From the NCBI RefSeq assembly GCF_001429505.1, contig NZ_LMJW01000001.1, forward strand, positions 746,606 through 810,605: DNA of 64,000 bases. Reading direction: 5' to 3'. The position numbers were made by a program, and so were the translations under genes. Shown here in pieces: positions 1 to 64,000 of the stretch. Origin of the DNA: Allobosea sp. Root483D1 (GTDB taxonomy: Bacteria > Pseudomonadota > Alphaproteobacteria > Rhizobiales > Beijerinckiaceae). Numbering within the stretch: the first letter of the stretch is position 1; each line of letters opens with the position of its first letter. The notes under the pieces were generated by a model. The model did not search any database, had not been told where the DNA came from, and saw only the letters and a list, made by a program, of their open reading frames with translations.

Positions 1-975
1 ATCGCCGAAGGCGCGACCGCGGCAGACGCCCTCCACAACAGCCGCGACCTCGCCCGCCATGCCGAAAAGCTCGGCTACACCCGCTTCTGGCTGGCCGAGC
101 ACCACAACATGACCGGCATCGCCAGCGCCGCGACCTCGGTCGCGATCGGCTATGTCGCCGAAGGCACCAAGACGATCCGCGTCGGCGCCGGCGGGATCAT
201 GCTGCCGAACCATTCGCCAATCGTGATCGCCGAGCAGTTCGGCACGCTGGAGACGCTCTATCCCGGCCGAATCGACCTCGGGCTCGGCCGCGCGCCCGGC
301 ACCGACCAGCGGACATGGCGGGCGCTGCGGCGCGAGGCCGACGCGTCCGAACGCTTCCCGCAGGACGTGCTCGAGCTGCAGGCGCTGCTCGGGCCGCTGC
401 AGCCGGACCAGGTGATCCAGGCCGTGCCGGGCACCAACACCAATGTCCCGCTCTGGATCCTCGGCTCCAGCCTGTTCGGCTCGCAGCTCGCCGCGGTGCT
501 CGGCCTGCCCTATGCCTTCGCCTCGCATTTCTCGCCGGACGCGCTGATGGACGCGCTTTCCGTCTATCGCGAGCGCTTCCAGCCTTCGGCGCAGCGCGAC
601 AAGCCCTATGCCATGGTCGGCTGCAATGTCATCGCGGCCGAGACCGATGCCGAGGCGCAGTACCTCTTCACCTCGGTGCAGCAGCGCTTCGCCGACATGC
701 TGCGCGGCCGGCGCGGCCTCCTGCCGAGGCCTATCGACGACATCGAGGACTATTGGTCCGGCCCGGAGAAGGCGCAGGCGCAGCGCATGCTGGCCTGCTC
801 CTTCGTCGGCTCGCGCGAGAGCGTGCGGTCGCAATTGCAGGCCTTCATCGAGAAGACCAAGGCCGACGAGTTGATCGTCGCCTCGGCGATCTTCGACCAC
901 GCCGCGCGCAAGCGCTCCTATGAGATCCTGGCGGAGATCCAGCCGGCGCTGGGACTGGCGGCGGTCGCCGCCTGA
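1..975 (+). CDS. LLM-class flavin-dependent oxidoreductase (luciferase-like), 5'-truncated
   Basis: The frame is open from the first base and ends in TGA at 973-975, so the start lies outside the window; 324 codons are visible. The reading includes a WLAEHHNM motif and, further on, [20 protein letters not shown] and [15 protein letters not shown], which are hallmarks of bacterial luciferase-like monooxygenases of the MsnO8-like group. These are FMN-dependent TIM-barrel enzymes, usually cytoplasmic. The substrate cannot be told. It lies 12 bp from the convergent end of the MarR gene. The family call is firm; the specific reaction is unknown. Confidence 0.85.
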
Positions 976-987
976 GCGAGCGGTCGT

Positions 988-1470
988 TCAGGACCGGCCT
1001 TCGTGCTCGGCTGCGGTGAGGTTTCGCCGCAGCCGCACCATCTCCTCGCGCAGATGGCGCTGCTCCTCGGGGGCCAGGCCGGCCGAGCGCTGCATGCTGA
1101 CCCGGACCGCCCTGCCCCGCTCGCGGAGCGCCCGGCCTTGCGCCGTCAGATTGAGGCGCACCTGGCGCTCGTCCTGCGGGTCACGGCGACGGGTGAGCAC
1201 GCCCATCGCCTCCAATCGCTTGAGCAGCGGCGTCAGCGTGCTCGAATCCAGGAAGAGCTTATCGCCGAGCCCGCCGACAGTCTGGTCGGCTTCCTCATAG
1301 AGCGCGACCAGCGCGATGTATTGCGGATAGGTCAGCCCGAGCTCGTCGAGGAGCGGCTTGTAGACGCGGTTGAAGGCAAGATTGGTCGAATAGACCGCGA
1401 AGCAGAGGAATTCGTCGAGCCCTGGCAGCCGCTCGGCGCCGGCCTGCTCCTGTCCTGAATCGTCCGCCAA
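988..1470 (-). CDS. MarR-family regulator, OhrR-like thiol-peroxide sensor
   Basis: A 160-residue winged-helix protein. Residues about 18-45 (EFLCFAVYSTNLAFNRVYKP) resemble the N-terminal helix of OhrR, including a cysteine at position 23 where OhrR proteins carry the peroxide-reactive Cys. This is the only Cys, so it would be a one-Cys type. The DNA-binding helices and wing follow (LDSSTLTPLLKRLEAMGVLTRRRDPQDERQV). The start is TTG at 1470, with GGAGAG seven bases upstream; no ATG fits. It is transcribed away from a small exported peptide and a DipZ-type gene, with a long palindrome between them, so it probably controls itself and those genes. No ohr peroxidase is adjacent, which is unusual for an OhrR. 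Confidence 0.8.
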   Translation of the reverse strand: MADDSGQEQAGAERLPGLDEFLCFAVYSTNLAFNRVYKPLLDELGLTYPQYIALVALYEEADQTVGGLGDKLFLDSSTLTPLLKRLEAMGVLTRRRDPQDERQVRLNLTAQGRALRERGRAVRVSMQRSAGLAPEEQRHLREEMVRLRRNLTAAEHEGRS

Positions 1471-1542
1471 TGCGTCTCTCCGGAAATTGATCGCTCACAG
1501 ATATTTGATGCGCGATTTATTTTCAAGCGGTTGAACGGCCTC

Positions 1543-1597
1543 GCTCCATCATTTAATTGTCGAGAGATTAGATCGCTCGACAAGTAAATGATGGAGC
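1543..1597. promoter_or_regulatory. 55-bp inverted repeat, candidate MarR/OhrR operator
   Basis: Arms 1543-1564 and 1576-1597 are complementary over 22 bp with a single mismatch, separated by 11 bp. Each arm contains an AT-rich core (ATTTAATTGT in the left arm) resembling the ACAATTAAAT half of the Bacillus OhrR box. A plausible plus-strand promoter (TTGAAC at 1531, TTTAAT at 1552) overlaps the left arm. The Shine-Dalgarno GGAG of the downstream gene sits in the right arm, so the element could act on DNA or as an RNA hairpin. The operator role is inferred from position. Confidence 0.6.
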
Positions 1598-1602
1598 ACG
1601 AG

Positions 1603-1815
1603 ATGACCCGCATCGCTCCCTTAACCGTCACGGCGCCCAACCCGGGCCGACCAGAAACCGCTCCTGCTCCGCGTCGCCTGCTGCTGGCGGCGATGCTGGC
1701 GGCGGCTACGAGCTTCGCCATGGCCTGCAGCGCCTTCACCGGCCCGCGCAGTTACGGGGCCGCCCCGGTCGCGTCATCAAACCCGCCGCCGCGGCGCGGC
1801 GCAACCCGCCCCTGA
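1603..1815 (+). CDS. Small exported or membrane-anchored peptide of unknown function
   Basis: ATG at 1603 has GGAG six bases upstream (1593-1596) and is preferred to the ATG at 1588, which lies inside the palindrome arm. The 70-residue product has an N-terminal segment with RR followed by LLLAAMLAAATSFAMAC, which looks like a signal peptide or single membrane helix. The short tail is rich in Pro, Ala and Arg. It ends 19 bp before the DipZ-type gene and is probably co-transcribed with it. I do not recognise a family. It could be a remnant of a longer exported protein or a leader peptide. Confidence 0.45.
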   Translation: MTRIAPLTVTAPNPGRPETAPAPRRLLLAAMLAAATSFAMACSAFTGPRSYGAAPVASSNPPPRRGATRP

Positions 1816-1834
1816 CGCCCCGAGGAGACGTTCC

Positions 1835-3547
1835 ATGAACCTCGCTCTCGCCTATCTCACCGGCGTCCTGACCATCGCCAGTCCCTGCATCCTGCCGGTC
1901 CTGCCCTTCGTGCTGACGCGTGCCGGTCAGCCTTTCCGCAGCAGCACCTTGCCGATGCTGCTCGGCATGGCGCTGGCTTTCGCTGCCGTGGCAAGCCTCG
2001 CCGCCGTCGCCGGCAGCTGGGCGATCGCGCTCAACAGTCATGGCCGCAGCATCGCCCTCGGCCTCGTCGCCCTGTTCGGGCTCGCCTTGCTGTTCCCGGC
2101 TCTGGCGATGCGTCTCGCCGCCCCGCTGACCGCTCTCGGCGAAAGGCTGACGCGCAGCACCGGTGCGGACGGTCGCACCGATCTGCGGCCAGCCTCGTCC
2201 GCCCTGCTCGGCGTCGCCACCGGCCTGCTCTGGACGCCCTGCGCCGGACCGGTGCTCGGCTTGATCCTGGCGGGAGCCGCGCTTGGCGGGCCGAGCCTCA
2301 GCACTGCTTTCCTGCTCTTCGCCTATGCCGCCGGCGCGGCGACGGCGCTGGCCGCCGTACTGCTGTTGGGCAACCGGCTGCTGGCGCGGGCTCGGCGACC
2401 CGCAGCTCTACTCGAACCTATCAGACGTGGCCTCGGCCTCGCCGTGGTCGCGAGCACGATCGCGATCGGCTTGGGCTTCGACACCAGTGTCCTCACCCGC
2501 CTGTCGGCCCCTACCACGGCCGCGATCGAGCAGCGCCTCCTCGACATCGCCATGCCAGCGGCACCTGGCCTCGTCACCACGGCGCAGGCGCAGCCCGCCT
2601 CCAAGCCACTGTTCGGCGCGAGGCAATGGCTCGACCGCGAGCCACTCACTGCCGAGAGCGTGCGCGGCAAGGTCGTGCTGGTGAATTTTTGGACCTATTC
2701 CTGCATCAACTGCCTGCGCACGCTGCCTTATGTCCGGGCCTGGGCCGAGAAGTACAAAGATCGCGGCCTCGTCGTGGTTGGCGTGCACACACCGGAATTC
2801 GCTTTCGAGAAGGACATAGGCAATGTCCGCAAGGCGGTCGCGGCGCTCGGCGTGAGCTATCCGGTCGCGATCGACAACGACTATGCGGTCTGGCACGCCT
2901 TCAGCAACCAGGCCTGGCCGGCGCGCTATTTCATCGACGCGCAGGGCCGGACCCGGCATCACGAGTTCGGCGAGGGCGACTATGCCGCCTCCGAGCGGGT
3001 GATCCAGTCGCTGCTCGCCGAGGCCGGTGGCAAGGTCGAGCCCGGCATCGCCAAGGTCTCGGGTGAAGGCGCGCAAGGAGCGCCCGATTTCGCCAATCTG
3101 CGCTCGCCCGAGACCTATCTCGGCCATGCCCGCAGCAACGGCTTCGCCTCGCCGGGTGGGATCAGGGCCGATGCGCCGGCCACCTATGAAGCCGCCACCT
3201 CGCCGCGCCTCAACCAGTGGAGCCTCTCCGGCAATTGGACCGTCGCCGGCGAGTTCGCCACGTCGCAGCAGGCGGGCGGGCGGATCACCCATCGCTTCCA
3301 TGCCCGCGACCTGCATCTGGTGATGGGTCGTGCGCCCGGCAGCTCGCCGGTCCGCTTCCGCGTCACCATAGACGGCGCCGCGCCCGGCAGCGCCCATGGC
3401 GCCGATATCGACGCCGACGGCTATGGCACAATCAGCGGCGAGCGCCTCTATCAGCTCGTCCGCCAGGACGGGGCGGTGAAGCCCCGCGACTTCTCCATAG
3501 AGTTCCTCGATGTCGGCGCCCGCGCCTACGCCTTCACCTTCGGCTGA
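1835..3547 (+). CDS. DipZ-type fusion: CcdA membrane domain, TlpA-like thioredoxin, C-terminal beta domain
   Basis: 570 residues. Residues 1-225 form a CcdA/DsbD-like electron-transfer membrane domain with the paired cysteines Cys18 (SPCILP) and Cys136 (TPCAGP). Residues about 255-400 are a TlpA/thioredoxin domain with active site C290-I-N-C293. Residues about 410-570 form the extra beta domain typical of DipZ proteins. The protein would carry electrons from cytoplasmic thioredoxin across the inner membrane to reduce periplasmic disulfides or sulfenic acids. It follows the small peptide gene by 19 bp. Placement opposite an OhrR-like sensor suggests induction by organic peroxide or thiol stress. 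Confidence 0.85.
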   Translation: MNLALAYLTGVLTIASPCILPVLPFVLTRAGQPFRSSTLPMLLGMALAFAAVASLAAVAGSWAIALNSHGRSIALGLVALFGLALLFPALAMRLAAPLTALGERLTRSTGADGRTDLRPASSALLGVATGLLWTPCAGPVLGLILAGAALGGPSLSTAFLLFAYAAGAATALAAVLLLGNRLLARARRPAALLEPIRRGLGLAVVASTIAIGLGFDTSVLTRLSAPTTAAIEQRLLDIAMPAAPGLVTTAQAQPASKPLFGARQWLDREPLTAESVRGKVVLVNFWTYSCINCLRTLPYVRAWAEKYKDRGLVVVGVHTPEFAFEKDIGNVRKAVAALGVSYPVAIDNDYAVWHAFSNQAWPARYFIDAQGRTRHHEFGEGDYAASERVIQSLLAEAGGKVEPGIAKVSGEGAQGAPDFANLRSPETYLGHARSNGFASPGGIRADAPATYEAATSPRLNQWSLSGNWTVAGEFATSQQAGGRITHRFHARDLHLVMGRAPGSSPVRFRVTIDGAAPGSAHGADIDADGYGTISGERLYQLVRQDGAVKPRDFSIEFLDVGARAYAFTFG

Positions 3548-3556
3548 CGGAACGCC

Positions 3557-4588
3557 TCAGCCCGTCCTGACCTGCGAGGGCGAGCGGCCGAAGCGCTTGC
3601 GGAAGCTGCGGTTGAAATAGGAAAGGTCGCCGAAGCCGCACTCGAATGCGACACTGCTGATCGAGATGGCGTCGTCCTCGGCTGACGTCAGCTTGAGCCA
3701 GGCGCGCTCGAGCCGGCGCTCCATCACATAGTCCGAGAAGGTGCGCCCCTCGGCGCCGAACGCCTTCTGGATGGCGCGCGGGGTCACGCCGTAAAGCCCC
3801 GCGATCATGTCGACCGAGAGTTCGCGCCGCTCCAGCCTGGTCTCGATATCGGCCTTGATCGCGGCGAGCCGGCCGCCGCGCCGGGGCGTGGCCGTAACCG
3901 GCGGCGCGCTGCGATCGGCCAGCATCACGCCGATCAGATCGTGGACGTGGCCGATGGCGAGATCGCGCAGCGGCGCCGAATTGAGCGGGAACAGGCCGCG
4001 CAGCAGCAACGCCCCGTAATGCGCCAGCACCTGCAGGCCGCGATTGCCGCGCGGGATGGCCCGCATCAATTCGTCAGAGGCAAGCTGAGCAAGCGGTGGG
4101 AGGCGCGCCGGATCGAGCGCGATCAAGTCGATGCGGCCAAGCTCGACCAGGGTGAAACGCGTCTCCTGCGCGAGGTCGAGGACTGCGGCATCGCGGGCCC
4201 GGAGCGAGACGCGGCGGCCCTCCTGCTCGATCACGCAGCGGCCATCGGACGGGCGAACGAGGATATAGCGTGCCTCCCGCCCGTTCCGGCGCGCCGGCCA
4301 GGTCCAGGGCGTCACCGGGGCAAAGCAGGACATCAGCCCGATATCGGGCCGCGTGGTCAGCACGCTGCGGGCGGCGAAAGGGAGGACGGCATCGGCGCGG
4401 ATATCGTCGCCACCGGGAACATGGCCAAAAATCCTGAGTGCCATCGTCCGGATCTCATCCGGGGCCGCCTCGCCCGAGACCAGCCAGAACGGCGCGAAGG
4501 TCTCGGCCTCGATCGCCTCGGCGTTCACAGACCGTGACATCGCTGCCACAGGCGCTTCGTCCCGCATTGGAGTTCGCTTTTGTCCCAT
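3557..4588 (-). CDS. AraC-family transcriptional regulator of the siderophore locus
   Basis: The C-terminal 100 residues hold the two AraC helix-turn-helix units (LSVDMIAGLYGVTPRAIQKA and the FECGFGDLSYFNRSFRKRFG segment). The N-terminal part resembles the AraC-binding-like domain of regulators such as FeaR. I use ATG 4588; a TTG at 4609 and ATGs at 4567 and 4540 are also in frame and none has a strong ribosome-binding site. It is divergent from a TonB-dependent receptor, the arrangement of RhrA/PchR-type regulators that activate a siderophore receptor when the ferri-siderophore is present. The inducer is inferred from context. Confidence 0.75.
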   Translation of the reverse strand: MGQKRTPMRDEAPVAAMSRSVNAEAIEAETFAPFWLVSGEAAPDEIRTMALRIFGHVPGGDDIRADAVLPFAARSVLTTRPDIGLMSCFAPVTPWTWPARRNGREARYILVRPSDGRCVIEQEGRRVSLRARDAAVLDLAQETRFTLVELGRIDLIALDPARLPPLAQLASDELMRAIPRGNRGLQVLAHYGALLLRGLFPLNSAPLRDLAIGHVHDLIGVMLADRSAPPVTATPRRGGRLAAIKADIETRLERRELSVDMIAGLYGVTPRAIQKAFGAEGRTFSDYVMERRLERAWLKLTSAEDDAISISSVAFECGFGDLSYFNRSFRKRFGRSPSQVRTG

Positions 4589-4695
4589 AGCGCGTTCGCG
4601 CAAGTCCAAGATGATGCTTTAGATATAACTTTAGAGATCACAAGAACACAACGCAGTGCGATCCCTTCGCCGCATAGATCAATGAATAAAACTAG

Positions 4696-4712
4696 TTTAT
4701 TCTAGTTCTAAA
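4696..4712. promoter_or_regulatory. Candidate Irr iron-control element (ICE-like box)
   Basis: The 17-mer matches TTTAGAA-N3-TTCTAAA at 11 of 14 fixed positions: TTTA in the left half and all seven bases of the right half. It lies about 100 bp upstream of the TonB-receptor start in the AT-rich intergenic region. Irr is the main iron-responsive regulator in Rhizobiales. The region also holds two CTAG cores 10 bp apart (4692 and 4702) and a direct CTTTAGA repeat (4617 and 4629) that could serve the AraC regulator instead. Confidence 0.4.
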
Positions 4713-4809
4713 CTAAGATCGACACGGCACCACAACTTCAGATCGAGCGCCCGCGAGCGATACTCTCGCGCACAGACGCCGATCCGGACCGACGACGACA
4801 GGTGTCTTC

Positions 4810-7041
4810 ATGAGCAAGCGCGCTTCCCTCTCCATCAGCCTGCCGGCTCTGCTTTGCGCTTCCGCAGCGGTGGCGCAGTCGCCCCAGTCCCGATCCAATG
4901 TGATCGACCTCGACACGATCACCGTTACGGCGGCGCGCACCGAGCGCAGCACGGCCGAGACGCCGCAATCGATCCAGGTGCTCGACCGGGCGCAGATCGA
5001 GGAGCAGCTTAAGTTCAGCCCGAATGCGGCGGCCGCGCTCGGCAAGCTGGTGCCCGGCTATTCGATGGCGACGCAGACCGTCTCGAGCGCATCGGAGAAT
5101 TATCGCGGCCGCGACCTGCTCGTGCTGATAGACGGCGTGCCGATGAACACGCCGCTGCGCGACGTCTCGCGCATCCTCTCGCTGATCGACCTCAATACGG
5201 TCGAGCGCATCGAGATGGTCGCCGGCGCCTCCAGCCTCTACGGCGCCGGCGCAACCGGCGGCACGGTCAACTTCATCACGAAGAAGGCTGCGGACGGCAA
5301 GCCGAGGGTGACAGTCAACACCGCCGTACGCGGCTTCACCCAGGCTCTGGGCCGCTCGCTGGCGCCGGAAGCCTCGGTGACCGTCTCCGGCAAGATTCCT
5401 GATGGCTTCGACTACCTGATTTCCGGCAGCGGCCGCGGCGCGGGCCGTACCTATGACGGCGCAGGGCGCGAGCTGCCCTCGGATGGCCTGCTCGGCCAGG
5501 GTGGCGGCGACCGCTACAAGGCCGGCAACCTGCTCGCCAAGCTCGGCTATGATTTCGACGCCAGCAAGCGCATCGAACTGCAGGGCTCGCTGATCGCTTT
5601 CGACCAGGATCCGAAATACCTGACCAACTACGCCGCGCCCTTCGCCCGGCCGGACCGGACCAAGCTCTATACCGGCGAGAACGTCATCGAAGACACCAAG
5701 TCGGTCTCGCTGCGTTACAGCGACAGCGACTTCGCCCTCGGCAAGCTCAGCATCCTCGGCTACTACAACGACATCAAGAAGCGCTTCAATTTCTCGACCT
5801 TCTCCTACCCCTACAACAGCCAAGTCTACTACTCCTTCAACCCGGCCTCGCCGACGAGCCCGGACAACCAGACCACGCTCTATTCGCAGCGCGGCGGCGT
5901 GAACCTGACGATCGACACCCCGCTCGACCGGCTGCTGCCCGGCGCCAAGTTCACCTGGGGCGGCGACCTCAGCCATGAGAAGACCTGGCAGACCCTGACC
6001 AGCGGCCAGGACGTGTTCACGCCGCTGAAGCAGACCACCAGCGCGGCCTTCGGCCAGCTGCAGATCCCGATCGGCGAACGCATCACCCTGCGCGGCGGCT
6101 TGCGCTACGAGTACTTCTCGCTCGCGGTCAGCGACTATGTCCGCCCGGCCGCGTTTGCGGCGGTGGCCGCCAACAACGCGCAGGGCTTCCAGAGCTTCGT
6201 GCTGCCGGCCCTCAACGTCACCGGTGGCAACTTCGACTACAAGGCCTGGACCGGCAATCTCGGCGCGACGGTCAAGCTTTCCGAGAGCAGCGAGATTTTC
6301 GGCGGCTTCTCGCAGGGCTTCGCGCTGCCCGATGTCGGCGCCTTCACCCGGCGGGCCGGCATCTCCACCGCCTTCGCCTGCCCGGTCGCAAACCCGAACT
6401 GCCTGCCTGCCAACCGGCGCAATGTCAGCTACAGCACCATCGCGCCGGAAGCGCAGATCGTGAACAATTACGAACTCGGCATCCGCGGCAGCCATGGCAT
6501 CTTCAAGGGCTCGCTGACCGGCTTCATCAGCACCTCCGGAAAGGGCGTGACCTTTGACCAGGCGAGCAACACGATCTCGCAGCAGAAGGAGCGGATCTGG
6601 GGCGTCGAGGCGACCGGCGATGTCGCCGTCACCGAGCAGTTCACCCTCGGCACCGTGCTGGCCTATCGCGAGGGTCGCTACGACACCAATGGCGACCGCA
6701 AGCTCGACAGCGCCCTGCCGAACAACCGCATCGGCTCGCCCTATCGCGGCATGCTCTATGGCAGCTACCGCTTCACCAACGGCATGCAGCTGCGGGTCGA
6801 GGGCGAGGCGTTCTCCGATCGCGACGTTGCGACCGATCTGCGTGGCACCCGCAACAAGCTGAAGGGCGCCGCGACGATGAACGTCGCCTTCACCGCGCCG
6901 GTGCTCGAGGGCGAGGCCTATGTCGCGGTCAACAACCTGTTCGACCGGAACTACCAGAATCCGACCGCGACCTCGGTGCGCAACCTCGCCAACTATGCCT
7001 GGGGCCGGACCGTGACGCTCGGCTTCCGCAAGACCTTCTGA
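4810..7041 (+). CDS. TonB-dependent outer-membrane siderophore receptor
   Basis: 743 residues. A signal peptide ends near residue 23 (VAQSPQ). A TonB-box-like stretch (DTITVTA) is followed by the plug domain (TPQSIQVLDR, then VERIEMVAGASSLYGAGATGG). A 22-strand barrel follows, ending in a terminal Phe (TLGFRKTF). It would bind a ferric siderophore outside the cell and pass it to the periplasm using TonB energy. It is the first gene of an apparent three-gene unit with an unknown small protein 2 bp downstream and an RhtX/FptX-type permease. Ligand specificity cannot be read from the sequence. Confidence 0.9.
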   Translation: MSKRASLSISLPALLCASAAVAQSPQSRSNVIDLDTITVTAARTERSTAETPQSIQVLDRAQIEEQLKFSPNAAAALGKLVPGYSMATQTVSSASENYRGRDLLVLIDGVPMNTPLRDVSRILSLIDLNTVERIEMVAGASSLYGAGATGGTVNFITKKAADGKPRVTVNTAVRGFTQALGRSLAPEASVTVSGKIPDGFDYLISGSGRGAGRTYDGAGRELPSDGLLGQGGGDRYKAGNLLAKLGYDFDASKRIELQGSLIAFDQDPKYLTNYAAPFARPDRTKLYTGENVIEDTKSVSLRYSDSDFALGKLSILGYYNDIKKRFNFSTFSYPYNSQVYYSFNPASPTSPDNQTTLYSQRGGVNLTIDTPLDRLLPGAKFTWGGDLSHEKTWQTLTSGQDVFTPLKQTTSAAFGQLQIPIGERITLRGGLRYEYFSLAVSDYVRPAAFAAVAANNAQGFQSFVLPALNVTGGNFDYKAWTGNLGATVKLSESSEIFGGFSQGFALPDVGAFTRRAGISTAFACPVANPNCLPANRRNVSYSTIAPEAQIVNNYELGIRGSHGIFKGSLTGFISTSGKGVTFDQASNTISQQKERIWGVEATGDVAVTEQFTLGTVLAYREGRYDTNGDRKLDSALPNNRIGSPYRGMLYGSYRFTNGMQLRVEGEAFSDRDVATDLRGTRNKLKGAATMNVAFTAPVLEGEAYVAVNNLFDRNYQNPTATSVRNLANYAWGRTVTLGFRKTF

Positions 7042-7043
7042 CG

Positions 7044-7415
7044 ATGGTCAGCCTCGACAGCGATGCGGACGGCATCGTGACGCTGCGCTTCACGCCGCCC
7101 TATGCCGACAATGATGAGCGCGCCTATCTCGACGCGCTCGCCGAGCTCGGCCGGCGCGAGGAGCCTTTCCTGCTGCTGACCATCTTCGGCGGCGGCGGCA
7201 AGCTGTCCCAGGCCGGCGAGCGCGAGCAGGCGCTCTGGTTCAAGCGGACACGGGCGCAGTTCGGCGCTCTCTGCGGCGCCTGCGCCATCGTACGTCCCGG
7301 TGCGACCGAGGCGATGGCCGATGTTTTCCGCCGGCTCTGGCCCTTCCCGATCAGCCTGGAAGCCGACGAGTCCGCGGCGCGGCTCTTCCTGCTGAAGCAC
7401 AGGAGAGCGGCATGA
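7044..7415 (+). CDS. Unknown small cytoplasmic protein between siderophore receptor and permease
   Basis: 123 residues, no signal peptide or membrane helix. It opens with a short beta pattern (GIVTLRFTPPYADNDERAYLDAL), then a hydrophobic strand (FLLLTIFGGGGKLS) and an alpha-rich part with two cysteines (LCGACAIVRPG). The alternating strand-helix pattern faintly recalls STAS-like folds, but I do not recognise a family. It starts 2 bp after the receptor stop and overlaps the permease start by 4 bp (ATGA), so it is translationally coupled and probably works in siderophore uptake or handling. Confidence 0.7.
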   Translation: MVSLDSDADGIVTLRFTPPYADNDERAYLDALAELGRREEPFLLLTIFGGGGKLSQAGEREQALWFKRTRAQFGALCGACAIVRPGATEAMADVFRRLWPFPISLEADESAARLFLLKHRRAA

Positions 7416-8653
7416 GCACGAGCGAGGCGACCATCGACGCTGCGCCGACCAGCAATGCCGCGCGCTACCGGCTTTTCGCCGTGCTCGGCGGGCTCTATCT
7501 CGCGCAGGCGATCCCGTCCTATCTCTTCGTCGCGGCGCTGCCGCCGATCATGCGCGAGGCCGGCGTTTCGCGCACCGCCATCGGTTCGATGAGCATCCTG
7601 CTGCTGCCGCTGGTGCTCAAATTCATCTGGGCGCCGTGGATCGACCGAATCAGGCCGTTCGCACGGGCGCACCGGGCCGGCTGGGTCTTCATCACCCAGA
7701 CCGGCACGATCCTATGCATGCTGGCGTTGATCGCAGTCGGGCCGCTCGATGTCGGCAAGATCATCGCGATCGGCTTTGTCGCCTCACTGCTGATCTCGAC
7801 CCAGGACATCGCCACCGACGGCTATGCCGCGAAATACCTGCCGGAGGCCGACCGCGCCATCGGCAACGCCATCCAGGGCGGCTCGATCGCCTTCGGCGTC
7901 GTCATCGGCGGCACGCTCGGCCTCGTCCTGCACCATTACATCGGCTGGACCGGCATGCTGGTCACCATCGCCGCGATCTCGTTACTGCCGCTCGTCGCGG
8001 CGGCGATGATGCGCGAGGGCGACCCGACGCCGGCCGAGAAAGCGAAACGCCCCTCGATCCGCGCCTTCCTGCGCCGGCCCGAGGCACGCCAGATCCTCTG
8101 GATCGCGCTGATCTATCGGGCGAGCGAGGGCCTGGTGAAGGCGATGGAAGGCTCTTACCTGGTCGACGCCGGCGTGCCGCTGAACCAGATCGGCTATCTC
8201 TCCGGGATATCGGCGACGACGGCCGGCCTCGCCGGCTCGGCGATCGCCGCCTGGCTGGTCAAGCGCCGGGGCATCGCCTTCGTGCTCGCCTTGCTCGGCG
8301 GCATGCGCACGCTCTGCTTCCTGCTCTTCGCCTGCCATGCGCTCGGGGTCGTCGTCGGCGCCTGGCCGCTGTTCGGCGCCGCCGGCTTCCAGACCCTGAT
8401 CCGCTATATGGAGATCGTCGCGCTCTATTCGCTGTTCATGGCGGTGACGACGTCGGACCAGCCCGGCACCGACTTCACCATCCTCGCCTGCGCGCAATTG
8501 CTGGTCTATCTCGCCGGCTCGATGCTGGCCGGCAAGCTCGCCGATACGCTGGGCTATGGCGCGCTGTTTTCGCTGGCGACCGCGATCTCTGCGGTAGCGG
8601 TCATCGCCACGGTCAGGATGATCGCGCGCAGCAGCGTTGGAAAGCCGGCCTGA
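7412..8653 (+). CDS. MFS transporter of the RhtX/FptX siderophore-uptake type
   Basis: 413 residues with about 12 membrane helices. The start (FAVLGGLYLAQAIPSYLFVA) and the LPLVLKFIWAPWIDRIRP segment match the single-component inner-membrane permeases RhtX (rhizobactin 1021) and FptX (pyochelin), which replace the usual ABC importer for some siderophores. ATG overlaps the TGA of the preceding gene (ATGA). Together with the receptor and AraC regulator it forms a minimal uptake system. No siderophore-biosynthesis gene is nearby, so it probably imports a siderophore made elsewhere in the genome or by other organisms. Confidence 0.85.
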   Translation: MSTSEATIDAAPTSNAARYRLFAVLGGLYLAQAIPSYLFVAALPPIMREAGVSRTAIGSMSILLLPLVLKFIWAPWIDRIRPFARAHRAGWVFITQTGTILCMLALIAVGPLDVGKIIAIGFVASLLISTQDIATDGYAAKYLPEADRAIGNAIQGGSIAFGVVIGGTLGLVLHHYIGWTGMLVTIAAISLLPLVAAAMMREGDPTPAEKAKRPSIRAFLRRPEARQILWIALIYRASEGLVKAMEGSYLVDAGVPLNQIGYLSGISATTAGLAGSAIAAWLVKRRGIAFVLALLGGMRTLCFLLFACHALGVVVGAWPLFGAAGFQTLIRYMEIVALYSLFMAVTTSDQPGTDFTILACAQLLVYLAGSMLAGKLADTLGYGALFSLATAISAVAVIATVRMIARSSVGKPA

Positions 8654-8723
8654 CCGGCGCAAAGCGCTCGCGGCAAGCGGCGGCAGCTTCCCTAGCGTCG
8701 CCCTTCATGCGAGGTTGCCGGCG

Positions 8724-8755
8724 AGATCGCCTGTGCCGCAAGATCGCCTGTGCCG
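8724..8755. repeat. Short tandem duplication upstream of lemA
   Basis: The 15-mer at 8724-8738 recurs exactly at 8741-8755, a period of 17 bp, just before the lemA ribosome-binding site. It looks like slippage during replication. Confidence 0.7.
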
Positions 8756-8767
8756 AAGGAGAACACC

Positions 8768-9325
8768 ATGGGTTGGGTCGTCCTTGGACTGATCGTCGTC
8801 GTCGTGGTCTGGTTGATCATGACCTATAACGGCCTGGTCGCGATGCGCCAGCGCGTCAACCAGGCTTTCGCCGACATCGACGTGCAATTGAAGCAGCGCC
8901 ACGACCTGATCCCGAACCTGGTCGAGACCGTGAAGGGCTACGCCAGCCACGAGAAGGAAACCTTCGACGCGGTGATCAAGGCGCGCAACCAGGCGCAGGC
9001 TGCATCCGGTCCGCACGACCAGGCGGCGGCCGAGCAGCAGCTCACCGGCGCGGTCGGTCGCCTGCTGGCACTGGGCGAGGCCTATCCGGACCTGAAGGCG
9101 AGCGCGAACTTCCAGCAGCTCCAGCAGGACCTCGGCAATGTCGAGGACAAGCTCGCAGCGGCACGGCGCTTCTTCAACAACGCGGTCAGCGAGTTCAACG
9201 CAGCGATCCAGGCCTTCCCGGCCGTGTTCTTCGCGCCGCAGATGGGCTTCTCGCCGCGCGAATTCTTCGATGTCGGCGATGAGACGCGCAAGCAGATCGA
9301 AGTCGCGCCGACCGTGAAGTTCTGA
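8768..9325 (+). CDS. LemA family protein
   Basis: 185 residues. An N-terminal membrane helix (VVLGLIVVVVVWLIM, residues 3-18) is followed by YNGLVAMRQRVNQAFADIDV and the QRHDLIPNLVETVKGYA signature of LemA proteins, forming a coiled helical bundle on one side of the inner membrane. ATG 8768 is chosen because GAAGGAG precedes it and the hydrophobic anchor then begins at once. LemA is often paired with an M48 peptidase or TPM-domain protein, and an M48 gene follows here after 33 bp. Its biochemical role is not settled. Confidence 0.9.
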   Translation: MGWVVLGLIVVVVVWLIMTYNGLVAMRQRVNQAFADIDVQLKQRHDLIPNLVETVKGYASHEKETFDAVIKARNQAQAASGPHDQAAAEQQLTGAVGRLLALGEAYPDLKASANFQQLQQDLGNVEDKLAAARRFFNNAVSEFNAAIQAFPAVFFAPQMGFSPREFFDVGDETRKQIEVAPTVKF

Positions 9326-9358
9326 GTGGCGCGGTAGCCTCACAGCGGAGCTGCGGCG

Positions 9359-10432
9359 ATGCCGGGGGAAGCCTTCGGGCTCTACACCCATCAGCGCAAC
9401 AACCGGACCCGGTCGATCGCCCTGATCATCGGGCTCTTCCTGATGGTCTATCTCGCCGTCTGGGGCGTGATGCTGGTCGGCTACGGCTATGTCGGGGTGC
9501 CGCGCGGGCGCACGGTGCTGAACTTCGTCGGCCAGCGCTTCTGGGCCTGGCTGCCTTTCATCACGCTCGGCACCGCCGCCTGGGTCCTCATCGGCTTCCG
9601 GATCAATGTCGCGCTGATCGAGGCTGTCTCGGGCGCCGAGGGCGTGACGCGGGAAGCGCAACCCAAGCTCTACCGGATGCTGGAGAACCTCTGCATCTCG
9701 CGCGGCATGGTGACGCCGAAGCTCGCCATCCTGCAGAGCGATGCGCTCAACGCCTTCGCCAGCGGCGTCAACGACAAGCAGTTCACGGTGACGCTGACCA
9801 CCGGGCTGATCGAGCAGCTCAACGACGCCGAGATCGAAGCGGTGATCGCGCATGAACTGACCCATATCCGCAATGGCGACGTCAGGCTGATGGTGATCGC
9901 CGTGGTGATCGCCGGCATCATCTCCTTCGTCGGCGAGGTCGTGTTCCGCAATCTCGGGCGGGTTCGGATCTCCTCGGACGGCGACAAGAAGGGCAGCGGC
10001 TTTGCGATCATCCTCGGCTTTGCGGTGATCGCCGTCGCCTGGCTGCTCGCGGTGGTGATCCGGCTGTCGCTGTCGCGGGCTCGCGAATACCTCGCCGATG
10101 CCGGGGCGGTCGAACTGACCAAGAATCCTGACGCGATGATCTCGGCCCTGCTGAAGATTTCCGGCCGTGCCGACATCGACAATGTGCCGTCCGGTGTGAT
10201 GGACATGTGCTTTGAGAACGACCCCGACGATTTCGCCGACCTGTTCTCGACCCACCCCTCCGTCACCAAACGCGTGCAGGCGCTGGTGCAGACCGCCGGC
10301 GGACGCCTGCCGCCGCAGGCACCGCCCGGCCCGCCGAAGATCAGCGAGCGCCAGACGCTGCCGGAGATCGCCCAGACCTCGGCCACGCATGGGCCATGGT
10401 CGCGGTCGGCGCCGCCGGCTTCAGGAGCCTAG
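9359..10432 (+). CDS. M48-family membrane zinc metallopeptidase (HtpX-like)
   Basis: 357 residues. Two N-terminal membrane helices (about 19-45 and 62-82) precede the catalytic motif H165-E-L-T-H169. A further helix pair (about 176-195 and 214-234) lies before the third zinc ligand E243 in SRAREYLADAGAVELT. This layout is that of HtpX/Ste24-type proteases, which degrade damaged membrane proteins with the active site facing the cytoplasm. It follows lemA. The C-terminal 40 residues are proline-rich and probably disordered. Its stop overlaps the convergent HCCA isomerase stop (10429-10432). Confidence 0.85.
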   Translation: MPGEAFGLYTHQRNNRTRSIALIIGLFLMVYLAVWGVMLVGYGYVGVPRGRTVLNFVGQRFWAWLPFITLGTAAWVLIGFRINVALIEAVSGAEGVTREAQPKLYRMLENLCISRGMVTPKLAILQSDALNAFASGVNDKQFTVTLTTGLIEQLNDAEIEAVIAHELTHIRNGDVRLMVIAVVIAGIISFVGEVVFRNLGRVRISSDGDKKGSGFAIILGFAVIAVAWLLAVVIRLSLSRAREYLADAGAVELTKNPDAMISALLKISGRADIDNVPSGVMDMCFENDPDDFADLFSTHPSVTKRVQALVQTAGGRLPPQAPPGPPKISERQTLPEIAQTSATHGPWSRSAPPASGA

Positions 10433-11037
10433 CGACCGTCCTTGGCCCAGGCGAGCGCTTCCTCGAGCCTGTCATCGCCCCAGAACAGCTCGCCATCGCC
10501 GGTGACGAAGGTCGGCGCGCCAAAGATGCCGAGCGACTTGGCGAGTTCGATCTCGGCCTTGAGCCGGCCCTTGACCTCCTCGCTGCGCGAGGCGGAAACG
10601 GCGGTGGAGGGATCGACGCCCGCCTCACGAAGGGCTGCGCTCAGCACCGCTTCCTCGGCGATGTTGCGGCCTTCGCAGAATTCGGAGCGGAACAGCGCCT
10701 TGGAAAAGACAGGCAACCAGCCGGCCTCGCGTCCCGCGAGCGCGAGCCGCGCCGCGACGAGAGAGTTCTGCGGGAAGGTCTCGGGCCGCTTGATGGTCAG
10801 CCCGTAGCGGGCGGCGCGGCGCGCGGTGTCGCGCCACATATAGCGGCCCTTGTTCGGGTAGAGATTGAAGGGCGAGGTCGCCCAGCCCTGCGTCGCAAAG
10901 ATTGGCCCGAGCAGGAAGGGACGCCAACGCACCTCGACACCGGCCGCCTCGGCCAGCTCTTCGATCCGCAAGGCGCTGAGACAGGAATAGGTCGACGCGA
11001 ACTCGTACCAGAAATCCAGAACAGGACGATTCGGCAT
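10429..11037 (-). CDS. 2-hydroxychromene-2-carboxylate isomerase (DsbA-like, GST kappa type)
   Basis: 202 residues with a thioredoxin/DsbA fold. The N-terminus (VLDFWYEFASTYSCLSALRIEEL) carries the catalytic Ser in place of a CxxC. The C-terminal IFGAPTFVTGDGELFWGDDRLE is the cis-Pro and closing segment of HCCA isomerases and kappa GSTs. The founding enzyme isomerises a naphthalene-degradation intermediate with glutathione, but most chromosomal homologues have unknown substrates. ATG at 11037 has GGAGG upstream. The long open frame continuing upstream opposite argG is not coding. Confidence 0.85.
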   Translation of the reverse strand: MPNRPVLDFWYEFASTYSCLSALRIEELAEAAGVEVRWRPFLLGPIFATQGWATSPFNLYPNKGRYMWRDTARRAARYGLTIKRPETFPQNSLVAARLALAGREAGWLPVFSKALFRSEFCEGRNIAEEAVLSAALREAGVDPSTAVSASRSEEVKGRLKAEIELAKSLGIFGAPTFVTGDGELFWGDDRLEEALAWAKDGR

Positions 11038-11292
11038 CAAACCTCCACGCGAGAGCGGCTGGGAAATTGAGCCGACTCTCCGCCCCCGCGAGTCAGCCCG
11101 CAAGCCAGAAGCCGCAAACGCGCCAACGGACAGCGATCCATCAAACGATGGCGCGCAATCGATCAGAAGGTTCCGATTGCGTCGCCCCGAACCCTGCGAT
11201 AGTGCCCGGTTACGTCCGAAATGCGGCCGGCTAAGCCGCATTCTCACACTGTGCACGATCCTTCGTGCCGCCACTGCAGGAAGACTACGTCC

Positions 11293-12525
11293 ATGGCAGA
11301 CAAGCGCGTCAACAAGGTCGTACTCGCCTATTCCGGCGGGCTCGACACCTCGATCATCCTGAAATGGCTGCAGACCACCTATAATTGCGAGGTCGTGACC
11401 TTCACCGCCGATCTCGGCCAGGGCGAGGAGCTGGAGCCGGCCCGCCAGAAGGCGCTGCTGCTCGGCATCAAGCCCGAGAACATTCATATTGAGGACCTGC
11501 GCGAGGAGTTCGTCCGCGACTATGTCTTCCCGATGTTTCGGGCCAATGCTGCTTATGAGGGCGTCTACCTGCTGGGCACCTCGATCGCCCGGCCGCTGAT
11601 CGCCCAGAAGCTGATCGAGATCGCCGAGCGCGTCGGCGCCGACGCGATCTCGCATGGCGCCACCGGCAAGGGCAACGACCAGGTCCGTTTCGAGCTGACC
11701 GCTTACGCGCTGAAGCCCGATGTCCATGTGATCGCACCCTGGCGCGAATGGGATCTGCGCTCGCGCGAGCAGCTGATCGCCTTCGCCGAACAGCACCAGA
11801 TCCCGATCGCCAAGGACAAGCGCGGAGAGGCCCCGTTCTCGGTCGACGCCAACCTCCTGCACGCCTCCTCGGAAGGCAAGGTGCTCGAGGACCCGGCCCA
11901 GGAAGTGCCGGACTACGTCTATTCGCGCACGATCTCGCCCGAGGAAGCGCCCGACAAGCCGACCGTGATCTCGATCGACTTCGCCAAGGGCGATGCGGTT
12001 GCGATCGACGGCGTCCAGCTCTCGCCGGCGACGCTGCTGGCCAAGCTCAATGAACTCGGCCGCGACAACGGCATCGGCCGGCTCGACCTGGTCGAGAACC
12101 GCTTCGTCGGCATGAAGAGCCGCGGCATGTACGAGACGCCCGGCGGCACGATCCTCGCGGTCGCGCACCGCGCCATCGAGTCGATCACGCTCGACCGCGG
12201 CGCCGCCCATCTCAAGGACCAGCTCATGCCGCAATATGCCGAGCTGATCTATAACGGCTTCTGGTTCTCGCCGGAGCGCGAGATGCTGCAGGCGCTGATC
12301 GACAAGAGCCAGGAGTTCGTGGCGGGCCAGGTGCGGCTGAAGCTCTACAAGGGCGGCGTCCACGTCATCGGCCGCTCCAGCCCGTACTCGCTCTACGACC
12401 AGGACCTCGTCACCTTCGAGGAAGGCGCGGTCGCCTACGACCACCGCGACGCCGCCGGCTTCATCAAGCTCAACGCCTTGCGCCTGCGCACGCTCGGTCA
12501 GCGGAAGAAGAAGCTGGGCCTGTAA
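11293..12525 (+). CDS. argG: Argininosuccinate synthase
   Basis: 410 residues, the usual length. The PP-loop ATP-pyrophosphatase motif is at residues 14-20 (SGGLDTS). Further signature segments are [16 protein letters not shown] and [17 protein letters not shown]. It joins citrulline and aspartate using ATP in arginine biosynthesis. ATG 11293 is chosen; the longer frame from 11221 adds 24 residues that do not resemble the family. It is monocistronic and followed by a strong hairpin terminator. The 255 bp between it and the divergent HCCA isomerase show no operator I could recognise. Confidence 0.95.
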
Positions 12526-12564
12526 ATGATTTAAGGCAGCAACCTGAGCTTGCTGCGAAATCCC

Positions 12565-12605
12565 AATGAAAAGGCCGGCGAGCATTGCTCGCCGGCCTTT
12601 TCATT
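12565..12605. terminator. Bidirectional hairpin terminator between argG and the phytase-like gene
   Basis: A perfect 19-bp stem (12565-12583 with 12587-12605) and a 3-nt loop. The GC-rich core is flanked by A-rich and T-rich ends, so it can stop transcription from argG and from the convergent gene. Confidence 0.85.
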
Positions 12606-12615
12606 TTGACGAGGC

Positions 12616-14817
12616 TTACTTCGCCAGCTTGCCGAAGGCGAAGAACTGGGTCTCGCCGGAGGAATCGTCGACGCCGTCATTGTCGGTGACGACGAAGAGG
12701 CTGCCTTCCTTGTCGACCGCCATGCCCTCGACCTTGTCGAGCCCATAGCCGCCGAGCTTCATCAGGTCCGGCGTCAGGTCGCGCAGCAGCTTTTTCTCGA
12801 CCGTCGGGATCTCCGAGGCGCCGAACGGGGCCGGCTTCAGGCCCTTGACCGAGAAGGTCGCCAGCGTCTTCACCGCCTTGGCGCCGAAGAGATTGTCGCG
12901 CTCGATCACGGCGAAGCTGTCGTCACCGAGATAGGTCAGCTCGGAGAGGCCCATCCAGGCGCCGGCAGCCGGAGCGGTCAGCGGATAGTAGAGGATGCCC
13001 CAGCTCTTGGTCGAAGGCTTGTAGGTCAGGAGCTTGACCTTGCCCTTGGGGTCATCCTTCCACTCGCGCTGGACTGCGATCCAGATTGTCTCGTCCTGGC
13101 CGGTGCCGGTGACGGCGACGCCCTCATAGCCCTGATTGATCGCCTTGGCGGCGAACTCCTCCGGCAGGGCGATCTCCTCCTCGACCTCGCCCTTGGCCGA
13201 GACGCGCAGAAGCAGGTTCCCGGTCGGCTTCTCCTTGCGCTCGGGCGCGCCTTCCGAGGCCAGCCAGAAACCGCCGCCGGGACGGGTGGCGATCCCCTCG
13301 AGATCATAGGAAGCGGGCTTGCCGTCCTTGGTCACGGTGATCGCGCCGGTGATCGTCGCCGGCTTCTTCGTCGCGTCGATCTCGAGGATGCGCGAGGGCG
13401 TATAGGCGCTGTCGGTGACGCTGAAGAGCCGGCCCGGCAGTTCGGGATGGGCGGCGAGACCAGACAATGCGCCCCAGCCGAGCGGCACGCCGTCGACATC
13501 GGCCGAGACGATGGTGGGATAGGTAACCGGAGCTTCGCTACGCTCGTAGATCGTCACCGCCGAGCGGGCGCCGCCCTTCTCGCCGAGATCGGCCTCGGAA
13601 GCACTGACGAAGAGATTGCGCTGCGGAATGGCGAGCAGACCTTCCGGCGCGATGCCGCCCGGCAAGGCCTGCAGGAAGCGCGGCGCACGGCCCGCTCCCT
13701 CGTCCTTGAAGACCAGTACGAGCGAGGCGCGCTCCAGACCGACGAAGATCAGACGGTCATTCCCGTAAGTGCCGACCTCGATGCCCTCCGGCTCACTGCC
13801 CTTGGCGGCCGAGCGGCGCTCGGGATAATGGCCGAGGCGAATGGCGATGTGGTCGACTGTGCTACCGGAGTCGAACTCGACCGTGCCATCCTTGCGGAAG
13901 ATGGTGAAGCCGCGCGAGCCGCCCTTCCAGTCGCCCTCATTGGCAGTAACGAAGCGGTCATTGTCGATCCAGCGCACCGCGTCCGGCTCGCGCGGGACGC
14001 CCTTTAGTTCTTCGACCGGCTTGATCTGGCCGTCGCGGGTCTTGTCGATGTTCTTGAGATCGACGGTGCCGGCCGAAAAATGCGTGACGAGCTTGCCGGT
14101 CCTGGTGTCGACCACGGCAAGGTGGTTGTTCTCCTGCATCGTCACGACGGCAAGGCCATCCTGGTTGACGTCGACGAATTCCGGCTCCGGATCGGTCGGC
14201 TCGACAGCGGCAATGCCGGTGAGATCGACAACGTGCTTCGAAGCACAATCGGCCTCGCCGCCCTTGATGCCGATCAGCGTCAGATTGCCGGCGGGAAGCT
14301 GCGGCAAGTCGCCCTTGTTCAGCTTCTCGTCGCGCTCGTTCTCGATGACGATGGCGAGCTTGCCCTTGTCCTTGGTCAGCGTGATCGAGTCCGGCTGGCC
14401 GCCGAGCTCGCACTTCGCCGAAACCTGCTTCGTCTTGAGATCGATCGTGGCGAGATGACCGGCCGGCTCCTTGAAGTTGTCGCCAGACGAGACGACGACC
14501 GCGAAGGCACGCTCGCCGAGGATGACGACCGAGGTCGGCTCGCCGCCGACCGGGATGAAGCCGGCGGGCTTGGGAGCGTTGGCGGTGCTGATGTCGATCA
14601 GGCCGATCGCCTTATGCTCGGCGTCGGTATAGGCGAGCAGTGTTCCGGCCTCGTTGGCGGTGATGATCTCCGAGACCGTTTTCTTTTTCGCGTCGCGGTC
14701 GGCCGGCAGGTTCAGCGGCACCTGGAAGGTGGCGATTCGGTTGAAATTCGGCTCGGCGAGCGCGGTGCCGGCGAGCAGGAAGGTCGCGAGGGCGGCGAGG
14801 GCGAAGGGCTTGCGCAT
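12616..14817 (-). CDS. Secreted esterase-like phytase family protein with N-terminal beta-propeller
   Basis: 733 residues with a clear signal peptide (LAALATFLLAGTALAEP). Residues about 25-420 show repeated beta-propeller blades (VGGEPTSVVILGERAFAVVV; NHLAVVDTRTGKLV) like choice-of-anchor-I proteins. Residues about 435-733 match the phytase-like esterase domain (GALSGLAAHPELPGRLFSVT, YDLEGIATRPGGGFWLASEG, NQGYEGVAVTG). It is probably a periplasmic or secreted hydrolase of phosphate esters, but the substrate is not established for such proteins. It is monocistronic and convergent with argG. Confidence 0.8.
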   Translation of the reverse strand: MRKPFALAALATFLLAGTALAEPNFNRIATFQVPLNLPADRDAKKKTVSEIITANEAGTLLAYTDAEHKAIGLIDISTANAPKPAGFIPVGGEPTSVVILGERAFAVVVSSGDNFKEPAGHLATIDLKTKQVSAKCELGGQPDSITLTKDKGKLAIVIENERDEKLNKGDLPQLPAGNLTLIGIKGGEADCASKHVVDLTGIAAVEPTDPEPEFVDVNQDGLAVVTMQENNHLAVVDTRTGKLVTHFSAGTVDLKNIDKTRDGQIKPVEELKGVPREPDAVRWIDNDRFVTANEGDWKGGSRGFTIFRKDGTVEFDSGSTVDHIAIRLGHYPERRSAAKGSEPEGIEVGTYGNDRLIFVGLERASLVLVFKDEGAGRAPRFLQALPGGIAPEGLLAIPQRNLFVSASEADLGEKGGARSAVTIYERSEAPVTYPTIVSADVDGVPLGWGALSGLAAHPELPGRLFSVTDSAYTPSRILEIDATKKPATITGAITVTKDGKPASYDLEGIATRPGGGFWLASEGAPERKEKPTGNLLLRVSAKGEVEEEIALPEEFAAKAINQGYEGVAVTGTGQDETIWIAVQREWKDDPKGKVKLLTYKPSTKSWGILYYPLTAPAAGAWMGLSELTYLGDDSFAVIERDNLFGAKAVKTLATFSVKGLKPAPFGASEIPTVEKKLLRDLTPDLMKLGGYGLDKVEGMAVDKEGSLFVVTDNDGVDDSSGETQFFAFGKLAK

Positions 14818-14909
14818 GGGATGATCCTGTCCCGCAATGGATGTCGAGGCGGCGGATCATCCGGCTAGTCAGCGCATACGACAGTTGCGTGACAGGCTGT
14901 CGCAAACAA

Positions 14910-14949
14910 AGGCCGCCACGGCACGAGCCGTGGCGGCCTGGCTTTTTTT
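14910..14949. terminator. Hairpin terminator between the phytase-like gene and the small membrane protein
   Basis: A 13-bp perfect stem (14910-14922 with 14927-14939) and a 4-nt loop. A seven-T run follows on the plus strand and TTTGTTTG on the minus strand. It most likely ends the minus-strand gene at 14964 and insulates the phytase-like gene. Confidence 0.8.
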
Positions 14950-14963
14950 AAGTGAATGCGCGA

Positions 14964-15386
14964 TCAGTGCAGCGCGGCCTCGGCTCCGGCAGCTTCCGTG
15001 ACCGACTTCTTCAGGCCAATCACCTCGAGCTCGGTGACGACCGCCACCGCCGCCGCCTGGGCCAGGACGAAGGCGATGCCGAGCGTGGTGGGCGTAAACC
15101 AGCCGGCAACCAGGATCAGCACGCTGTCGGCGATCCAGAGGATGTTGACGCCGATCACTGCATAGATGGCGAGCCGCGGCAGGCGTGTCCGGCTGGCGAA
15201 GAAAGCCAGCAGGGCGGCACAAGGCAGAAGCACTAGGCCGGGGCCGCGCAGGAACTCCGCGGGGAAGCCGAGCAGATTGGCAAGCGAGCCCGCGCCGAAG
15301 CTGAGCAGCAGGCCGGTCGCGGCGCAGGCGGCGGCGTCGAGAGCGAGAGCGTTACGCAGGAAACGCGAGGACTGGATGAAGGCCAT
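14964..15386 (-). CDS. Small four-helix inner-membrane protein of unknown function
   Basis: 140 residues with about four hydrophobic segments (LDAAACAATGLLLSFGAGSL, LVLLPCAALLAFFA, IYAVIGVNILWIADSVLILVAGWF, TLGIAFVLAQAAAVAVV). It resembles hypothetical integral membrane proteins common in Rhizobiales. I recognise no catalytic motif. It is divergent from an XRE-family regulator 131 bp away, which may control it. ATG 15386 is preceded by GGAGAA. Confidence 0.75.
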   Translation of the reverse strand: MAFIQSSRFLRNALALDAAACAATGLLLSFGAGSLANLLGFPAEFLRGPGLVLLPCAALLAFFASRTRLPRLAIYAVIGVNILWIADSVLILVAGWFTPTTLGIAFVLAQAAAVAVVTELEVIGLKKSVTEAAGAEAALH

Positions 15387-15517
15387 GGCTGTTCTCCGAT
15401 TGGGGCCCTTTCGTCCGGGCCGTTGCTGATGGAAGCCATGCTGACGAAGCCTGAGCGGCCCGTCGATTAAGCGCGAGGTAATTGGACGGCGGCCCGGCTG
15501 CGGCTAGCTTGCCTGCC

Positions 15518-16345
15518 ATGAACAAGCACCAGCAGCCCGCGATCGGGCATCTCATCCGCGACTGGCGCCAGTTGCGCCGTCTCAGCCAGCTCGATCTCGC
15601 GCTCGAAGCCGAGATCTCGCAGAAGCATCTCAGCTTCGTCGAGAGCGGCCGCTCGGTCCCGAGCCGCGACATGGTCCTGCTGCTCGCCGAGCATCTCGGC
15701 GTGCCGCTGCGCGAGCGCAACGCGCTCCTGCTCGCCGCCGGCTATGCGCCAGTCTATCTCGAACGCTCGCTGGAGGATCCGAGCCTGCAGGCGGCGCGCA
15801 GCGCGATTGAGCTCCTGCTCAAAGGGCATGAGCCCTATCCGGCGGTCGCGGTCGACCGGCATTGGACCCTGCTCGCAGCGAACGCCATGATCGCGCCGCT
15901 ATTGACGCTGGTCGAGGACGCCGACCTTCTGCGCCCACCGGTCAATGTGCTCCGGCTCAGCCTGCATCCGCGCGGGCTCGCCCCGGCGATCCTCAACCTC
16001 ACCGAATGGCGCGGCCATCTGATCGCTCGGCTGCGCCAGCAGATCCGCGCCACCGCCGACCCGCTGCTGGCCGAGCTGCTGATCGAACTGCTGAGCTATC
16101 CCGTGCCGGCTGCGTCGGCCGGCAAGGGCAAAGGCAAGGCGCAAGAGGAGGCGGAGCCGCCGATCGTGGTGCCGCTACAGTTGCGGCTGGGCGAAAGCGT
16201 GCTCTCGCTGATCTCGACCACGACCGTGTTCGGCACGCCGGTTGACGTCACCCTGTCCGAGCTGGCGCTGGAGACCTTCTTCCCGGCCGACGAGGCGACG
16301 GGGCAAACATTGCGGGCGATCGCCAAGGCCAATGCATCTGCCTGA
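15518..16345 (+). CDS. XRE-family regulator with MmyB-type ligand-binding domain
   Basis: 275 residues. The N-terminal helix-turn-helix (IRDWRQLRRLSQLDLALEAE, then SQKHLSFVESGRSVPSRDMV) is followed by a long domain beginning VAVDRHWTLLAANAM, the MmyB-like PAS-fold sensor found in many Streptomyces and proteobacterial regulators. Such proteins often regulate an adjacent divergent oxidoreductase or membrane gene; the neighbour here is the small membrane protein. ATG 15518 is used; the frame is open further upstream but lacks family resemblance there. Confidence 0.85.
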   Translation: MNKHQQPAIGHLIRDWRQLRRLSQLDLALEAEISQKHLSFVESGRSVPSRDMVLLLAEHLGVPLRERNALLLAAGYAPVYLERSLEDPSLQAARSAIELLLKGHEPYPAVAVDRHWTLLAANAMIAPLLTLVEDADLLRPPVNVLRLSLHPRGLAPAILNLTEWRGHLIARLRQQIRATADPLLAELLIELLSYPVPAASAGKGKGKAQEEAEPPIVVPLQLRLGESVLSLISTTTVFGTPVDVTLSELALETFFPADEATGQTLRAIAKANASA

Positions 16346-16350
16346 AAGGC

Positions 16351-16375
16351 GGAACCAAAGCCGGCCGATGACGTT
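16351..16375 (+). promoter_or_regulatory. EcfG-type general-stress promoter of csbD
   Basis: GGAAC (16351-16355), a 16-bp spacer and CGTT (16372-16375) match the GGAAC-N16/17-CGTT consensus of the alphaproteobacterial general-stress sigma factor. Transcription would begin near 16383, about 50 bp before csbD, a typical member of that regulon. Confidence 0.7.
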
Positions 16376-16433
16376 CTCCCTGCGGACCGGCGCCAACGCG
16401 CCGATCATGCATCATTCGAGAAGGAACACGTCC

Positions 16434-16625
16434 ATGGGCAGCACCGCCGACAAGATCAAGGGCATGGCCAACGAGGCCGCCGGCAACGTCAAGCAGGCCG
16501 CCGGCAAGGCGATGAACAAGCCTGGGCTTCAGGCCGAGGGCATCGCGCAGGAACGCAAGGGCGAAGCCCAGCAGGCGATCGGCAAGACCAAGGACGCGGT
16601 CAAGAAGGTGATCGACAAGGCCTGA
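16434..16625 (+). CDS. CsbD family stress-response protein
   Basis: 63 residues, highly charged and Ala/Lys/Gly-rich, with the CsbD pattern DKIKGMANEAAGNVKQAAGK followed by a second repeat-like half (RKGEAQQAIGKTKDAVKKVI). CsbD proteins are small, probably disordered stress proteins made under sigma-B or EcfG control; their molecular role is unclear. ATG 16434 has AGAAGGA upstream. An EcfG consensus promoter lies 59 bp upstream and a hairpin terminator follows the stop. Confidence 0.9.
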   Translation: MGSTADKIKGMANEAAGNVKQAAGKAMNKPGLQAEGIAQERKGEAQQAIGKTKDAVKKVIDKA

Positions 16626-16653
16626 CCGCAAAGTCAGCTTCGATCGAAGAAAG

Positions 16654-16681
16654 ACGGGCGCCGCAAGGCGCCCGTTTTTTT
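16654..16681. terminator. Hairpin terminator shared by csbD and dnaJ
   Basis: A 9-bp stem (16654-16662 with 16667-16675), GCAA tetraloop and a seven-T run to 16681 on the plus strand. The minus strand side reads TCTTTCTTC, so it can also end dnaJ, whose stop is at 16686. Confidence 0.85.
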
Positions 16682-16685
16682 GTTC

Positions 16686-17816
16686 TCAGGCTGCGCCGCC
16701 GAGGCCGCCGAGGAAATCCTTGACCCGGCCGAAGAAGCCGGCGGTCTCGGGATGGGTGGCGCCCGAGCTTTCGCGCTCGAACTCCATCAGCAATTCGCGC
16801 TGGCGGGCGGTGAGCTTCTGCGGCGTCTCGACCAGGACCTGGATGTAGAGATCGCCCATCTCGCGCGAGCGCAGCACGCTCATGCCCTTGGCCTTGAGCC
16901 GGAACTGCTTGCCGGTCTGGGTGCCCTCGGGAACCTTCACACGGGCCTTTTCACCGTTCAGCGTCGGCACCTCGATCTCGCCGCCGAGTGCGGCCGAGGT
17001 CAAGCCGATCGGCACGCGGCAGAACAGGTCGGAGCCGTCGCGCTGGAATATGGCGTGCGGCTTGATCGAGAGGAAGATGTAGAGATCGCCCGCCGGGCCG
17101 CCGCGCAGGCCGGCCTCGCCCTCGCCGGCGAGGCGGATGCGGGTGCCGTCCTCGACGCCGGCGGGGATGTTGACCGAGAGCGTGCGCTCGCGGGTGACAC
17201 GGCCGGCGCCCTGGCAACCGGCGCAGGGGTCGTCGATGATCTCGCCGCGGCCATTGCAGGTCGGGCATGTCCGCTCGACCGAGAAGAAGCCCTGGCTGGC
17301 GCGGACGCGACCATGTCCGCCGCAGGTCGGGCATTGGCGCGACTTCGAGCCCGTCTTGGCGCCGGTGCCGGAGCAGACCTCGCAGGTCACCGAGGTCGGG
17401 ACGCGGATCGTCTCGTTCTTGCCGGCATAGGCGTCCTCGAGGCCGATCTCGAGATTGTAGCGCAGATCGGCGCCGCGCTCGCGGGAATTGGCGCCGCGAG
17501 GACCACGCCCGCGGCCCTCGCCGAAGAAGGATTCGAAGATGTCGGACATGAAGTCCGACATGTCGGCCGGACCGCCTCCGCCGCCGCCATTGTCGAAGGC
17601 CTGGTGGCCATAGCGGTCATAGGCCGCGCGCTTCTGGCCATCGGAGAGGATCTGGTAGGCCTCGTTGATTTCCTTGAACTTGATCTCGGCCTGCTTGTCG
17701 CCCGGGTTCTTGTCCGGGTGATGCTGCATGGCGAGCTTGCGGAACGAGCCCTTGAGCTCGATCTCCGTCACGGTCTTGGTGACCCCGAGAATCTCGTAAT
17801 AATCGCGCTTCGACAT
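16686..17816 (-). CDS. dnaJ: Chaperone protein DnaJ
   Basis: 376 residues. J-domain at residues 1-70 with the HPD motif (HHPDKNPG), a Gly/Phe-rich linker (FDNGGGGGG), then four zinc-binding CxxCxGxG repeats ([32 protein letters not shown]) and the two C-terminal substrate-binding domains. It stimulates DnaK ATPase and delivers unfolded proteins. It is downstream of dnaK in the same direction, separated by 131 bp that carry a palindromic repeat, so it may be read from the dnaK promoter or its own. Confidence 0.97.
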
Positions 17817-17897
17817 TCAACCAGCTGCCCCTGCGCCGTCCTGCACATCCTGCGAGGCCAGCGAGTCATGTCCTGCCGACGCCATCACCGTAACGCA

Positions 17898-17925
17898 ATG
17901 GCCGGGTCAAGCCCCGGCCATGACG
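17898..17925. repeat. Dispersed palindromic repeat, partial copy (hairpin 2 only)
   Basis: A 9-bp stem (17898-17906 with 17913-17921) followed by GACG. It matches the second hairpin of the repeats at 38687 and 50424 but with a swapped base pair in the stem. It sits between dnaK and dnaJ. Confidence 0.6.
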
Positions 17926-17947
17926 TCGTTCCGGAAAAAGAGCGAAA

Positions 17948-19870
<1,923 letters not shown>

Positions 19871-20330
19871 GGATGGGATCCCTTTCGATTTAGCAGATCG
19901 CCGGAAGGCCGCGTCCAGGACGCCGTCCTCCGGCCCATGGCCCCGGATCGCCCCCACCAGCTGCGGCGAACGAACCCGAGATATCCACGTCTGGCGGAGA
20001 AGTGACGGAACGGAGCCTTGAACCCCGAGCCGGCTTCACCCGCCGGTTACAACAAATCGACCGGCCCTGCGTTTCGACGCTCGCATGTGAATGCTGGCGT
20101 CTGGCGCAATCCGGCCCCGATGGCCTTCAAAAGGCACCGCTTCGCGGCGTATATAGGGAGGGTGACGCCCTGCTTGCAAGGCACGGAGCCGGATTAAGAA
20201 TCGGCTTTGTGCAGTATCCTGTACAGAATTCGCGGGCCTGACCATTCCGGATAAGTGTTGCCCGCATGCTCTTGCGCAACGGTCGTAGCCAATCCATTCA
20301 GAATGGACCTTGCGCCAACAGGAAACAGCC
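19871..20330. other. 460-bp gap upstream of dnaK and a divergent exported-protein gene
   Basis: No convincing gene. Short open frames here lack ribosome-binding sites and family resemblance. It holds the candidate sigma-32 promoter for dnaK (20148-20180, minus strand), a long presumed dnaK leader, and, towards the right end, the promoter region of the gene starting at 20331. Confidence 0.6.
20148..20180 (-). promoter_or_regulatory. Candidate sigma-32 heat-shock promoter of dnaK
   Basis: Read on the minus strand, CTTG (20180-20177) is followed 19 bp later by CCTATATACG (20157-20148), an exact match to the alphaproteobacterial heat-shock -10 consensus CYTATNTNNG. The usual spacer is 17-18 bp. 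It would give a dnaK leader of about 270 nt. Confidence 0.45.
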
Positions 20331-21233
20331 GTGACGACGCTCCGCCGCCCGACTGCCTCTCGCCTCGCTGCCGGTGCAGCGCTGGCTTGGCTCGGCCTCG
20401 CAGGCGTGGCGCAGGCGCAGCCGCTGCAGCTTCCCGGTGCGCAGCCCTTCAACCAGCCGGGTGCGCAACAATCGGCGCCGGCCTCGATGGGCGGCCCGGC
20501 GACGCCGCGCCCGCGAACCATGCCGGCCATCAAGATCCCGAGCGAGGATTCGATCCTCGGCAAGACCTTGCGGCGCAATGGCGGCTTCGGCGAAGCAACG
20601 CTGGAGAAGACCGGCAGTGGCTATGGCCTGAAGCTGCGCGCCGAAGGCTTCCAGCCCAGCAACCTCACCGAGCCCTGCGCGATTTCCCTCGGCGACGCGC
20701 CCGTGCCGGTGACCTCGCTCGGCAAACCGGCAGGACTGCCGCGCTACAAGCTCGAGGCGCCGGCCTGCCCGATCGTCTTCGACGTGCTCGAGGGCGCCTT
20801 CCTGGTGATCGAGCCGGAACAGCCCTGCGTGATCGAGGCTGCCGCCTGCCGCATCGACGCGCGCGGTGTCTGGGGCCCGGACGTACGCACCCTGCCCGCC
20901 CACGCCAAGGAGATCGAAGCCGAGCGCGGCAAGGCGGAGACGGCGGTCCGCGAGGGCTTCCGGACGCTCTCGGCCAAGGCCGACCTGCCGGAGCAGCGTT
21001 CGATCGCCCGCGAGCAGGCGGGCTTCTCCTCGGAGCGCGAGCAGATCTGCCGCGACTTCCAGCGGGAGGGATCGCACGGCTTCTGCGGCGCCCGCATCAC
21101 CGAGGCACGCGCCGCCTCGATCCGTTCCCGCCTCGGCCTGCCCGAACCGAAGCCCGAGACGGCGAAGCCGCGCCCGGCCACGGCGAAGCGGACGCCTCCG
21201 CCCGCGGCGACGCCCGCTCCAACCATCCAGTAA
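20331..21233 (+). CDS. Exported protein of unknown function
   Basis: 300 residues from GTG 20331, which has AGGAAA eight bases upstream. A signal peptide (AAGAALAWLGLAGVAQAQ) is followed by a Pro/Gln/Ala-rich stretch, a beta-rich middle domain with two Cys-containing segments (EPCAISLGDAPVP, APACPIVFDVLEGAFLVIE) and a helical part (EREQICRDFQREGSHGFCGARI) faintly like LprI-type lysozyme inhibitors. It ends in a Pro/Lys-rich tail. Probably periplasmic. I cannot assign a function. It is convergent with the Ada-like gene, 9 bp away. Confidence 0.7.
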   Translation: MTTLRRPTASRLAAGAALAWLGLAGVAQAQPLQLPGAQPFNQPGAQQSAPASMGGPATPRPRTMPAIKIPSEDSILGKTLRRNGGFGEATLEKTGSGYGLKLRAEGFQPSNLTEPCAISLGDAPVPVTSLGKPAGLPRYKLEAPACPIVFDVLEGAFLVIEPEQPCVIEAAACRIDARGVWGPDVRTLPAHAKEIEAERGKAETAVREGFRTLSAKADLPEQRSIAREQAGFSSEREQICRDFQREGSHGFCGARITEARAASIRSRLGLPEPKPETAKPRPATAKRTPPPAATPAPTIQ

Positions 21234-21242
21234 GATTTCGGC

Positions 21243-22229
21243 TCAGGCGGCCTCGCCGCCCGTGACCTGCCCGGCCTCCCAACCGAGGATGGCGCGCTTG
21301 CGCGTCAGCCCCCAATGATAGCCGGTGAGCGCGCCCGACTTGCCGATGACGCGATGGCAGGGAACCACGAAGGAGATCGGGTTCTTGCCGACCGCCGCAC
21401 CGACCGCGCGCGCCGCCGAGGGCTTGCCGATATGGCCGGCGACGTCGCCATAGGTGGTGGCGCAGCCGACCGGGATGCGCAGCAGCGTCTCCCAGACGCG
21501 GACCTCGAAATCGGTGCCAATCAGCACGACGCGCAGCGGCGTCTGCGGCGACCAGCTTCCCGGCTCGAAGACCCGGCTGGCATAAGGCGCCGTCATCTGC
21601 GGATCGAAGCGATAATCCGCATGCGGCCAGCGCCGCATCATGTCGGCCAGCGCCTCGGCCCGGCCGCCGATGACCTTGCCACCGTCGAGATTGTTCGAGA
21701 CCCAGCCGAGGCCGGCAAGGCCGCGCTCGGTCACCACGATCAAGGCTTCGCCGAAGGGCGAGGTATGGAAACCGTAGGACATGCGCAGCCCCTCGCCGCC
21801 GGTCTTCCATTCGCCCGGCGACATCGCCTCATGGGTGACGAAGAGGTCGTGCAGACGGCCTGGACCGGAGAGCCCGACCTCGAAGCTGGTGTCGAGGATG
21901 CTGGCGGAAGAGGCCAGCAGGCCCTTGGCGTTGTCGAGCGTGATCGCCTGCAGAAAGGCTTTCGGCGTCAGCCCGCACCAGCGCCGGAAGAGATGGTGCA
22001 CGTCGGTCGGCGTCGCGCCGGCCGCCTCGGCGATCGCCTCGATCGTCGGCTGCTGGCGCCAGTTGTTGGTGATGTAGGCCAGGATGCGGCGGACCGTGTC
22101 GTAGTCCGAGCCGGGGGCGACCGCCGGAAAATCGGCTTCCGAGGGGATGGCCTCGGCGGCGCGGGCGAGCACGGCATTGGAGACTATGATCGGTTTCATC
22201 GCCGTCCTGAGACTGGAATGGGCGTTCAT
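21243..22229 (-). CDS. Methylated-DNA-protein cysteine methyltransferase fused to AraC-type HTH (Ada-like, no Zn domain)
   Basis: 328 residues. Residues about 40-140 are an AraC-type DNA-binding domain (TIEAIAEAAGATPTDVHHLF). Residues about 150-328 are the O6-alkylguanine alkyltransferase domain with the acceptor Cys291 in VVPCHR and the RAVGAAVGKNP helix. It repairs O6-methylguanine by suicidal transfer. The N-terminal four-Cys zinc domain of classical Ada, which senses methylphosphotriesters, is absent, so autoregulation by that route is unlikely. ATG 22229 is used; ATG 22199 is an alternative. It is divergent from a methyltransferase gene. Confidence 0.88.
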   Translation of the reverse strand: MNAHSSLRTAMKPIIVSNAVLARAAEAIPSEADFPAVAPGSDYDTVRRILAYITNNWRQQPTIEAIAEAAGATPTDVHHLFRRWCGLTPKAFLQAITLDNAKGLLASSASILDTSFEVGLSGPGRLHDLFVTHEAMSPGEWKTGGEGLRMSYGFHTSPFGEALIVVTERGLAGLGWVSNNLDGGKVIGGRAEALADMMRRWPHADYRFDPQMTAPYASRVFEPGSWSPQTPLRVVLIGTDFEVRVWETLLRIPVGCATTYGDVAGHIGKPSAARAVGAAVGKNPISFVVPCHRVIGKSGALTGYHWGLTRKRAILGWEAGQVTGGEAA

Positions 22230-22347
22230 TGTCCTGTCCTCGCGACCTGATCTCTCATGCTCACGAAACTAGTGACGGCAGCATGCGTATCCCACCCGAA
22301 AGCTGGCAAGCTCGTCTTCGTCGCCCAGGGCGCGTAGAAATCCGTGG

Positions 22348-22950
22348 ATGACCAGCTCGGCCGATACCATCGTCTCGCTCTACGCCCGCCACGCCGCCGC
22401 CTATGACCGCCAGCGTGGGAGATCGCTGATGGAAGCCGCCTGGCTCGATCGCCTCCTTTCGCTGCTGCCGGCGACGCCATCGGTCCTCGACATTGGCTGC
22501 GGCATGGGCGAGCCGATCGCGCGGCATCTGATCGAGCGAGGCTGCTCTGTCACCGGCATCGATTCGTCGCAGCCGCTGATCTCGCTCTGCCGCGAACGCT
22601 TTCCGCAGCAGAGCTGGCAAGTCGCCGACATGCGCGAACTCGCGCTCGGCCGGCGCTTTGACGGGCTGATCGCCTGGGACAGCTTCTTCCATCTCAGCCC
22701 GGACGATCAGCGGCGGATGTTCCCTCTCTTCAAGGACCATGCGGCCAAGGGAGCGGCGCTGCTTTTCACCAGCGGGCCGGGCCATGGCGAAGCCATCGGC
22801 AGCTTCGAAGGCGAGCCGCTCTACCATGCCAGCCTCGATCCGGCCGAGTACCGGAGCCTCCTCGATGAGAACGGCTTTGCCGTCATCGAGCACGTCGTCG
22901 AGGATCCCGAGTGCGGCGGCCATACGATCTGGCTGGCGCAGCAGCAGTGA
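22348..22950 (+). CDS. Class I SAM-dependent methyltransferase
   Basis: 200 residues. The SAM-binding motif I is VLDIGCGMGEPIARHLI (about residues 49-65), followed by VTGIDSSQPLI, the acidic end of strand 2, and DGLIAWDSFFHLSPDDQRRMF, typical of methyltransferase domains such as Methyltransf_25. The substrate is unknown. It is divergent from the Ada-like gene and convergent with the following minus-strand gene, 9 bp away. Confidence 0.85.
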   Translation: MTSSADTIVSLYARHAAAYDRQRGRSLMEAAWLDRLLSLLPATPSVLDIGCGMGEPIARHLIERGCSVTGIDSSQPLISLCRERFPQQSWQVADMRELALGRRFDGLIAWDSFFHLSPDDQRRMFPLFKDHAAKGAALLFTSGPGHGEAIGSFEGEPLYHASLDPAEYRSLLDENGFAVIEHVVEDPECGGHTIWLAQQQ

Positions 22951-22959
22951 CGTTCCTCT

Positions 22960-23463
22960 TCAGAGGAAGCGGCGCAGCTTCTCCCGCGTCAGCCGCTGGT
23001 TGTTGCGATGCCATTCATCGTCGGTGAAGAAGACCGGCGAGCTCTCGTCCCAGCCGCTGCAGCTATAGCCCGACTGCTCGGCGAAGAAGGCGACGAACTC
23101 ATCGCGCGAGCGCCACTCGGCGATGGCCTCGCCGGGATGATGGCCGTCGAGGATATCGCAGAGCTTGACGCCCGCTTCCGTGCGGATCAGCCCATGGCCG
23201 CAGAAATCGCGATGGAATTCGTGGATCAGCCCCTCCCCGACCGGGCAGTTCATCAGGCGATCCCAGACCTGCCCTGCCAGCATCGGGCCGAACAGGGCGT
23301 GATCGAGCCTGTCGCGCAGGACGAGTCCGTAGGCCCGGACCGCTTCCTCACCGCCGTTCTGGCTGGGCAGCGGGCCGCGAGGGCCACGATTGGCGCGCAC
23401 CGCCGCGACAATGACGAAGATGATCACCGCCCATGCGATCAGGGGGATGATCGTAGCGGCCAT
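22960..23463 (-). CDS. Membrane-anchored hypothetical protein
   Basis: 167 residues. One N-terminal membrane helix (IIPLIAWAVIIFVIVAAV) is followed by a soluble domain with many aromatic and His residues (GLIHEFHRDFCGHGLIRTEAG; FFAEQSGYSCSGWDESSPVFF). I do not recognise a family. It starts 2 bp after the stop of the DUF2244 gene in the same direction, so the two form a unit, and it is convergent with the methyltransferase. Confidence 0.65.
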   Translation of the reverse strand: MAATIIPLIAWAVIIFVIVAAVRANRGPRGPLPSQNGGEEAVRAYGLVLRDRLDHALFGPMLAGQVWDRLMNCPVGEGLIHEFHRDFCGHGLIRTEAGVKLCDILDGHHPGEAIAEWRSRDEFVAFFAEQSGYSCSGWDESSPVFFTDDEWHRNNQRLTREKLRRFL

Positions 23464-23465
23464 GC

Positions 23466-23993
23466 TCAGGCGGGTTCGAAGTCTGGGCCACGCTTGGCCT
23501 TGGCGAGTGCCGTGCCGAGCGCTTGCGCGAAGCCCTCGCGCTCCTGCGGCGAGAGCGCGGAGGCGACCACGGTGCGCTGCCCGCGCGAAACCAGCGAAAG
23601 TTCGAGCAGGCCGTAATCCTCGTCATCGTCGCGTTCGAGCTTGGTCCAGGCGGGATTGGAGCGCCAGATCTTCTCGCGGCCATGATGCGAGACCTTGCGC
23701 AGCAGCACTTCGAGCGGCGTCACGACGATGCGCTCGAAGGCGCGCGCCGCGTTGAAGTTGGCCTTGAAGGCGATGAAGATCGCGACGATGTCGAGCCCGA
23801 AGAAGCCGGCGACCGGCCAGGCGCCGAGCACCATGAAGGGGATCGAGGCAGCGACGCTGATCACGCAGACCAGGGTCATCACGATGCGGAAGCCACCCTG
23901 ACCGAGCGAGCGATGCGGCGTGATCGTCGCGTCGAAGACCGGCCGCTCGGCCGCCTCGCCTGCACGCTCTGAATTGGGCTTGCCCAAGGTCAT
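23466..23993 (-). CDS. DUF2244 domain membrane protein
   Basis: 175 residues from ATG 23993. Start of the domain is FDATITPHRSLGQGGFRIVM, then two membrane helices (TLVCVISVAASIPFMVLGAW and VAGFFGLDIVAIFIAF) and a soluble tail (FERIVVTPLEVLLRKV...GRE KIWRSNPAW). This matches DUF2244, widespread in alphaproteobacteria and often next to nth, as here: nth begins 20 bp away on the other strand. Function unknown. Confidence 0.85.
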   Translation of the reverse strand: MTLGKPNSERAGEAAERPVFDATITPHRSLGQGGFRIVMTLVCVISVAASIPFMVLGAWPVAGFFGLDIVAIFIAFKANFNAARAFERIVVTPLEVLLRKVSHHGREKIWRSNPAWTKLERDDDEDYGLLELSLVSRGQRTVVASALSPQEREGFAQALGTALAKAKRGPDFEPA

Positions 23994-24013
23994 CCGCCAA
24001 TTATAACGCCGCG

Positions 24014-24715
24014 ATGCCCGTGCCGAACAGTCCGAAACGCCGCAGCCCGCCACTGAGTCGGATCACGAGTCCGAAGCCACGCAACGCTGCCGAGGTCTAC
24101 GAGATCTTCAGCCGCTTCCGGGAGCAAAGACCCGAGCCGAAGGGTGAGCTCGACTATGTCAACGCCTTCACGCTGCTGGTCGCCGTGGTGCTCTCGGCGC
24201 AGGCGACCGATGCCGGCGTCAACAAGGCGACGAAGAAGCTGTTCGAGCTCGCCGATACGCCACAGGCAATGCTTGCCCTCGGCGAGGACCGGGTGCGCGA
24301 GCTGATCAAGACGATCGGGCTCTACCGCAACAAGGCGAAAAACGTGATCGCGCTCTCGGAGAAGCTGATCGCAGAGTTCGGCAGCGAGGTCCCGACTGCG
24401 CGCGAGGCGCTGGAGAGCCTGCCCGGCGTCGGCCGCAAGACCGCGAATGTCGTGCTCAACATCGCCTTCGGCGAGATCACCCATGCAGTCGACACCCATG
24501 TCTTCCGCGTCGCCAACCGCTTGCGCATCGCGCCCGGCAAGAATGTGCTGCAGGTCGAGCTCGGGCTGGAAAAGGCGGTGCCGGCCGAGTTCGGCCGGCA
24601 CGCGCATCACTGGCTGATCCTGCACGGGCGCTACACCTGCAAGGCGCTGCGCCCTGTCTGCGAGACCTGCGTCGTCGCCGATCTCTGCGATTCCGCCGAC
24701 AAGCGGATCGCGTGA
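24014..24715 (+). CDS. nth: Endonuclease III
   Basis: 233 residues. The helix-hairpin-helix LPGVGRKTANVVL carries the catalytic Lys, HAVDTHVFRVANRL the catalytic Asp, and the C-terminus has the [4Fe-4S] ligands C-x6-C-x2-C-x5-C (CKALRPVCETCVVADLC). It removes oxidised pyrimidines from DNA and cleaves at abasic sites. The first 20 residues are basic and poorly conserved, so the true start could be slightly downstream. It is divergent from the DUF2244 gene. Confidence 0.95.
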   Translation: MPVPNSPKRRSPPLSRITSPKPRNAAEVYEIFSRFREQRPEPKGELDYVNAFTLLVAVVLSAQATDAGVNKATKKLFELADTPQAMLALGEDRVRELIKTIGLYRNKAKNVIALSEKLIAEFGSEVPTAREALESLPGVGRKTANVVLNIAFGEITHAVDTHVFRVANRLRIAPGKNVLQVELGLEKAVPAEFGRHAHHWLILHGRYTCKALRPVCETCVVADLCDSADKRIA

Positions 24716-24721
24716 CGCACC

Positions 24722-25708
24722 TCAATTGATGGCGAGGCGGGCCTGCTTGATGATCCCGGCCCAACGGCGCGACTCCGCCTCCATCATCGCCGCGAACTCC
24801 TCGGGCCTGTTGCCGATCGGCTCGGCGCCCTCGTTCTGCAGGCGCTCGCGGATGAGCGGGCTATTGATGGTCTCGACCGTCGCCGCGCGCAGCTTCGCCG
24901 CGACCTCCTTCGGCGTGCCCTTGGGCACGACGAAGCCGTACCAGGCCGTCGCCTCGTAATCCGCCCAGCCGCTCTCGGCGACCGTGGGAACCTCCGGGAA
25001 GAGCTTGGCGCGCGCCTTGCTGGTCACCGCCAGCACCTTGACCTTGCGGCCCTCGATCAGGCCGAGCACGGAGGGCACGGTGGTGATCATGAAGTCGCTG
25101 TTGCCGGCGAGCAGGTCGGTCAGCGCCGGCCCGGCGCCGCGATAAGGCACATGTACGGCCTCGAACCGCGCGGTCTGCGCCAGCAGCACGGTCGCCAGAT
25201 GACTGGCGGAGCCGTTGCCGGCCGAGCCATAGGTCAGCTTGCCCGGATTCTTCTGGCCGTGGCCGACGAGCTCGGCAAGCGTCTTGTGCGGCGAATTCGG
25301 CGAGACGACAACGACGAGCGGCGCGGCGGAGATCAGCGTCAGCGGGTCGAAGGCGGTGAGCGGGTCGACTTTCACGTTCTTGAAGAGGTGCGGGTTGACC
25401 ACCATCGGGCCCTGATTGGCCATCAGCACGGTGTAGCCGTCAGGCGAGGCTGCAGCCGCCTGGGCGGTGGCGAGGTTACCGCCAGCCGAGCCGTTGTTCT
25501 CGACCACCAGCGACTGGCCGAGCCGCTCGCCGACGCCCTGCGCGACGAGGCGCGCGATCGCATCCGTGCCGCCGCCGGCGGCATAGGGCACGAGCAGCTT
25601 CATCGGCTTGTCCGGAAAGGCGGCCTGGGCGAGCGCGAGCTCAGGCAGGCAGGCGCTGGCCGCGGCGGCCGTGATCAGGCTGCAGAGATGGCGGCGGGTG
25701 ATCGTCAT
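24722..25708 (-). CDS. Bug-family (TctC-like) tripartite tricarboxylate transporter substrate-binding protein
   Basis: 328 residues. Signal peptide with RR near the start (TRRHLCSLITAAAASACLPE), cleavage after ALAQA, then the Bug signature FPDKPMKLLVPYAAGGGTDAIARLVAQ and VENNGSAGGNLATAQAAAASPDGYT. Bug proteins bind carboxylic acids in the periplasm; no TctAB membrane genes lie nearby, which is common for this expanded family. The start overlaps the 3' end of the PrpF-family gene by 68 bp, and GGAGG precedes the ATG. Its partner suggests a ligand related to the PrpF substrate. Confidence 0.9.
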   Translation of the reverse strand: MTITRRHLCSLITAAAASACLPELALAQAAFPDKPMKLLVPYAAGGGTDAIARLVAQGVGERLGQSLVVENNGSAGGNLATAQAAAASPDGYTVLMANQGPMVVNPHLFKNVKVDPLTAFDPLTLISAAPLVVVVSPNSPHKTLAELVGHGQKNPGKLTYGSAGNGSASHLATVLLAQTARFEAVHVPYRGAGPALTDLLAGNSDFMITTVPSVLGLIEGRKVKVLAVTSKARAKLFPEVPTVAESGWADYEATAWYGFVVPKGTPKEVAAKLRAATVETINSPLIRERLQNEGAEPIGNRPEEFAAMMEAESRRWAGIIKQARLAIN

Positions 25709-26843
25709 GGGTCAGTTCTCCTCCCGTTTCCGTCCTCTCTGCAAGCGCGAGGATCGTGCTTGCGGGGACGATGACGTGTCCTTCGAAAATGCGGCGCGCG
25801 GTGCGCACCAGGCTCGCGCGGGTCACCTGACCGGCTGCATCGAGCGAAAGATCGACCTGGATCGCGCCGCTCGGATGCTCGACGCTGACCAGTGAACCGT
25901 TGCCGGGCGAGAGCATCTCGGCAGCGACGCTGCCGGCAATCCGGCTCGCGGCGGCGACGCAGAGCGCGCCGGTGACGGCATGGCTGCGATGGCAGCGATC
26001 CGGCGTGAAATAGCGCGAGGTCAGGCTGCCGCCGCGGCGGGCGGGCGAGAGCACGCCGACCTTGGGAATGACACGGCCGGTGACATCGCCAAGCCCCATG
26101 CGGCGCCCGGCCTCGCGGCGCAGCCGCTCCAGCCGCGCCAGCAGGGCTGCGTTGGCATCGAGTTCGGCCGGTGTCTCGTCGCCAGCGAGGCCGAGATCGG
26201 CGGCCCGCAGCAGCAGCATGGGCGTGGCGTAGTCGACCAGCGTCACCGGGACGCCATCGATCTCTTCGCGAGCGAAACCGGTCGGCAGCAGCGCGCCGGT
26301 CTTCGATCCGATCGCTTCGAGAAAGCCGAGCTTGATCGGGGCGGCCGTTCCGGCGACGCCGTCGATCGCGGTCGCCCCGTCATAGGCGACGACACCGCCC
26401 GGTGTCTGCACGGCGGCCTCGATCAGTGCGCCGGTGTTGCGGTTGTGGATGCGGACGATCGTCTCGCCATCGACCGCCGACACAAGACCGGCCTCGATCG
26501 CGAAGGGGCCGACGGCGGAGAGCATGTTGCCGCAATTCGGACTGAGATCGACATGGGCGCGCTCGACCGCGACCTGGGCGAAGAGATAGTCGACATCGGC
26601 ACCCTGCCGGCTGGAGCGGCTGACGATCGCCACCTTGCTGGTCAGCGAATTACCGCCGCCGAGCCCGTCGAGCTGGAGCATGTGCGGCGAGCCCATCGCA
26701 GCGAGCAGGACGCGATCGCGCGCCGCCGGATCAGACGGAAGGTCGCGCTCCAGGAAGAACGGGCCGCGCGAGGTGCCGCCGCGCATCAGCACGCAGGGGA
26801 TGCGCAGGGCCTGAGCGTGCGGGAGTTGGAAAGGAGCGGACAA
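25641..26843 (-). CDS. PrpF-family protein (4-oxalomesaconate tautomerase-like isomerase)
   Basis: 400 residues of the PrpF/DapF-fold family. Signature IPCVLMRGGTSRGPFF at the N-terminus, GLGGGNSLTSKVAIV, and the two catalytic-cysteine regions DLSPNCGNMLSAVGPFA and VTGALCVAAAS. Members include aconitate isomerase PrpF and the 4-oxalomesaconate tautomerases GalD and LigU of gallate and protocatechuate breakdown. The start is TTG 26843; no ATG fits upstream. The last 25 or so residues are read through the downstream Bug gene and look unconserved, so the ancestral stop may have been lost. A LysR gene is divergent. Confidence 0.85.
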   Translation of the reverse strand: MSAPFQLPHAQALRIPCVLMRGGTSRGPFFLERDLPSDPAARDRVLLAAMGSPHMLQLDGLGGGNSLTSKVAIVSRSSRQGADVDYLFAQVAVERAHVDLSPNCGNMLSAVGPFAIEAGLVSAVDGETIVRIHNRNTGALIEAAVQTPGGVVAYDGATAIDGVAGTAAPIKLGFLEAIGSKTGALLPTGFAREEIDGVPVTLVDYATPMLLLRAADLGLAGDETPAELDANAALLARLERLRREAGRRMGLGDVTGRVIPKVGVLSPARRGGSLTSRYFTPDRCHRSHAVTGALCVAAASRIAGSVAAEMLSPGNGSLVSVEHPSGAIQVDLSLDAAGQVTRASLVRTARRIFEGHVIVPASTILALAERTETGGELTHDDHPPPSLQPDHGRRGQRLPA

Positions 26844-26929
26844 GGGCGTGACCCGGCGATTGGCGATGCCCTGTCATCCCAGATCGAATAATCGCTGTGA
26901 AATGCAGAGATCGGCGCTATTAATGCGTC

Positions 26930-27844
26930 ATGAGCATCAATTTCGAAGCCCTCGACCTGCGCGCCTTCATCTCGGTGGTCGACCTCGGTGGCTTCCACCG
27001 CGCCGCGGAGGCGCTCAACATGTCCCAGCCGGCGCTGAGCCGGCGCATCCAGCGCCTGGAAAGCGCGGTCGGGGCGGCGCTGCTGGAGCGGACGACGCGC
27101 CGGGTTGGGCTCACCATGGTCGGACGCGAAATGCTGCCTTTGGTCCGGCGCATGCTCGACGAGTTCGACACCTCGATCTTCGCGATGCGCGATCTCGGCA
27201 GCCGCCGTGCGGGGCTGATCGCGCTCGCCTGCGTGCCGACCGCCGCCTTCTACTTCCTGCCCTCGGTGATCGCGCGCTTCCAGACGCAGTATCCCAACAT
27301 CCGCTTCCGCATCCTCGACCTCTCGGCCAATGACGGGCTGGAAGCGGTGGCGCGCGGCGAGGTCGAATTCGGCATCAACCTCCTCGGCGGCTCCGATGCC
27401 GAGCTGACCTTCGAGCCGCTGATGGACGATCCCTTCGTGCTCGCCTGCCGGCACGACCATGCGCTGGCGGGAAAATCGTCATTGGACTGGAGCGATCTCG
27501 AAGGCCACCCGCTGGTTACCGTCAGCCGCAGCAGCGGCAACCGCGCCATCCTCGACGCGGCGCTGGTCAAGGTCGGCGTCCGGCTCGACTGGTCGTTCGA
27601 GGTGACGCACCTCTCGACTTCGCTCGGCCTGGTCGAGGCGGGTCTCGGCATCTCGGTCCTGCCGAAGCTGGCGACGCCGGGCGAGGATCATCCGATCATC
27701 GTGACGCGGCCGATCCGCGATCCCGAGGTCTCGCGCACCATCGGCGTGGTCAGGCGCCGCGGAGTCAAGCTGGCACCGGCAGCGGAGCGCTTCCTTGAGA
27801 TGCTGCTCGGTACCTGGCGCGGGCCGTTGCCTGCGCGCGAGTGA
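26930..27844 (+). CDS. LysR-family transcriptional regulator
   Basis: 304 residues. N-terminal winged helix (DLGGFHRAAEALNMSQPALSRRIQRLESAVGAALLERTTR) followed by the periplasmic-binding-like co-inducer domain. It is divergent from the PrpF and Bug genes with an 86-bp gap, the usual placement for a LysR activator of a carboxylate or aromatic catabolic gene pair. I could not settle on one T-N11-A operator in the gap. Confidence 0.92.
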   Translation: MSINFEALDLRAFISVVDLGGFHRAAEALNMSQPALSRRIQRLESAVGAALLERTTRRVGLTMVGREMLPLVRRMLDEFDTSIFAMRDLGSRRAGLIALACVPTAAFYFLPSVIARFQTQYPNIRFRILDLSANDGLEAVARGEVEFGINLLGGSDAELTFEPLMDDPFVLACRHDHALAGKSSLDWSDLEGHPLVTVSRSSGNRAILDAALVKVGVRLDWSFEVTHLSTSLGLVEAGLGISVLPKLATPGEDHPIIVTRPIRDPEVSRTIGVVRRRGVKLAPAAERFLEMLLGTWRGPLPARE

Positions 27845-27847
27845 GGA

Positions 27848-28645
27848 TCAGCCGAAAACCCAGAGCCCGGCGAGGCCGGCCGAGCCGACGATGATCCGCC
27901 ACCAGGCGAAGGGCGTGAAGCCGCGCTTCGAGACGAAATCCAGGAAGCTCCGGACCACGATCAGCGCCGAGATGAAGGCAGTGACGAAACCGATTCCGAT
28001 CAGGGTGAGATCGTTGGCCGTCAGCTCCTTGTAGTTCTTGAGGAGGTCATAGGCGAAGGCCCCGGCCATGGTCGGCATCGCCAGGAAGAAGGAGAACTCG
28101 GCCGCGGCCCGCTTGTCGGCGCCGAGCAGCATCGCGCCGACGATGGTCGAGCCCGAGCGCGAAACGCCGGGCACCATGGCGAGACACTGGATGAAGCCGA
28201 TCTTGAGGTACATCAGCAGCGGGAACTTGGTGGCATCGTGGTGTTTAACCTCCAGCTCCAGCTCGTCGACGACGAGCAGGACGAGGCCGCCGGCGATCAG
28301 CGTGGTGCAGACCAGGAACGGATTGAACAGCACGCCCTTAATGAAGCCGTGCGCCAGCGCGCCGATCACCGCCGCCGGCAGGAAGGCGACGAGCACGCCA
28401 AGGACGAAGCGCCTCGCGGAAGGATCGGTCGGCAAGCGCAGCGCGATGTCGAGCAGCCGGCGGAAATAGACCAGCAGGATCGCCAGGATCGCTCCCAACT
28501 GCACCAGGATCTCGAAGGCCTTGCCCTTGGATTCGAAGCCGAGGAAATGCCCGAGCAGCAGCAGATGACCCGTCGAGGACACCGGGAGGAACTCGGTCAG
28601 CCCCTCGACCACGCCGAGCACGGCAGCGACAAGAAGGTCATGCAT
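27848..28645 (-). CDS. uppP: Undecaprenyl-diphosphatase
   Basis: 265 residues from ATG 28645 (GGAGGG upstream would pair with 16S rRNA; the 39-residue extension to 28762 is not conserved). The two catalytic motifs are [14 protein letters not shown] and [14 protein letters not shown], in a protein with about eight membrane helices. It dephosphorylates undecaprenyl pyrophosphate so the lipid carrier of cell-wall synthesis can be reused, and gives bacitracin resistance. It is convergent with the LysR gene. Confidence 0.96.
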
Positions 28646-28884
28646 GGGAGGGTCCTTCCAAGCCTTGCGAGTGCGACGCAACAAAAGCGCACCGGACGCG
28701 TTAAAGCTATGGCGCACGGTCTTTGCAAATTGGTTACCAGATCGGCAAGGATTCCCGCGCAACCCGCCCCTTTTCCCGGTCTCGGGTTGTGAGGCTTAGC
28801 CGGCAGGCCTATACGGGGGCGCTCTATCGCGCTGCATCAGGCGCCTGCCTACCCCACCCAAACCCTCCTCAGTTCCAGCAATCG

Positions 28885-29577
28885 ATGGCCACGCTTCACC
28901 ATTATCCGCTTTGCCCGCATTCGCGTTTCATCCGGCTCGCGCTCGGCGAGTTCGGCCTCGACGCCACGCTGGTCGAAGAGCGCGTCTGGGAACGGCGGCG
29001 CGAGTTCCTCGAGCTCAATCCGGCCGGGACGACGCCGGTCCTGCGTGAGGATAGCGGGCTCGTCGTGCCCGGCCCGGGGCCCATCGCTGAATATCTCGAC
29101 GAGACCCGCGGGCTGGCGCTGGCCGAACGCCGCCTCCTCCCGGAAGGCCCGGGCGGACGGATCGAGGTGCGCCGGTTGCTCGACTGGTTCAACATCAAGT
29201 TCAACGAGGAGATCACCGCCCCGCTCGTGCTGGAAAAGGTGATGAAGCGCTTCATGAGCCGGGACGAGGGCGGCGGCCCGCCGGAAATGAGCGCGATCCG
29301 CGCGGCGCGCGGCAATGTGCGCTATCATCTGCGCTACATCGCCTGGCTGACGGCGAAACGGAACTGGCTCGCCGGCGACAATCTGAGCTATGCCGATCTC
29401 GCCGCGGCGGCGCATCTCTCCTGCGTCGACTATCTCGGCGACGTGCCCTGGGACGAGGATGAGGCTGCCCGCGCATGGTATGCGAGGATCAAGTCCAGAC
29501 CGAGCTTCCGGCCGCTGCTGAGCGACCGGATTCCCGGCATGGCGCCCTCAGCCCATTACGACGACCTGGACTTCTGA
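28885..29577 (+). CDS. Glutathione S-transferase family protein
   Basis: 230 residues from ATG 28885. N-terminal thioredoxin-like domain with [19 protein letters not shown] and the glutathione-gamma-glutamyl motif region [10 protein letters not shown]-terminal all-helical domain ([20 protein letters not shown]). A cytosolic GST of unassigned class; the substrate is unknown. It is directly followed by queG, whose likely start codon overlaps its stop. Confidence 0.9.
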
Positions 29578-30713
29578 GCGGCGACAAGCTCAAGGCCGCG
29601 ATCGCCGCTCGCGCTGAAGCCGAGGGCTTCGCGGTCATGCGCGTCGCCAGCGTCGATGCGATTCCCGAGGCGCCGGGGCGCCTCGCCAGCTGGCTGGATG
29701 CCGGCCATCACGGCGACATGGCCTGGCTGACCGAGCGCACGGCGGAGCGCGCGGATCCTGCGACCCTGTGGCCGGCGGCGCGCTCGGTCATCATGCTCGG
29801 CATGAGCTATGGCGGCGAAGGCGATCCGCTCGCCGTCCTGGAGCAGCGCGACCGCGGCGCGATCTCGCTCTATGCCCGCCGCCGCGACTATCACGACGTG
29901 ATCAAGGGCAAGCTCAAGAGCGTCGCCTCGTTGCTGGCGGCGCGCGGCGACGCCGAGGTCAAGGTCTTCGTCGACACCGCCCCGGTGATGGAAAAGCCGT
30001 TGGCGCAGGCGGCAGGCCTCGGCTGGCAGGGCAAGCAGACCGTGCTGGTCTCGCGCCAGCATGGCGCCTGGCTCTTCCTCGGGGCGATCTACACCTCGGC
30101 CGAAATGCCGCCGGACGAGCCCGAGCGCGACCATTGCGGCTCCTGCACGCGCTGCCTCGACATCTGCCCGACCAAGGCCTTCCCGGCACCCTATCAGCTC
30201 GATTCGCGCCGCTGCATCGCCTATCTCACGATCGAGCATGCCGGGCATATCGACACCCAATTCCGCGAAGGCATCGGCAACCGCGTCTTCGGCTGCGACG
30301 ACTGCCTCGCCGTCTGCCCCTGGAACAAGTTCGCCGAGGCCTCGCACGAGACGCGCCTAGCGCTGAAAGGCGAACTCGACGCACTGCCGCTTGCCGATCT
30401 CGCCGGACTCGACGACGCCGCCTTCCGCTCGCTCTTCGCCGGCACGCCGGTCAAGCGCACCGGCCGCGACCGCTTCGTCCGCAATGTGCTGATCGCGATC
30501 GGCAACAGCGGCGTTCCGGCCCTGGCCGCGAGCGCCGAAGCCCTGCTAGACGACGCTTCGCCGCTGGTCAGGGCGATGGCAGCCTGGGCACTTTGGCAGC
30601 TCGTGCCCAGCCGCGCGGCTGAGCTCGCGCCGGCACGCCTCGCGCGGGAAACCGACCCCGAGGTCAGGGCCGAATGGGCTCAGCCTTCTCCGAACCAATT
30701 GGAACCCGCATGA
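29574..30713 (+). CDS. queG: Epoxyqueuosine reductase
   Basis: The last step of queuosine tRNA modification: B12-dependent reduction of epoxyqueuosine. Two ferredoxin-like [4Fe-4S] motifs are visible ([16 protein letters not shown] and [13 protein letters not shown]), with HEAT-like helices at the C-terminus. The homologous part begins at [16 protein letters not shown]. The only upstream ATG (29475) would add 33 residues encoded inside the GST gene, and the next ATG (29637) would delete conserved sequence. I therefore favour CTG 29574, which overlaps the GST stop as CTGA in the same way that ATGA and GTGA couple other pairs here. 379 residues. The family call is firm; the start is not. Confidence 0.9.
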
Positions 30714-31576
30714 AGCTCGTCATCTTCGGCCTCGGCTATTCCGCCGGGTTCTTCGCGCGCGCCGCTCTGGCGAAGGGCTGGGAGGTCACCGGCACGGTCC
30801 GCTCGGCCGAGAAGGCGGGCGAGCTCAGCAAGCAAGGGCTGCATACGCTGGTCTTCGGCGGCTTTGCGGTGTCGACGCCGCTCGCCAAGACGCTCGCCGA
30901 GGCGGATGCCGTCCTGATCTCGGCCCAGCCGGACGAGAACGGCGATCCGGTGCTCGGCGCGCTCGCTCAAAAGCTCGCGGCGGCCGAGAATCTGCGCTGG
31001 ATCGGCTATCTCTCGACCATCGGCGTCTATGGCGACCATGGCGGGGCCTGGATCGACGAAACCGCTGAATGCCGGCCGACCAGCCGGCGCTCGCGCCAAC
31101 GGCTGGAGATCGAGCAGGAGTGGGTCGCCTTCGGAGCAAAGAACGGCAAGCCGGTCCAGATCTTCCGCCTCTCCGGCATCTACGGCCCCGGCCGCAATCC
31201 GATCACCAAATTGCAGGCCGGCACCGCCAACAGGCTGGTCAAGCCCGGCCAGGTCTTCAACCGCATCCATGTCGATGACATCGCCGGCGTGCTGATGGCC
31301 TCGATCGAGGCTCCGCGCGCCGGGGCGGTCTACAACGTCACCGATGACGAGCCGGCACCGCCGCAGGATGTCGTCAGCTTCGCAGCGGAGGTTGCGGGGC
31401 TAGCGCCACCGCCGGAGACACCGTTCGATCCGGCGAAACTCTCGCCGATGGCCGCGAGCTTCTACAGCGAGAACAAGCGGGTCTCGAACGCGCTGGTGAA
31501 GCGCGAACTCGGCTATGCGTTCCGTTATCCGGATTACCGGCAGGCGCTGCGCGACCTCGCCACGGCAGGCGAGTGA
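30710..31576 (+). CDS. NAD-dependent epimerase/dehydratase-like (atypical extended SDR)
   Basis: 288 residues from ATG 30710, overlapping the queG stop (ATGA). N-terminal Rossmann motif [15 protein letters not shown] (GxGxxxG-like), then [13 protein letters not shown] and [14 protein letters not shown], typical of YeeZ-like SDR proteins. The catalytic YxxxK is not evident ([12 protein letters not shown] in its place), so it may bind NAD(P) without classical dehydrogenase activity. Coupled to queG by overlap. The biological role of the YeeZ group is unclear. Confidence 0.85.
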
Positions 31577-31582
31577 GTTCAC

Positions 31583-32539
31583 TCAGGCGGCGTAGCGTCC
31601 GGCATCGCCGTCGAGATACTCGATATAGCGCCGGTCGATCGCAGCGACCGGCAGGATGACCAGCACATCGGTGGTGCCGAACTGCTTGTCGATCACGGCG
31701 CCCGCACCGAAGCGAGCGCCGACGCGCATATAGCCCTTCACCAGCGGCGGCAGGCATTTCAACGCGAGCTTGGCGTCGATCATGCCGGAAGGCAGGCGAT
31801 CCATCGCCACGAGCCGCCCCGGCTGCGCCGCGACCCGCCAATCGCCTTGGGCGGTGGCGTGGTGGTGGATGAAGCTGAGTGGCAACGCCAGCATGTCGGG
31901 ATCGACGCCGTCGAAGCTGGCGCAGCCGAACATCGCGTCGATGCGGTGATGCCGGCAATAGGCCCAGATGCCATGCCAGAGCAGCTCGACCGTCTTCTTG
32001 GTGCGGTAGGGCTTCAGCACGCAGGAGCGGCCGAGCTCGAGGAAGCGCAGATCGGGATGGCGCGCCAGCAGCGGCGCGATGTCGAATTCGGACTGGGTGT
32101 AGAAGCCGCCGAGCTTGGCCACGGCCTGCTCGCGCATCAGCCGGTAGGTGCCGACCACCTTCGGCTTGATCCCGCCGAACCGGCCGCGCGCGGCATGGTC
32201 GATGACGAGGAGATGGTCGCAGACGGCGTCGAAGCGATCGGCATCGCGACGAAACATGCGGGAGACCACGTCCGGCTTGGCCGACATCTCCTGGTAGAAG
32301 ACGCGGTAGCGCAGGCGCTGCGCCCGCCAGATCTCACGCGGGCCGCGGGCCAGCCTGACTTCGAGCGTGCCGGAGCGGCCGAGCGTGCCGGAGAGGGCGT
32401 CGGCTCCGGGAAAACCGAAGCCGCCGAGCTGCTTGCCGGCAGCCAGCAGGTTCGAGGGCGAGAAACGCTGCAACAGGGCCTGGCCGGCGAGCTTCTGCTT
32501 TGCCGGCTGACGAGAACCCTGAAAAACGTCGTGCGTCAT
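31583..32539 (-). CDS. olsB: L-ornithine N-alpha-acyltransferase (OlsB-like, GNAT fold)
   Basis: 318 residues from ATG 32539. Segments LRYRVFYQEMSAK, VVGTYRLMREQAV, FLELGRSCVLKPYRTKKTVELLWHG and MFGCASFDGVDPD match OlsB acyltransferases, which transfer a 3-hydroxyacyl chain from ACP to ornithine, the first step of phosphorus-free ornithine lipids. These lipids replace phospholipids under phosphate limitation and stress in Rhizobiales. No olsA is adjacent, so the second acyltransferase must lie elsewhere. The 3' end is convergent with the epimerase gene. Confidence 0.88.
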   Translation of the reverse strand: MTHDVFQGSRQPAKQKLAGQALLQRFSPSNLLAAGKQLGGFGFPGADALSGTLGRSGTLEVRLARGPREIWRAQRLRYRVFYQEMSAKPDVVSRMFRRDADRFDAVCDHLLVIDHAARGRFGGIKPKVVGTYRLMREQAVAKLGGFYTQSEFDIAPLLARHPDLRFLELGRSCVLKPYRTKKTVELLWHGIWAYCRHHRIDAMFGCASFDGVDPDMLALPLSFIHHHATAQGDWRVAAQPGRLVAMDRLPSGMIDAKLALKCLPPLVKGYMRVGARFGAGAVIDKQFGTTDVLVILPVAAIDRRYIEYLDGDAGRYAA

Positions 32540-32663
32540 AGACGGTCTGGCCCTTGCGATCTCGGATCGGCGCACGACAGCTCTGCGCCGACCGTCTTAC
32601 GGGATCGCGACAAAACTACGTCACTGCGATGACGAAGCCAACCGCCCGTCGGTCGAAGTCGGC

Positions 32664-34757
32664 TCAGGCCGACAGAAACTCGACCGTTCGCGACTGCGAA
32701 AGGCGGCCGATCAAGCCGCGCAACTGCTCGCGCGAGAGCGGCTTAGCCAGGCAATCGTCCATGCCGGCGGCGAGCGCCTCGCGCCTGTCGTCCTCGGCCG
32801 TATTGGCGGTCACGGCAACGATGGGCAGCCGGTCCGAACCGAGCGCCTTCTCGGCGGAGCGTATCCGCCGGGCGACGGCGAGCCCGTCCAGCACCGGCAT
32901 GCGGACATCGAGCAGGGCGAGATCGAAGCTATGCGCCTTGCCCGAGCGCGCCTCCTCGATCAGGCGGACAGCCTCGCCGCCATCGCGCGCCCAGACCGCG
33001 CTGCAACCGAATCGCTCCAGGGTGCGGGTCAGCAGCAGCGCGTTGATCTCGTTATCCTCGGCGACGAGGACCCGCAGGCCGGCGTCAGGCGGCAGCGCCG
33101 ATGCGGCGGTGGCCGGTGCCGCAACGGCGCCCTGCGAACGCCCGACCGGATCGAGACGCACCTGCAGCGAGCGGGCTCGGACCGGCTTGACGAGGAAGCC
33201 GGTGAAGCCGGCTGCATAGGGCGAGCCAAAGCTGCGGCGCTCGGCCGGCGCGAGCATGATCACGATGTCGGCGACGCCGGCGCCCCGTGCCGCAGCGGCC
33301 AGCGCCTCGACCTCGCCGCCCGGAAGATTGCGATCGACCAGCACAGCGGACAAGCGCGAATCGGCGGCGAGAAGGGCCAGGGCTTGCGCATGATCGCCGG
33401 CGTGCAGGACCTGCGTGCCCGTGCGTTCGAGACAGGCGGCGATATGGGCGGCGCTGAACGGCGCCGAGGACGCGACCAGGATGCGCCGGCCCTGCCAGTC
33501 AGGTGAAGCGGGAGATGCGCCTGCGCCTGCATCGGCTTGCAGAGGCAAGGTCAGCCGGAACAGCGCGCCGCCGTCCTCGCGATTGCTCGCTTCGATCTCC
33601 CCGCCCATGGCGCGGGCGAGCCGACGCGCAATGGCGAGGCCGAGGCCGGTGCCGACATGGTCGCGATGGCCGCTCATCTCGCCCTGTTCGAACTCCTCGA
33701 AGATCGACGCCAGGCGTTCCGCCGGGATGCCTGGACCGGTATCGGCGATGGTGACGACGAACGCGCCCGCGGCGCTGTCCGCCTCGATGCCGACGCCGCC
33801 AGCTTGCGTGAATTTCACGGCATTGCCGACGAGATTGAGCAGGATCTGGCGCAGGCGCTCGGCATCGCCGACGAGCCTCCCCGGCAGATCAGGGCCGAGG
33901 AGAGCGGAGATCTCGATACCCTTCGCCTGGGCGCGGGGCGCCATCAGTTCGGTGACGTCCTCGATCAAGCCGAGTGGATCGAACGGCGCCCGCGCAAGCT
34001 CGAGCTTGCCGGCCTCGACCTTGGCGAAGTCGAGAATGTCGTCGACTAGGCCGAGCAACGCCTCGCCCGAGCTCCGCAGCGCCTTGACGTAAGTGCTCTG
34101 CTCCGGATCGAGCCTGGTGTCGCCGAGCAGGTCGGCCATCCCCAGGATGCCGTTGAGCGGCGTGCGGAACTCGTGGCTGACGGTCGCGAGGAAGCGCGAC
34201 TTGGCGGCGCTTGCCTCCTCGGCCCGGCTGCGTGCCTCCTCCAGAGCGGTTTCGGTCGCAATGCGCCCGCTGATCTCGCGGCCGACACGTTGCAGCACGG
34301 TCTGCCCCGCGGCGACCGGAACGATCGTCTCGACCCAGGACAGCCAGCGCTCGCCCTCTTGCGTCTCGATGCACTCGTCGACGACGCGGGCACCACCTGG
34401 CAGCGCCTGCACCGGCCGCGCGATGCGAACGCGCGGCTGCTCGACGCTGCCCACGGCCTCGGCCTCGCTCTTGCCGAAGAGCGCCGCATAGGCGGCGTTG
34501 GCATAGATGATCCGGCCCTCGCTGCGGCGCACGATCAGATCGCCCTGCGCCTCGATCAGGCTGCGATAGCGCTCTTCGCTGTCGGCAAGTTCCCAGAGCC
34601 GATCGCTCAGCTTCTCGACATCGGCCGTCAGCACCCGCGCCTGCTGCGTAACCTCTCGCCGCTCCCGCAGCAGGCGGATCGCGACGACGGCACAGGCGAT
34701 CGCCATGGCGACGGCGGCGCCTGACAGCAGGACGAGGAAGGACGGCAGCTCGATCAT
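32664..34757 (-). CDS. Hybrid sensor histidine kinase with two C-terminal receiver domains
   Basis: 697 residues. One membrane helix (residues 7-29), coiled coil (31-60), PAS domain (61-165), HisKA with the phospho-acceptor His195 (SHEFRTP), HATPase with N-box (LNLVGNAVKFT) and G-boxes (DTGPGIP, GTGLGLAI), then receiver 1 (about 425-540) and receiver 2 (561-690). Receiver 2 is complete (E567, D568, D617, K672). Receiver 1 keeps D475 and K524 but has Ala-Ser-Ser where the acidic metal-binding pair should be, so it may not be phosphorylated normally. No cognate regulator is adjacent. The input signal is unknown. Confidence 0.92.
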   Translation of the reverse strand: MIELPSFLVLLSGAAVAMAIACAVVAIRLLRERREVTQQARVLTADVEKLSDRLWELADSEERYRSLIEAQGDLIVRRSEGRIIYANAAYAALFGKSEAEAVGSVEQPRVRIARPVQALPGGARVVDECIETQEGERWLSWVETIVPVAAGQTVLQRVGREISGRIATETALEEARSRAEEASAAKSRFLATVSHEFRTPLNGILGMADLLGDTRLDPEQSTYVKALRSSGEALLGLVDDILDFAKVEAGKLELARAPFDPLGLIEDVTELMAPRAQAKGIEISALLGPDLPGRLVGDAERLRQILLNLVGNAVKFTQAGGVGIEADSAAGAFVVTIADTGPGIPAERLASIFEEFEQGEMSGHRDHVGTGLGLAIARRLARAMGGEIEASNREDGGALFRLTLPLQADAGAGASPASPDWQGRRILVASSAPFSAAHIAACLERTGTQVLHAGDHAQALALLAADSRLSAVLVDRNLPGGEVEALAAAARGAGVADIVIMLAPAERRSFGSPYAAGFTGFLVKPVRARSLQVRLDPVGRSQGAVAAPATAASALPPDAGLRVLVAEDNEINALLLTRTLERFGCSAVWARDGGEAVRLIEEARSGKAHSFDLALLDVRMPVLDGLAVARRIRSAEKALGSDRLPIVAVTANTAEDDRREALAAGMDDCLAKPLSREQLRGLIGRLSQSRTVEFLSA

Positions 34758-34843
34758 ACAATCTCATCTAGCATCCACCCTCTTGAGAAAGGGTTCGCCT
34801 CAGCTGCGAGGATGCCGAATGGTTTGAATGGTTTCGTTAACCT

Positions 34844-34874
34844 TTCATCAGGCGGCAATCCTTCATCAGGCGGC
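34844..34874. repeat. Tandem 18-bp duplication over the comM stop codon
   Basis: The 13-mer at 34844-34856 recurs at 34862-34874 with an 18-bp period. The right copy contains the comM stop (minus strand), so the duplication left an extra copy just downstream of the gene. Confidence 0.65.
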
Positions 34875-36404
34875 TTGGGCCGCCTGGTCGATGCGCGAGC
34901 GATAGGACAGCGCCTCGGCGAGATGGATGCGTCCGAGCCTGTCCTCGCCGTCGAGGTCGGCGAGGGTGCGGGCGACCTTGAGCACGCGATGATAGCCGCG
35001 CGCCGTCAATCGCATGGCATCGGCGGCATTGCGCAGCAGCGCGAGCCCGGCCGCATCCGGCCGCGCGACATCATCGAGCAAGGAAGCGGGGCAGCGAGCA
35101 TTGGTCGTGCCCCCCGGCAGACCGAGCGCGGCATAGCGCGCCGATTGGCGGGCCCGGGCCGCCGCGACACGAGCAGCGACTTCGGCCGAGCCTTCGGCCG
35201 CAGCGGGCAGGATGAGATCGGCGGCCGTCAACGCGGGAACGTCGATGGTGATGTCGATCCGGTCGAGCATCGGGCCGGAGATTCTGGCCTGATAACCGGC
35301 CATGCAGCGCTCGTTCGGCCGGGTGCGGCAGGCATAGCCCGGCTCGGTCGCCTTGCCGCAGCGGCAGGGATTCATCGCGGCGATGAGCTGGAACTTTGCC
35401 GGATAGACGCTGCGGTGATTGGCACGCGAGATCAGCACCTCGCCGGTCTCCATCGGCTGGCGCAAAGCATCGAGTACCTGCGCCTGGAACTCCGGCAATT
35501 CGTCGAGGAAGAGCACGCCGTGATGGGCGAGCGAGATCTCGCCGGGCCTGGCCTGCTGGCCGCCGCCGACCAAAGCCGCCATCGAAGCCGAATGATGCGG
35601 CGCGCGGAAAGGGCGCCGGTCGGTCAACTCGCCCTCGGCGAGATGGCCGGCGACCGAGAGCACCATCGAAACCTCGAGCAGCTCGCGCGGATCGAGCGGC
35701 GGCAGGATCGAGGGCAGACGGCTTGCCAGCATCGACTTGCCGGCACCGGGCGGCCCGTTCATCAGGAGATTATGGCCGCCGGCAGCAGCGATCTCGAGCA
35801 CGCGCTTGGCGCTCTCCTGGCCCTTGATGTCGCGCAAATCCGGCAGCGGCCCGCTCTGGCGGGCGACGGCGGGCTGCGGCCGCGCCATCACCTGCGTGCC
35901 CTTGAAATGATTGGCGAGCTGGATCAGCGAGCGCGGCGCGAGGATGTCGAGATCGTGCGCCGCCCAGGCCGCTTCCGGCCCGCTCGCGGCCGGGCAGATC
36001 AGTCCCTGCCCTCGGCCATAGGCCGCGATCGCCGCCGGCAGCACGCCGGCGACCGGCGTGATCGAGCCGTCGAGGGCGAGCTCGCCGAGCACGGTGTAGC
36101 CGGCCAGCGCATCGGCCGGGATCGCGCCGATCGCCGCCATCACACCGAGTGCGATCGGCAGATCGTAATGGCTGCCTTCCTTGGGCAGATCGGCCGGGGC
36201 GAGATTGACGGTGATGCGCTTGGCCGGCAGCGCCAGCCCCGAGGCGATCAGCGCCGCGCGCACCCGCTCCTTGCTCTCGCCGACCGCCTTGTCTGGAAGC
36301 CCGACCAGGATGAAGGCGACGCCGCCCGGCGTGACCTGGACCTGGACATCGACGGCGCGCGCCTCGATGCCTTCGAACGCCACAGTCGCGACCCGCGTCA
36401 CCAT
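34866..36404 (-). CDS. comM: YifB-family AAA ATPase (ComM-like)
   Basis: 512 residues. N-terminal Lon-protease-like fold domain (VEVQVTPGG-type start ARAVDVQVQVTPGGVAFILVGLPDKAV), then a magnesium-chelatase-like AAA domain with Walker A NGPPGAGKSMLASRL and Walker B GVLFLDELPEF, followed by the C-terminal Mg-chelatase subdomain. ComM is a hexameric branch-migration helicase that helps natural transformation and recombination; YifB homologues occur widely, also in bacteria not known to be competent. ATG 36404 is used. Confidence 0.9.
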   Translation of the reverse strand: MVTRVATVAFEGIEARAVDVQVQVTPGGVAFILVGLPDKAVGESKERVRAALIASGLALPAKRITVNLAPADLPKEGSHYDLPIALGVMAAIGAIPADALAGYTVLGELALDGSITPVAGVLPAAIAAYGRGQGLICPAASGPEAAWAAHDLDILAPRSLIQLANHFKGTQVMARPQPAVARQSGPLPDLRDIKGQESAKRVLEIAAAGGHNLLMNGPPGAGKSMLASRLPSILPPLDPRELLEVSMVLSVAGHLAEGELTDRRPFRAPHHSASMAALVGGGQQARPGEISLAHHGVLFLDELPEFQAQVLDALRQPMETGEVLISRANHRSVYPAKFQLIAAMNPCRCGKATEPGYACRTRPNERCMAGYQARISGPMLDRIDITIDVPALTAADLILPAAAEGSAEVAARVAAARARQSARYAALGLPGGTTNARCPASLLDDVARPDAAGLALLRNAADAMRLTARGYHRVLKVARTLADLDGEDRLGRIHLAEALSYRSRIDQAAQAA

Positions 36405-36477
36405 CCCAGCGCACCCCGTCCCCGCGCAGTGACGCTAGCGGAAGCGCGCCAAGGTTGCAAGAACATATAGGGAACTT

Positions 36478-38643
36478 CTATGCGGGGGCGACAACGGCCT
36501 TGCGGGCGATGATCTGCCTCAGCAGCACCGGCGCCGCGATGACGAGACCGATTGCGACGCTCATCGGCGTCGCCAGGATCAGCGGCAGGGCTGCGATGCC
36601 GAGCACCACCCGCTCCCACATCGCCAGCGGCGCCAGCAGCCACCCTGCGAAGCTCGCCGACAGCAGGGCGATGCTGGTGATGCATGCAGCCGTCGAGCCG
36701 ATCAGCTCAGTCCAGGTGAAGCCCGGCACCATGATCAGCATGGAGGGCGAGAACACGAAGACGAATGGCACCAGCACCTTGCCGAGCGCCAGCCGGAAGG
36801 CGGTGTTGCCGGTCCTGAATGGATCGGCGCCGGCCATGCTCGCCCCGGCATAGGCCGCGATCGCCACCGGCGGCGTCACGTCGGCGAGGACGCCGTAATA
36901 GAAGACGAAGAAATGGGCGACGAGCGGATTGACGCCGAGCATGCCGAGCGCCGGCGCTGCCACCGTCACCATGATGATGTAGTTCGCAGTGGTCGGCACG
37001 CCGCAACCGAGCAGGATGCAGACGATGCCGGTCAGGACGAGGGTGAAGAACAAGGTCGCGCTCTTCAGGTCGAAGGGCAGGAAGGGTGCGATCGCGAGCA
37101 CGCCATTGGCCCATTGGTCGGCGAGCGAGGTGACGATCCAGGAGATCTTGAAGCCGACGCCGGTCAGGGTGACGACGCCGACGATGACGCCGACCGTCGC
37201 GGCCGCGGCGCCGACGCCGATCGCGTATTTGGCGCCGAGGATGAAGGCGTCGATCATCTCGGCAATGCGCTTGCGCCCGTCCGCCCAGCGGATCAGCACG
37301 CCATGAGCCATGGCAGCGAAGGCGGCGAGGGTCAGCGCCGCATTGACGCCGGGCATGCGCAGAATCTCGCTCGGCGCGGCGATGCCGAGTGCGACCGCGA
37401 GTACCAGCGCCGAGGCCGCGCGGTAATGCGCCAGGCCGACCAGCATGCAGCCGGTGATGCCCCAGAAGGCGGCGAGATAGGGCGTGTAGCCGGTGAACAG
37501 GACGAGAATCAGCACGAAGAGCGGCGCGATCGTCGGCCAGTCGCGGGCGAAGACCTCGGAGAGCTTCGGAATCTCGGCGTCGGTCAGGCCGCGCATACCG
37601 GAGCGCTTCGCCTCGAAATGGACCTGCATCAGCACGCCGAAGAAGTGCATGAAGGCAGGAATGATCGCGGCGACGACGATGGTCGCATAGGGCAGATTGA
37701 GGAACTCGACCATCAGGAAGGCGGCGGCGCCCATGATCGGCGGCGTGATCTGCCCTCCCGTCGCGGCCGTCGATTCGACGGCGGCTGCAAAGTGCCGCTG
37801 GTAGCCGAGCCGGATCATCATCGGGATGGTCAGCGAGCCGACGGTGACGGTGTTCGCCACCGAGGAGCCCGAGATCATGCCGAACAGGGCCGAGCCGAAG
37901 ATCGAGATCTTGGCCGGGCCCCCAGCGAAGCGCCCGGCCACCGCCGCGGCGACGCCGAGGAAGAGGCGGCCGAGTCCGACCCTGGTCGCCAGCACGCCGA
38001 ACAGCACGAAGTGGAAGACATAAGTCGCGACCACGCCGAGCGCGACGCCGTAGATGCCCTGGCTGGTCAAATAGAGATGGTTGACCAGCGTCGACCAGGT
38101 CGCGCCCGGATGCAGGAAGATGCCGGGGAACCAGTTGCCGTAAAGTGCATAGACCATGGCAAAGAGCGCGATCACCGGCAGGCCCCAGCCGATCGCCCGG
38201 CGCGTCGCCTCGATCATCAGGATGATGGTGATCGAGCCCATGACGACGTCGAGCGTCGAGGGATTGCCGACGCGGAAGACCAGGTCCTCGAAGATATAGG
38301 GCACGTAGAGGCTGGAGACCGCGACGGCGACGGCGCAGATCCAGTCATAGAGCGGCACGCCGCCGGGCCGCCAGAGCGTCGAGGCGTGGACCTTGGCGGC
38401 CTCGCTCTTGCGCGCGGCGAAAACCAGGAAGATCAGCCCGAGCACGAAGGCGAGGTGGATGCCGCGATGCGTCGTCTCGCGCAGCAGGCCGAAGCCGGCG
38501 GTGTAGTAGTGGAAGGCCGAGAGCGCGAGCAGCAGCGCCCCGATCAGGACCGCGGTGCGTGGCGGCACCTTGCGGAACTGCATCTCCGGGTCGAGTTCTT
38601 CCTCGAGCCTGGCGAGTTCGGCGACGGAGGGCTGGGTTGTCAT
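36478..38643 (-). CDS. TRAP transporter fused 4TM/12TM permease (TAXI type)
   Basis: 721 residues from ATG 38643 (the extension to 38748 runs through an intergenic repeat). About 18 membrane segments: the small-subunit part (residues about 30-190) is joined to the large DctM-like part (GVLATRVGLGRLFLGVAAAV; SANTV-like GSSVANTVTVGSLTIPMM; GGQITPPIMGAAAFLM). Such fusions serve TAXI-type binding proteins, which import glutamate or other organic acids with a sodium or proton gradient. The TAXI gene lies upstream in the same direction, separated by 128 bp holding a dispersed repeat. Confidence 0.93.
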   Translation of the reverse strand: MTTQPSVAELARLEEELDPEMQFRKVPPRTAVLIGALLLALSAFHYYTAGFGLLRETTHRGIHLAFVLGLIFLVFAARKSEAAKVHASTLWRPGGVPLYDWICAVAVAVSSLYVPYIFEDLVFRVGNPSTLDVVMGSITIILMIEATRRAIGWGLPVIALFAMVYALYGNWFPGIFLHPGATWSTLVNHLYLTSQGIYGVALGVVATYVFHFVLFGVLATRVGLGRLFLGVAAAVAGRFAGGPAKISIFGSALFGMISGSSVANTVTVGSLTIPMMIRLGYQRHFAAAVESTAATGGQITPPIMGAAAFLMVEFLNLPYATIVVAAIIPAFMHFFGVLMQVHFEAKRSGMRGLTDAEIPKLSEVFARDWPTIAPLFVLILVLFTGYTPYLAAFWGITGCMLVGLAHYRAASALVLAVALGIAAPSEILRMPGVNAALTLAAFAAMAHGVLIRWADGRKRIAEMIDAFILGAKYAIGVGAAAATVGVIVGVVTLTGVGFKISWIVTSLADQWANGVLAIAPFLPFDLKSATLFFTLVLTGIVCILLGCGVPTTANYIIMVTVAAPALGMLGVNPLVAHFFVFYYGVLADVTPPVAIAAYAGASMAGADPFRTGNTAFRLALGKVLVPFVFVFSPSMLIMVPGFTWTELIGSTAACITSIALLSASFAGWLLAPLAMWERVVLGIAALPLILATPMSVAIGLVIAAPVLLRQIIARKAVVAPA

Positions 38644-38686
38644 CTCTGGCTTTCGGCGAGACGCGGCATTAGATGCGGACGGTACC

Positions 38687-38762
38687 GTCATTCTCGGGCG
38701 GCGCATGGCTCCGACCCGAGAATCTCCGGCAAGAGATGCTCGGGACAAGCCCGAGCATGACG
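38687..38762. repeat. Dispersed two-hairpin intergenic repeat, copy A
   Basis: 76 bp with two stem-loops: 38690-38698 pairs with 38715-38723, and 38736-38744 with 38750-38758, ending CATGACG. It matches the element at 50424-50497 over its whole length, with paired changes that keep both stems. It lies between the TAXI gene and the fused permease gene. Confidence 0.75.
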
Positions 38763-38771
38763 CCTATCGCG

Positions 38772-39749
38772 TCACTTCAGCAGTCCGGCTTCCTTGTAGA
38801 ACTTCTCGGCGCCGGGATGCAGCGGCACGCCCTGCAGGCCGGTGAGCGCGCTCGCCTTCTGGATCGCCTTGCCCTTGGCATGGCCGGCGTCGAGCGCGGC
38901 ACGGGTCTTGTCGCTCCAGAGGCCCTTGGTCACGGCATAGACCGTGTCGTTCGAGACCTTGGCCGAGGTCACCCAATGGGCGCCGACGGCGATGGTCTTG
39001 ACCGCGCCGACATCCTTGTAGGTGCCGGCCGGGATTTCGTCCGCAGCGAAGAAGGGCGAATCCTTCGCCAGTTTCTCGGCGGCTGCGCCGGTGATCGGCA
39101 GGATGTCGATGCCCGAGCCGGTCGAGGCCAGTTCCGAGATCGCCGCGGCGGGAAAACCGCCGGTGAAGAAGAAGGCATCGACCGAGCCGTCCTTCATCTT
39201 CTCAGCCGCCTGGTTCGGCTTGAGATATTCGGCCGAGATGTCCTTCTCGGAGACGCCGAAGGCGGCGAGGATCGCCTTGGCGTTGAGCAGCGTGCCCGAG
39301 CCCGGCTCGTCGAGCGAGACCTTCTTGCCCTTGAGGTCGGCGACGCTCTTGACGTTCGAGGCCTTGCGAACGACGAGATGGACGCTCTCCGGGTAGAGAT
39401 TGGCGATCGAGCGCAGCTCGGCGACCTTGGGCTTGCCGTCATAGACACCGGTGCCGGAATAGGCCCAGAAGGCGACATCGGCCTGGACGAGGCCGGACTC
39501 CGCCGCGCCGCCGACGATGGCGTTGACATTGGCGACCGAGCCGTTGCTGGCGACCGCCGTCGAGACCAGTTGCGGCGGCGCCGAGATCGCATTCGCGATC
39601 AACCCGCCGATCGGATAATAGGTGCCGGCGGTGCCCCCGGTGCCGATGCGGAAGAAGGCCGGAGCCTGGGCGAGCGCGATGCCGGCCAGTGCGAGCGCGC
39701 CGGACCCCAGCACGACTGCGAGGCCGCGGCGCGTGATCTTGGACTGCAT
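38772..39749 (-). CDS. TAXI-family TRAP transporter solute-binding protein
   Basis: 325 residues from ATG 39749. Twin-arginine-like signal (SKITRRGLAVVLGSGALALA), then the TAXI signature FFRIGTGGTAGTYYPIGGLIA and DLKGKKVSLDEPGSGTLLNA. It would capture a small organic anion in the periplasm for the fused TRAP permease encoded downstream. GGGAGG precedes the ATG, partly inside a small CCCGTT/AACGGG hairpin. Confidence 0.93.
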   Translation of the reverse strand: MQSKITRRGLAVVLGSGALALAGIALAQAPAFFRIGTGGTAGTYYPIGGLIANAISAPPQLVSTAVASNGSVANVNAIVGGAAESGLVQADVAFWAYSGTGVYDGKPKVAELRSIANLYPESVHLVVRKASNVKSVADLKGKKVSLDEPGSGTLLNAKAILAAFGVSEKDISAEYLKPNQAAEKMKDGSVDAFFFTGGFPAAAISELASTGSGIDILPITGAAAEKLAKDSPFFAADEIPAGTYKDVGAVKTIAVGAHWVTSAKVSNDTVYAVTKGLWSDKTRAALDAGHAKGKAIQKASALTGLQGVPLHPGAEKFYKEAGLLK

Positions 39750-39888
39750 GAAAACCTCCCGTTGAAACGGGAAGTGTCGGAAGCTTTGCCGCGGCAATCA
39801 AGCGGCTAACAGGCAAATCCCGTGCGTTTGTCGCGCCGTCCGCGCAAGATTGTGTTTAAAATACGGCAAACCAGCCCGCTCGCCCGCT

Positions 39889-40209
39889 TCACCGTCGCGT
39901 GACGATGCCGATCTCGGGCCTCGGCGCCGCGCCCAGCCAGAGCAGCAGGAAGCCGAGCAGCAGCCCAGCCGCGGCGGTCGGGACCTGCAGCATCTGGACG
40001 AGCACCGGATCCCAGAGCATGGGATGGAGATTGCGCTCGACAGCGGGCTGGAGCTGCCGGAAGCGCTCGCCGACGAAGGTGAGCGCGGTCTCGCCGAGCG
40101 GTGTGAAACGCAGGGCCGAGTTGGCGATCGAGCGCGCCCCGTCGGTGAGCAGCGCAACAAAGCCGCCGGCGACGAGGAGATAACCCAGCATCCTGACGAG
40201 AAAGCGCAA
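39889..40209 (-). CDS. Small membrane protein of unknown function
   Basis: 106 residues if TTG 40209 is used (GGGGGA precedes it); ATG 40191 is the alternative. Two membrane helices ([18 protein letters not shown] and [18 protein letters not shown]) enclose a short soluble segment ([26 protein letters not shown]). Similar two-helix proteins with this LHP-LWDP segment are common in Rhizobiales; no function is known. The upstream extension to 40320 is not supported. Confidence 0.6.
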
Positions 40210-40393
40210 TTCGTCCCCCGATCCCCGCAATGGCCGGCCAGGCGCGGTCCTCGGAACCGCCTCCCCGCCGGGACACCGCATGTGTCCCCTCGCCCGCGGT
40301 AATGCAACGGCAAAGGACAATTGCGCACAACCCCGACAGGCTGCGGCTTTAGCGCTTGAAAGTCGCGCGCTTGGACGCCATAAGCAGCGCGCC

Positions 40394-40483
40394 GGACAGG
40401 TGGCCGAGTGGTTGAAGGCGCACGCCTGGAAAGTGTGTATACGGGAAACCGTATCGAGGGTTCGAATCCCTCCCTGTCCGCCA
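40394..40483 (+). tRNA. tRNA-Ser (anticodon GGA)
   Basis: 90 nt with encoded CCA. Acceptor stem GGACAGG/CCTGTCC, discriminator G, D-arm TGGCCGAGTGGTTGAAGGC, anticodon GGA at 40428-40430 within CTGGAAA, a long variable arm (GTATACGGGAAACCGTAT) typical of serine tRNAs, and TTCGAATCC in the T-arm. It closely resembles Escherichia coli serW. Confidence 0.95.
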
Positions 40484-40924
40484 CTTCTTTTATCTCACGC
40501 CAGTTCGCTTCGCTCACGGCTCCGATGGGGCGGCCTTCCGGCCGGTCGCGCAGTCGCGCTCCAGGCTCCGAGTTCGAACTTGCGTCCGAACTCTCCGCCA
40601 TCGATCCCGTAAGGGGTTGATTTTCCAGAGAACTTAGGCAAATCAAGTCGTAGCTGTCGTAGTGATAGCGCTTGACGGTCGCGTCCTTGATCGTCCGGTT
40701 CATCCGTTCGACCTGCCCGTTGCTCCGGGGATGGTTGATCCCGGTGAAGCGATGCTCGATCCCGTCTTCTCGGCAGACCAGGACAGCGTGACAGCGTGAG
40801 GCTCTGCGCCACCAACACGCTCCGCATCAGCGCCGATCTCAGGCCGACTTTTTCAACGCTATCCGCCAGTTGCCGACATTGACCGGAAGCGGTCAAGCAA
40901 AGCCAGGACCAGACTGCCCGAAAC
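40484..40924. other. 441-bp gap downstream of tRNA-Ser with insertion-sequence debris
   Basis: No intact gene. It contains the IS481-type transposase fragment (about 40647-40795) and, right of it, degenerate sequence that may also derive from a mobile element. Just after the tRNA is a short A/T-poor stretch with no recognisable attachment-site repeat of the tRNA 3' end. Confidence 0.6.
40647..40795 (-). pseudogene. IS481-family transposase fragment
   Basis: Minus-strand translation gives CREDGIEHRFTGINHPRSNG followed by QVERMNRTIKDATVKRYHYD, the part of an IS481-type DDE integrase core that includes the catalytic Glu region (NGQVERMNRTIKD). Homology stops abruptly at both ends: after HYDSYD the frame enters unrelated DNA, and upstream no start or N-terminal HTH is present. 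It is a broken remnant of about 50 codons next to tRNA-Ser. Confidence 0.7.
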
Positions 40925-41830
40925 CTATGGTTCCGCAGCCAGGCGCGACGTCGCCCGGCGCATCAGGTCGAGGAGGTGCAGCGTGGCGGGCGTCAGGGGC
41001 AGGTCGGAGCGCCGGACGAGAACCAGCGGTGGCGCGGTGAGCTCTTCGCCAACCCTGATCGTGGTCAGCGCCTTTCCGGTCATCTCGAAGCGCTCCCATT
41101 GCGCCGGGACCATCGCCAGCAGGTCGCTGTTGGCGAGGCAGGTCAGCAAGGTCAGCGCCGACTGGCTTCGCACCGCCAGCCGCGGCGGCGGCAGGCCGTG
41201 GCGGGCGAAGAAGGCGTTGATCTCGTCGCTCGCATCGGCGGTGATCGAGGTCGTGACCCAGTCCTGGCCGACGAGTTCGCGCAATGAGGTCGCCGCCGCC
41301 AATGGGTGGCCTGCGCGGCACAGCACGATGCGGCGGTTGTGGAACAGCACCTCCCGGCTGAGTTGGGGGACGGGCTGCGCACCGCCATCGGGGCCGATGT
41401 AGAAGTCGACCGTGCCGTCGCGCAGGCGTTCTTCGAGAGTGGGGTAAAAGCCCTCGATGATATGCAGCCTGATATCGGGATAGCGCGTGCGGAACGGCCG
41501 CAGGCTCGGCGGCAGCAGAGCGAGATGGGCCGCGATGGAAAGCCCGACCGTGACCGTACCGGTGCCCGCCCCGCGCAATTGCTCGACTTCTTCGCGGGTC
41601 CGCCTGATCTCGGTCAGAATCGACCTGGCGCGGGCGACGAAGGCTTCCCCCAGCGGCGTCGCGACCACGCCGCGCGCGCGGCGTTCGAACAGGGGTGCGC
41701 CGAGCTCGCGCTCCAGCAAGGCGAGGCTGCGGGTCAGGGCGGGCTGGGCGATCTGCAGATGCCGGGCCGCGGCGCGCATGCTGCCACGCTCGGCAATTGC
41801 CACCACCTCCTCGAAATGATCCAGCTTCAT
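40925..41830 (-). CDS. LysR-family transcriptional regulator of the aromatic catabolic locus
   Basis: 301 residues. N-terminal helix-turn-helix RGSMRAAARHLQIAQPALTRSLALLERELGAPLFERRA, then a co-inducer-binding domain (GTGTVTVGLSIAAHLALLP). It is divergent from the VOC dioxygenase gene; a dyad with T-N11-A geometry lies in the gap. The arrangement suggests it activates the catabolic genes in response to the substrate or an intermediate. Confidence 0.92.
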   Translation of the reverse strand: MKLDHFEEVVAIAERGSMRAAARHLQIAQPALTRSLALLERELGAPLFERRARGVVATPLGEAFVARARSILTEIRRTREEVEQLRGAGTGTVTVGLSIAAHLALLPPSLRPFRTRYPDIRLHIIEGFYPTLEERLRDGTVDFYIGPDGGAQPVPQLSREVLFHNRRIVLCRAGHPLAAATSLRELVGQDWVTTSITADASDEINAFFARHGLPPPRLAVRSQSALTLLTCLANSDLLAMVPAQWERFEMTGKALTTIRVGEELTAPPLVLVRRSDLPLTPATLHLLDLMRRATSRLAAEP

Positions 41831-41856
41831 CGGCTCAGCCTCGCAACGCAGCTTAT

Positions 41857-41875
41857 CGATACCGATTTGCTATCG
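41857..41875. promoter_or_regulatory. Candidate LysR operator (CGATA-N9-TATCG)
   Basis: A 19-bp perfect dyad with 5-bp arms that contains a T-N11-A LysR motif (T41860 to A41872). It lies 27 bp from the LysR start and 113 bp from the dioxygenase start, a typical recognition-site position. Confidence 0.5.
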
Positions 41876-41987
41876 CTCCTGCAATTTTGACATCTGTTCA
41901 GGTATCTGTGCCGGCGTTAGCCATTCCTCACGAACAAGGCAGCGGCCGCCTCGGAGAACCGGGAGACGGCCCTTTCGGGAGGAAGGC

Positions 41988-42566
41988 ATGGAGATCATCA
42001 AGCCCGTATTCCATCACGTCACCTTCAAGACGAGCCGGCTCGACGAGATGGTGGCGTGGTACGGCACGGTCGTCGGCGCCAGGCCGAACTTCCAGGATGC
42101 CAACAATGCCTGGACGACCAATGACGAAGCCAATCACCGCGTCGCCTTCCTCTCGGCGCCCGGGCTCGGCGACGACCCCGACAAGCGCAGCCATAACGGC
42201 ATGCACCACAGCGCCTTCGAGTATGAGAGCTTCGCCGACCTGATGTCGTCCTATGCCCGCTTGCGCGACGAGGGCATCCAGCCCGCCTTCAGCCTCGACC
42301 ACGGCATGACGATCTCGATCTACTACAAGGATCCCGAAGGCAATTTCGTCGAGCTCCAGTCCGATACTTATGGCGACTGGAAGCAGTCGAGCGAGTGGAT
42401 GCGCTCGTCGCCGGATTTCGCCGAGAATCCGATCGGCACCTTCTTCGATCCGGAGCGGGTCTATCAGGACCACAAGGCCGGCCAGAGCTTCGACGCCCTG
42501 CACGTCGCGATGCGCCGGGGCGACTACCAGCCGCCCAGTACGCCCGATCTCGGATTGCCGGCGTGA
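41988..42566 (+). CDS. VOC-family extradiol-dioxygenase-like protein
   Basis: 192 residues. The facial metal triad can be read as His10 (FHHVTFKTSRLDEM), His74 (GMHHSAFEY) and Glu122 (DPEGNFVELQSD), as in type I extradiol dioxygenases and related VOC enzymes. Only one two-module unit is present, so it is half the size of classical catechol 2,3-dioxygenases, like some small ring-cleaving enzymes. It would cleave a dihydroxylated ring made by the FAD hydroxylase encoded downstream. GGGAGGAAGG precedes the start. Its stop overlaps the next gene (GTGA). Confidence 0.85.
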   Translation: MEIIKPVFHHVTFKTSRLDEMVAWYGTVVGARPNFQDANNAWTTNDEANHRVAFLSAPGLGDDPDKRSHNGMHHSAFEYESFADLMSSYARLRDEGIQPAFSLDHGMTISIYYKDPEGNFVELQSDTYGDWKQSSEWMRSSPDFAENPIGTFFDPERVYQDHKAGQSFDALHVAMRRGDYQPPSTPDLGLPA

Positions 42567-42988
42567 CCAACACCGTGCTCGCTCCGCAGGATCGTCTCGC
42601 GATCGAGCAGTTGATCCAGCGCCATGCCTGGCTGATCGACCACGGCGAGGCGGACAACGTCGGCGAGCTCTTCTGCCAGGATGCGGCGCTCTATGGCATC
42701 GGCCCCGACAAGATCGGCCGTGCCGCGATCGCCGAATGGGGCCGCCAGCGCGCCGCTTTGACCGAGCGCCGTTCGCGTCATCTGCAGAACAACATCTTGA
42801 TCGAGCCCGCCGGGCCCGATGCGGCCCGCGGCTGGGTCGCGCTGACGCTCTACCGCCATGACGGACCCGGCCAGGGCTCGGCTTCGCCGATGCTCATCGC
42901 TGAATATGCCGATCGCTATGCGAGGGAGCCGGATGGTTCCTGGCTCTTCACCGAACGGCGGCTGAGCGTGCTGTTCGGCACCGCCTGA
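42563..42988 (+). CDS. SnoaL-like (NTF2-fold) protein
   Basis: 141 residues from GTG 42563, overlapping the TGA of the dioxygenase gene. The pattern DRLAIEQLIQRHAWLIDHGE and ELFCQDAALYGIG, then a beta-rich half ending in GSWLFTERRLSVLF, is typical of the SnoaL-like polyketide-cyclase/nuclear-transport-factor-2 fold, seen in small ring-hydroxylating dioxygenase subunits, dehydratases and isomerases. It may isomerise or dehydrate a pathway intermediate. The function is inferred from context. Confidence 0.8.
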   Translation: MTNTVLAPQDRLAIEQLIQRHAWLIDHGEADNVGELFCQDAALYGIGPDKIGRAAIAEWGRQRAALTERRSRHLQNNILIEPAGPDAARGWVALTLYRHDGPGQGSASPMLIAEYADRYAREPDGSWLFTERRLSVLFGTA

Positions 42989-43047
42989 CGACCCCGACAT
43001 TCATCGCCTCGCCGCCACGGCTGGAGGCATCCAAGAAGGAGGACACC

Positions 43048-43932
43048 ATGCGTCTCGCCACCATCCTGAACGGCGGCAAGCCGAGCCTCGCCGCCTATCG
43101 CGGCCAGGATCTGATCGATCTCGCCAAGGCTGGCCCGGGCCTGCCGGGCGATATGCTCGCCTTCCTCGCCGGCAGCGAGGCCGCCCGCTCCGCCATCGCC
43201 AGTGCGCTCGCCAATGCGCCAGCCTCTGCCGTGCTCGATCCCGAGCTTGCGACCTTCCTGCCGGTCGTACCGCGTCCCGGCAAGATCATCTGCGTCGGGC
43301 TGAACTATGCCGACCATTCGGCCGAGAGCGGCTTCAAGCAGCCCGATTATCCGACATTGTTCGGCCGTTTCTCGACCAGCCTGATCGGCCATAAGGCGTC
43401 GATGATCCGCCCCAATCTCTCGGACCAGCTCGATTACGAAGGCGAGATCGCGGCCGTGATCGGCCGGGGCGGCAAGCACATCGCGAAGGCGACCGCGCTC
43501 GATCATGTCGCCGGCTATGCCGTCTTCAACGAAGGCTCTGTGCGCGAGTATCAGTTCAAGGCGCCGCAATGGACCGTCGGCAAGAACTTCGACGGCACCG
43601 GTGCCTTCGGCCCGGCGCTGGTCACATCAGACGAGCTCCCTCCCGGCGCGCGCGGCCTCCGGATCGCGACCCGCCTCAACGGCGAGACCATGCAGAGCGC
43701 CAGCACCGACGACATGGTCTTCGATGTGGCGACCCTGATTTCGATCATCAGCGAGGCGATCACGCTGCAGCCCGGCGACGTCATCGTCACCGGCACGCCC
43801 GCCGGCGTCGGCGTGGCGCGCAAGCCGCAGCTCTTCATGAAGCCCGGCGATGTCTGCGAGGTCGAGGTCGAAGGCATCGGCCTGCTCGTCAACCCGATTG
43901 CGCAGGAAGAGGCCAGGCGGGCCGCGGCCTGA
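43048..43932 (+). CDS. Fumarylacetoacetate hydrolase family protein
   Basis: 294 residues. C-terminal FAH domain with KIICVGLNYADHSAESG, the metal-binding acidic segment LDYEGEIAAVIGRGG, and GDVIVTGTPAGVGVARKP. Members hydrolyse or decarboxylate acyl-pyruvates from aromatic ring cleavage. In this operon it would act after the dioxygenase. AGGAGG precedes the ATG by 7 bp. Confidence 0.92.
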   Translation: MRLATILNGGKPSLAAYRGQDLIDLAKAGPGLPGDMLAFLAGSEAARSAIASALANAPASAVLDPELATFLPVVPRPGKIICVGLNYADHSAESGFKQPDYPTLFGRFSTSLIGHKASMIRPNLSDQLDYEGEIAAVIGRGGKHIAKATALDHVAGYAVFNEGSVREYQFKAPQWTVGKNFDGTGAFGPALVTSDELPPGARGLRIATRLNGETMQSASTDDMVFDVATLISIISEAITLQPGDVIVTGTPAGVGVARKPQLFMKPGDVCEVEVEGIGLLVNPIAQEEARRAAA

Positions 43933-43958
43933 CCCCGGCACCTGGTGGAGCGAGAATC

Positions 43959-45620
43959 GTGAGCAAGAGCGGCAACGATATCGATGTGCTGATCGCCGGC
44001 GCCGGGCCGGTCGGCCTTTCGGCCGCGATCGAGCTCGGCCAGCGCGGCATCAGCTGCCTCGTGGTCGAGCGTAACGACCGCGTCGGTTATTCGCCGCGCG
44101 CCAAGACGACCAATGTCCGTACCCGCGAGCATCTGCGGCGCTGGGGCATTGCCGATGCCCTGCGTGCGGCCTCGCCGATTCCGCCGGACTATCCCTCCAA
44201 CGTCGTCTTCGCGACGCGGATGAACGGTCCCGAGCTCGCCCGCTTCAGCAATGCGCTGAACGGCAGCCGTGCCCGCAACGACCTCTATTCGGAAGAGGCC
44301 CAATGGGTGCCCCAATATGTGCTCGAGGAGGTGCTGCGCCGGCACGCCTCGTCCCTGCCGGGCGTCACCGTCGCCTTCAACACCGAGCTGGCCTCCTTCA
44401 CCGATGACGGCCGCGGCGTCGTCTCGCAACTGAAGGACGTCGCGAGCGGCGCGGTGCGCGAGATCGCCAGCGCCTATCTGATTGGTGCCGACGGCGCCCG
44501 CAGCGCGGTGCGCCAGGCCATCGGCGCGAAGATGCAGGGCGAAGGCGCCTTCTCGAAGAACTACAACATCATCTTCCGGGCGCCCGCGCTGGCAACCAGC
44601 CATGCCCATGGTCCGGCGATCATGTACTGGATGGTCAACGAGGAGGTGCCGTCGCTGCTCGGACCGATGGACAGCGAGGGCCTCTGGTTCTTCATGGCAA
44701 CCAAGCTCCCCAACGACGTCGATCCGGCGAGCGTCGATCCGGTCGAGCTGATCCGCGCCGGTACCGGGCTCGCCGATCTCGAGATCGAGATCGTCGGCCT
44801 CGACCCCTGGGTGGCACATCGCCTCGTCGCCGATCGCTACGAGAAGGGCCGGGTCTTCCTCGCCGGCGATGCTTGTCATCTGCATCCGCCCTTCGGCGGC
44901 TTCGGCATGAACATGGGCATCGGCGACGCCGTCGACCTCGGCTGGAAGCTGGCTGCGGTGCTGCGGGGCTGGGGCGGGCCGGAGCTGCTGGCGAGCTACA
45001 CGGCCGAGCGGCGCAAGGTGCATGAGCGCACCATCGCCGAAGCCGTCATCAATTACGGCGCCGTCGGCAACCAGCTGGTCCGCCCGGGTCTCGAGCAGCC
45101 CGGCCCGCTCGGTGAGGCGACGCGGCGCGAGGTCGGCGAGATCATCGAGGCGACCAAATTGCGCGAGTTCCGCACGCTCGGCATCGTGCTCGGCTCGCGC
45201 TACGAGGATTCAGCCATCATCGTATCCGATGGCAGCGAGCCGCCGGTCGAGCACTTCATGCTCTATGTGCCCTCGGCCCATCCCGGCTGCCTCGCGCCGC
45301 ATCTCTGGCTCGCCGATGGCTCGTCGCTCTACGATCATTTCGGGCAGGGCTTCACTTTGCTCGCGACCTCGGGCGACGGCGCGGACGCTGCGCCGCTGAC
45401 CGCCGCTGCTACCCGTCTCGGCCTGCCGCTGAAGCTTTTGCTGCCGGGCGACCAGCGCCTGCCGGCGCGCTATGGCGCTCGCTTCGCACTGATCCGGCCG
45501 GACCAGCACGTCGCCTGGCGCGGGGATGTGATCCCGGCCGATTGCGAGGCGCTGCTCGCCATCGTCACGGGGCGAATGAAGTCGGAAGCTGCGCTCGGAA
45601 TACCGGCCACGGCCGCCTAG
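43959..45620 (+). CDS. FAD-dependent aromatic hydroxylase (MhpA/PheA type)
   Basis: 553 residues from GTG 43959, with GGTGGAGC upstream. Dinucleotide-binding motif IAGAGPVGLSAAIELGQRG, DG motif region LIGADGARSAVRQAIG, and the FAD ribityl-binding GD motif VFLAGDACHLHPPFGGFGMN. The C-terminal 150 residues form the thioredoxin-like domain of phenol-hydroxylase-type enzymes. It would hydroxylate an aromatic ring with NAD(P)H and O2, the opening step of the pathway here. The frame open back to 43569 lies inside the FAH gene and is not coding. Confidence 0.9.
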   Translation: MSKSGNDIDVLIAGAGPVGLSAAIELGQRGISCLVVERNDRVGYSPRAKTTNVRTREHLRRWGIADALRAASPIPPDYPSNVVFATRMNGPELARFSNALNGSRARNDLYSEEAQWVPQYVLEEVLRRHASSLPGVTVAFNTELASFTDDGRGVVSQLKDVASGAVREIASAYLIGADGARSAVRQAIGAKMQGEGAFSKNYNIIFRAPALATSHAHGPAIMYWMVNEEVPSLLGPMDSEGLWFFMATKLPNDVDPASVDPVELIRAGTGLADLEIEIVGLDPWVAHRLVADRYEKGRVFLAGDACHLHPPFGGFGMNMGIGDAVDLGWKLAAVLRGWGGPELLASYTAERRKVHERTIAEAVINYGAVGNQLVRPGLEQPGPLGEATRREVGEIIEATKLREFRTLGIVLGSRYEDSAIIVSDGSEPPVEHFMLYVPSAHPGCLAPHLWLADGSSLYDHFGQGFTLLATSGDGADAAPLTAAATRLGLPLKLLLPGDQRLPARYGARFALIRPDQHVAWRGDVIPADCEALLAIVTGRMKSEAALGIPATAA

Positions 45621-45661
45621 AAACCAAGCACAAAAACAAAACTCGGATCGGGGAGGACAAG

Positions 45662-46702
45662 ATGAAACGGGGAATGATCGGCACCTTGCTCGGCGCAGCG
45701 CTGGCGGTCTCGCTGGCAAGCGTCGGCGCGATGGCGCAGACGGTCGAGCTCAAGGTCTCGCACTACTTGCCGCCCAACCACCAGATGCACAAGCAGCTGG
45801 AAGCCTGGAGCGCGGAGCTCGCGCAGCGCTCCAATGGCCGGCTCAAGCTCGCCATCTTCCCGGCGGCGCAGATGGGGCCGATGCCGCGGCAATACGACCT
45901 CGCCCGCACCGGCGTCGCCGACATCGCCTTCTTCCTGCACGGCGCACTGCCCGGCCGCTTCCCGCTGACCGAGATCTCGCACCTTCCTTACGCCTTCAAT
46001 CGCGGCGAGGGTGCTGCCGCCAAGGCGCTCTCGACGGCCGAGGCCTCCGGCATCCTGACCGAGCTCTCCGACAAGCTCGCGGCCGAGCACGAAGGCACCA
46101 AGCCGCTCTACTTCATCGCGACGCCGACGCTGAGCCTGTTCTTCAACAGGCCGGCGGTGAGAAGCCCCGCCGGCATGCGCGGGCTGCGCATGCGCCATAA
46201 CGGCCCGGTCGCCTCGGCGATTCTCGAAGCCTGGGGCGCGACACCGGCTGCCGTGCCGCCGGCGGAACTGTCCGACTCGCTTGCCAAGGGCACGATCGCC
46301 GGCATGTTCTTCAACTACGAGGCGGCGAAATCCTTCCAGATGGCCGAGAGCGTCAAGTCGGTGACGCAGCTCGATGCGGCGGCCGGCACCTTCGCGCTGG
46401 TGATGAACGCCGAGAAGTACAAGTCGCTGCCCGACGACCTGCGCAAGCTGATCGATGAGACGACGGGGCCGGCCGCGGCCCGCGAGGTCGGCGCGATCTA
46501 CGACCAGGCCGAGGATGATGGACGAAAGTACCTGCAGGCGGTGAACGTCGAGATCCTCGAGCTGACCGGGCCGGAGCGCGCTGCCTTCGAGGAGTTGGCC
46601 AAGCCGGTCACCGCCAGCTTCATCGCCAGGGCCGAGGCCAAGGGCGCCAAGGCGAAGCAGTTCTATGACGAGCTGCGCGCTGCTGTCAGCGGTGCGAAAT
46701 GA
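45662..46702 (+). CDS. TRAP transporter solute-binding protein (DctP family)
   Basis: 346 residues from ATG 45662 with GGGGAGGA upstream. Signal peptide (GTLLGAALAVSLASVGAMAQ), then a DctP fold (LKVSHYLPPNHQMHKQLEAW; GLRMRHNGPVASAILEAWGA). It would bind an organic acid, probably the aromatic substrate of the flanking catabolic genes, and deliver it to the DctQM permease encoded next. Its stop overlaps the start of the small permease gene. Confidence 0.92.
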   Translation: MKRGMIGTLLGAALAVSLASVGAMAQTVELKVSHYLPPNHQMHKQLEAWSAELAQRSNGRLKLAIFPAAQMGPMPRQYDLARTGVADIAFFLHGALPGRFPLTEISHLPYAFNRGEGAAAKALSTAEASGILTELSDKLAAEHEGTKPLYFIATPTLSLFFNRPAVRSPAGMRGLRMRHNGPVASAILEAWGATPAAVPPAELSDSLAKGTIAGMFFNYEAAKSFQMAESVKSVTQLDAAAGTFALVMNAEKYKSLPDDLRKLIDETTGPAAAREVGAIYDQAEDDGRKYLQAVNVEILELTGPERAAFEELAKPVTASFIARAEAKGAKAKQFYDELRAAVSGAK

Positions 46703-47244
46703 GCGGCGGCAAGCTTCGCCGCTTCGACCCGGCGCGGCTGCTCACTGCCTCCGGCGCGCTGGCGCTAGCGGTGATGCTGCTCTGGACGATGGTCGATATC
46801 GGCGCCCGGCTCGCCTTCAACAAGCCGCTGCACGGCACGCTCGATCTCGTCGAGGTCACGCTGGTGCTCGTCGCCTTCCTCGCCCTGCCGGAATGCTTCC
46901 GGCGCGACGAGCAGATCAAGGTCGATCTCTTCGACACCATGGTTCGTCCGCGGACGCTGGCGCTGATGCGGCTCGCCGGCGAGATCGCGACGCTCGCCTT
47001 CCTCGCCTTGCTGGCTGTGACCCTGGTCCAGCCGCTCGCCGACGCCTACCGCTTCGGCGACCAGAAACCTGACCTGCCGGTGCCGGTCTTCCTGCTGCTG
47101 TTGGCGATCGAGCTTGCACTGGTCGTCTCGGTCTTCGTCGTGCTCGGCCGTGCGATCGGGCAAGTGCGCGCCTTTCCGCGCGCTAACGACGCTGTCGCCT
47201 CTCCTCCTTCGGCTCTCCACGGCAACAACGGAGCCGCGTCATGA
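46699..47244 (+). CDS. TRAP transporter small permease (DctQ family)
   Basis: 181 residues with four membrane helices (SGALALAVMLLWTMVDIGAR; LVEVTLVLVAFLALPECFRR; LAGEIATLAFLALLAVTLV; FLLLLAIELALVVSVFVVLG). The AFNKPLHGTLDLVE segment is typical of DctQ. ATG overlaps the dctP-type stop (ATGA), and its own stop overlaps the DctM gene. Confidence 0.9.
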   Translation: MSGGKLRRFDPARLLTASGALALAVMLLWTMVDIGARLAFNKPLHGTLDLVEVTLVLVAFLALPECFRRDEQIKVDLFDTMVRPRTLALMRLAGEIATLAFLALLAVTLVQPLADAYRFGDQKPDLPVPVFLLLLAIELALVVSVFVVLGRAIGQVRAFPRANDAVASPPSALHGNNGAAS

Positions 47245-48548
47245 GTGCGACCTCCATCGGCCTGATCGGCATGGCGACGCTTGTCGGCATGATCATGGTG
47301 CGCATTCCGGTTGCCGTGGCGCTCGGCCTGGTCGGCTTCGTCGGTTATGCCGCGATCGACGGCTTCGCCAAGGCGCGCCTGGTCTTCGGCGCAGTGCCAC
47401 TCGAGCTCTCTTCGGCCTACACGCTCTCGGTGCTGCCATTGTTCACGCTGATGGGCGCACTCGCGACCATGGCCGGCCTCTCGGGCGACCTGTTCCGGGC
47501 GAGCAACGCCGTCTTCGCCGGCATGCGCGGTTCGCTCGCCATGGCGGCCGTCGGGGCCTCGGCCGCCTTCGGCGCGGTCTGCGGCTCCTCGCTGGCGACC
47601 GCCGCGACGATGAGCCGGATCTCGATCCCGGAAATGCTGAAGGCCGGCTATTCGCCGGCGCTGGCGGCCGGCGTGGTCGCGGCCGGCGGCACGCTTGGCA
47701 TCCTGATCCCGCCCTCGCTGATCCTGATGATCTACGGCATCATCGCCCAGCTCTCGATCATCAAGCTCTTCGCCGCCGCGCTGATCCCCGGCCTCGTCCT
47801 GACCGGGCTTTATCTGCTGACGGTCTGGATCTGGGTGCGCCTGCGGCCGCAGGCGGCGCCGAAACTGCCGAGCCAGAGCAAAACGCAAGCGCTGCGGCTC
47901 GTCCTGAACGTCTGGGACGTGGCGGTGCTCTTCCTCGTCACCTTCGGTGGCATCTATCTCGGCTGGTTCAGCCCGACGGAAGCCGCCGCCGTCGGGGCGT
48001 TCGGAGCCTTGCTCCTTGGCTTGCTGCGCAAGGGCTTCGCACGCGGCGATATCGCCACCGCCTTCACCGAGACGACGCGGATCACCGCCAACCTCGTGCT
48101 CATCGTCCTGGGATCGACGATCTTCGCGTATTTCGTCGTGCAGACCGGAATGGCGCAATCGGTGGTCAAGTCGATCGCCGCGATTGGCCTGTCGCCGCTG
48201 GCGGTGATGCTCCTGCTGATTGCCTTCTACGTCTTCCTCGGCTGCTTCCTTGAAGGCATCGGCATGGTGCTGGTCACGGTCCCCGTGCTGCTGCCGCTCG
48301 TCCTGTCGACCGGGTACGATCCGATCTGGTTCGGCGTACTGCTCGTCATCGTCGTCGAGATCGGGCTGATCCACCCGCCCGTCGGGATGAACCTCTTCGT
48401 GATCCGGACCCAGGCGCCGGAGATCAGCCTGGGCGCGATGTATCGTGGCGTGCTGCCTTTCCTGGTCGCACCGTTCGCGCTGATCGCCATGCTGCTGGCG
48501 TGGCCAGATCTGGCGCTGTGGCTGCCGCGGTCGATGTCACTCAACTAG
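47241..48548 (+). CDS. TRAP transporter large permease (DctM family)
   Basis: 435 residues, about 12 membrane helices. DctM signatures: IPVAVALGLVGFVGYA, PLFTLMGALATMAGL, GSSLATAATMSRISIPEM, GGTLGILIPPSLILMIYG and IGLIHPPVGMNLFVIR. It is the ion-coupled transport subunit. ATG overlaps the small permease stop (ATGA). It ends the catabolic operon; no clear terminator follows, and the next operon has its own promoter. Confidence 0.93.
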   Translation: MSATSIGLIGMATLVGMIMVRIPVAVALGLVGFVGYAAIDGFAKARLVFGAVPLELSSAYTLSVLPLFTLMGALATMAGLSGDLFRASNAVFAGMRGSLAMAAVGASAAFGAVCGSSLATAATMSRISIPEMLKAGYSPALAAGVVAAGGTLGILIPPSLILMIYGIIAQLSIIKLFAAALIPGLVLTGLYLLTVWIWVRLRPQAAPKLPSQSKTQALRLVLNVWDVAVLFLVTFGGIYLGWFSPTEAAAVGAFGALLLGLLRKGFARGDIATAFTETTRITANLVLIVLGSTIFAYFVVQTGMAQSVVKSIAAIGLSPLAVMLLLIAFYVFLGCFLEGIGMVLVTVPVLLPLVLSTGYDPIWFGVLLVIVVEIGLIHPPVGMNLFVIRTQAPEISLGAMYRGVLPFLVAPFALIAMLLAWPDLALWLPRSMSLN

Positions 48549-48685
48549 CCCCATTGCGACTGATCGCGAGGCCGGCTCGCGCCATGAGCTGACCTTGTCA
48601 TGGTTCCCGATAGCGAACATTCCGGAGAAGCGCTTCAGGTGGTGTGGAGCTGCGACCAACGCCTTCTCTTCACTCCCCGGACCAA

Positions 48686-48701
48686 TGGCACGTCCGTTGC
48701 T
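48686..48701 (+). promoter_or_regulatory. Sigma-54 promoter of the peptide-type ABC operon
   Basis: TGGCACG-N4-TTGCT, an exact match to the -24/-12 core (GG at 48687-48688, GC at 48699-48700, 10 bp apart). Transcription would start near 48712, about 43 bp before the first gene. An enhancer-binding activator such as NtrC would be needed; I saw no clear enhancer sites within the 206-bp gap. Confidence 0.7.
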
Positions 48702-48754
48702 AGCCCCTGCTCGATCCGTGCGAACCAACGCCGGGCCTCGAGGGGAGCTCCGTC

Positions 48755-50407
48755 ATGTCATCCACATCCGCTAAGCGCGCCGTCATGCTGGCGCTCGGCT
48801 TCTCAACCACGCTCGCGGGCGCCTCGCTCGCGCAGGAGAAAGTGCTGCGCATCGGCATGACCGCCGCGGATATCCCGCGCACTCATGGCCAGCCCGACCA
48901 GGGTTTTGAAGGCAACCGCTTCACCGGCATCCCGATGTATGACGGGCTGACCAACTGGGACCTGTCCTCGGCCGAGAAGGCGAGCGTCGTCATCCCCGGC
49001 CTCGCCACCGAATGGGCGGTCGACGCCAGCGACAAGACGAAATGGGTCTTCAAGCTCCGGCCGGGCGTCAAATTCCAGGACGGTTCGGCCTTCGATGCCG
49101 CCGCCGTCGTCTGGAATGTCGACAAGGTGCTCAACAAAGAGGCGGCGCAGTTCGCCCCGGACCAGATCGGCGTCACCGTCTCGCGCATGCCGACCCTCAA
49201 GGTGGCAAAGGTCGTCGACCCGCTGACGGTCGAGCTCACCACCTCGGAACCAGACGCCTTCCTGCCGATCAACCTGACCAATCTCTACATGGCGTCGCCT
49301 GCGCATTGGGCAGCAAAGCTCGCGGCGGTGCCGGCTTCGGTGACCGAGCCGGCCGAGCGCGCCAAGCAGGCCTGGGCTGCCTTCTCGGCCGACCCGTCCG
49401 GCACCGGTCCGTTCAAGGGCGTCAAGCTCTCGCCGCGCGAGCGCTTCGAGATGGTCGCCAACAAGAGCTATTGGGACCCCAAGCGGGTGCCAAAGATCGA
49501 TCGCGTTGTGCTGTTGCCGCTGCCGGAGGCGAATGCCCGCACCGCGGCGCTGCTCTCGGGCCAGGTCGACTGGATCGAGGCGCCCTCGCCCGACGCCGTA
49601 CCGCAGATCAAGCAGCGCGGCTTCTCGATCTACAGCAACGCCCAGCCGCATGTCTGGCCCTGGCAACTCTCCTTCGCCGAAGGCTCGGTCTGGCTCGACA
49701 AGAAGGTGCGCCACGCCGCCAATCTCTGCGTCAACCGCGAGGAGCTGAAGACCCTGCTCGGCGGGCTGATGGAAGTGCCGAAGGGCACGGTGCCGCCCGG
49801 CCATCCCTGGTGGGGCAATCCGAAATTCGAGATCAAATACGACCTCGAAGCCGCCAAGAAGCTGATGACCGAAGCCGGTTTCTCGGCCGCCAAGCCGGCG
49901 AAGGTCAAGGTGCTGACCTCGGCCTCGGGCTCCGGCCAGATGCAGCCCCTGCCGATGAACGAGTTCATGCAGCAGGCGCTGAAGGACTGCTATTTCGACG
50001 TCGCGCTCGAGGTCGGCGAGTGGAACGCCGTCTTCACCAACTGGCGCGAGGGCGCCAAGCACGCCAATGCCCGCGGCGCGAACGCAACCAACGTCACCTA
50101 TGCCGCGATGGACCCGTTCTTCGCGATGGTCCGCTTCGTCTCGACCAAGACCTTCCCGCCGGTCTCCAACAACTGGGGCTATTTCGGCAATGACGAGTTC
50201 GACAAGCTGATCGCCGACGCCCGCACCTCCTTCGATGGCACGGCCCGCGACGCGGCGCTGGCCAAGCTCCACGCCCGCATCGTCGAGGAGGCGCCCTTCG
50301 TCTGGGTGGCGCACGATGTCGGCCCGCGCGCGATGAGCGCCAAGGTCAAGGGCGTGGTCCAGCCGAAGAGCTGGTTCATCGACCTCGCGCCGATGTCGAT
50401 GGAGTGA
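48755..50407 (+). CDS. ABC transporter substrate-binding protein, family 5 (peptide/nickel type), copy 1
   Basis: 550 residues. Signal peptide (MLALGFSTTLAGASLAQE), then the family-5 fold: LATEWAVDASDKTKWVFKLR, PGVKFQDGSAFDAAAVVWN, GTGPFKGVKLSPRERFEMV. First gene of a six-gene importer operon after a sigma-54 promoter. It is closely similar to the next gene along its whole length, so the two arose by tandem duplication. The ligand may be a short peptide or an opine-like or other cationic compound; it cannot be read here. Confidence 0.92.
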   Translation: MSSTSAKRAVMLALGFSTTLAGASLAQEKVLRIGMTAADIPRTHGQPDQGFEGNRFTGIPMYDGLTNWDLSSAEKASVVIPGLATEWAVDASDKTKWVFKLRPGVKFQDGSAFDAAAVVWNVDKVLNKEAAQFAPDQIGVTVSRMPTLKVAKVVDPLTVELTTSEPDAFLPINLTNLYMASPAHWAAKLAAVPASVTEPAERAKQAWAAFSADPSGTGPFKGVKLSPRERFEMVANKSYWDPKRVPKIDRVVLLPLPEANARTAALLSGQVDWIEAPSPDAVPQIKQRGFSIYSNAQPHVWPWQLSFAEGSVWLDKKVRHAANLCVNREELKTLLGGLMEVPKGTVPPGHPWWGNPKFEIKYDLEAAKKLMTEAGFSAAKPAKVKVLTSASGSGQMQPLPMNEFMQQALKDCYFDVALEVGEWNAVFTNWREGAKHANARGANATNVTYAAMDPFFAMVRFVSTKTFPPVSNNWGYFGNDEFDKLIADARTSFDGTARDAALAKLHARIVEEAPFVWVAHDVGPRAMSAKVKGVVQPKSWFIDLAPMSME

Positions 50408-50423
50408 CGAGGCCGTAGGCCTC

Positions 50424-50497
50424 GTCATCCTCGGGCGGCCGCAGGTCGACCCGAGGACCTCCTGCCGGAGATGCCCGGGTCAGGCCCGGGCATGACG
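50424..50497. repeat. Dispersed two-hairpin intergenic repeat, copy B
   Basis: 74 bp with two stem-loops: 50428-50435 with 50450-50457, and 50471-50479 with 50485-50493, ending CATGACG. Full-length relative of copy A at 38687-38762. It sits between the two paralogous binding-protein genes, inside the transcript, where the hairpins could affect mRNA stability or the ratio of the two proteins. Confidence 0.75.
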
Positions 50498-50560
50498 CGG
50501 GGGCGATGGCACGGCGCTTGCTGAGCCGATTTCAGAACACGTCCAGATCAAAGGTGGCCG

Positions 50561-52159
50561 ATGATCCGTTCCGCTCTCGCCTTGTCATTCGCCGCCGGCG
50601 TCGCGCTGTTCGCACCGCAGGTTTCCGCCCAGGGCATCCTGCGCATCGGCATGACCGCCTCTGACATCCCGCTGACCACCGGCCAGACCGACCAGGGCGG
50701 CGAGGGCATGCGCTTCATGGGCTATACGGTCTATGACGCGCTGATCAACTGGGACCTGAGCAAGGCCGACAAGGCCTCCGACCTGATGCCGGGCCTTGCC
50801 ACCGCCTGGGCGGTCGACGCTGCCGACAAGACGAAATGGACGTTTGTCCTGCGCGAGGGCGTGAAGTTCCATGACGGTTCGGAATTCACCGCCGAGGCCG
50901 TGGTCTGGAACCTCGACAAGCTGCTCAAGACCGAGGCGGCCCAGTTCGACCAGCGCCAGGCCGCGCAAGGCCGCTCGCGCATCCCGGCCGTCGCCGACTA
51001 CAAGGTGATCGACAAATACAAGGTCGAGATCACCACGAAGGCGCCGGACGCGACGCTGCCCTACCAGATCGCCTGGGTGATGATGTCTTCGCCGGCGCAG
51101 TGGGAGAAGCTCGGCAAGAGCTGGGAAGCCTTCGCCAAGACCCCGTCCGGCACCGGCCCCTGGCAGCTCACCGCCTTCCAGCCGCGCGAGCGGGCCGAAC
51201 TGACGCCGTTCAAGGACTACTGGGACAAAGCGCGCGTGCCCAAGCTCGACAAGCTCGTGCTGCTGCCGCTGCCCGAGGCCAACGCTCGCGCCGCGGCGCT
51301 GCGAGGCGGACAGGTCGACTGGATCGAGGCGCCGTCGCCGGACCTGATCCCCTCGTTGAAGGGCGCCGGCTACAAGATCGTCACCAACGCCTATCCGCAT
51401 AACTGGACCTGGCACCTGTCGCGGGCGGAAGGCTCGCCCTGGAACGACATCCGCGTGCGCAAGGCCGCCAATCTCGCCGTCGATCGCGAGGGACTGAAGG
51501 AGCTGCTCGGCGGCATGATGATCCCGGCCGAGGGCTTCTATCCGCCCGGCCATCAATGGTTCGGCAACCCGAAGTTCAAGCTCAGGCTCGACCAGGCCGA
51601 GGCGAAGAAGCTGCTCGCCGAAGCCGGCTATTCGCCGGCCAAGCCCCTCCAGACCCGCATCCTGATCGCGCCCTCGGGCTCGGGCCAGATGCAGCCGCTG
51701 CCGATGAACGAGTTCGTGCAGCAGAACCTCGCCGAGGTCGGCATCAAGGTCGATTTCGAGGTTGTCGAGTGGAACACGCTGATCAACATCTGGCGCGCCG
51801 GTGCCAACCATGAATCCTCGCGCAAGGCGACGGGGATGAACTACACCTATTTCATCCAGGACCCCTTCACCGGGCTGATCCGGCACCTGCAATGCGATCT
51901 GAAGCCGCCGGCGGGCACCAATTGGGGCCTCTATTGTGATCCGGAGATGGACGCGCTCTTCGCGCAGATCCGCACCACCTTCGATCCCGCAGAGCAGCTG
52001 AAGATCCTGCAGAAGACGCATGAGAAATACGTCGACGACGCGCTCTTCCTGATGGTGACGCACGACGTCAACCCGCGGGCGCTGTCACCCAAGGTCAAGG
52101 GCTTCGTCCAGGCGCAGAACTGGTTCCAGGACTTCTCGCCGATCTCCATGGACAAGTGA
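50561..52159 (+). CDS. ABC transporter substrate-binding protein, family 5, copy 2
   Basis: 532 residues. Signal peptide (ALSFAAGVALFAPQVSAQ), and the same fold and many shared blocks with copy 1 (RIGMTASDIPLTTGQTDQGG; LPLPEANARAAALRGGQVDW; SGSGQMQPLPMNEFVQQ). Differences cluster between the blocks, suggesting a shifted ligand range. It directly precedes the permease genes, so it is probably the principal binding protein. Confidence 0.92.
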   Translation: MIRSALALSFAAGVALFAPQVSAQGILRIGMTASDIPLTTGQTDQGGEGMRFMGYTVYDALINWDLSKADKASDLMPGLATAWAVDAADKTKWTFVLREGVKFHDGSEFTAEAVVWNLDKLLKTEAAQFDQRQAAQGRSRIPAVADYKVIDKYKVEITTKAPDATLPYQIAWVMMSSPAQWEKLGKSWEAFAKTPSGTGPWQLTAFQPRERAELTPFKDYWDKARVPKLDKLVLLPLPEANARAAALRGGQVDWIEAPSPDLIPSLKGAGYKIVTNAYPHNWTWHLSRAEGSPWNDIRVRKAANLAVDREGLKELLGGMMIPAEGFYPPGHQWFGNPKFKLRLDQAEAKKLLAEAGYSPAKPLQTRILIAPSGSGQMQPLPMNEFVQQNLAEVGIKVDFEVVEWNTLINIWRAGANHESSRKATGMNYTYFIQDPFTGLIRHLQCDLKPPAGTNWGLYCDPEMDALFAQIRTTFDPAEQLKILQKTHEKYVDDALFLMVTHDVNPRALSPKVKGFVQAQNWFQDFSPISMDK

Positions 52160-52186
52160 GGCGGCGATGAAAGCGCGGCGCCGGCC

Positions 52187-53140
52187 ATGCTGATCTATCT
52201 CGCCAAGCGCATCCTCTACGTGCTGCCGGTGGCGCTCGGGGTCAGCGTGTTCTGCTTCCTCCTCGTCCATATCGCGCCGGGCGATCCGCTAACCTCGGTG
52301 CTGCCGCCCGACGCCTCGCAAGCGATGCAGGACGAGCTGCGCAAGATCTACGGCTTCGACCGGCCGCTGCCGGTGCAGTTCGGGCTCTGGCTGTGGAAGG
52401 CGCTGCAGGGCGATCTCGGCACCTCGATCGCGACCGGGCGGCCTGTCGCGCCCGAGGTCTGGCGCGCCGTCGGCAACACCTTGCTGATCGCCTGTCTCGC
52501 CACCGTGATCGGCTTCGTGCTCGGCTGCTTCTTCGGCTTCGTCGCCGGCTATTTCCGTGGCTCCTTCCTCGACAAGTTCGCCTCGATGCTGGCGGTGCTC
52601 GGCGTCAGCGTGCCGCATTACTGGCTCGGCATGGTGCTGGTCATCGTCTTCTCGGTGCAGCTCGGCTGGCTGCCGCCGGGCGGCGCCGGGCCAGGCGGCT
52701 CGGCCGCCTGGAAATGGGACTGGGAGCATGTCAGCCACATGATCCTGCCTGCGGTCACCATGTCGGTGATCCCGATGGGCATCATCTCGCGGACGGTGCG
52801 GGCGCTGGTCGCCGACATCCTGAATCAGGAGTTCGTCCCGGCGCTGCGGGCCAAGGGCCTGATGGATTTCGGCGTGTTCAGGCATGTCGTCAAGAACGCG
52901 GCGCCGACTGCGCTCGCGGTGATGGGCCTGCAGCTCGGCTACCTGCTCGGCGGCTCGATCCTGATCGAGACGGTGTTCTCCTGGCCGGGCACCGGCTTCC
53001 TGCTCGGCAACGCCATCTTCCAGCGCGACCTGCCCTTGCTGCAAGGCACGATCCTGGTGCTGGCGATGTTCTTCGTCGGGCTCAACGTCCTGGTCGACAT
53101 CGTCCAGGGCCTGCTCGACCCACGCGTCCGGAGGCGCTGA
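52187..53140 (+). CDS. ABC transporter permease (DppB-type)
   Basis: 317 residues, six membrane helices. Starts LIYLAKRILYVLPVALGVSV, with PGDPL and YGFDRPLPVQF in the periplasmic part and the EAA loop ALRAKGLMDFGVFRHVVKNA. It forms half of the channel of the peptide-type importer. The next permease gene follows after one base. Confidence 0.93.
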   Translation: MLIYLAKRILYVLPVALGVSVFCFLLVHIAPGDPLTSVLPPDASQAMQDELRKIYGFDRPLPVQFGLWLWKALQGDLGTSIATGRPVAPEVWRAVGNTLLIACLATVIGFVLGCFFGFVAGYFRGSFLDKFASMLAVLGVSVPHYWLGMVLVIVFSVQLGWLPPGGAGPGGSAAWKWDWEHVSHMILPAVTMSVIPMGIISRTVRALVADILNQEFVPALRAKGLMDFGVFRHVVKNAAPTALAVMGLQLGYLLGGSILIETVFSWPGTGFLLGNAIFQRDLPLLQGTILVLAMFFVGLNVLVDIVQGLLDPRVRRR

Positions 53141-53141
53141 G

Positions 53142-54035
53142 ATGAGCGCTGTCGCCACCGATGCCGTCCCGGTTGCGATCACGCAGCCGCTGCGCTCGCC
53201 GGGCTACTGGGCCGGCGTCTTCAGGCGCTTCAAGCGCGACAAGGTCGCGGTCGGAGCCGGCATCGTCGTGCTGGCGATCATCCTGATGGCGGTCTTCGCC
53301 GACTATATCGCCCCGGCCGACCCGACGCGCTCCTCGATGCTGCGGCGCCTGCGGCCGATCGGCACGCCAGGCTATCCGCTCGGTGCCGACGAACTCGGCC
53401 GCGACATGCTCTCGCGCCTGATCCACGGCGCCAGGCTGTCGCTGTTCATGGGGGTGGTGCCGGTGTTCATCGCCTTTGCCGTCGGCTTGGTGATCGGCGT
53501 CTCGGCCGGCTTCTTCGGCGGCAAGTTCAATACGATCACGATGCGCACCGTCGACATCTTCTACGCCTTCCCCTCGGTTCTGCTGGCGATCGCGCTCTCG
53601 GGCGCGCTCGGCGCCGGCGTCTTCAACTCGCTGCTCTCGCTGACCATCGTCTTCATCCCGCCGATCGCGCGCATCGCGGAGAGCGTGACGACGCAGGTGC
53701 GCTCGATGGACTATGTCGAGGCGGCACGTGCCTCGGGCGCGGGCTCCGGCACGATCATCCGCGTCCATGTTCTCGGCAATGTGCTCGGGCCGATCTTCGT
53801 CTACGCGACGAGCCTGATCTCGGTCTCGATGATCCTGGCCTCCGGCCTGTCCTTCCTCGGCCTCGGCACCAAGCCGCCGACGCCGGAATGGGGGCTCATG
53901 CTGAACACCCTGCGCACCGCGATCTATGTCCAGCCCTGGGTCGCGGCGCTGCCCGGCGCCGCGATCTTCATCACCTCGATCTCGTTCAACCTGCTCTCGG
54001 ACGGGCTGCGCTCGGCCATGGATGTGAAGGGCTGA
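53142..54035 (+). CDS. ABC transporter permease (DppC-type)
   Basis: 297 residues, six membrane helices. Typical DppC features: FKRDKVAVGAGIVVLAIILM, HPLGADELGRD-like YPLGADELGRDMLSRLIHGA, and the EAA loop YVEAARASGAGSGTIIRVHV. It pairs with the DppB-type subunit encoded one base upstream; the ATPase gene starts 5 bp after its stop. Confidence 0.93.
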   Translation: MSAVATDAVPVAITQPLRSPGYWAGVFRRFKRDKVAVGAGIVVLAIILMAVFADYIAPADPTRSSMLRRLRPIGTPGYPLGADELGRDMLSRLIHGARLSLFMGVVPVFIAFAVGLVIGVSAGFFGGKFNTITMRTVDIFYAFPSVLLAIALSGALGAGVFNSLLSLTIVFIPPIARIAESVTTQVRSMDYVEAARASGAGSGTIIRVHVLGNVLGPIFVYATSLISVSMILASGLSFLGLGTKPPTPEWGLMLNTLRTAIYVQPWVAALPGAAIFITSISFNLLSDGLRSAMDVKG

Positions 54036-54040
54036 CCGGC

Positions 54041-55078
54041 ATGTCGCTTGAAACGTCGATCGAAGATCGTGACCGCGGCGGGGCCGGCACGCCGCTGCTC
54101 GAGGCCCGCACCCTGACCAAGCATTTCCCGCTCGGGCGCGGCGCGGTGGTGCGGGCGGTCGACGGCGTCGATTTCCAGGTCCTGAAGGGCGAGACGCTCG
54201 GCGTCGTCGGCGAATCCGGCTGCGGCAAGTCGACCACGGCGCGCGTCGTCATGCAGCTCATCCTGCAGGACAAGGGCGAAATGCTGTTCGACGGCGAGGC
54301 CGTCGGCAGCGCAGCGCTGTCGCTGAAGGAATACCGCCGCCAGGCGCAGATGGTCTTCCAGGACAGCTACGCCTCGCTCAATCCGCGGCTGACCATCGAG
54401 GATTCGATCGCCTTTGGCCCCACCGTGCACGGCGTCCCGAAATCCGGGGCGATCCTGCGCGCCCGCGACCTGCTCACCCGTGTCGGTCTCGACCCTGCCC
54501 GATTCGCGGCGCGCTATCCGCATGAGCTCTCCGGCGGCCAGCGCCAGCGCGTCAACATCGCTCGCGCGCTCGCGCTCGGGCCACGCCTCGTCATCCTCGA
54601 CGAGGCGGTCTCGGCGCTCGACAAATCGGTTGAGGCGCAGGTGCTCAACCTGCTGATGGACCTGCGCGAGGAATTCGGGCTGACCTACATCTTCATCTCG
54701 CATGACCTCAACGTCGTCCGCTTCATCAGCGACCGCGTCATGGTGATGTATCTCGGCGAGGTCGTGGAGATCGGCCCGGTCGACGAGCTCTACGACGATC
54801 CGCGCCATCCCTATACGCGGGCGCTGCTCTCGGCGATGCCCTCGATGGACCCGGACAACCGGACGATGGAGGCGCCGCTCGCCGGCGATCCGCCGAACCC
54901 GATCAACCCGCCCGAGGGCTGCCGCTTCCACCCGCGCTGCCCGCAGGCGCAGACCGTCTGCGCCAAGGTGAAGCCGGCGCTGACCCGGACCGGCGCCGGG
55001 GCGCGGCTCGCCGCCTGCCATATGGAAATCGCAGGTTCCGGCCATAGCCGCGCGCCGGCACTGGAGGACGCCGCATGA
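54041..55078 (+). CDS. ABC transporter ATP-binding protein (DppF/OppF-type)
   Basis: 345 residues from ATG 54041. Walker A GESGCGKSTT, Q-loop QMVFQDSYASLNPR, signature LSGGQRQRVNIARAL, Walker B VILDEAVSALD, and the C-terminal oligopeptide-transporter domain with four Cys (CRFHPRCPQAQTVC). This Cys cluster usually binds a [4Fe-4S] centre in DppD/OppD. Its stop overlaps the start of the second ATPase gene (ATGA). Confidence 0.93.
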   Translation: MSLETSIEDRDRGGAGTPLLEARTLTKHFPLGRGAVVRAVDGVDFQVLKGETLGVVGESGCGKSTTARVVMQLILQDKGEMLFDGEAVGSAALSLKEYRRQAQMVFQDSYASLNPRLTIEDSIAFGPTVHGVPKSGAILRARDLLTRVGLDPARFAARYPHELSGGQRQRVNIARALALGPRLVILDEAVSALDKSVEAQVLNLLMDLREEFGLTYIFISHDLNVVRFISDRVMVMYLGEVVEIGPVDELYDDPRHPYTRALLSAMPSMDPDNRTMEAPLAGDPPNPINPPEGCRFHPRCPQAQTVCAKVKPALTRTGAGARLAACHMEIAGSGHSRAPALEDAA

Positions 55079-56070
55079 ATCCGGCTTCGACCAGCCCGCC
55101 GCTCGTCGCGATGGAGAACGTCACCGTGCGCTTTCGTGGCGCGCAGAATGTCCATGCCGTCAACGGTGTCTCGCTGACGCTGGAGCCGGGCAAGGTGCTC
55201 GGCATCCTCGGCGAATCCGGTTCCGGCAAGAGCGTGACGCTGAAGACCCTGCTCAGGCTTTTGCCCGAGAGCCGCACCGAGATCGGCGGCACGGTCATGG
55301 TCGACGGCCGGGATGTGCTGGCGCTCGGGGCCCAAGAGCTCTCAGATTATCGCGGCGCCGTCACCTCGATGATCTTCCAGGATCCTGCCCTGGCGCTCGA
55401 TCCCGTCTACACCGTCGGCGAGCAGATCGCCGAGGCCATCGTCCGCCACGAGAAGATCGGCAGGAAGGCTGCGATGCAGCGCGCGCTCGAACTGCTCCAG
55501 CTCGTGCGCATTCCGTCACCCGAGCGCCGGCTGAAGGCGTATCCGCACGAGATGTCGGGCGGCATGCGCCAGCGCGCCATGATCGCGCTGGCATTGGCGG
55601 CGCGGCCCAAGCTGCTGCTCGCCGACGAGCCGACGACGGCGCTCGACGCCACCGTGCAGATCCAGATCCTGCTCTTGCTGCGCCAGCTCCAGCAGGATCT
55701 CGGCATGGGCGTGATCTTCGTCACCCACGATATCGGCGTCGCCGTCGAGGTCTCGGACCGGCTCGCGGTGATGTATGCCGGCCAGATCGTCGAGACCGGC
55801 ACAGTGCGCGAGCTGATCAGCGACCCGCAGCACCCCTATACGCGCGGCCTGCTCGCCGCGAACCTGCATGGTGCGAAGAAGGGCGAGCGGCTCGAGGCCA
55901 TTCCCGGTGCACCGCCGGCGCTGAACGAGCCGCCATCCTCCTGCTCCTTCGCGCCGCGCTGCCGGCAGGCGGAGGAAGCCTGCCGGGCGGGCCTGCCGCC
56001 AGCCGTCACGCTGGGCGCAGGCCGGATCGTGCGCTGCACCAGGGTCGAAGCCGCGCTCGCGCCGGCCTGA
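55075..56070 (+). CDS. ABC transporter ATP-binding protein (DppD/OppD-type)
   Basis: 331 residues. Walker A GESGSGKSVT, signature MSGGMRQRAMIALAL, Walker B LLLADEPTTALD, and C-terminal CSFAPRCRQAEEACRAG. It completes the heterodimeric ATPase of the importer. ATG overlaps the previous stop. No clear terminator follows in the 214 bp before the convergent GntR gene. Confidence 0.93.
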   Translation: MNPASTSPPLVAMENVTVRFRGAQNVHAVNGVSLTLEPGKVLGILGESGSGKSVTLKTLLRLLPESRTEIGGTVMVDGRDVLALGAQELSDYRGAVTSMIFQDPALALDPVYTVGEQIAEAIVRHEKIGRKAAMQRALELLQLVRIPSPERRLKAYPHEMSGGMRQRAMIALALAARPKLLLADEPTTALDATVQIQILLLLRQLQQDLGMGVIFVTHDIGVAVEVSDRLAVMYAGQIVETGTVRELISDPQHPYTRGLLAANLHGAKKGERLEAIPGAPPALNEPPSSCSFAPRCRQAEEACRAGLPPAVTLGAGRIVRCTRVEAALAPA

Positions 56071-56284
56071 CGATCGCTCCCGCCACAATTGCGGTTCCTT
56101 CACAGCACGGTGCACCAGCGTGCAAGCGCGATAAACTTCCCGGTGATGCGGCAGGCTTGGCAGCACAGGACGGCGCGATGTTTCTTTTCGCTGGTCCGAG
56201 CACGCCAGAGTTGCCATCTCGCGCGGCTCCAGGCGCGATCGCTGCGGGTGCTGCCGAAGCCTGCGCGTAGCGGCAATCGCCGTT

Positions 56285-56998
56285 CTACGAAATCTCGGTC
56301 AGCAGCCCGTGCTCCCCGGAGGTCCGCAGGAAATGCAGCAGGTCCGACAGTCCCTCGCCGAGCAGGGTGACATGGGCGCGCATCATCTGCGCCGCCTGGG
56401 CACCATCGCCCCGCAGGATCGCTTCCATCACCCGCTCATGCTCGGGGATTGACGAATGCATCCGTCCGGGCTGGTAGGTGATGGTGCGCCGATACGCCGA
56501 AATCTTCAGCGTCAGCCGGCGCAGTTCGTCCTGCAGGATGCGGTTGTGGCTCGCGTTGGCGATCACCTCGTGGAAATCGAGATTGGCCGCATAGAATGCC
56601 TCCGCATCCTCGGCCGCTGCGGCTTCGGCACAGGCACGATGCGTTGCCTGGAGACGCGCCCGCTGCTCCGGCTGGATGCGACGGGCGGCCTGTGAGGATG
56701 CGAACGCCTCCAGCTCTGCGACGACACCGAACGCGTCCAGCAGGTCCGCGAGCGACATCTGCGAGACCTGCAGACCCTGGCGGCCGCGCGACACCACGAG
56801 GCCACTGGCGGCCAGCCGCTGCAGCGCCTCGCGCACCGGCGTGCGCGACATGCCGAACTGCTCTGCGAGCTGGCGCTCATCCAGCCTGTCGCCTGGTCGC
56901 CGAATCCCCTTGAGGATCTCTTCCTCGAGGCGGGTGACCACGCCGGCCGAAAGCGATTCCGGCTCGTCCGGCGCCGTTGATCCGTTAACTCGCGCCAT
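56285..56998 (-). CDS. GntR-family regulator with FCD domain
   Basis: 237 residues from ATG 56998. N-terminal winged helix (LDERQLAEQFGMSRTPVREA and LQRLAASGLVVSRGRQG), C-terminal all-helical FCD domain with the metal-binding Asp/His set (NLDFHEVIANASHN; PEHERVMEAI; RAHVTLLGEG). FCD regulators sense carboxylic acids or sugar acids. It lies at the 3' end of the NitT/TauT-type transporter genes on the same strand and probably controls both them and the divergent enzyme operon. Confidence 0.92.
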   Translation of the reverse strand: MARVNGSTAPDEPESLSAGVVTRLEEEILKGIRRPGDRLDERQLAEQFGMSRTPVREALQRLAASGLVVSRGRQGLQVSQMSLADLLDAFGVVAELEAFASSQAARRIQPEQRARLQATHRACAEAAAAEDAEAFYAANLDFHEVIANASHNRILQDELRRLTLKISAYRRTITYQPGRMHSSIPEHERVMEAILRGDGAQAAQMMRAHVTLLGEGLSDLLHFLRTSGEHGLLTEIS

Positions 56999-57011
56999 CA
57001 CGCTCAGCGCC

Positions 57012-57842
57012 TCACCGGCTGTCTGCCGAATAAAATCTGTTCGCGACCGTCTCCGCGAGTGCCACCAGCCCATAGAGGAGCAGGCCGCAGATGCAAAGCA
57101 CCACGATGGCCGCCATCGACACTTCCGTGTCAGCGCGCGCCGTCGCGAAGATGATCAGATAGCCGAGGCCGGCTTGCGCCGTGATGAACTCGCCGATGAT
57201 CACCCCGATGATGGCCAGCGTGATCGCGATCTTCATGCCGCTGAAGATATGGGGCAGCGCCATCGGGAAGCGCACGCTGGTGAAGACCTGCCATTCCGTC
57301 GCGGTCAGTGAGCGACACAGTCTCAGGATGCCGCGGTCTACGCTCAGGAAGCCGGCGGTCGTGGCGATGACGACCGGAAAGAAAGCGATGAACACCGAAA
57401 ACGCGATGCGCGATTGCGAGCCGACCCCGAGCCAGATGATGAAGAGCGGCGCGAGCGCGATCTTCGGAATGAGCTGGAAGAAGATCAGGTTTGGATAAAG
57501 TGCCTCGCGCGCCATGTCCGAATAGGTGATGACGATGGCGATCGCGACGCCGAGCAGGAGTGCGAACAGGAACCCAGCCGCCGATTCCAACGTGGTCGGC
57601 ACCGCATGCATCAGCAGGATGTCGTAGCGGGCGACGATATATTTCGCGATCGAAACCGGCGAAGGCAAGATGACCGAGGGAACCTGCCAGATCGTGACGT
57701 AAAGCTGCCAGGCAGCCAATACGATGAAGGCCAGGCCAAGCGGCAGAACGATGCTGCTCAGGCTGGCGGCACCCTGGAATCGACTGGCTCCGGAAGCCGG
57801 AAGGGCGGCACCGGTCTCGGTACCGATGGTGGCCTTTGCCAT
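57012..57842 (-). CDS. ABC transporter permease (NitT/TauT, SsuC-like)
   Basis: 276 residues from ATG 57842. Six membrane helices and the EAA-loop region SLTATEWQVFTSVRFPMALPHIFSGMKIA (read as SLTATEWQVFTSVRFPMAL then PHIF), typical of nitrate/sulfonate/taurine or pyrimidine-precursor importers. It begins 8 bp after the ATPase stop. Confidence 0.92.
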   Translation of the reverse strand: MAKATIGTETGAALPASGASRFQGAASLSSIVLPLGLAFIVLAAWQLYVTIWQVPSVILPSPVSIAKYIVARYDILLMHAVPTTLESAAGFLFALLLGVAIAIVITYSDMAREALYPNLIFFQLIPKIALAPLFIIWLGVGSQSRIAFSVFIAFFPVVIATTAGFLSVDRGILRLCRSLTATEWQVFTSVRFPMALPHIFSGMKIAITLAIIGVIIGEFITAQAGLGYLIIFATARADTEVSMAAIVVLCICGLLLYGLVALAETVANRFYSADSR

Positions 57843-57850
57843 GCTGGACC

Positions 57851-58732
57851 TCACTCGATGATGCTGACGGCGGCGCTGGTTGCCTTGCCGGGATCTTGCT
57901 TGACGGGTTCTCGGTCGGAGTTCTGGCCGTGTCCGTGCGCGGCCTCGATGGTCAGGCGCAATTGCCGGCAAACCTGCGCGAATTCCTGGGTTTCCTCGAC
58001 CTCAAAACGACGCGGCCGCGGGAATGGCATCTTCATGTCGAGGATAATGGTCGACGGTCGCCCACCCATCACCACCACCCGATCGGAGAGGAACGCGGCC
58101 TCGCGGATCGAATGGGTCACGAAGATCACGGTCTTGCGATAGGTCTCGAGAATCTCCGACAGCGCGACGTTCATCTGATCGCGGGTGATGGCGTCGAGCG
58201 CGCTGAAGGGCTCGTCCATCAGCAGGATCTCGGGATCGTGAATCAGCGCCCGGCAGATCGCGACGCGCTGGCGCATGCCGCCCGAGAGTTCGCCCGGCTT
58301 CTTGTGCTCGAAGCCGGCAAGGCCGACCATCTTGATCAGGCTATGAGCCCGGTCACGGTATTTCTCGATCGGCAGGCGCAGGATGCGGATCGGGAAGAGC
58401 ACGTTCTCCAGCGTGCTCTTCCACGGCAGCAGCGTCGCGTCCTGGAAGATGATGCCGATGTCGCGGCGTGGTGCTGCGACGGGCTTGCCGGCAAGCATAA
58501 TCGAGCCCGCCGTCGGCCGCTCCAGTCCGGCAATCATCATCAGCAGCGTCGACTTTCCGCAACCCGACGGGCCGAGCAGCGAAACGAATTCGCCCCTCGC
58601 TACGTCGAGAGATGCGGAGGCGACCGCATGGATCGGCGACTGCCGCGTGAAGTAGGTCTTCTGGACATCCGCGGCCGATACGAGAGGTGTCTCGGCTGCG
58701 GAAACATCCGCGTTGGGTGCCAAACTCAGCAT
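57851..58732 (-). CDS. ABC transporter ATP-binding protein (NitT/TauT, SsuB-like)
   Basis: 293 residues. Walker [13 protein letters not shown]-loop [18 protein letters not shown], signature [15 protein letters not shown], Walker [14 protein letters not shown]. The Q-loop DATLLPW form is typical of SsuB/TauB. It supplies energy for the adjacent permease. The C-terminal 35 residues are low-complexity. Confidence 0.93.
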
Positions 58733-58759
58733 CAGATGGTCGCCTCGTGCGATTGCCGG

Positions 58760-59854
58760 TCAGGAGCCGACATATTTGCGGAACGGCGCCGCGCTCTTCT
58801 CGGCTGCTGCCAGCTCTTCAGGCGACAGCCTGAGCTTGCCGACGAAGTCATTGGTGAACAGCGCGCCGACATCCGGCTTCACTGCTCCCTCGCCGGCTGC
58901 ATATTTCATCACGAGATCGGCCATCATGGCGACCTTGGCCGGGTCGGCCCAGCCAAAGCCGTTCTGCTTCACCTCGGGCACGAGATTGGTGAGGTTCGTC
59001 AGCCCGAGCCCGATCCGGGCATATTCCTTGCCGGTCGAGGAAATGGCGACCTCGCTATTGGCTTTCAGGAAGATGTCTACGGCTTCGTCGAAATTCGTCA
59101 TCGTGAACTTGATGGCGTCCATGGCTCCCTGGACGAAAGCCTCGCACAGCGCCTTGTCCTGTTGCAGGCGGGCTGGCTGGGTCGTCAGGGACTGGCCGTA
59201 GAACTCGATCCCAACCGCCGAGAACAGCATGAAGCGGACATCTGTGCCGAGCGGCGCCAGCGACGGCACCGTGCTGGTGGCGAAAGCGGAAACCGCATCG
59301 ACCTGCTTCTCGACCAGCGTGCGCTCGCGCACCTTGCCATCGACCTGCAGGATCTGGAGCTTCGAGAGGTCGATGCCGGCCTTCTCGGCATAGAGCGGCA
59401 GGAACGGATATTCGCCGGAGGTCACGCTGGCGCCCAGCTTCTTGCCCTCGAGATCCTTCGGCGCGCGGATCGGCGAGCCGGACAGCACGCCGACCCCCAT
59501 CAGCGCGTCATAATTGATCTGGCCGATGCAGGTGATCGGCAGCTTCTTCGCCGCCTGAACGATCACGGTCGGCGTCGCCGCCATGCCGAAATCGAAAGTG
59601 CCGGCGCTGACTGCTTGCGCCGCCGCTCCCGAACCCGAGCCGCGTGCCACCGAGACGTCGAGGCCATGGCGCTTCCAGAAGCCCTTGTCGCGCGCGACAT
59701 AGGCGAAAAGGTTCGGGCCTTCCGGGATCCAGGAGGTCGTGAAGGAGACTTTCTTCAAGCCCTGCGAGAGCGCTGGCATGGCGATAGAGCTCGCTGTTGC
59801 CGCGGCTGCTGCGGCCCCGAAGCCCTTGAGGGCACTGCGACGTGAAATAAGCAT
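58760..59854 (-). CDS. ABC transporter substrate-binding protein (NMT1/THI5-like, Tat signal)
   Basis: 364 residues. Twin-arginine signal (SRRSALKGFGAAAAAATASS), then the SsuA/THI5-like pattern VSFTTSWIPEGPNLFAYVARDKGFWKRHGLDV and GTFDFGMAATPTVIV. It captures the substrate in the periplasm, perhaps a sulfonate, nitrogen heterocycle or pyrimidine-type compound. It is the first gene of the transporter unit and is divergent from the aminotransferase gene. Confidence 0.92.
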   Translation of the reverse strand: MLISRRSALKGFGAAAAAATASSIAMPALSQGLKKVSFTTSWIPEGPNLFAYVARDKGFWKRHGLDVSVARGSGSGAAAQAVSAGTFDFGMAATPTVIVQAAKKLPITCIGQINYDALMGVGVLSGSPIRAPKDLEGKKLGASVTSGEYPFLPLYAEKAGIDLSKLQILQVDGKVRERTLVEKQVDAVSAFATSTVPSLAPLGTDVRFMLFSAVGIEFYGQSLTTQPARLQQDKALCEAFVQGAMDAIKFTMTNFDEAVDIFLKANSEVAISSTGKEYARIGLGLTNLTNLVPEVKQNGFGWADPAKVAMMADLVMKYAAGEGAVKPDVGALFTNDFVGKLRLSPEELAAAEKSAAPFRKYVGS

Positions 59855-59943
59855 CCGATGTCTCCCCTTCGATCATCGCGAGCCGGCCGTTCGGCGGCGC
59901 TGAGACAACAATCACCGTGATCCCCTCCAGGCGCAAGCGTCAT

Positions 59944-60009
59944 TATGCAGAAAACGCAATCCTGCATACTTTTTTACCGTGTCGGCATAATTTTGAGCTG
60001 TCCGGCATA
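59944..60009. promoter_or_regulatory. Phased half-site array in the divergent promoter
   Basis: TATGC at 59944-59948 and GCATA at 59964, 59985 and 60005 lie 20-21 bp apart, two helical turns. The first two form a perfect TATGCAG-N11-CTGCATA dyad (59944-59968). The last two sit in related blocks (CGGCATA...ATTTTG). Likely operators for the GntR/FCD regulator of the locus. Confidence 0.5.
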
Positions 60010-60091
60010 CGAATTTTGTGCAAACACTCGCGAGGTCCAACCAGAATCCCTGTTTCATTATACCAAACTGACGATATGGCGCGGAGATGTC

Positions 60092-61225
60092 ATGAAATCC
60101 TTCGAGGTTCGCAATGCCCATTTCGACCGGCTCGTGAACACGGCCGGCCTGCGCTGGATGGGACAGAACACCAATCATGCGACGCCGCATTCCGCCGTGC
60201 TGGCGGCGATGGAGAAGTGCATCCGCGACGAGGAGTTCCACATCTACGCACCACCAGCGGGACTTGAGGAGCTGCGGCACGGCATCGTCGCCGATCTCGG
60301 CCTTGAGGGGCAGGCCGCGCTGGTTTCCGACGGCGCGGTCGCCTCGCTCTACCATGTCTGCCACAGCCTGCTCGGGCCGGGAGACGAGTTCATCACCACC
60401 GACCCGACCTGGAACTGGCCGATGGCCTTCGCGCGGGCCGTGGGCGCGAAAGTCACGCAGATTCCGATCTATGGCGAGGAATACGGCTACCGCCTCGCGC
60501 CGGAGCGGCTGAAGGCGGCGATCACGCCGAAGACCAAGGTCATCTACATCGTCGATCCGAACAACCCGCTCGGCTCAGCCTGCACGGCAGCCGAGATCGA
60601 AGGCATCGTTGCGGCCGCGCGCGAGGCCGGGGCCTACCTGATCCACGACTGCACCTATCGCCATTTCGCCCATGAGCACACGCTGGCGGCGACGCGCTAT
60701 CCCGAGCGGACGCTGACGATCTACAGCTTCTCGAAATGGCTGGGCCTGGCCGGCATGCGCGTCGGCGCGGTCGTCGCCCATCCCGACATCATCGAGAAAC
60801 TCTCGGCGGCACCGCCGAACAATCTCGGCTCGAACATCCTGTCCCAGCGCGCGGCGCTGGCCGGCCTCGGCATCAAGGCGGAGTGGTTTCCCGGCGTCCT
60901 GTCGCAGCAGCGTGCCAACCAGAAGCTGATCAAGGACGCGGCCGACAAGATTCCCGGCCTGTCGATGCCAGTCTTCCCGTCGAACGGCAATTTCGTCGTG
61001 CTCGAATGCGAGCGGGCCGGCGTGAAGCCGGAGGCGCTCGTCGCAGCCTATCAGAAGCACGACATCATGATCCGCCAGGGCGCCTATCACACGCCCAATT
61101 TCGGCGACCGGTTCGTCAAGATCAGCACCACCGTCCCGACAGCCTGGGTGGAGGAGTTCGTCGACCTGCTGCCGACCATGGTCGAGCAGGCGCGTGGCCA
61201 AAACGAAGACGTGAAACTGTTCTGA
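60092..61225 (+). CDS. PLP-dependent aminotransferase, class I/II fold
   Basis: 377 residues from ATG 60092. PLP site: Lys215 in YSFSKWLGLAGMRVG, Asp186-x-x-Tyr189 (HDCTYR), Asn158 in VDPNNPLG. The C-terminal position that normally holds the carboxylate-binding Arg reads FVKIS, with Lys343. It is probably a transaminase or related lyase in a catabolic route with the SDR, hydrolase and amidohydrolase encoded downstream. The substrate is unknown. The open frame continues back to 59945 across the operator array and is not coding. Confidence 0.88.
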   Translation: MKSFEVRNAHFDRLVNTAGLRWMGQNTNHATPHSAVLAAMEKCIRDEEFHIYAPPAGLEELRHGIVADLGLEGQAALVSDGAVASLYHVCHSLLGPGDEFITTDPTWNWPMAFARAVGAKVTQIPIYGEEYGYRLAPERLKAAITPKTKVIYIVDPNNPLGSACTAAEIEGIVAAAREAGAYLIHDCTYRHFAHEHTLAATRYPERTLTIYSFSKWLGLAGMRVGAVVAHPDIIEKLSAAPPNNLGSNILSQRAALAGLGIKAEWFPGVLSQQRANQKLIKDAADKIPGLSMPVFPSNGNFVVLECERAGVKPEALVAAYQKHDIMIRQGAYHTPNFGDRFVKISTTVPTAWVEEFVDLLPTMVEQARGQNEDVKLF

Positions 61226-61269
61226 GCCGGCCTGCTTCGTCGCGGGGCTCATAGAAGGAGAAATCGAAG

Positions 61270-62052
61270 ATGGATCTTAAGCTGAAGAGCAAGATGGTCC
61301 TGATCACGGGTGCATCCCAGGGCATCGGCGAGGGGCTGGCGCGCTCATTCGCCGAGGAGGGCTGCAACCTCCATGTCGTGGCGCGCTCCGGCGACAGGCT
61401 CGAGGCGCTCAAGCGCGAACTGGAAGCCGCGCATGGCATCTCCGTTACGACACATGCGCTCGACCTGACCGAAGACGGCGCGGCGGCGCGTCTCGTCGAT
61501 TCCGTCGGCGATATCGACATTCTGGTCAACAATGCCGGGGTCATCCCCAGCGGCACATTGTGGGACGTTGACGAGGCGAAATGGCGCGCCGGCTGGGAGC
61601 TCAAGGTCTTCGGCTACATCAACCTCACGCGCGCGCTCTATCCGCGCATGAAGGCGCGCGGCGGCGGCGTCATCATCAACAATATCGGTAATGGCGGCGA
61701 GGTGTTCGACCCCGCCTATGTCGCGGGCACGACCGGCAATGCCAGCCTCATGGCCTTCACCCGCGCCATCGGCGGCCACTCGCTCGACGACAATATCCGG
61801 GTTGTGGGCGTCAACCCCGGCCCCGTCGATACGGACCGCATCTACAACATGCTGAAGAAGCGTGCCGCCGACTGGCTGGGTGATGCCGGCCGCTACGAGG
61901 AGCTGCAGCAGCGCTATCCGCTGAAGCGCCCGGCCCATATCCACGAGGTCACCGATCTGATCGTGTTCCTCGCCTCCTATCGCTCCGGCTATACCTCCGG
62001 CGCGATCTTCACCGTCGATGGCGGCATCGCCTCGCGCCGTTCCGTGATCTGA
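61270..62052 (+). CDS. SDR-family protein lacking the usual Ser and Lys catalytic residues
   Basis: 260 residues. Cofactor motif TGASQGIGEGLARSF (residues 13-27) and NNAG at 87-90 are intact. At the active site Tyr150 is present, but the YxxxK Lys is Thr154 (YVAGT) and the Ser is replaced by Asn (IINNIG). The following MAFTRAIGG and VNPGPVDTDR are typical of an SDR subgroup that seems to share this change. It may act as a dehydrogenase with different chemistry or as a lyase or dehydratase. It starts 44 bp after the aminotransferase with GAAGGAG upstream. Confidence 0.88.
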   Translation: MDLKLKSKMVLITGASQGIGEGLARSFAEEGCNLHVVARSGDRLEALKRELEAAHGISVTTHALDLTEDGAAARLVDSVGDIDILVNNAGVIPSGTLWDVDEAKWRAGWELKVFGYINLTRALYPRMKARGGGVIINNIGNGGEVFDPAYVAGTTGNASLMAFTRAIGGHSLDDNIRVVGVNPGPVDTDRIYNMLKKRAADWLGDAGRYEELQQRYPLKRPAHIHEVTDLIVFLASYRSGYTSGAIFTVDGGIASRRSVI

Positions 62053-62063
62053 GGAGACGCGAC

Positions 62064-62945
62064 ATGGCTTTTGCCACTGCCAGCGACGGCGTGAAGCTTT
62101 TCTACGAGGAGGCAGGCACCGGCACGCCGATCATCTTCGTGCACGAGTTCGGCGGCAGCCACTGGAGCTGGGAGCCGCAGCTCAATTTCTTCGCGCGCCG
62201 GCATCGCTGCATCACATTCGCGGCGCGCGGCTATGCGCCGTCCGACGTGCCGGAGAGCGTCGACAGCTATTCGCAGGCCCGGGCGGCCGACGACATCGTC
62301 GAGGTGCTGACCGCGGCCGGCATCGAGAGGGCTCATGTCGTCGGGCTCTCCATGGGCGGGTTCGCCTCGCTGCATGCGGCGCTGCGCCATCCAGGCCGCG
62401 TGCTGTCGGTCGCCGCCGCCGGTGCCGGCTATGGCGCCGAGAAGGCCCATGAGGATTACTTCAAGGGCATCTCCGAGCAGGTCGCCCGGAATTTTCAGGA
62501 GCGTGGAGCCAAGGACTTCGCACCGACCTATGCCGAGGGCGCCTCGCGCGTGCAGTTCCAGGACAAGGACCCTCGCGGCTGGGCGCTCTTCGCCGAGCGG
62601 CTGGGCCAGCACCATTCGCTCGGCGCGGCGAACACCATGCGCGGTGTGCAGATGCGCCGGCCCTCGCTCTACGATCTCGAGGCCGAGTTCCGCGCCATGC
62701 AGGCGCCTCTGCTGGTCATGACAGGCGACGAGGACGACCACTGCATCCAGCCGGGGCTCTATCTGAAACGGGTCGTGCCGCGCTGCGGCCTCGCCGTCTT
62801 TCCAAAATCCGGCCATACGCTGAATCTTGAGGAGCCCGAACTCTTCAACCGGCTCCTTGCCGAGTTCATTGCGCAGGTCGAGGCCGGGCGCTGGGGACCG
62901 CGCGATCCGCGAGCTAACCCAGCGCAGATCATGCGGACCGACTGA
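62064..62945 (+). CDS. Alpha/beta hydrolase
   Basis: 293 residues. Nucleophile elbow GLSMGG with Ser96, oxyanion region VHEFGGSHWSW, acid in TGDEDDHCI and catalytic His in KSGHTLNLEEPELFN. A soluble esterase, C-C hydrolase or amidase. Starts 11 bp after the SDR stop, and the amidohydrolase gene starts 2 bp after its stop, so these genes form one operon. Confidence 0.92.
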   Translation: MAFATASDGVKLFYEEAGTGTPIIFVHEFGGSHWSWEPQLNFFARRHRCITFAARGYAPSDVPESVDSYSQARAADDIVEVLTAAGIERAHVVGLSMGGFASLHAALRHPGRVLSVAAAGAGYGAEKAHEDYFKGISEQVARNFQERGAKDFAPTYAEGASRVQFQDKDPRGWALFAERLGQHHSLGAANTMRGVQMRRPSLYDLEAEFRAMQAPLLVMTGDEDDHCIQPGLYLKRVVPRCGLAVFPKSGHTLNLEEPELFNRLLAEFIAQVEAGRWGPRDPRANPAQIMRTD

Positions 62946-62947
62946 GC

Positions 62948-64000
62948 ATGGCCAGCTCGGAACGCCTTTCCGATTTCGTTGACGGACACCGTCTCTGGGC
63001 GCGCCACATGGAACTCGCCCGGTTCGGCGCCCGCCCCGATGGTGGGGTCGACCGCCCGACCCTGTCGCCGCAGGAAGGACAGGCGCGCGCGCAGGTGATC
63101 GCATGGGGCCGTGCGCTCGGCCTGGAAGCCTTCACCGACAAGGCCGCGAACCTGTTCCTCCGCCTGGAAGGACGCGATCCTTCGCTCTCGCCCGTCGTGG
63201 CGGGGTCACACATCGATTCTCAGCCGACCGGCGGTAAGTTCGATGGTGTCTTCGGCGTCCTCGCGGCGCTGGAAGCGGCGGAGGCGATCGTGGCGCGCGG
63301 CGAGCAACCGCTCCGCCCGGTCGAGATCGTGGCCTGGACCAACGAGGAGGGCTCGCGTTTCGCACCGGGCATGACGGGCTCCGACCTCTTCACAGGAACC
63401 AAGGCCCTGGAGGCAGTGCTACCCATCCGCGACGCGGACGGCATCAGCATTGGCGAGGCGGTGGCATCCATTCTTGAGGCCGACGACGGCGTCCCGCTGC
63501 GAGAATTCGGCCTACCGATCGCCGCCTATGTCGAACCGCACATCGAACAGGCGTCCGTGCTCGAACAGGCGGGCGTTCCGCTCGGCGTCGTCACCGGAAT
63601 CCAGGGCACGCGGCGCTACCGGATCCGCGTCACGGGCGAGGCTGCCCATGCCGGCACGGCCTTGCGCAAGGATCGGCGCGACGCGCTGATGGCTGCCGTC
63701 CGCATGATCCGCGCCATGGACGAAGCCGCCATGGAGCCGGCCGACACCTTGCTGACGGTCGGCATGCTGCAGGTGACGCCGAACGCCCCTTCCGTCGTGC
63801 CGGCGGAAGCCTTCTTTTCCATCGATCTTCGGCACCCGGACAATGCCGTGGTCGACCGGGTCGATGCCGATATCCGCCGCGTCGTCGAGGAGATGAAGGG
63901 GGATTGCAGCGTCGAGCTGAAACAGATCCAGCATTCGCCCTCGTTGAATTTCGCGCCCGCCATTCGCAGCGCAATAGCCGAAGCAGCCGCTGCGCGTGAT
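62948..64000 (+). CDS. M20-family Zn amidohydrolase (N-carbamoylase/allantoate amidohydrolase type), 3'-truncated
   Basis: 351 codons visible from ATG 62948; the frame runs off the window. Di-metal ligands are visible: His88 (AGSHIDSQP), Asp99 (GGKFDGVFG), Glu133-Glu134 (TNEEGSRFAP) and His198 (EPHIEQ). GVVTGIQGTRRYRIRVTGEA and AHAGTALRKDRRDAL match N-carbamoyl-L-amino-acid and allantoate amidohydrolases, which hydrolyse a carbamoyl or ureido group from an amino or ureido acid. This fits breakdown of a nitrogen compound imported by the neighbouring NitT/TauT-type system. Confidence 0.9.
   Translation, partial: MASSERLSDFVDGHRLWARHMELARFGARPDGGVDRPTLSPQEGQARAQVIAWGRALGLEAFTDKAANLFLRLEGRDPSLSPVVAGSHIDSQPTGGKFDGVFGVLAALEAAEAIVARGEQPLRPVEIVAWTNEEGSRFAPGMTGSDLFTGTKALEAVLPIRDADGISIGEAVASILEADDGVPLREFGLPIAAYVEPHIEQASVLEQAGVPLGVVTGIQGTRRYRIRVTGEAAHAGTALRKDRRDALMAAVRMIRAMDEAAMEPADTLLTVGMLQVTPNAPSVVPAEAFFSIDLRHPDNAVVDRVDADIRRVVEEMKGDCSVELKQIQHSPSLNFAPAIRSAIAEAAAARD

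Follow-up and report, generated by a model that had tools for sequence, protein, structure and literature searches.

What is the role of a large palindrome that lies between a MarR-type regulator gene and a divergent dipZ gene? The question was addressed in the window, i.e. the whole stretch of DNA analyzed here, which covers 64 kb within a 6.6-Mb genome. Based on comparison with related loci, we consider it highly probable that the palindrome (P1) is the output-side operator of the neighbouring OhrR-type repressor (988-1470), which would be released by peroxide and would control a small frame and dipZ. The main features are listed below.

Positions 988..1470, minus strand: OhrR-type MarR regulator of 160 aa with a TTG start (domain search, matches to solved proteins, alignment)
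Positions 1543..1597, no strand: large palindrome P1, candidate output-side operator (repeat search, shuffles; inner part conserved in nine loci)
Positions 1593..1596, plus strand: GGAG, putative Shine-Dalgarno sequence of the small frame, within the right arm of P1 (by eye)
Positions 1603..1815, plus strand: small frame of 70 aa with a hydrophobic segment followed by one conserved Cys, possibly exported (tblastn, nine loci)
Positions 1835..3547, plus strand: dipZ, with a DsbD/CcdA-type membrane domain, a redoxin/thioredoxin domain with CINC and a C-terminal Thioredoxin_10 domain (Pfam, translation)

The palindrome and its conservation

P1 is an inverted repeat with 26-nt arms (1543-1568 and 1572-1597) that are separated by 3 nt and paired at 24 of 26 positions (92 % complementary). 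When inverted repeats were scored with +1 for a match and -2 for a mismatch, P1 reached a score of 20, compared to a maximum of 11 among the control set of 300 dinucleotide shuffles of the intergenic region 1471-1834. The palindrome is real, and the 22-bp arms with one mismatch described in the initial annotation (1543-1564 and 1576-1597) match the sequence. A total of two inverted repeats with a score of 20 and a loop of ≤20 were found in the 64-kb window, P1 and 12565-12605. The latter is a G+C-rich hairpin flanked by runs of A and T and is probably a bidirectional terminator. One full copy of P1 was found in the genome; apart from its reverse strand, the search returned two 14-bp matches (E-value 4.67). 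A repeat family or a mobile palindrome was rejected on this basis.

The regulator was present in 9 of 67 same-genus genomes (86-99 % identity), and the best identity of the remaining matches, among the matches listed, was 61 %. In all nine genomes carrying the regulator, dipZ is divergent to it. Conservation was calculated from an alignment of the nine intergenic stretches. The block 1486-1534, which was overlooked in the first reading, showed a mean pairwise identity of 93.9 % with 40 of 49 columns invariant, and the spacer 1535-1550 showed 45.7 %. The corresponding values for P1 were 77.8 % (left arm), 81.8 % (core) and 72.4 % (right arm). Persistence of the palindrome with the gene pair in relatives had been proposed at the outset as a refutation test, and the palindrome does stay with the pair: its inner part was kept in 9/9 loci, whereas the outer arms were less constant and several relatives are palindromic in the inner part alone.

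This pattern also bears on the reading of P1 as an RNA or DNA hairpin, either an attenuator or a structure masking GGAG. The left arm does pair over the Shine-Dalgarno GGAG in the window. However, several of the relatives have retained the centre but not the outer pairing. An Rfam search of 1400-1900 matched no family and a scan found no terminator-like site, both of which speak against an RNA element. We regard a hairpin function as highly improbable.

The regulator

The regulator contains a MarR domain (PF01047, 55.6 bits) and its closest solved proteins are the OhrRs 2pfb (E-value 5e-36), 2pex (1e-34) and 1z91 (4.5e-28), which we take to be those of Xanthomonas campestris (2pfb and 2pex) and Bacillus subtilis (1z91). 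The sensing Cys of B. subtilis OhrR is Cys15. In a gapless alignment to 2pfb, Cys23, Tyr37 and Tyr48 of the regulator fall on Cys22, Tyr36 and Tyr47, and Arg128 is found where X. campestris OhrR carries the resolving Cys127. The roles of Cys22, Tyr36 and Tyr47 are described in PMC5201249. A single Cys per regulator was observed in 9/9 clade members. The aligned Cys23 and Tyr pair, Arg128 in place of Cys127 and the single Cys thus make the regulator, as judged by sequence, a member of the OhrR class and its 1-Cys subclass. The initial call of a one-Cys OhrR-like MarR was therefore sound, as the single Cys is Cys23 and the best solved relatives are OhrRs. With the NCBIfam OhrR model NF052638 the regulator scored 124.7 bits, under the 200-bit cut-off of the model; the short name of NF052638 suggests a Vibrio-type model, and the missed cut-off does not exclude an OhrR.

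A regulator of this kind might have lost peroxide sensing and respond to another ligand or oxidant. It has only one Cys, and the OhrR relative SydR responds much more strongly to NaOCl than to peroxides (PMC11633110). However, the sensing Cys and both Tyr residues are conserved and functional 1-Cys OhrRs are known (PMC5201249), so we judge a loss of peroxide sensing unlikely.

A search of the 64-kb window for OsmC/Ohr returned no match, which means that the regulator is not beside ohr here and agrees with the earlier remark that no ohr peroxidase was in sight. Elsewhere in the genome, five OsmC matches were found, two of them beside OhrR paralogs.

The probable operator core

Positions 1565..1575, no strand: candidate operator core AGATTAGATCG with dyad centre 1570 (comparison with OhrR promoters of the genus, matrix)

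These 11 bp were taken as a loop in the first reading, and they form an OhrR-like core at the exact centre of P1. The core CGATYNAATCG is exact in seven of the nine dipZ loci and is off by one base in the window (AGATTAGATCG) and in L048. Among 34 OhrR loci, CGATYNAATCG palindromes (L004, L056-L073) occur with regulators whose L-D/E-S-x-TLTP motif contains Ser or Asn, and CAATYNAATTG palindromes (four loci: L002, L074-L076) occur with Gly. Exceptions are L075 (Gly), which has a mixed core, L012 (Ser), which has no site, and L149, which is without the motif. This match of Gly versus Ser/Asn to the core is correlative and comes from a small number of independent lineages; it hints at a simple rule by which OhrR paralogs would be matched to their promoters.

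A symmetrised matrix was built from 40 sites of 19 OhrR divergons outside the dipZ clade, at widths of 27, 15 and 11. The training sites were chosen by the core pattern with at most one mismatch, and some of them (L059 at 110, L060 at 135 and L067 at 120, among others) share bases with a second site and could be spurious. When the matrix was applied to the nine dipZ promoters (374-390 positions each), the P1 centre was the best site in 9/9 at all three widths, in a test that is not fully blind as the pattern was first noticed by comparing P1 with the ohr promoter of the same genome. In the 64-kb window, the P1 site ranked 3rd of 63,986 positions (15 bp), 6th of 63,990 (11 bp) and 18th of 63,974 (27 bp). 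With the 15-bp matrix the window and L048 scored 11.2, compared to 15.8-21.1 in the other seven loci, and the low score of the window's own site is due to the altered core base. With the 27-bp matrix the own site scored -1.8, yet it was the best in its promoter.

Exact CGATYNRATCG occurs at four other places in the window and misses P1, and the core pattern with one mismatch was found 21 times against 23.1 expected by chance, so there is no enrichment. Thus, outside its promoter context, the core has little predictive value. A genome-wide search for CGATYNAATCG gave 47 rows (palindromes counted on both strands), of which 26 are CGATCGAATCG. P1 is missing from these matches because of its altered base; two others, C18:521327 and C18:521382, are in the ohr/ohrR promoter. 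Overall, the comparison supports a resemblance of P1 to the OhrR operators of the genus, with a core diverged from the classic box.

In the initial annotation, the OhrR half-sites were seen in AT-rich cores of the arms. That placement is probably wrong: the OhrR-like core sits at 1565-1575, the centre of P1, and the arms probably also hold the -10 region and the Shine-Dalgarno sequence. A related proposal would make each arm a classic OhrR box (ACAATTAAAT and ACAAGTAAAT) with centres at ~1554 and ~1586, a spacing of about three helical turns, and two bound dimers. The minus strand of the left arm reads ACAATTAAAT, which is close to TACAATT-AATTGTA (PMC5201249). However, CAAT goes with the four Gly-type loci (L075 with its mixed core) and not with the Ser/Asn types, and the left outer arm, in which the relatives differ, spans the probable -10. 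The best matrix site also falls on the centre in all nine promoters, although only CGAT-type sites went into that matrix. Two boxes in the arms are, in our estimation, a distinctly unlikely arrangement.

It could also be that P1 is an OhrR operator used mainly or also by the canonical paralog C18:521471, which is beside ohr, with dipZ belonging to a general ohr regulon. The operators of the paralog and P1 have the CGATYNAATCG-type core in common, and the Gly that marks the helix motif of CAAT-type OhrRs is replaced in both regulators by a polar residue, Ser or Asn. On the other hand, the regulator gene adjoins P1 in 9/9 loci, the outer arms differ (GTCGAG vs GTATCC), and Agrobacterium tumefaciens EstR and OhrR are without cross-regulation (PMC5201249), though their operators differ more. 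We give the paralog a small chance and keep the adjacent regulator as the probable ligand of P1.

Promoter layout

Positions 1486..1534, no strand: conserved block with the leftward marR promoter and the regulator-side OhrR-like site (nine-locus identity; hexamers by eye)
Positions 1513..1523, plus strand: degenerate candidate operator core on the regulator side, CGATTTATTTT, centred on 1518 (layout comparison, matrix)
Positions 1531..1536, plus strand: TTGAAC, candidate -35 of the rightward (dipZ) promoter (from its 18-nt offset from CGATT)
Positions 1552..1559, plus strand: TTTAATTG, candidate -10 within the left arm of P1 (from its place between TTGA and the second core)

A sigma-70 consensus promoter was rejected for this locus, as the consensus scan returned 0 promoter sites at the threshold of the tool. 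Thus, the -35 and -10 assignments rest on comparison with other OhrR promoters. The overlapping promoter of the initial annotation got no support from the consensus scan and has the same comparative basis; the promoter layout is like that of ohr promoters. The leftward marR promoter was read by eye as TTGAAA (1526-1521), 17 nt and TATCTG (1503-1498).

The centre of CGATTTATTTT lies 52 bp from that of P1 and is placed relative to TTGA like CGATTAAATCG in the ohr promoters. When the 27-bp matrix was used, the place 52 bp from P1 ranked second in seven and third in two of the nine clade loci, and this regulator-side site is degenerate in 9/9. The offset from CGATT to TTGA is 17-19 nt in ohr and hydrolase promoters, compared to 18 nt here.

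The same order (regulator-side CGAT site, 17-19 nt, TTGA, AT-rich -10-like stretch, second core) was found in 28 divergons by a search run with no shuffled control. The 28 consist of 9 dipZ divergons, 6 ohr-dipZ divergons, 5 of ohr type, among them L065 with its missing ohr, and 8 members of the hydrolase group, among them L060 on a contig that stops short of the hydrolase. In some loci the second core has one or two mismatches (two in the ohr locus L072), and the ohr promoters in which both cores were found have 54-57 bp between them. The dual-operator plan is a candidate whose positions fit by comparison, with a degenerate regulator-side site. The P1 core is accordingly placed as a candidate site near the start of the rightward transcript.

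dipZ and the small frame

The earlier call of a DipZ-type fusion was confirmed by the domain order DsbD_TM, Redoxin and Thioredoxin_10 at 1835-3547. DsbD_TM (PF02683) scored 27.1 bits, exactly at its 27.1 cut-off, Redoxin (PF08534) 47.8 and PF17991 168.6. The CxxC of the thioredoxin-like domain is CINC.

The small frame at 1603-1815, between P1 and dipZ, was absent from the first reading and was found by tblastn in 9/9 loci. Differences among the relatives amount to 15.3, 8.6 and 24.2 % at codon positions 1, 2 and 3, respectively. Its presence in all nine loci, with changes rarest at position 2 and most frequent at position 3, makes it probable that the frame is a real gene. A Pfam search of the 70-aa product gave nothing up to an E-value of 0.1. 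In L050 the end of the frame is shifted and it reads on to the dipZ start. Among the loci compared, the frame is confined to the nine OhrR-dipZ genomes, and the Cys-containing peptide is a possible exported partner of DipZ.

Linkage of dipZ to ohr

The order ohrR-ohr-dipZ was found in six related same-genus genomes (one was Pfam-scanned and gave the OsmC family), which makes dipZ an ohr-linked gene. The DipZ proteins of these six genomes group with that of the window (100/98, 46 rows). The first DipZ tree gave a long-branch warning and a smaller mixture-model tree kept the grouping; the DipZ trees take in seven of the nine window-type loci, without G101 and G102.

In the OhrR tree (34 rows, midpoint root), the nine dipZ-paired regulators formed one group (100/98). 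This group adjoins 12 other OhrRs (joint branch 96/95), 10 of which are directly beside ohr: those of the six ohrR-ohr-dipZ loci and L004, L061, L064 and L067. The remaining two are L065, without ohr, and L149, a Rhizobium OhrR with ohr ~1.4 kb away. As the window regulator stands beside this mixed group, a loss of ohr here and a gain there both fit.

Thirty DipZ loci were collected from 101 genomes, and 13 of them have an OhrR-type gene in their 1.5-kb flanks (7 without ohr and 6 with it). When 80 named DipZ loci were examined with flanks of 4 kb, 34 gave an ohr-like match (tblastn E-value ≤ 1e-8), in many cases truncated where the locus ends; OhrR was also found in one of the 34 (L149), and a further locus of the 80, L077, has a window-type OhrR. 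The dipZ loci with an ohr-like gene nearby (within L087-L155) come from many rhizobia, Microvirga and one Variovorax. The 80 loci are not independent, as many are from close rhizobia, two pairs are from the same strain, and L125 belongs to the same genus as the window. A response regulator was recognised by eye in 8/8 inspected ohr-dipZ loci, and Pfam identified a kinase and a regulator in L093, an alpha/beta hydrolase in L115 and MsrA in L091. The ohr-like genes, OhrR and two-component genes near dipZ thus point to organic-peroxide company under more than one kind of control.

Taken with the ohr-like gene near dipZ at 34 of the 80 named loci, a peroxide sensor before dipZ connects DipZ with the defence against organic peroxides. 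For mycobacterial dipZ, a passage in PMC9861118 only surmises the substrate and calls the controlling stimulus obscure.

Proposed mechanism

The proposed control of DipZ by a peroxide sensor is well supported by comparison. In the proposed mechanism, the reduced repressor dimer would bind the CGATYNAATCG-type core at 1565-1575, near the start of the small frame/dipZ transcript, and a weaker contact with the degenerate site 1513-1523, next to the promoter of the regulator gene, is probable; binding and repression are what we infer from comparison with other loci. Organic hydroperoxide (or hypochlorite) would oxidise Cys23. Because there is no resolving Cys, a mixed disulfide with a small thiol is proposed, upon which the repressor would be released; the conserved residues are the basis for this predicted release, and hypochlorite is considered as an inducer in view of SydR. 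DipZ would then be made and would pass electrons from cytoplasmic thioredoxin through the CcdA-like membrane part to the outer thioredoxin domain, a topology and an electron transfer to the envelope that are predicted from the domain make-up. The presumed substrates are oxidised envelope thiols, which DipZ would repair with the 70-aa Cys peptide as a possible partner.

A broader conjecture, which we put forward tentatively and with some doubt, is that this OhrR has shifted from the cytoplasmic peroxidase Ohr to the export of reducing power. Organic hydroperoxide would induce DipZ and a tiny exported Cys peptide, and lipid peroxides would be answered by envelope thiol repair. One recognition-helix residue (Gly vs Ser/Asn) would decide between CAAT and CGAT operators, and paralogs could thereby serve separate outputs within one genome.

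Comparison with known systems

The OhrRs of B. subtilis (1-Cys) and X. campestris (2-Cys) share with the window the MarR fold, the sensing Cys with its Tyr pair and a short AT-centred palindrome. The window differs from them in having no ohr partner, a CGATYNAATCG core in place of CAATT-N-AATTG, and DipZ as the output. The six ohrR-ohr-dipZ genomes have a related OhrR and DipZ and the same promoter plan, but there ohr sits between the two genes.

OhrR paralogs with non-Ohr outputs are already known from EstR and SydR. In the EstR/estC system of A. tumefaciens, footprints placed operator OI over the target -10 and OII over the regulator -35 (PMC5201249). EstR is like the window regulator in being an OhrR paralog divergent from a non-ohr gene with a two-operator plan (in the window, a plan assigned by comparison), and unlike it in being 2-Cys, in its operator GTTATCGCGATAAC and in its esterase output (PMC5201249). 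SydR of Sinorhizobium meliloti is likewise an OhrR-like redox repressor of an adjacent non-ohr gene, but it is 2-Cys, mainly senses NaOCl and has another target (PMC11633110). S. meliloti OhrR binds two palindromes in the divergent ohr promoter (PMC3107159), and for Azorhizobium OhrR the text consulted mentions an inverted repeat without its letters (PMC7141136). The mycobacterial mpt83-dipZ-mpt70 genes resemble the window in that dipZ lies beside genes for exported proteins and is under regulated control; however, the control is by SigK/RskA and the regulator is unrelated (PMC9861118).

A literature search, with subscription journals mostly outside its scope, found no paper joining OhrR or 'organic hydroperoxide' with DipZ. 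In the text available, OhrR and CcdA are separate topics in PMC8945050, and so are DipZ and MarR in PMC9861118. The initial suggestion of a different output for this regulator class is thus partly upheld: DipZ as output was unmatched in the literature searched, but other outputs are known, namely the EstR esterase and the SydR target.

Other OhrR-linked loci

The other OhrR genes of the genus adjoin ohr or an alpha/beta hydrolase gene (one of each was identified by Pfam). Among the OhrRs L056-L060, L062, L063 and L066, the alpha/beta hydrolase is beside seven of eight, and in L060 the contig ends earlier. Six of these seven hydrolases have an RR signal-like start by eye, and the promoters of this group hold paired CGAT-type sites 55 bp apart. 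In L065, the opening of a hydrolase frame (2089-3150) resembles the N-terminus of Ohr (DSGRTHATGGRE), which has the look of an ohr loss through a deletion that joined the ohr start to the hydrolase. A perfect inverted repeat of 21-22 nt with a 16-nt loop lies between ohr and dipZ in L037 (1354-1411) and L039 (1350-1409), and is possibly a small repeat element.
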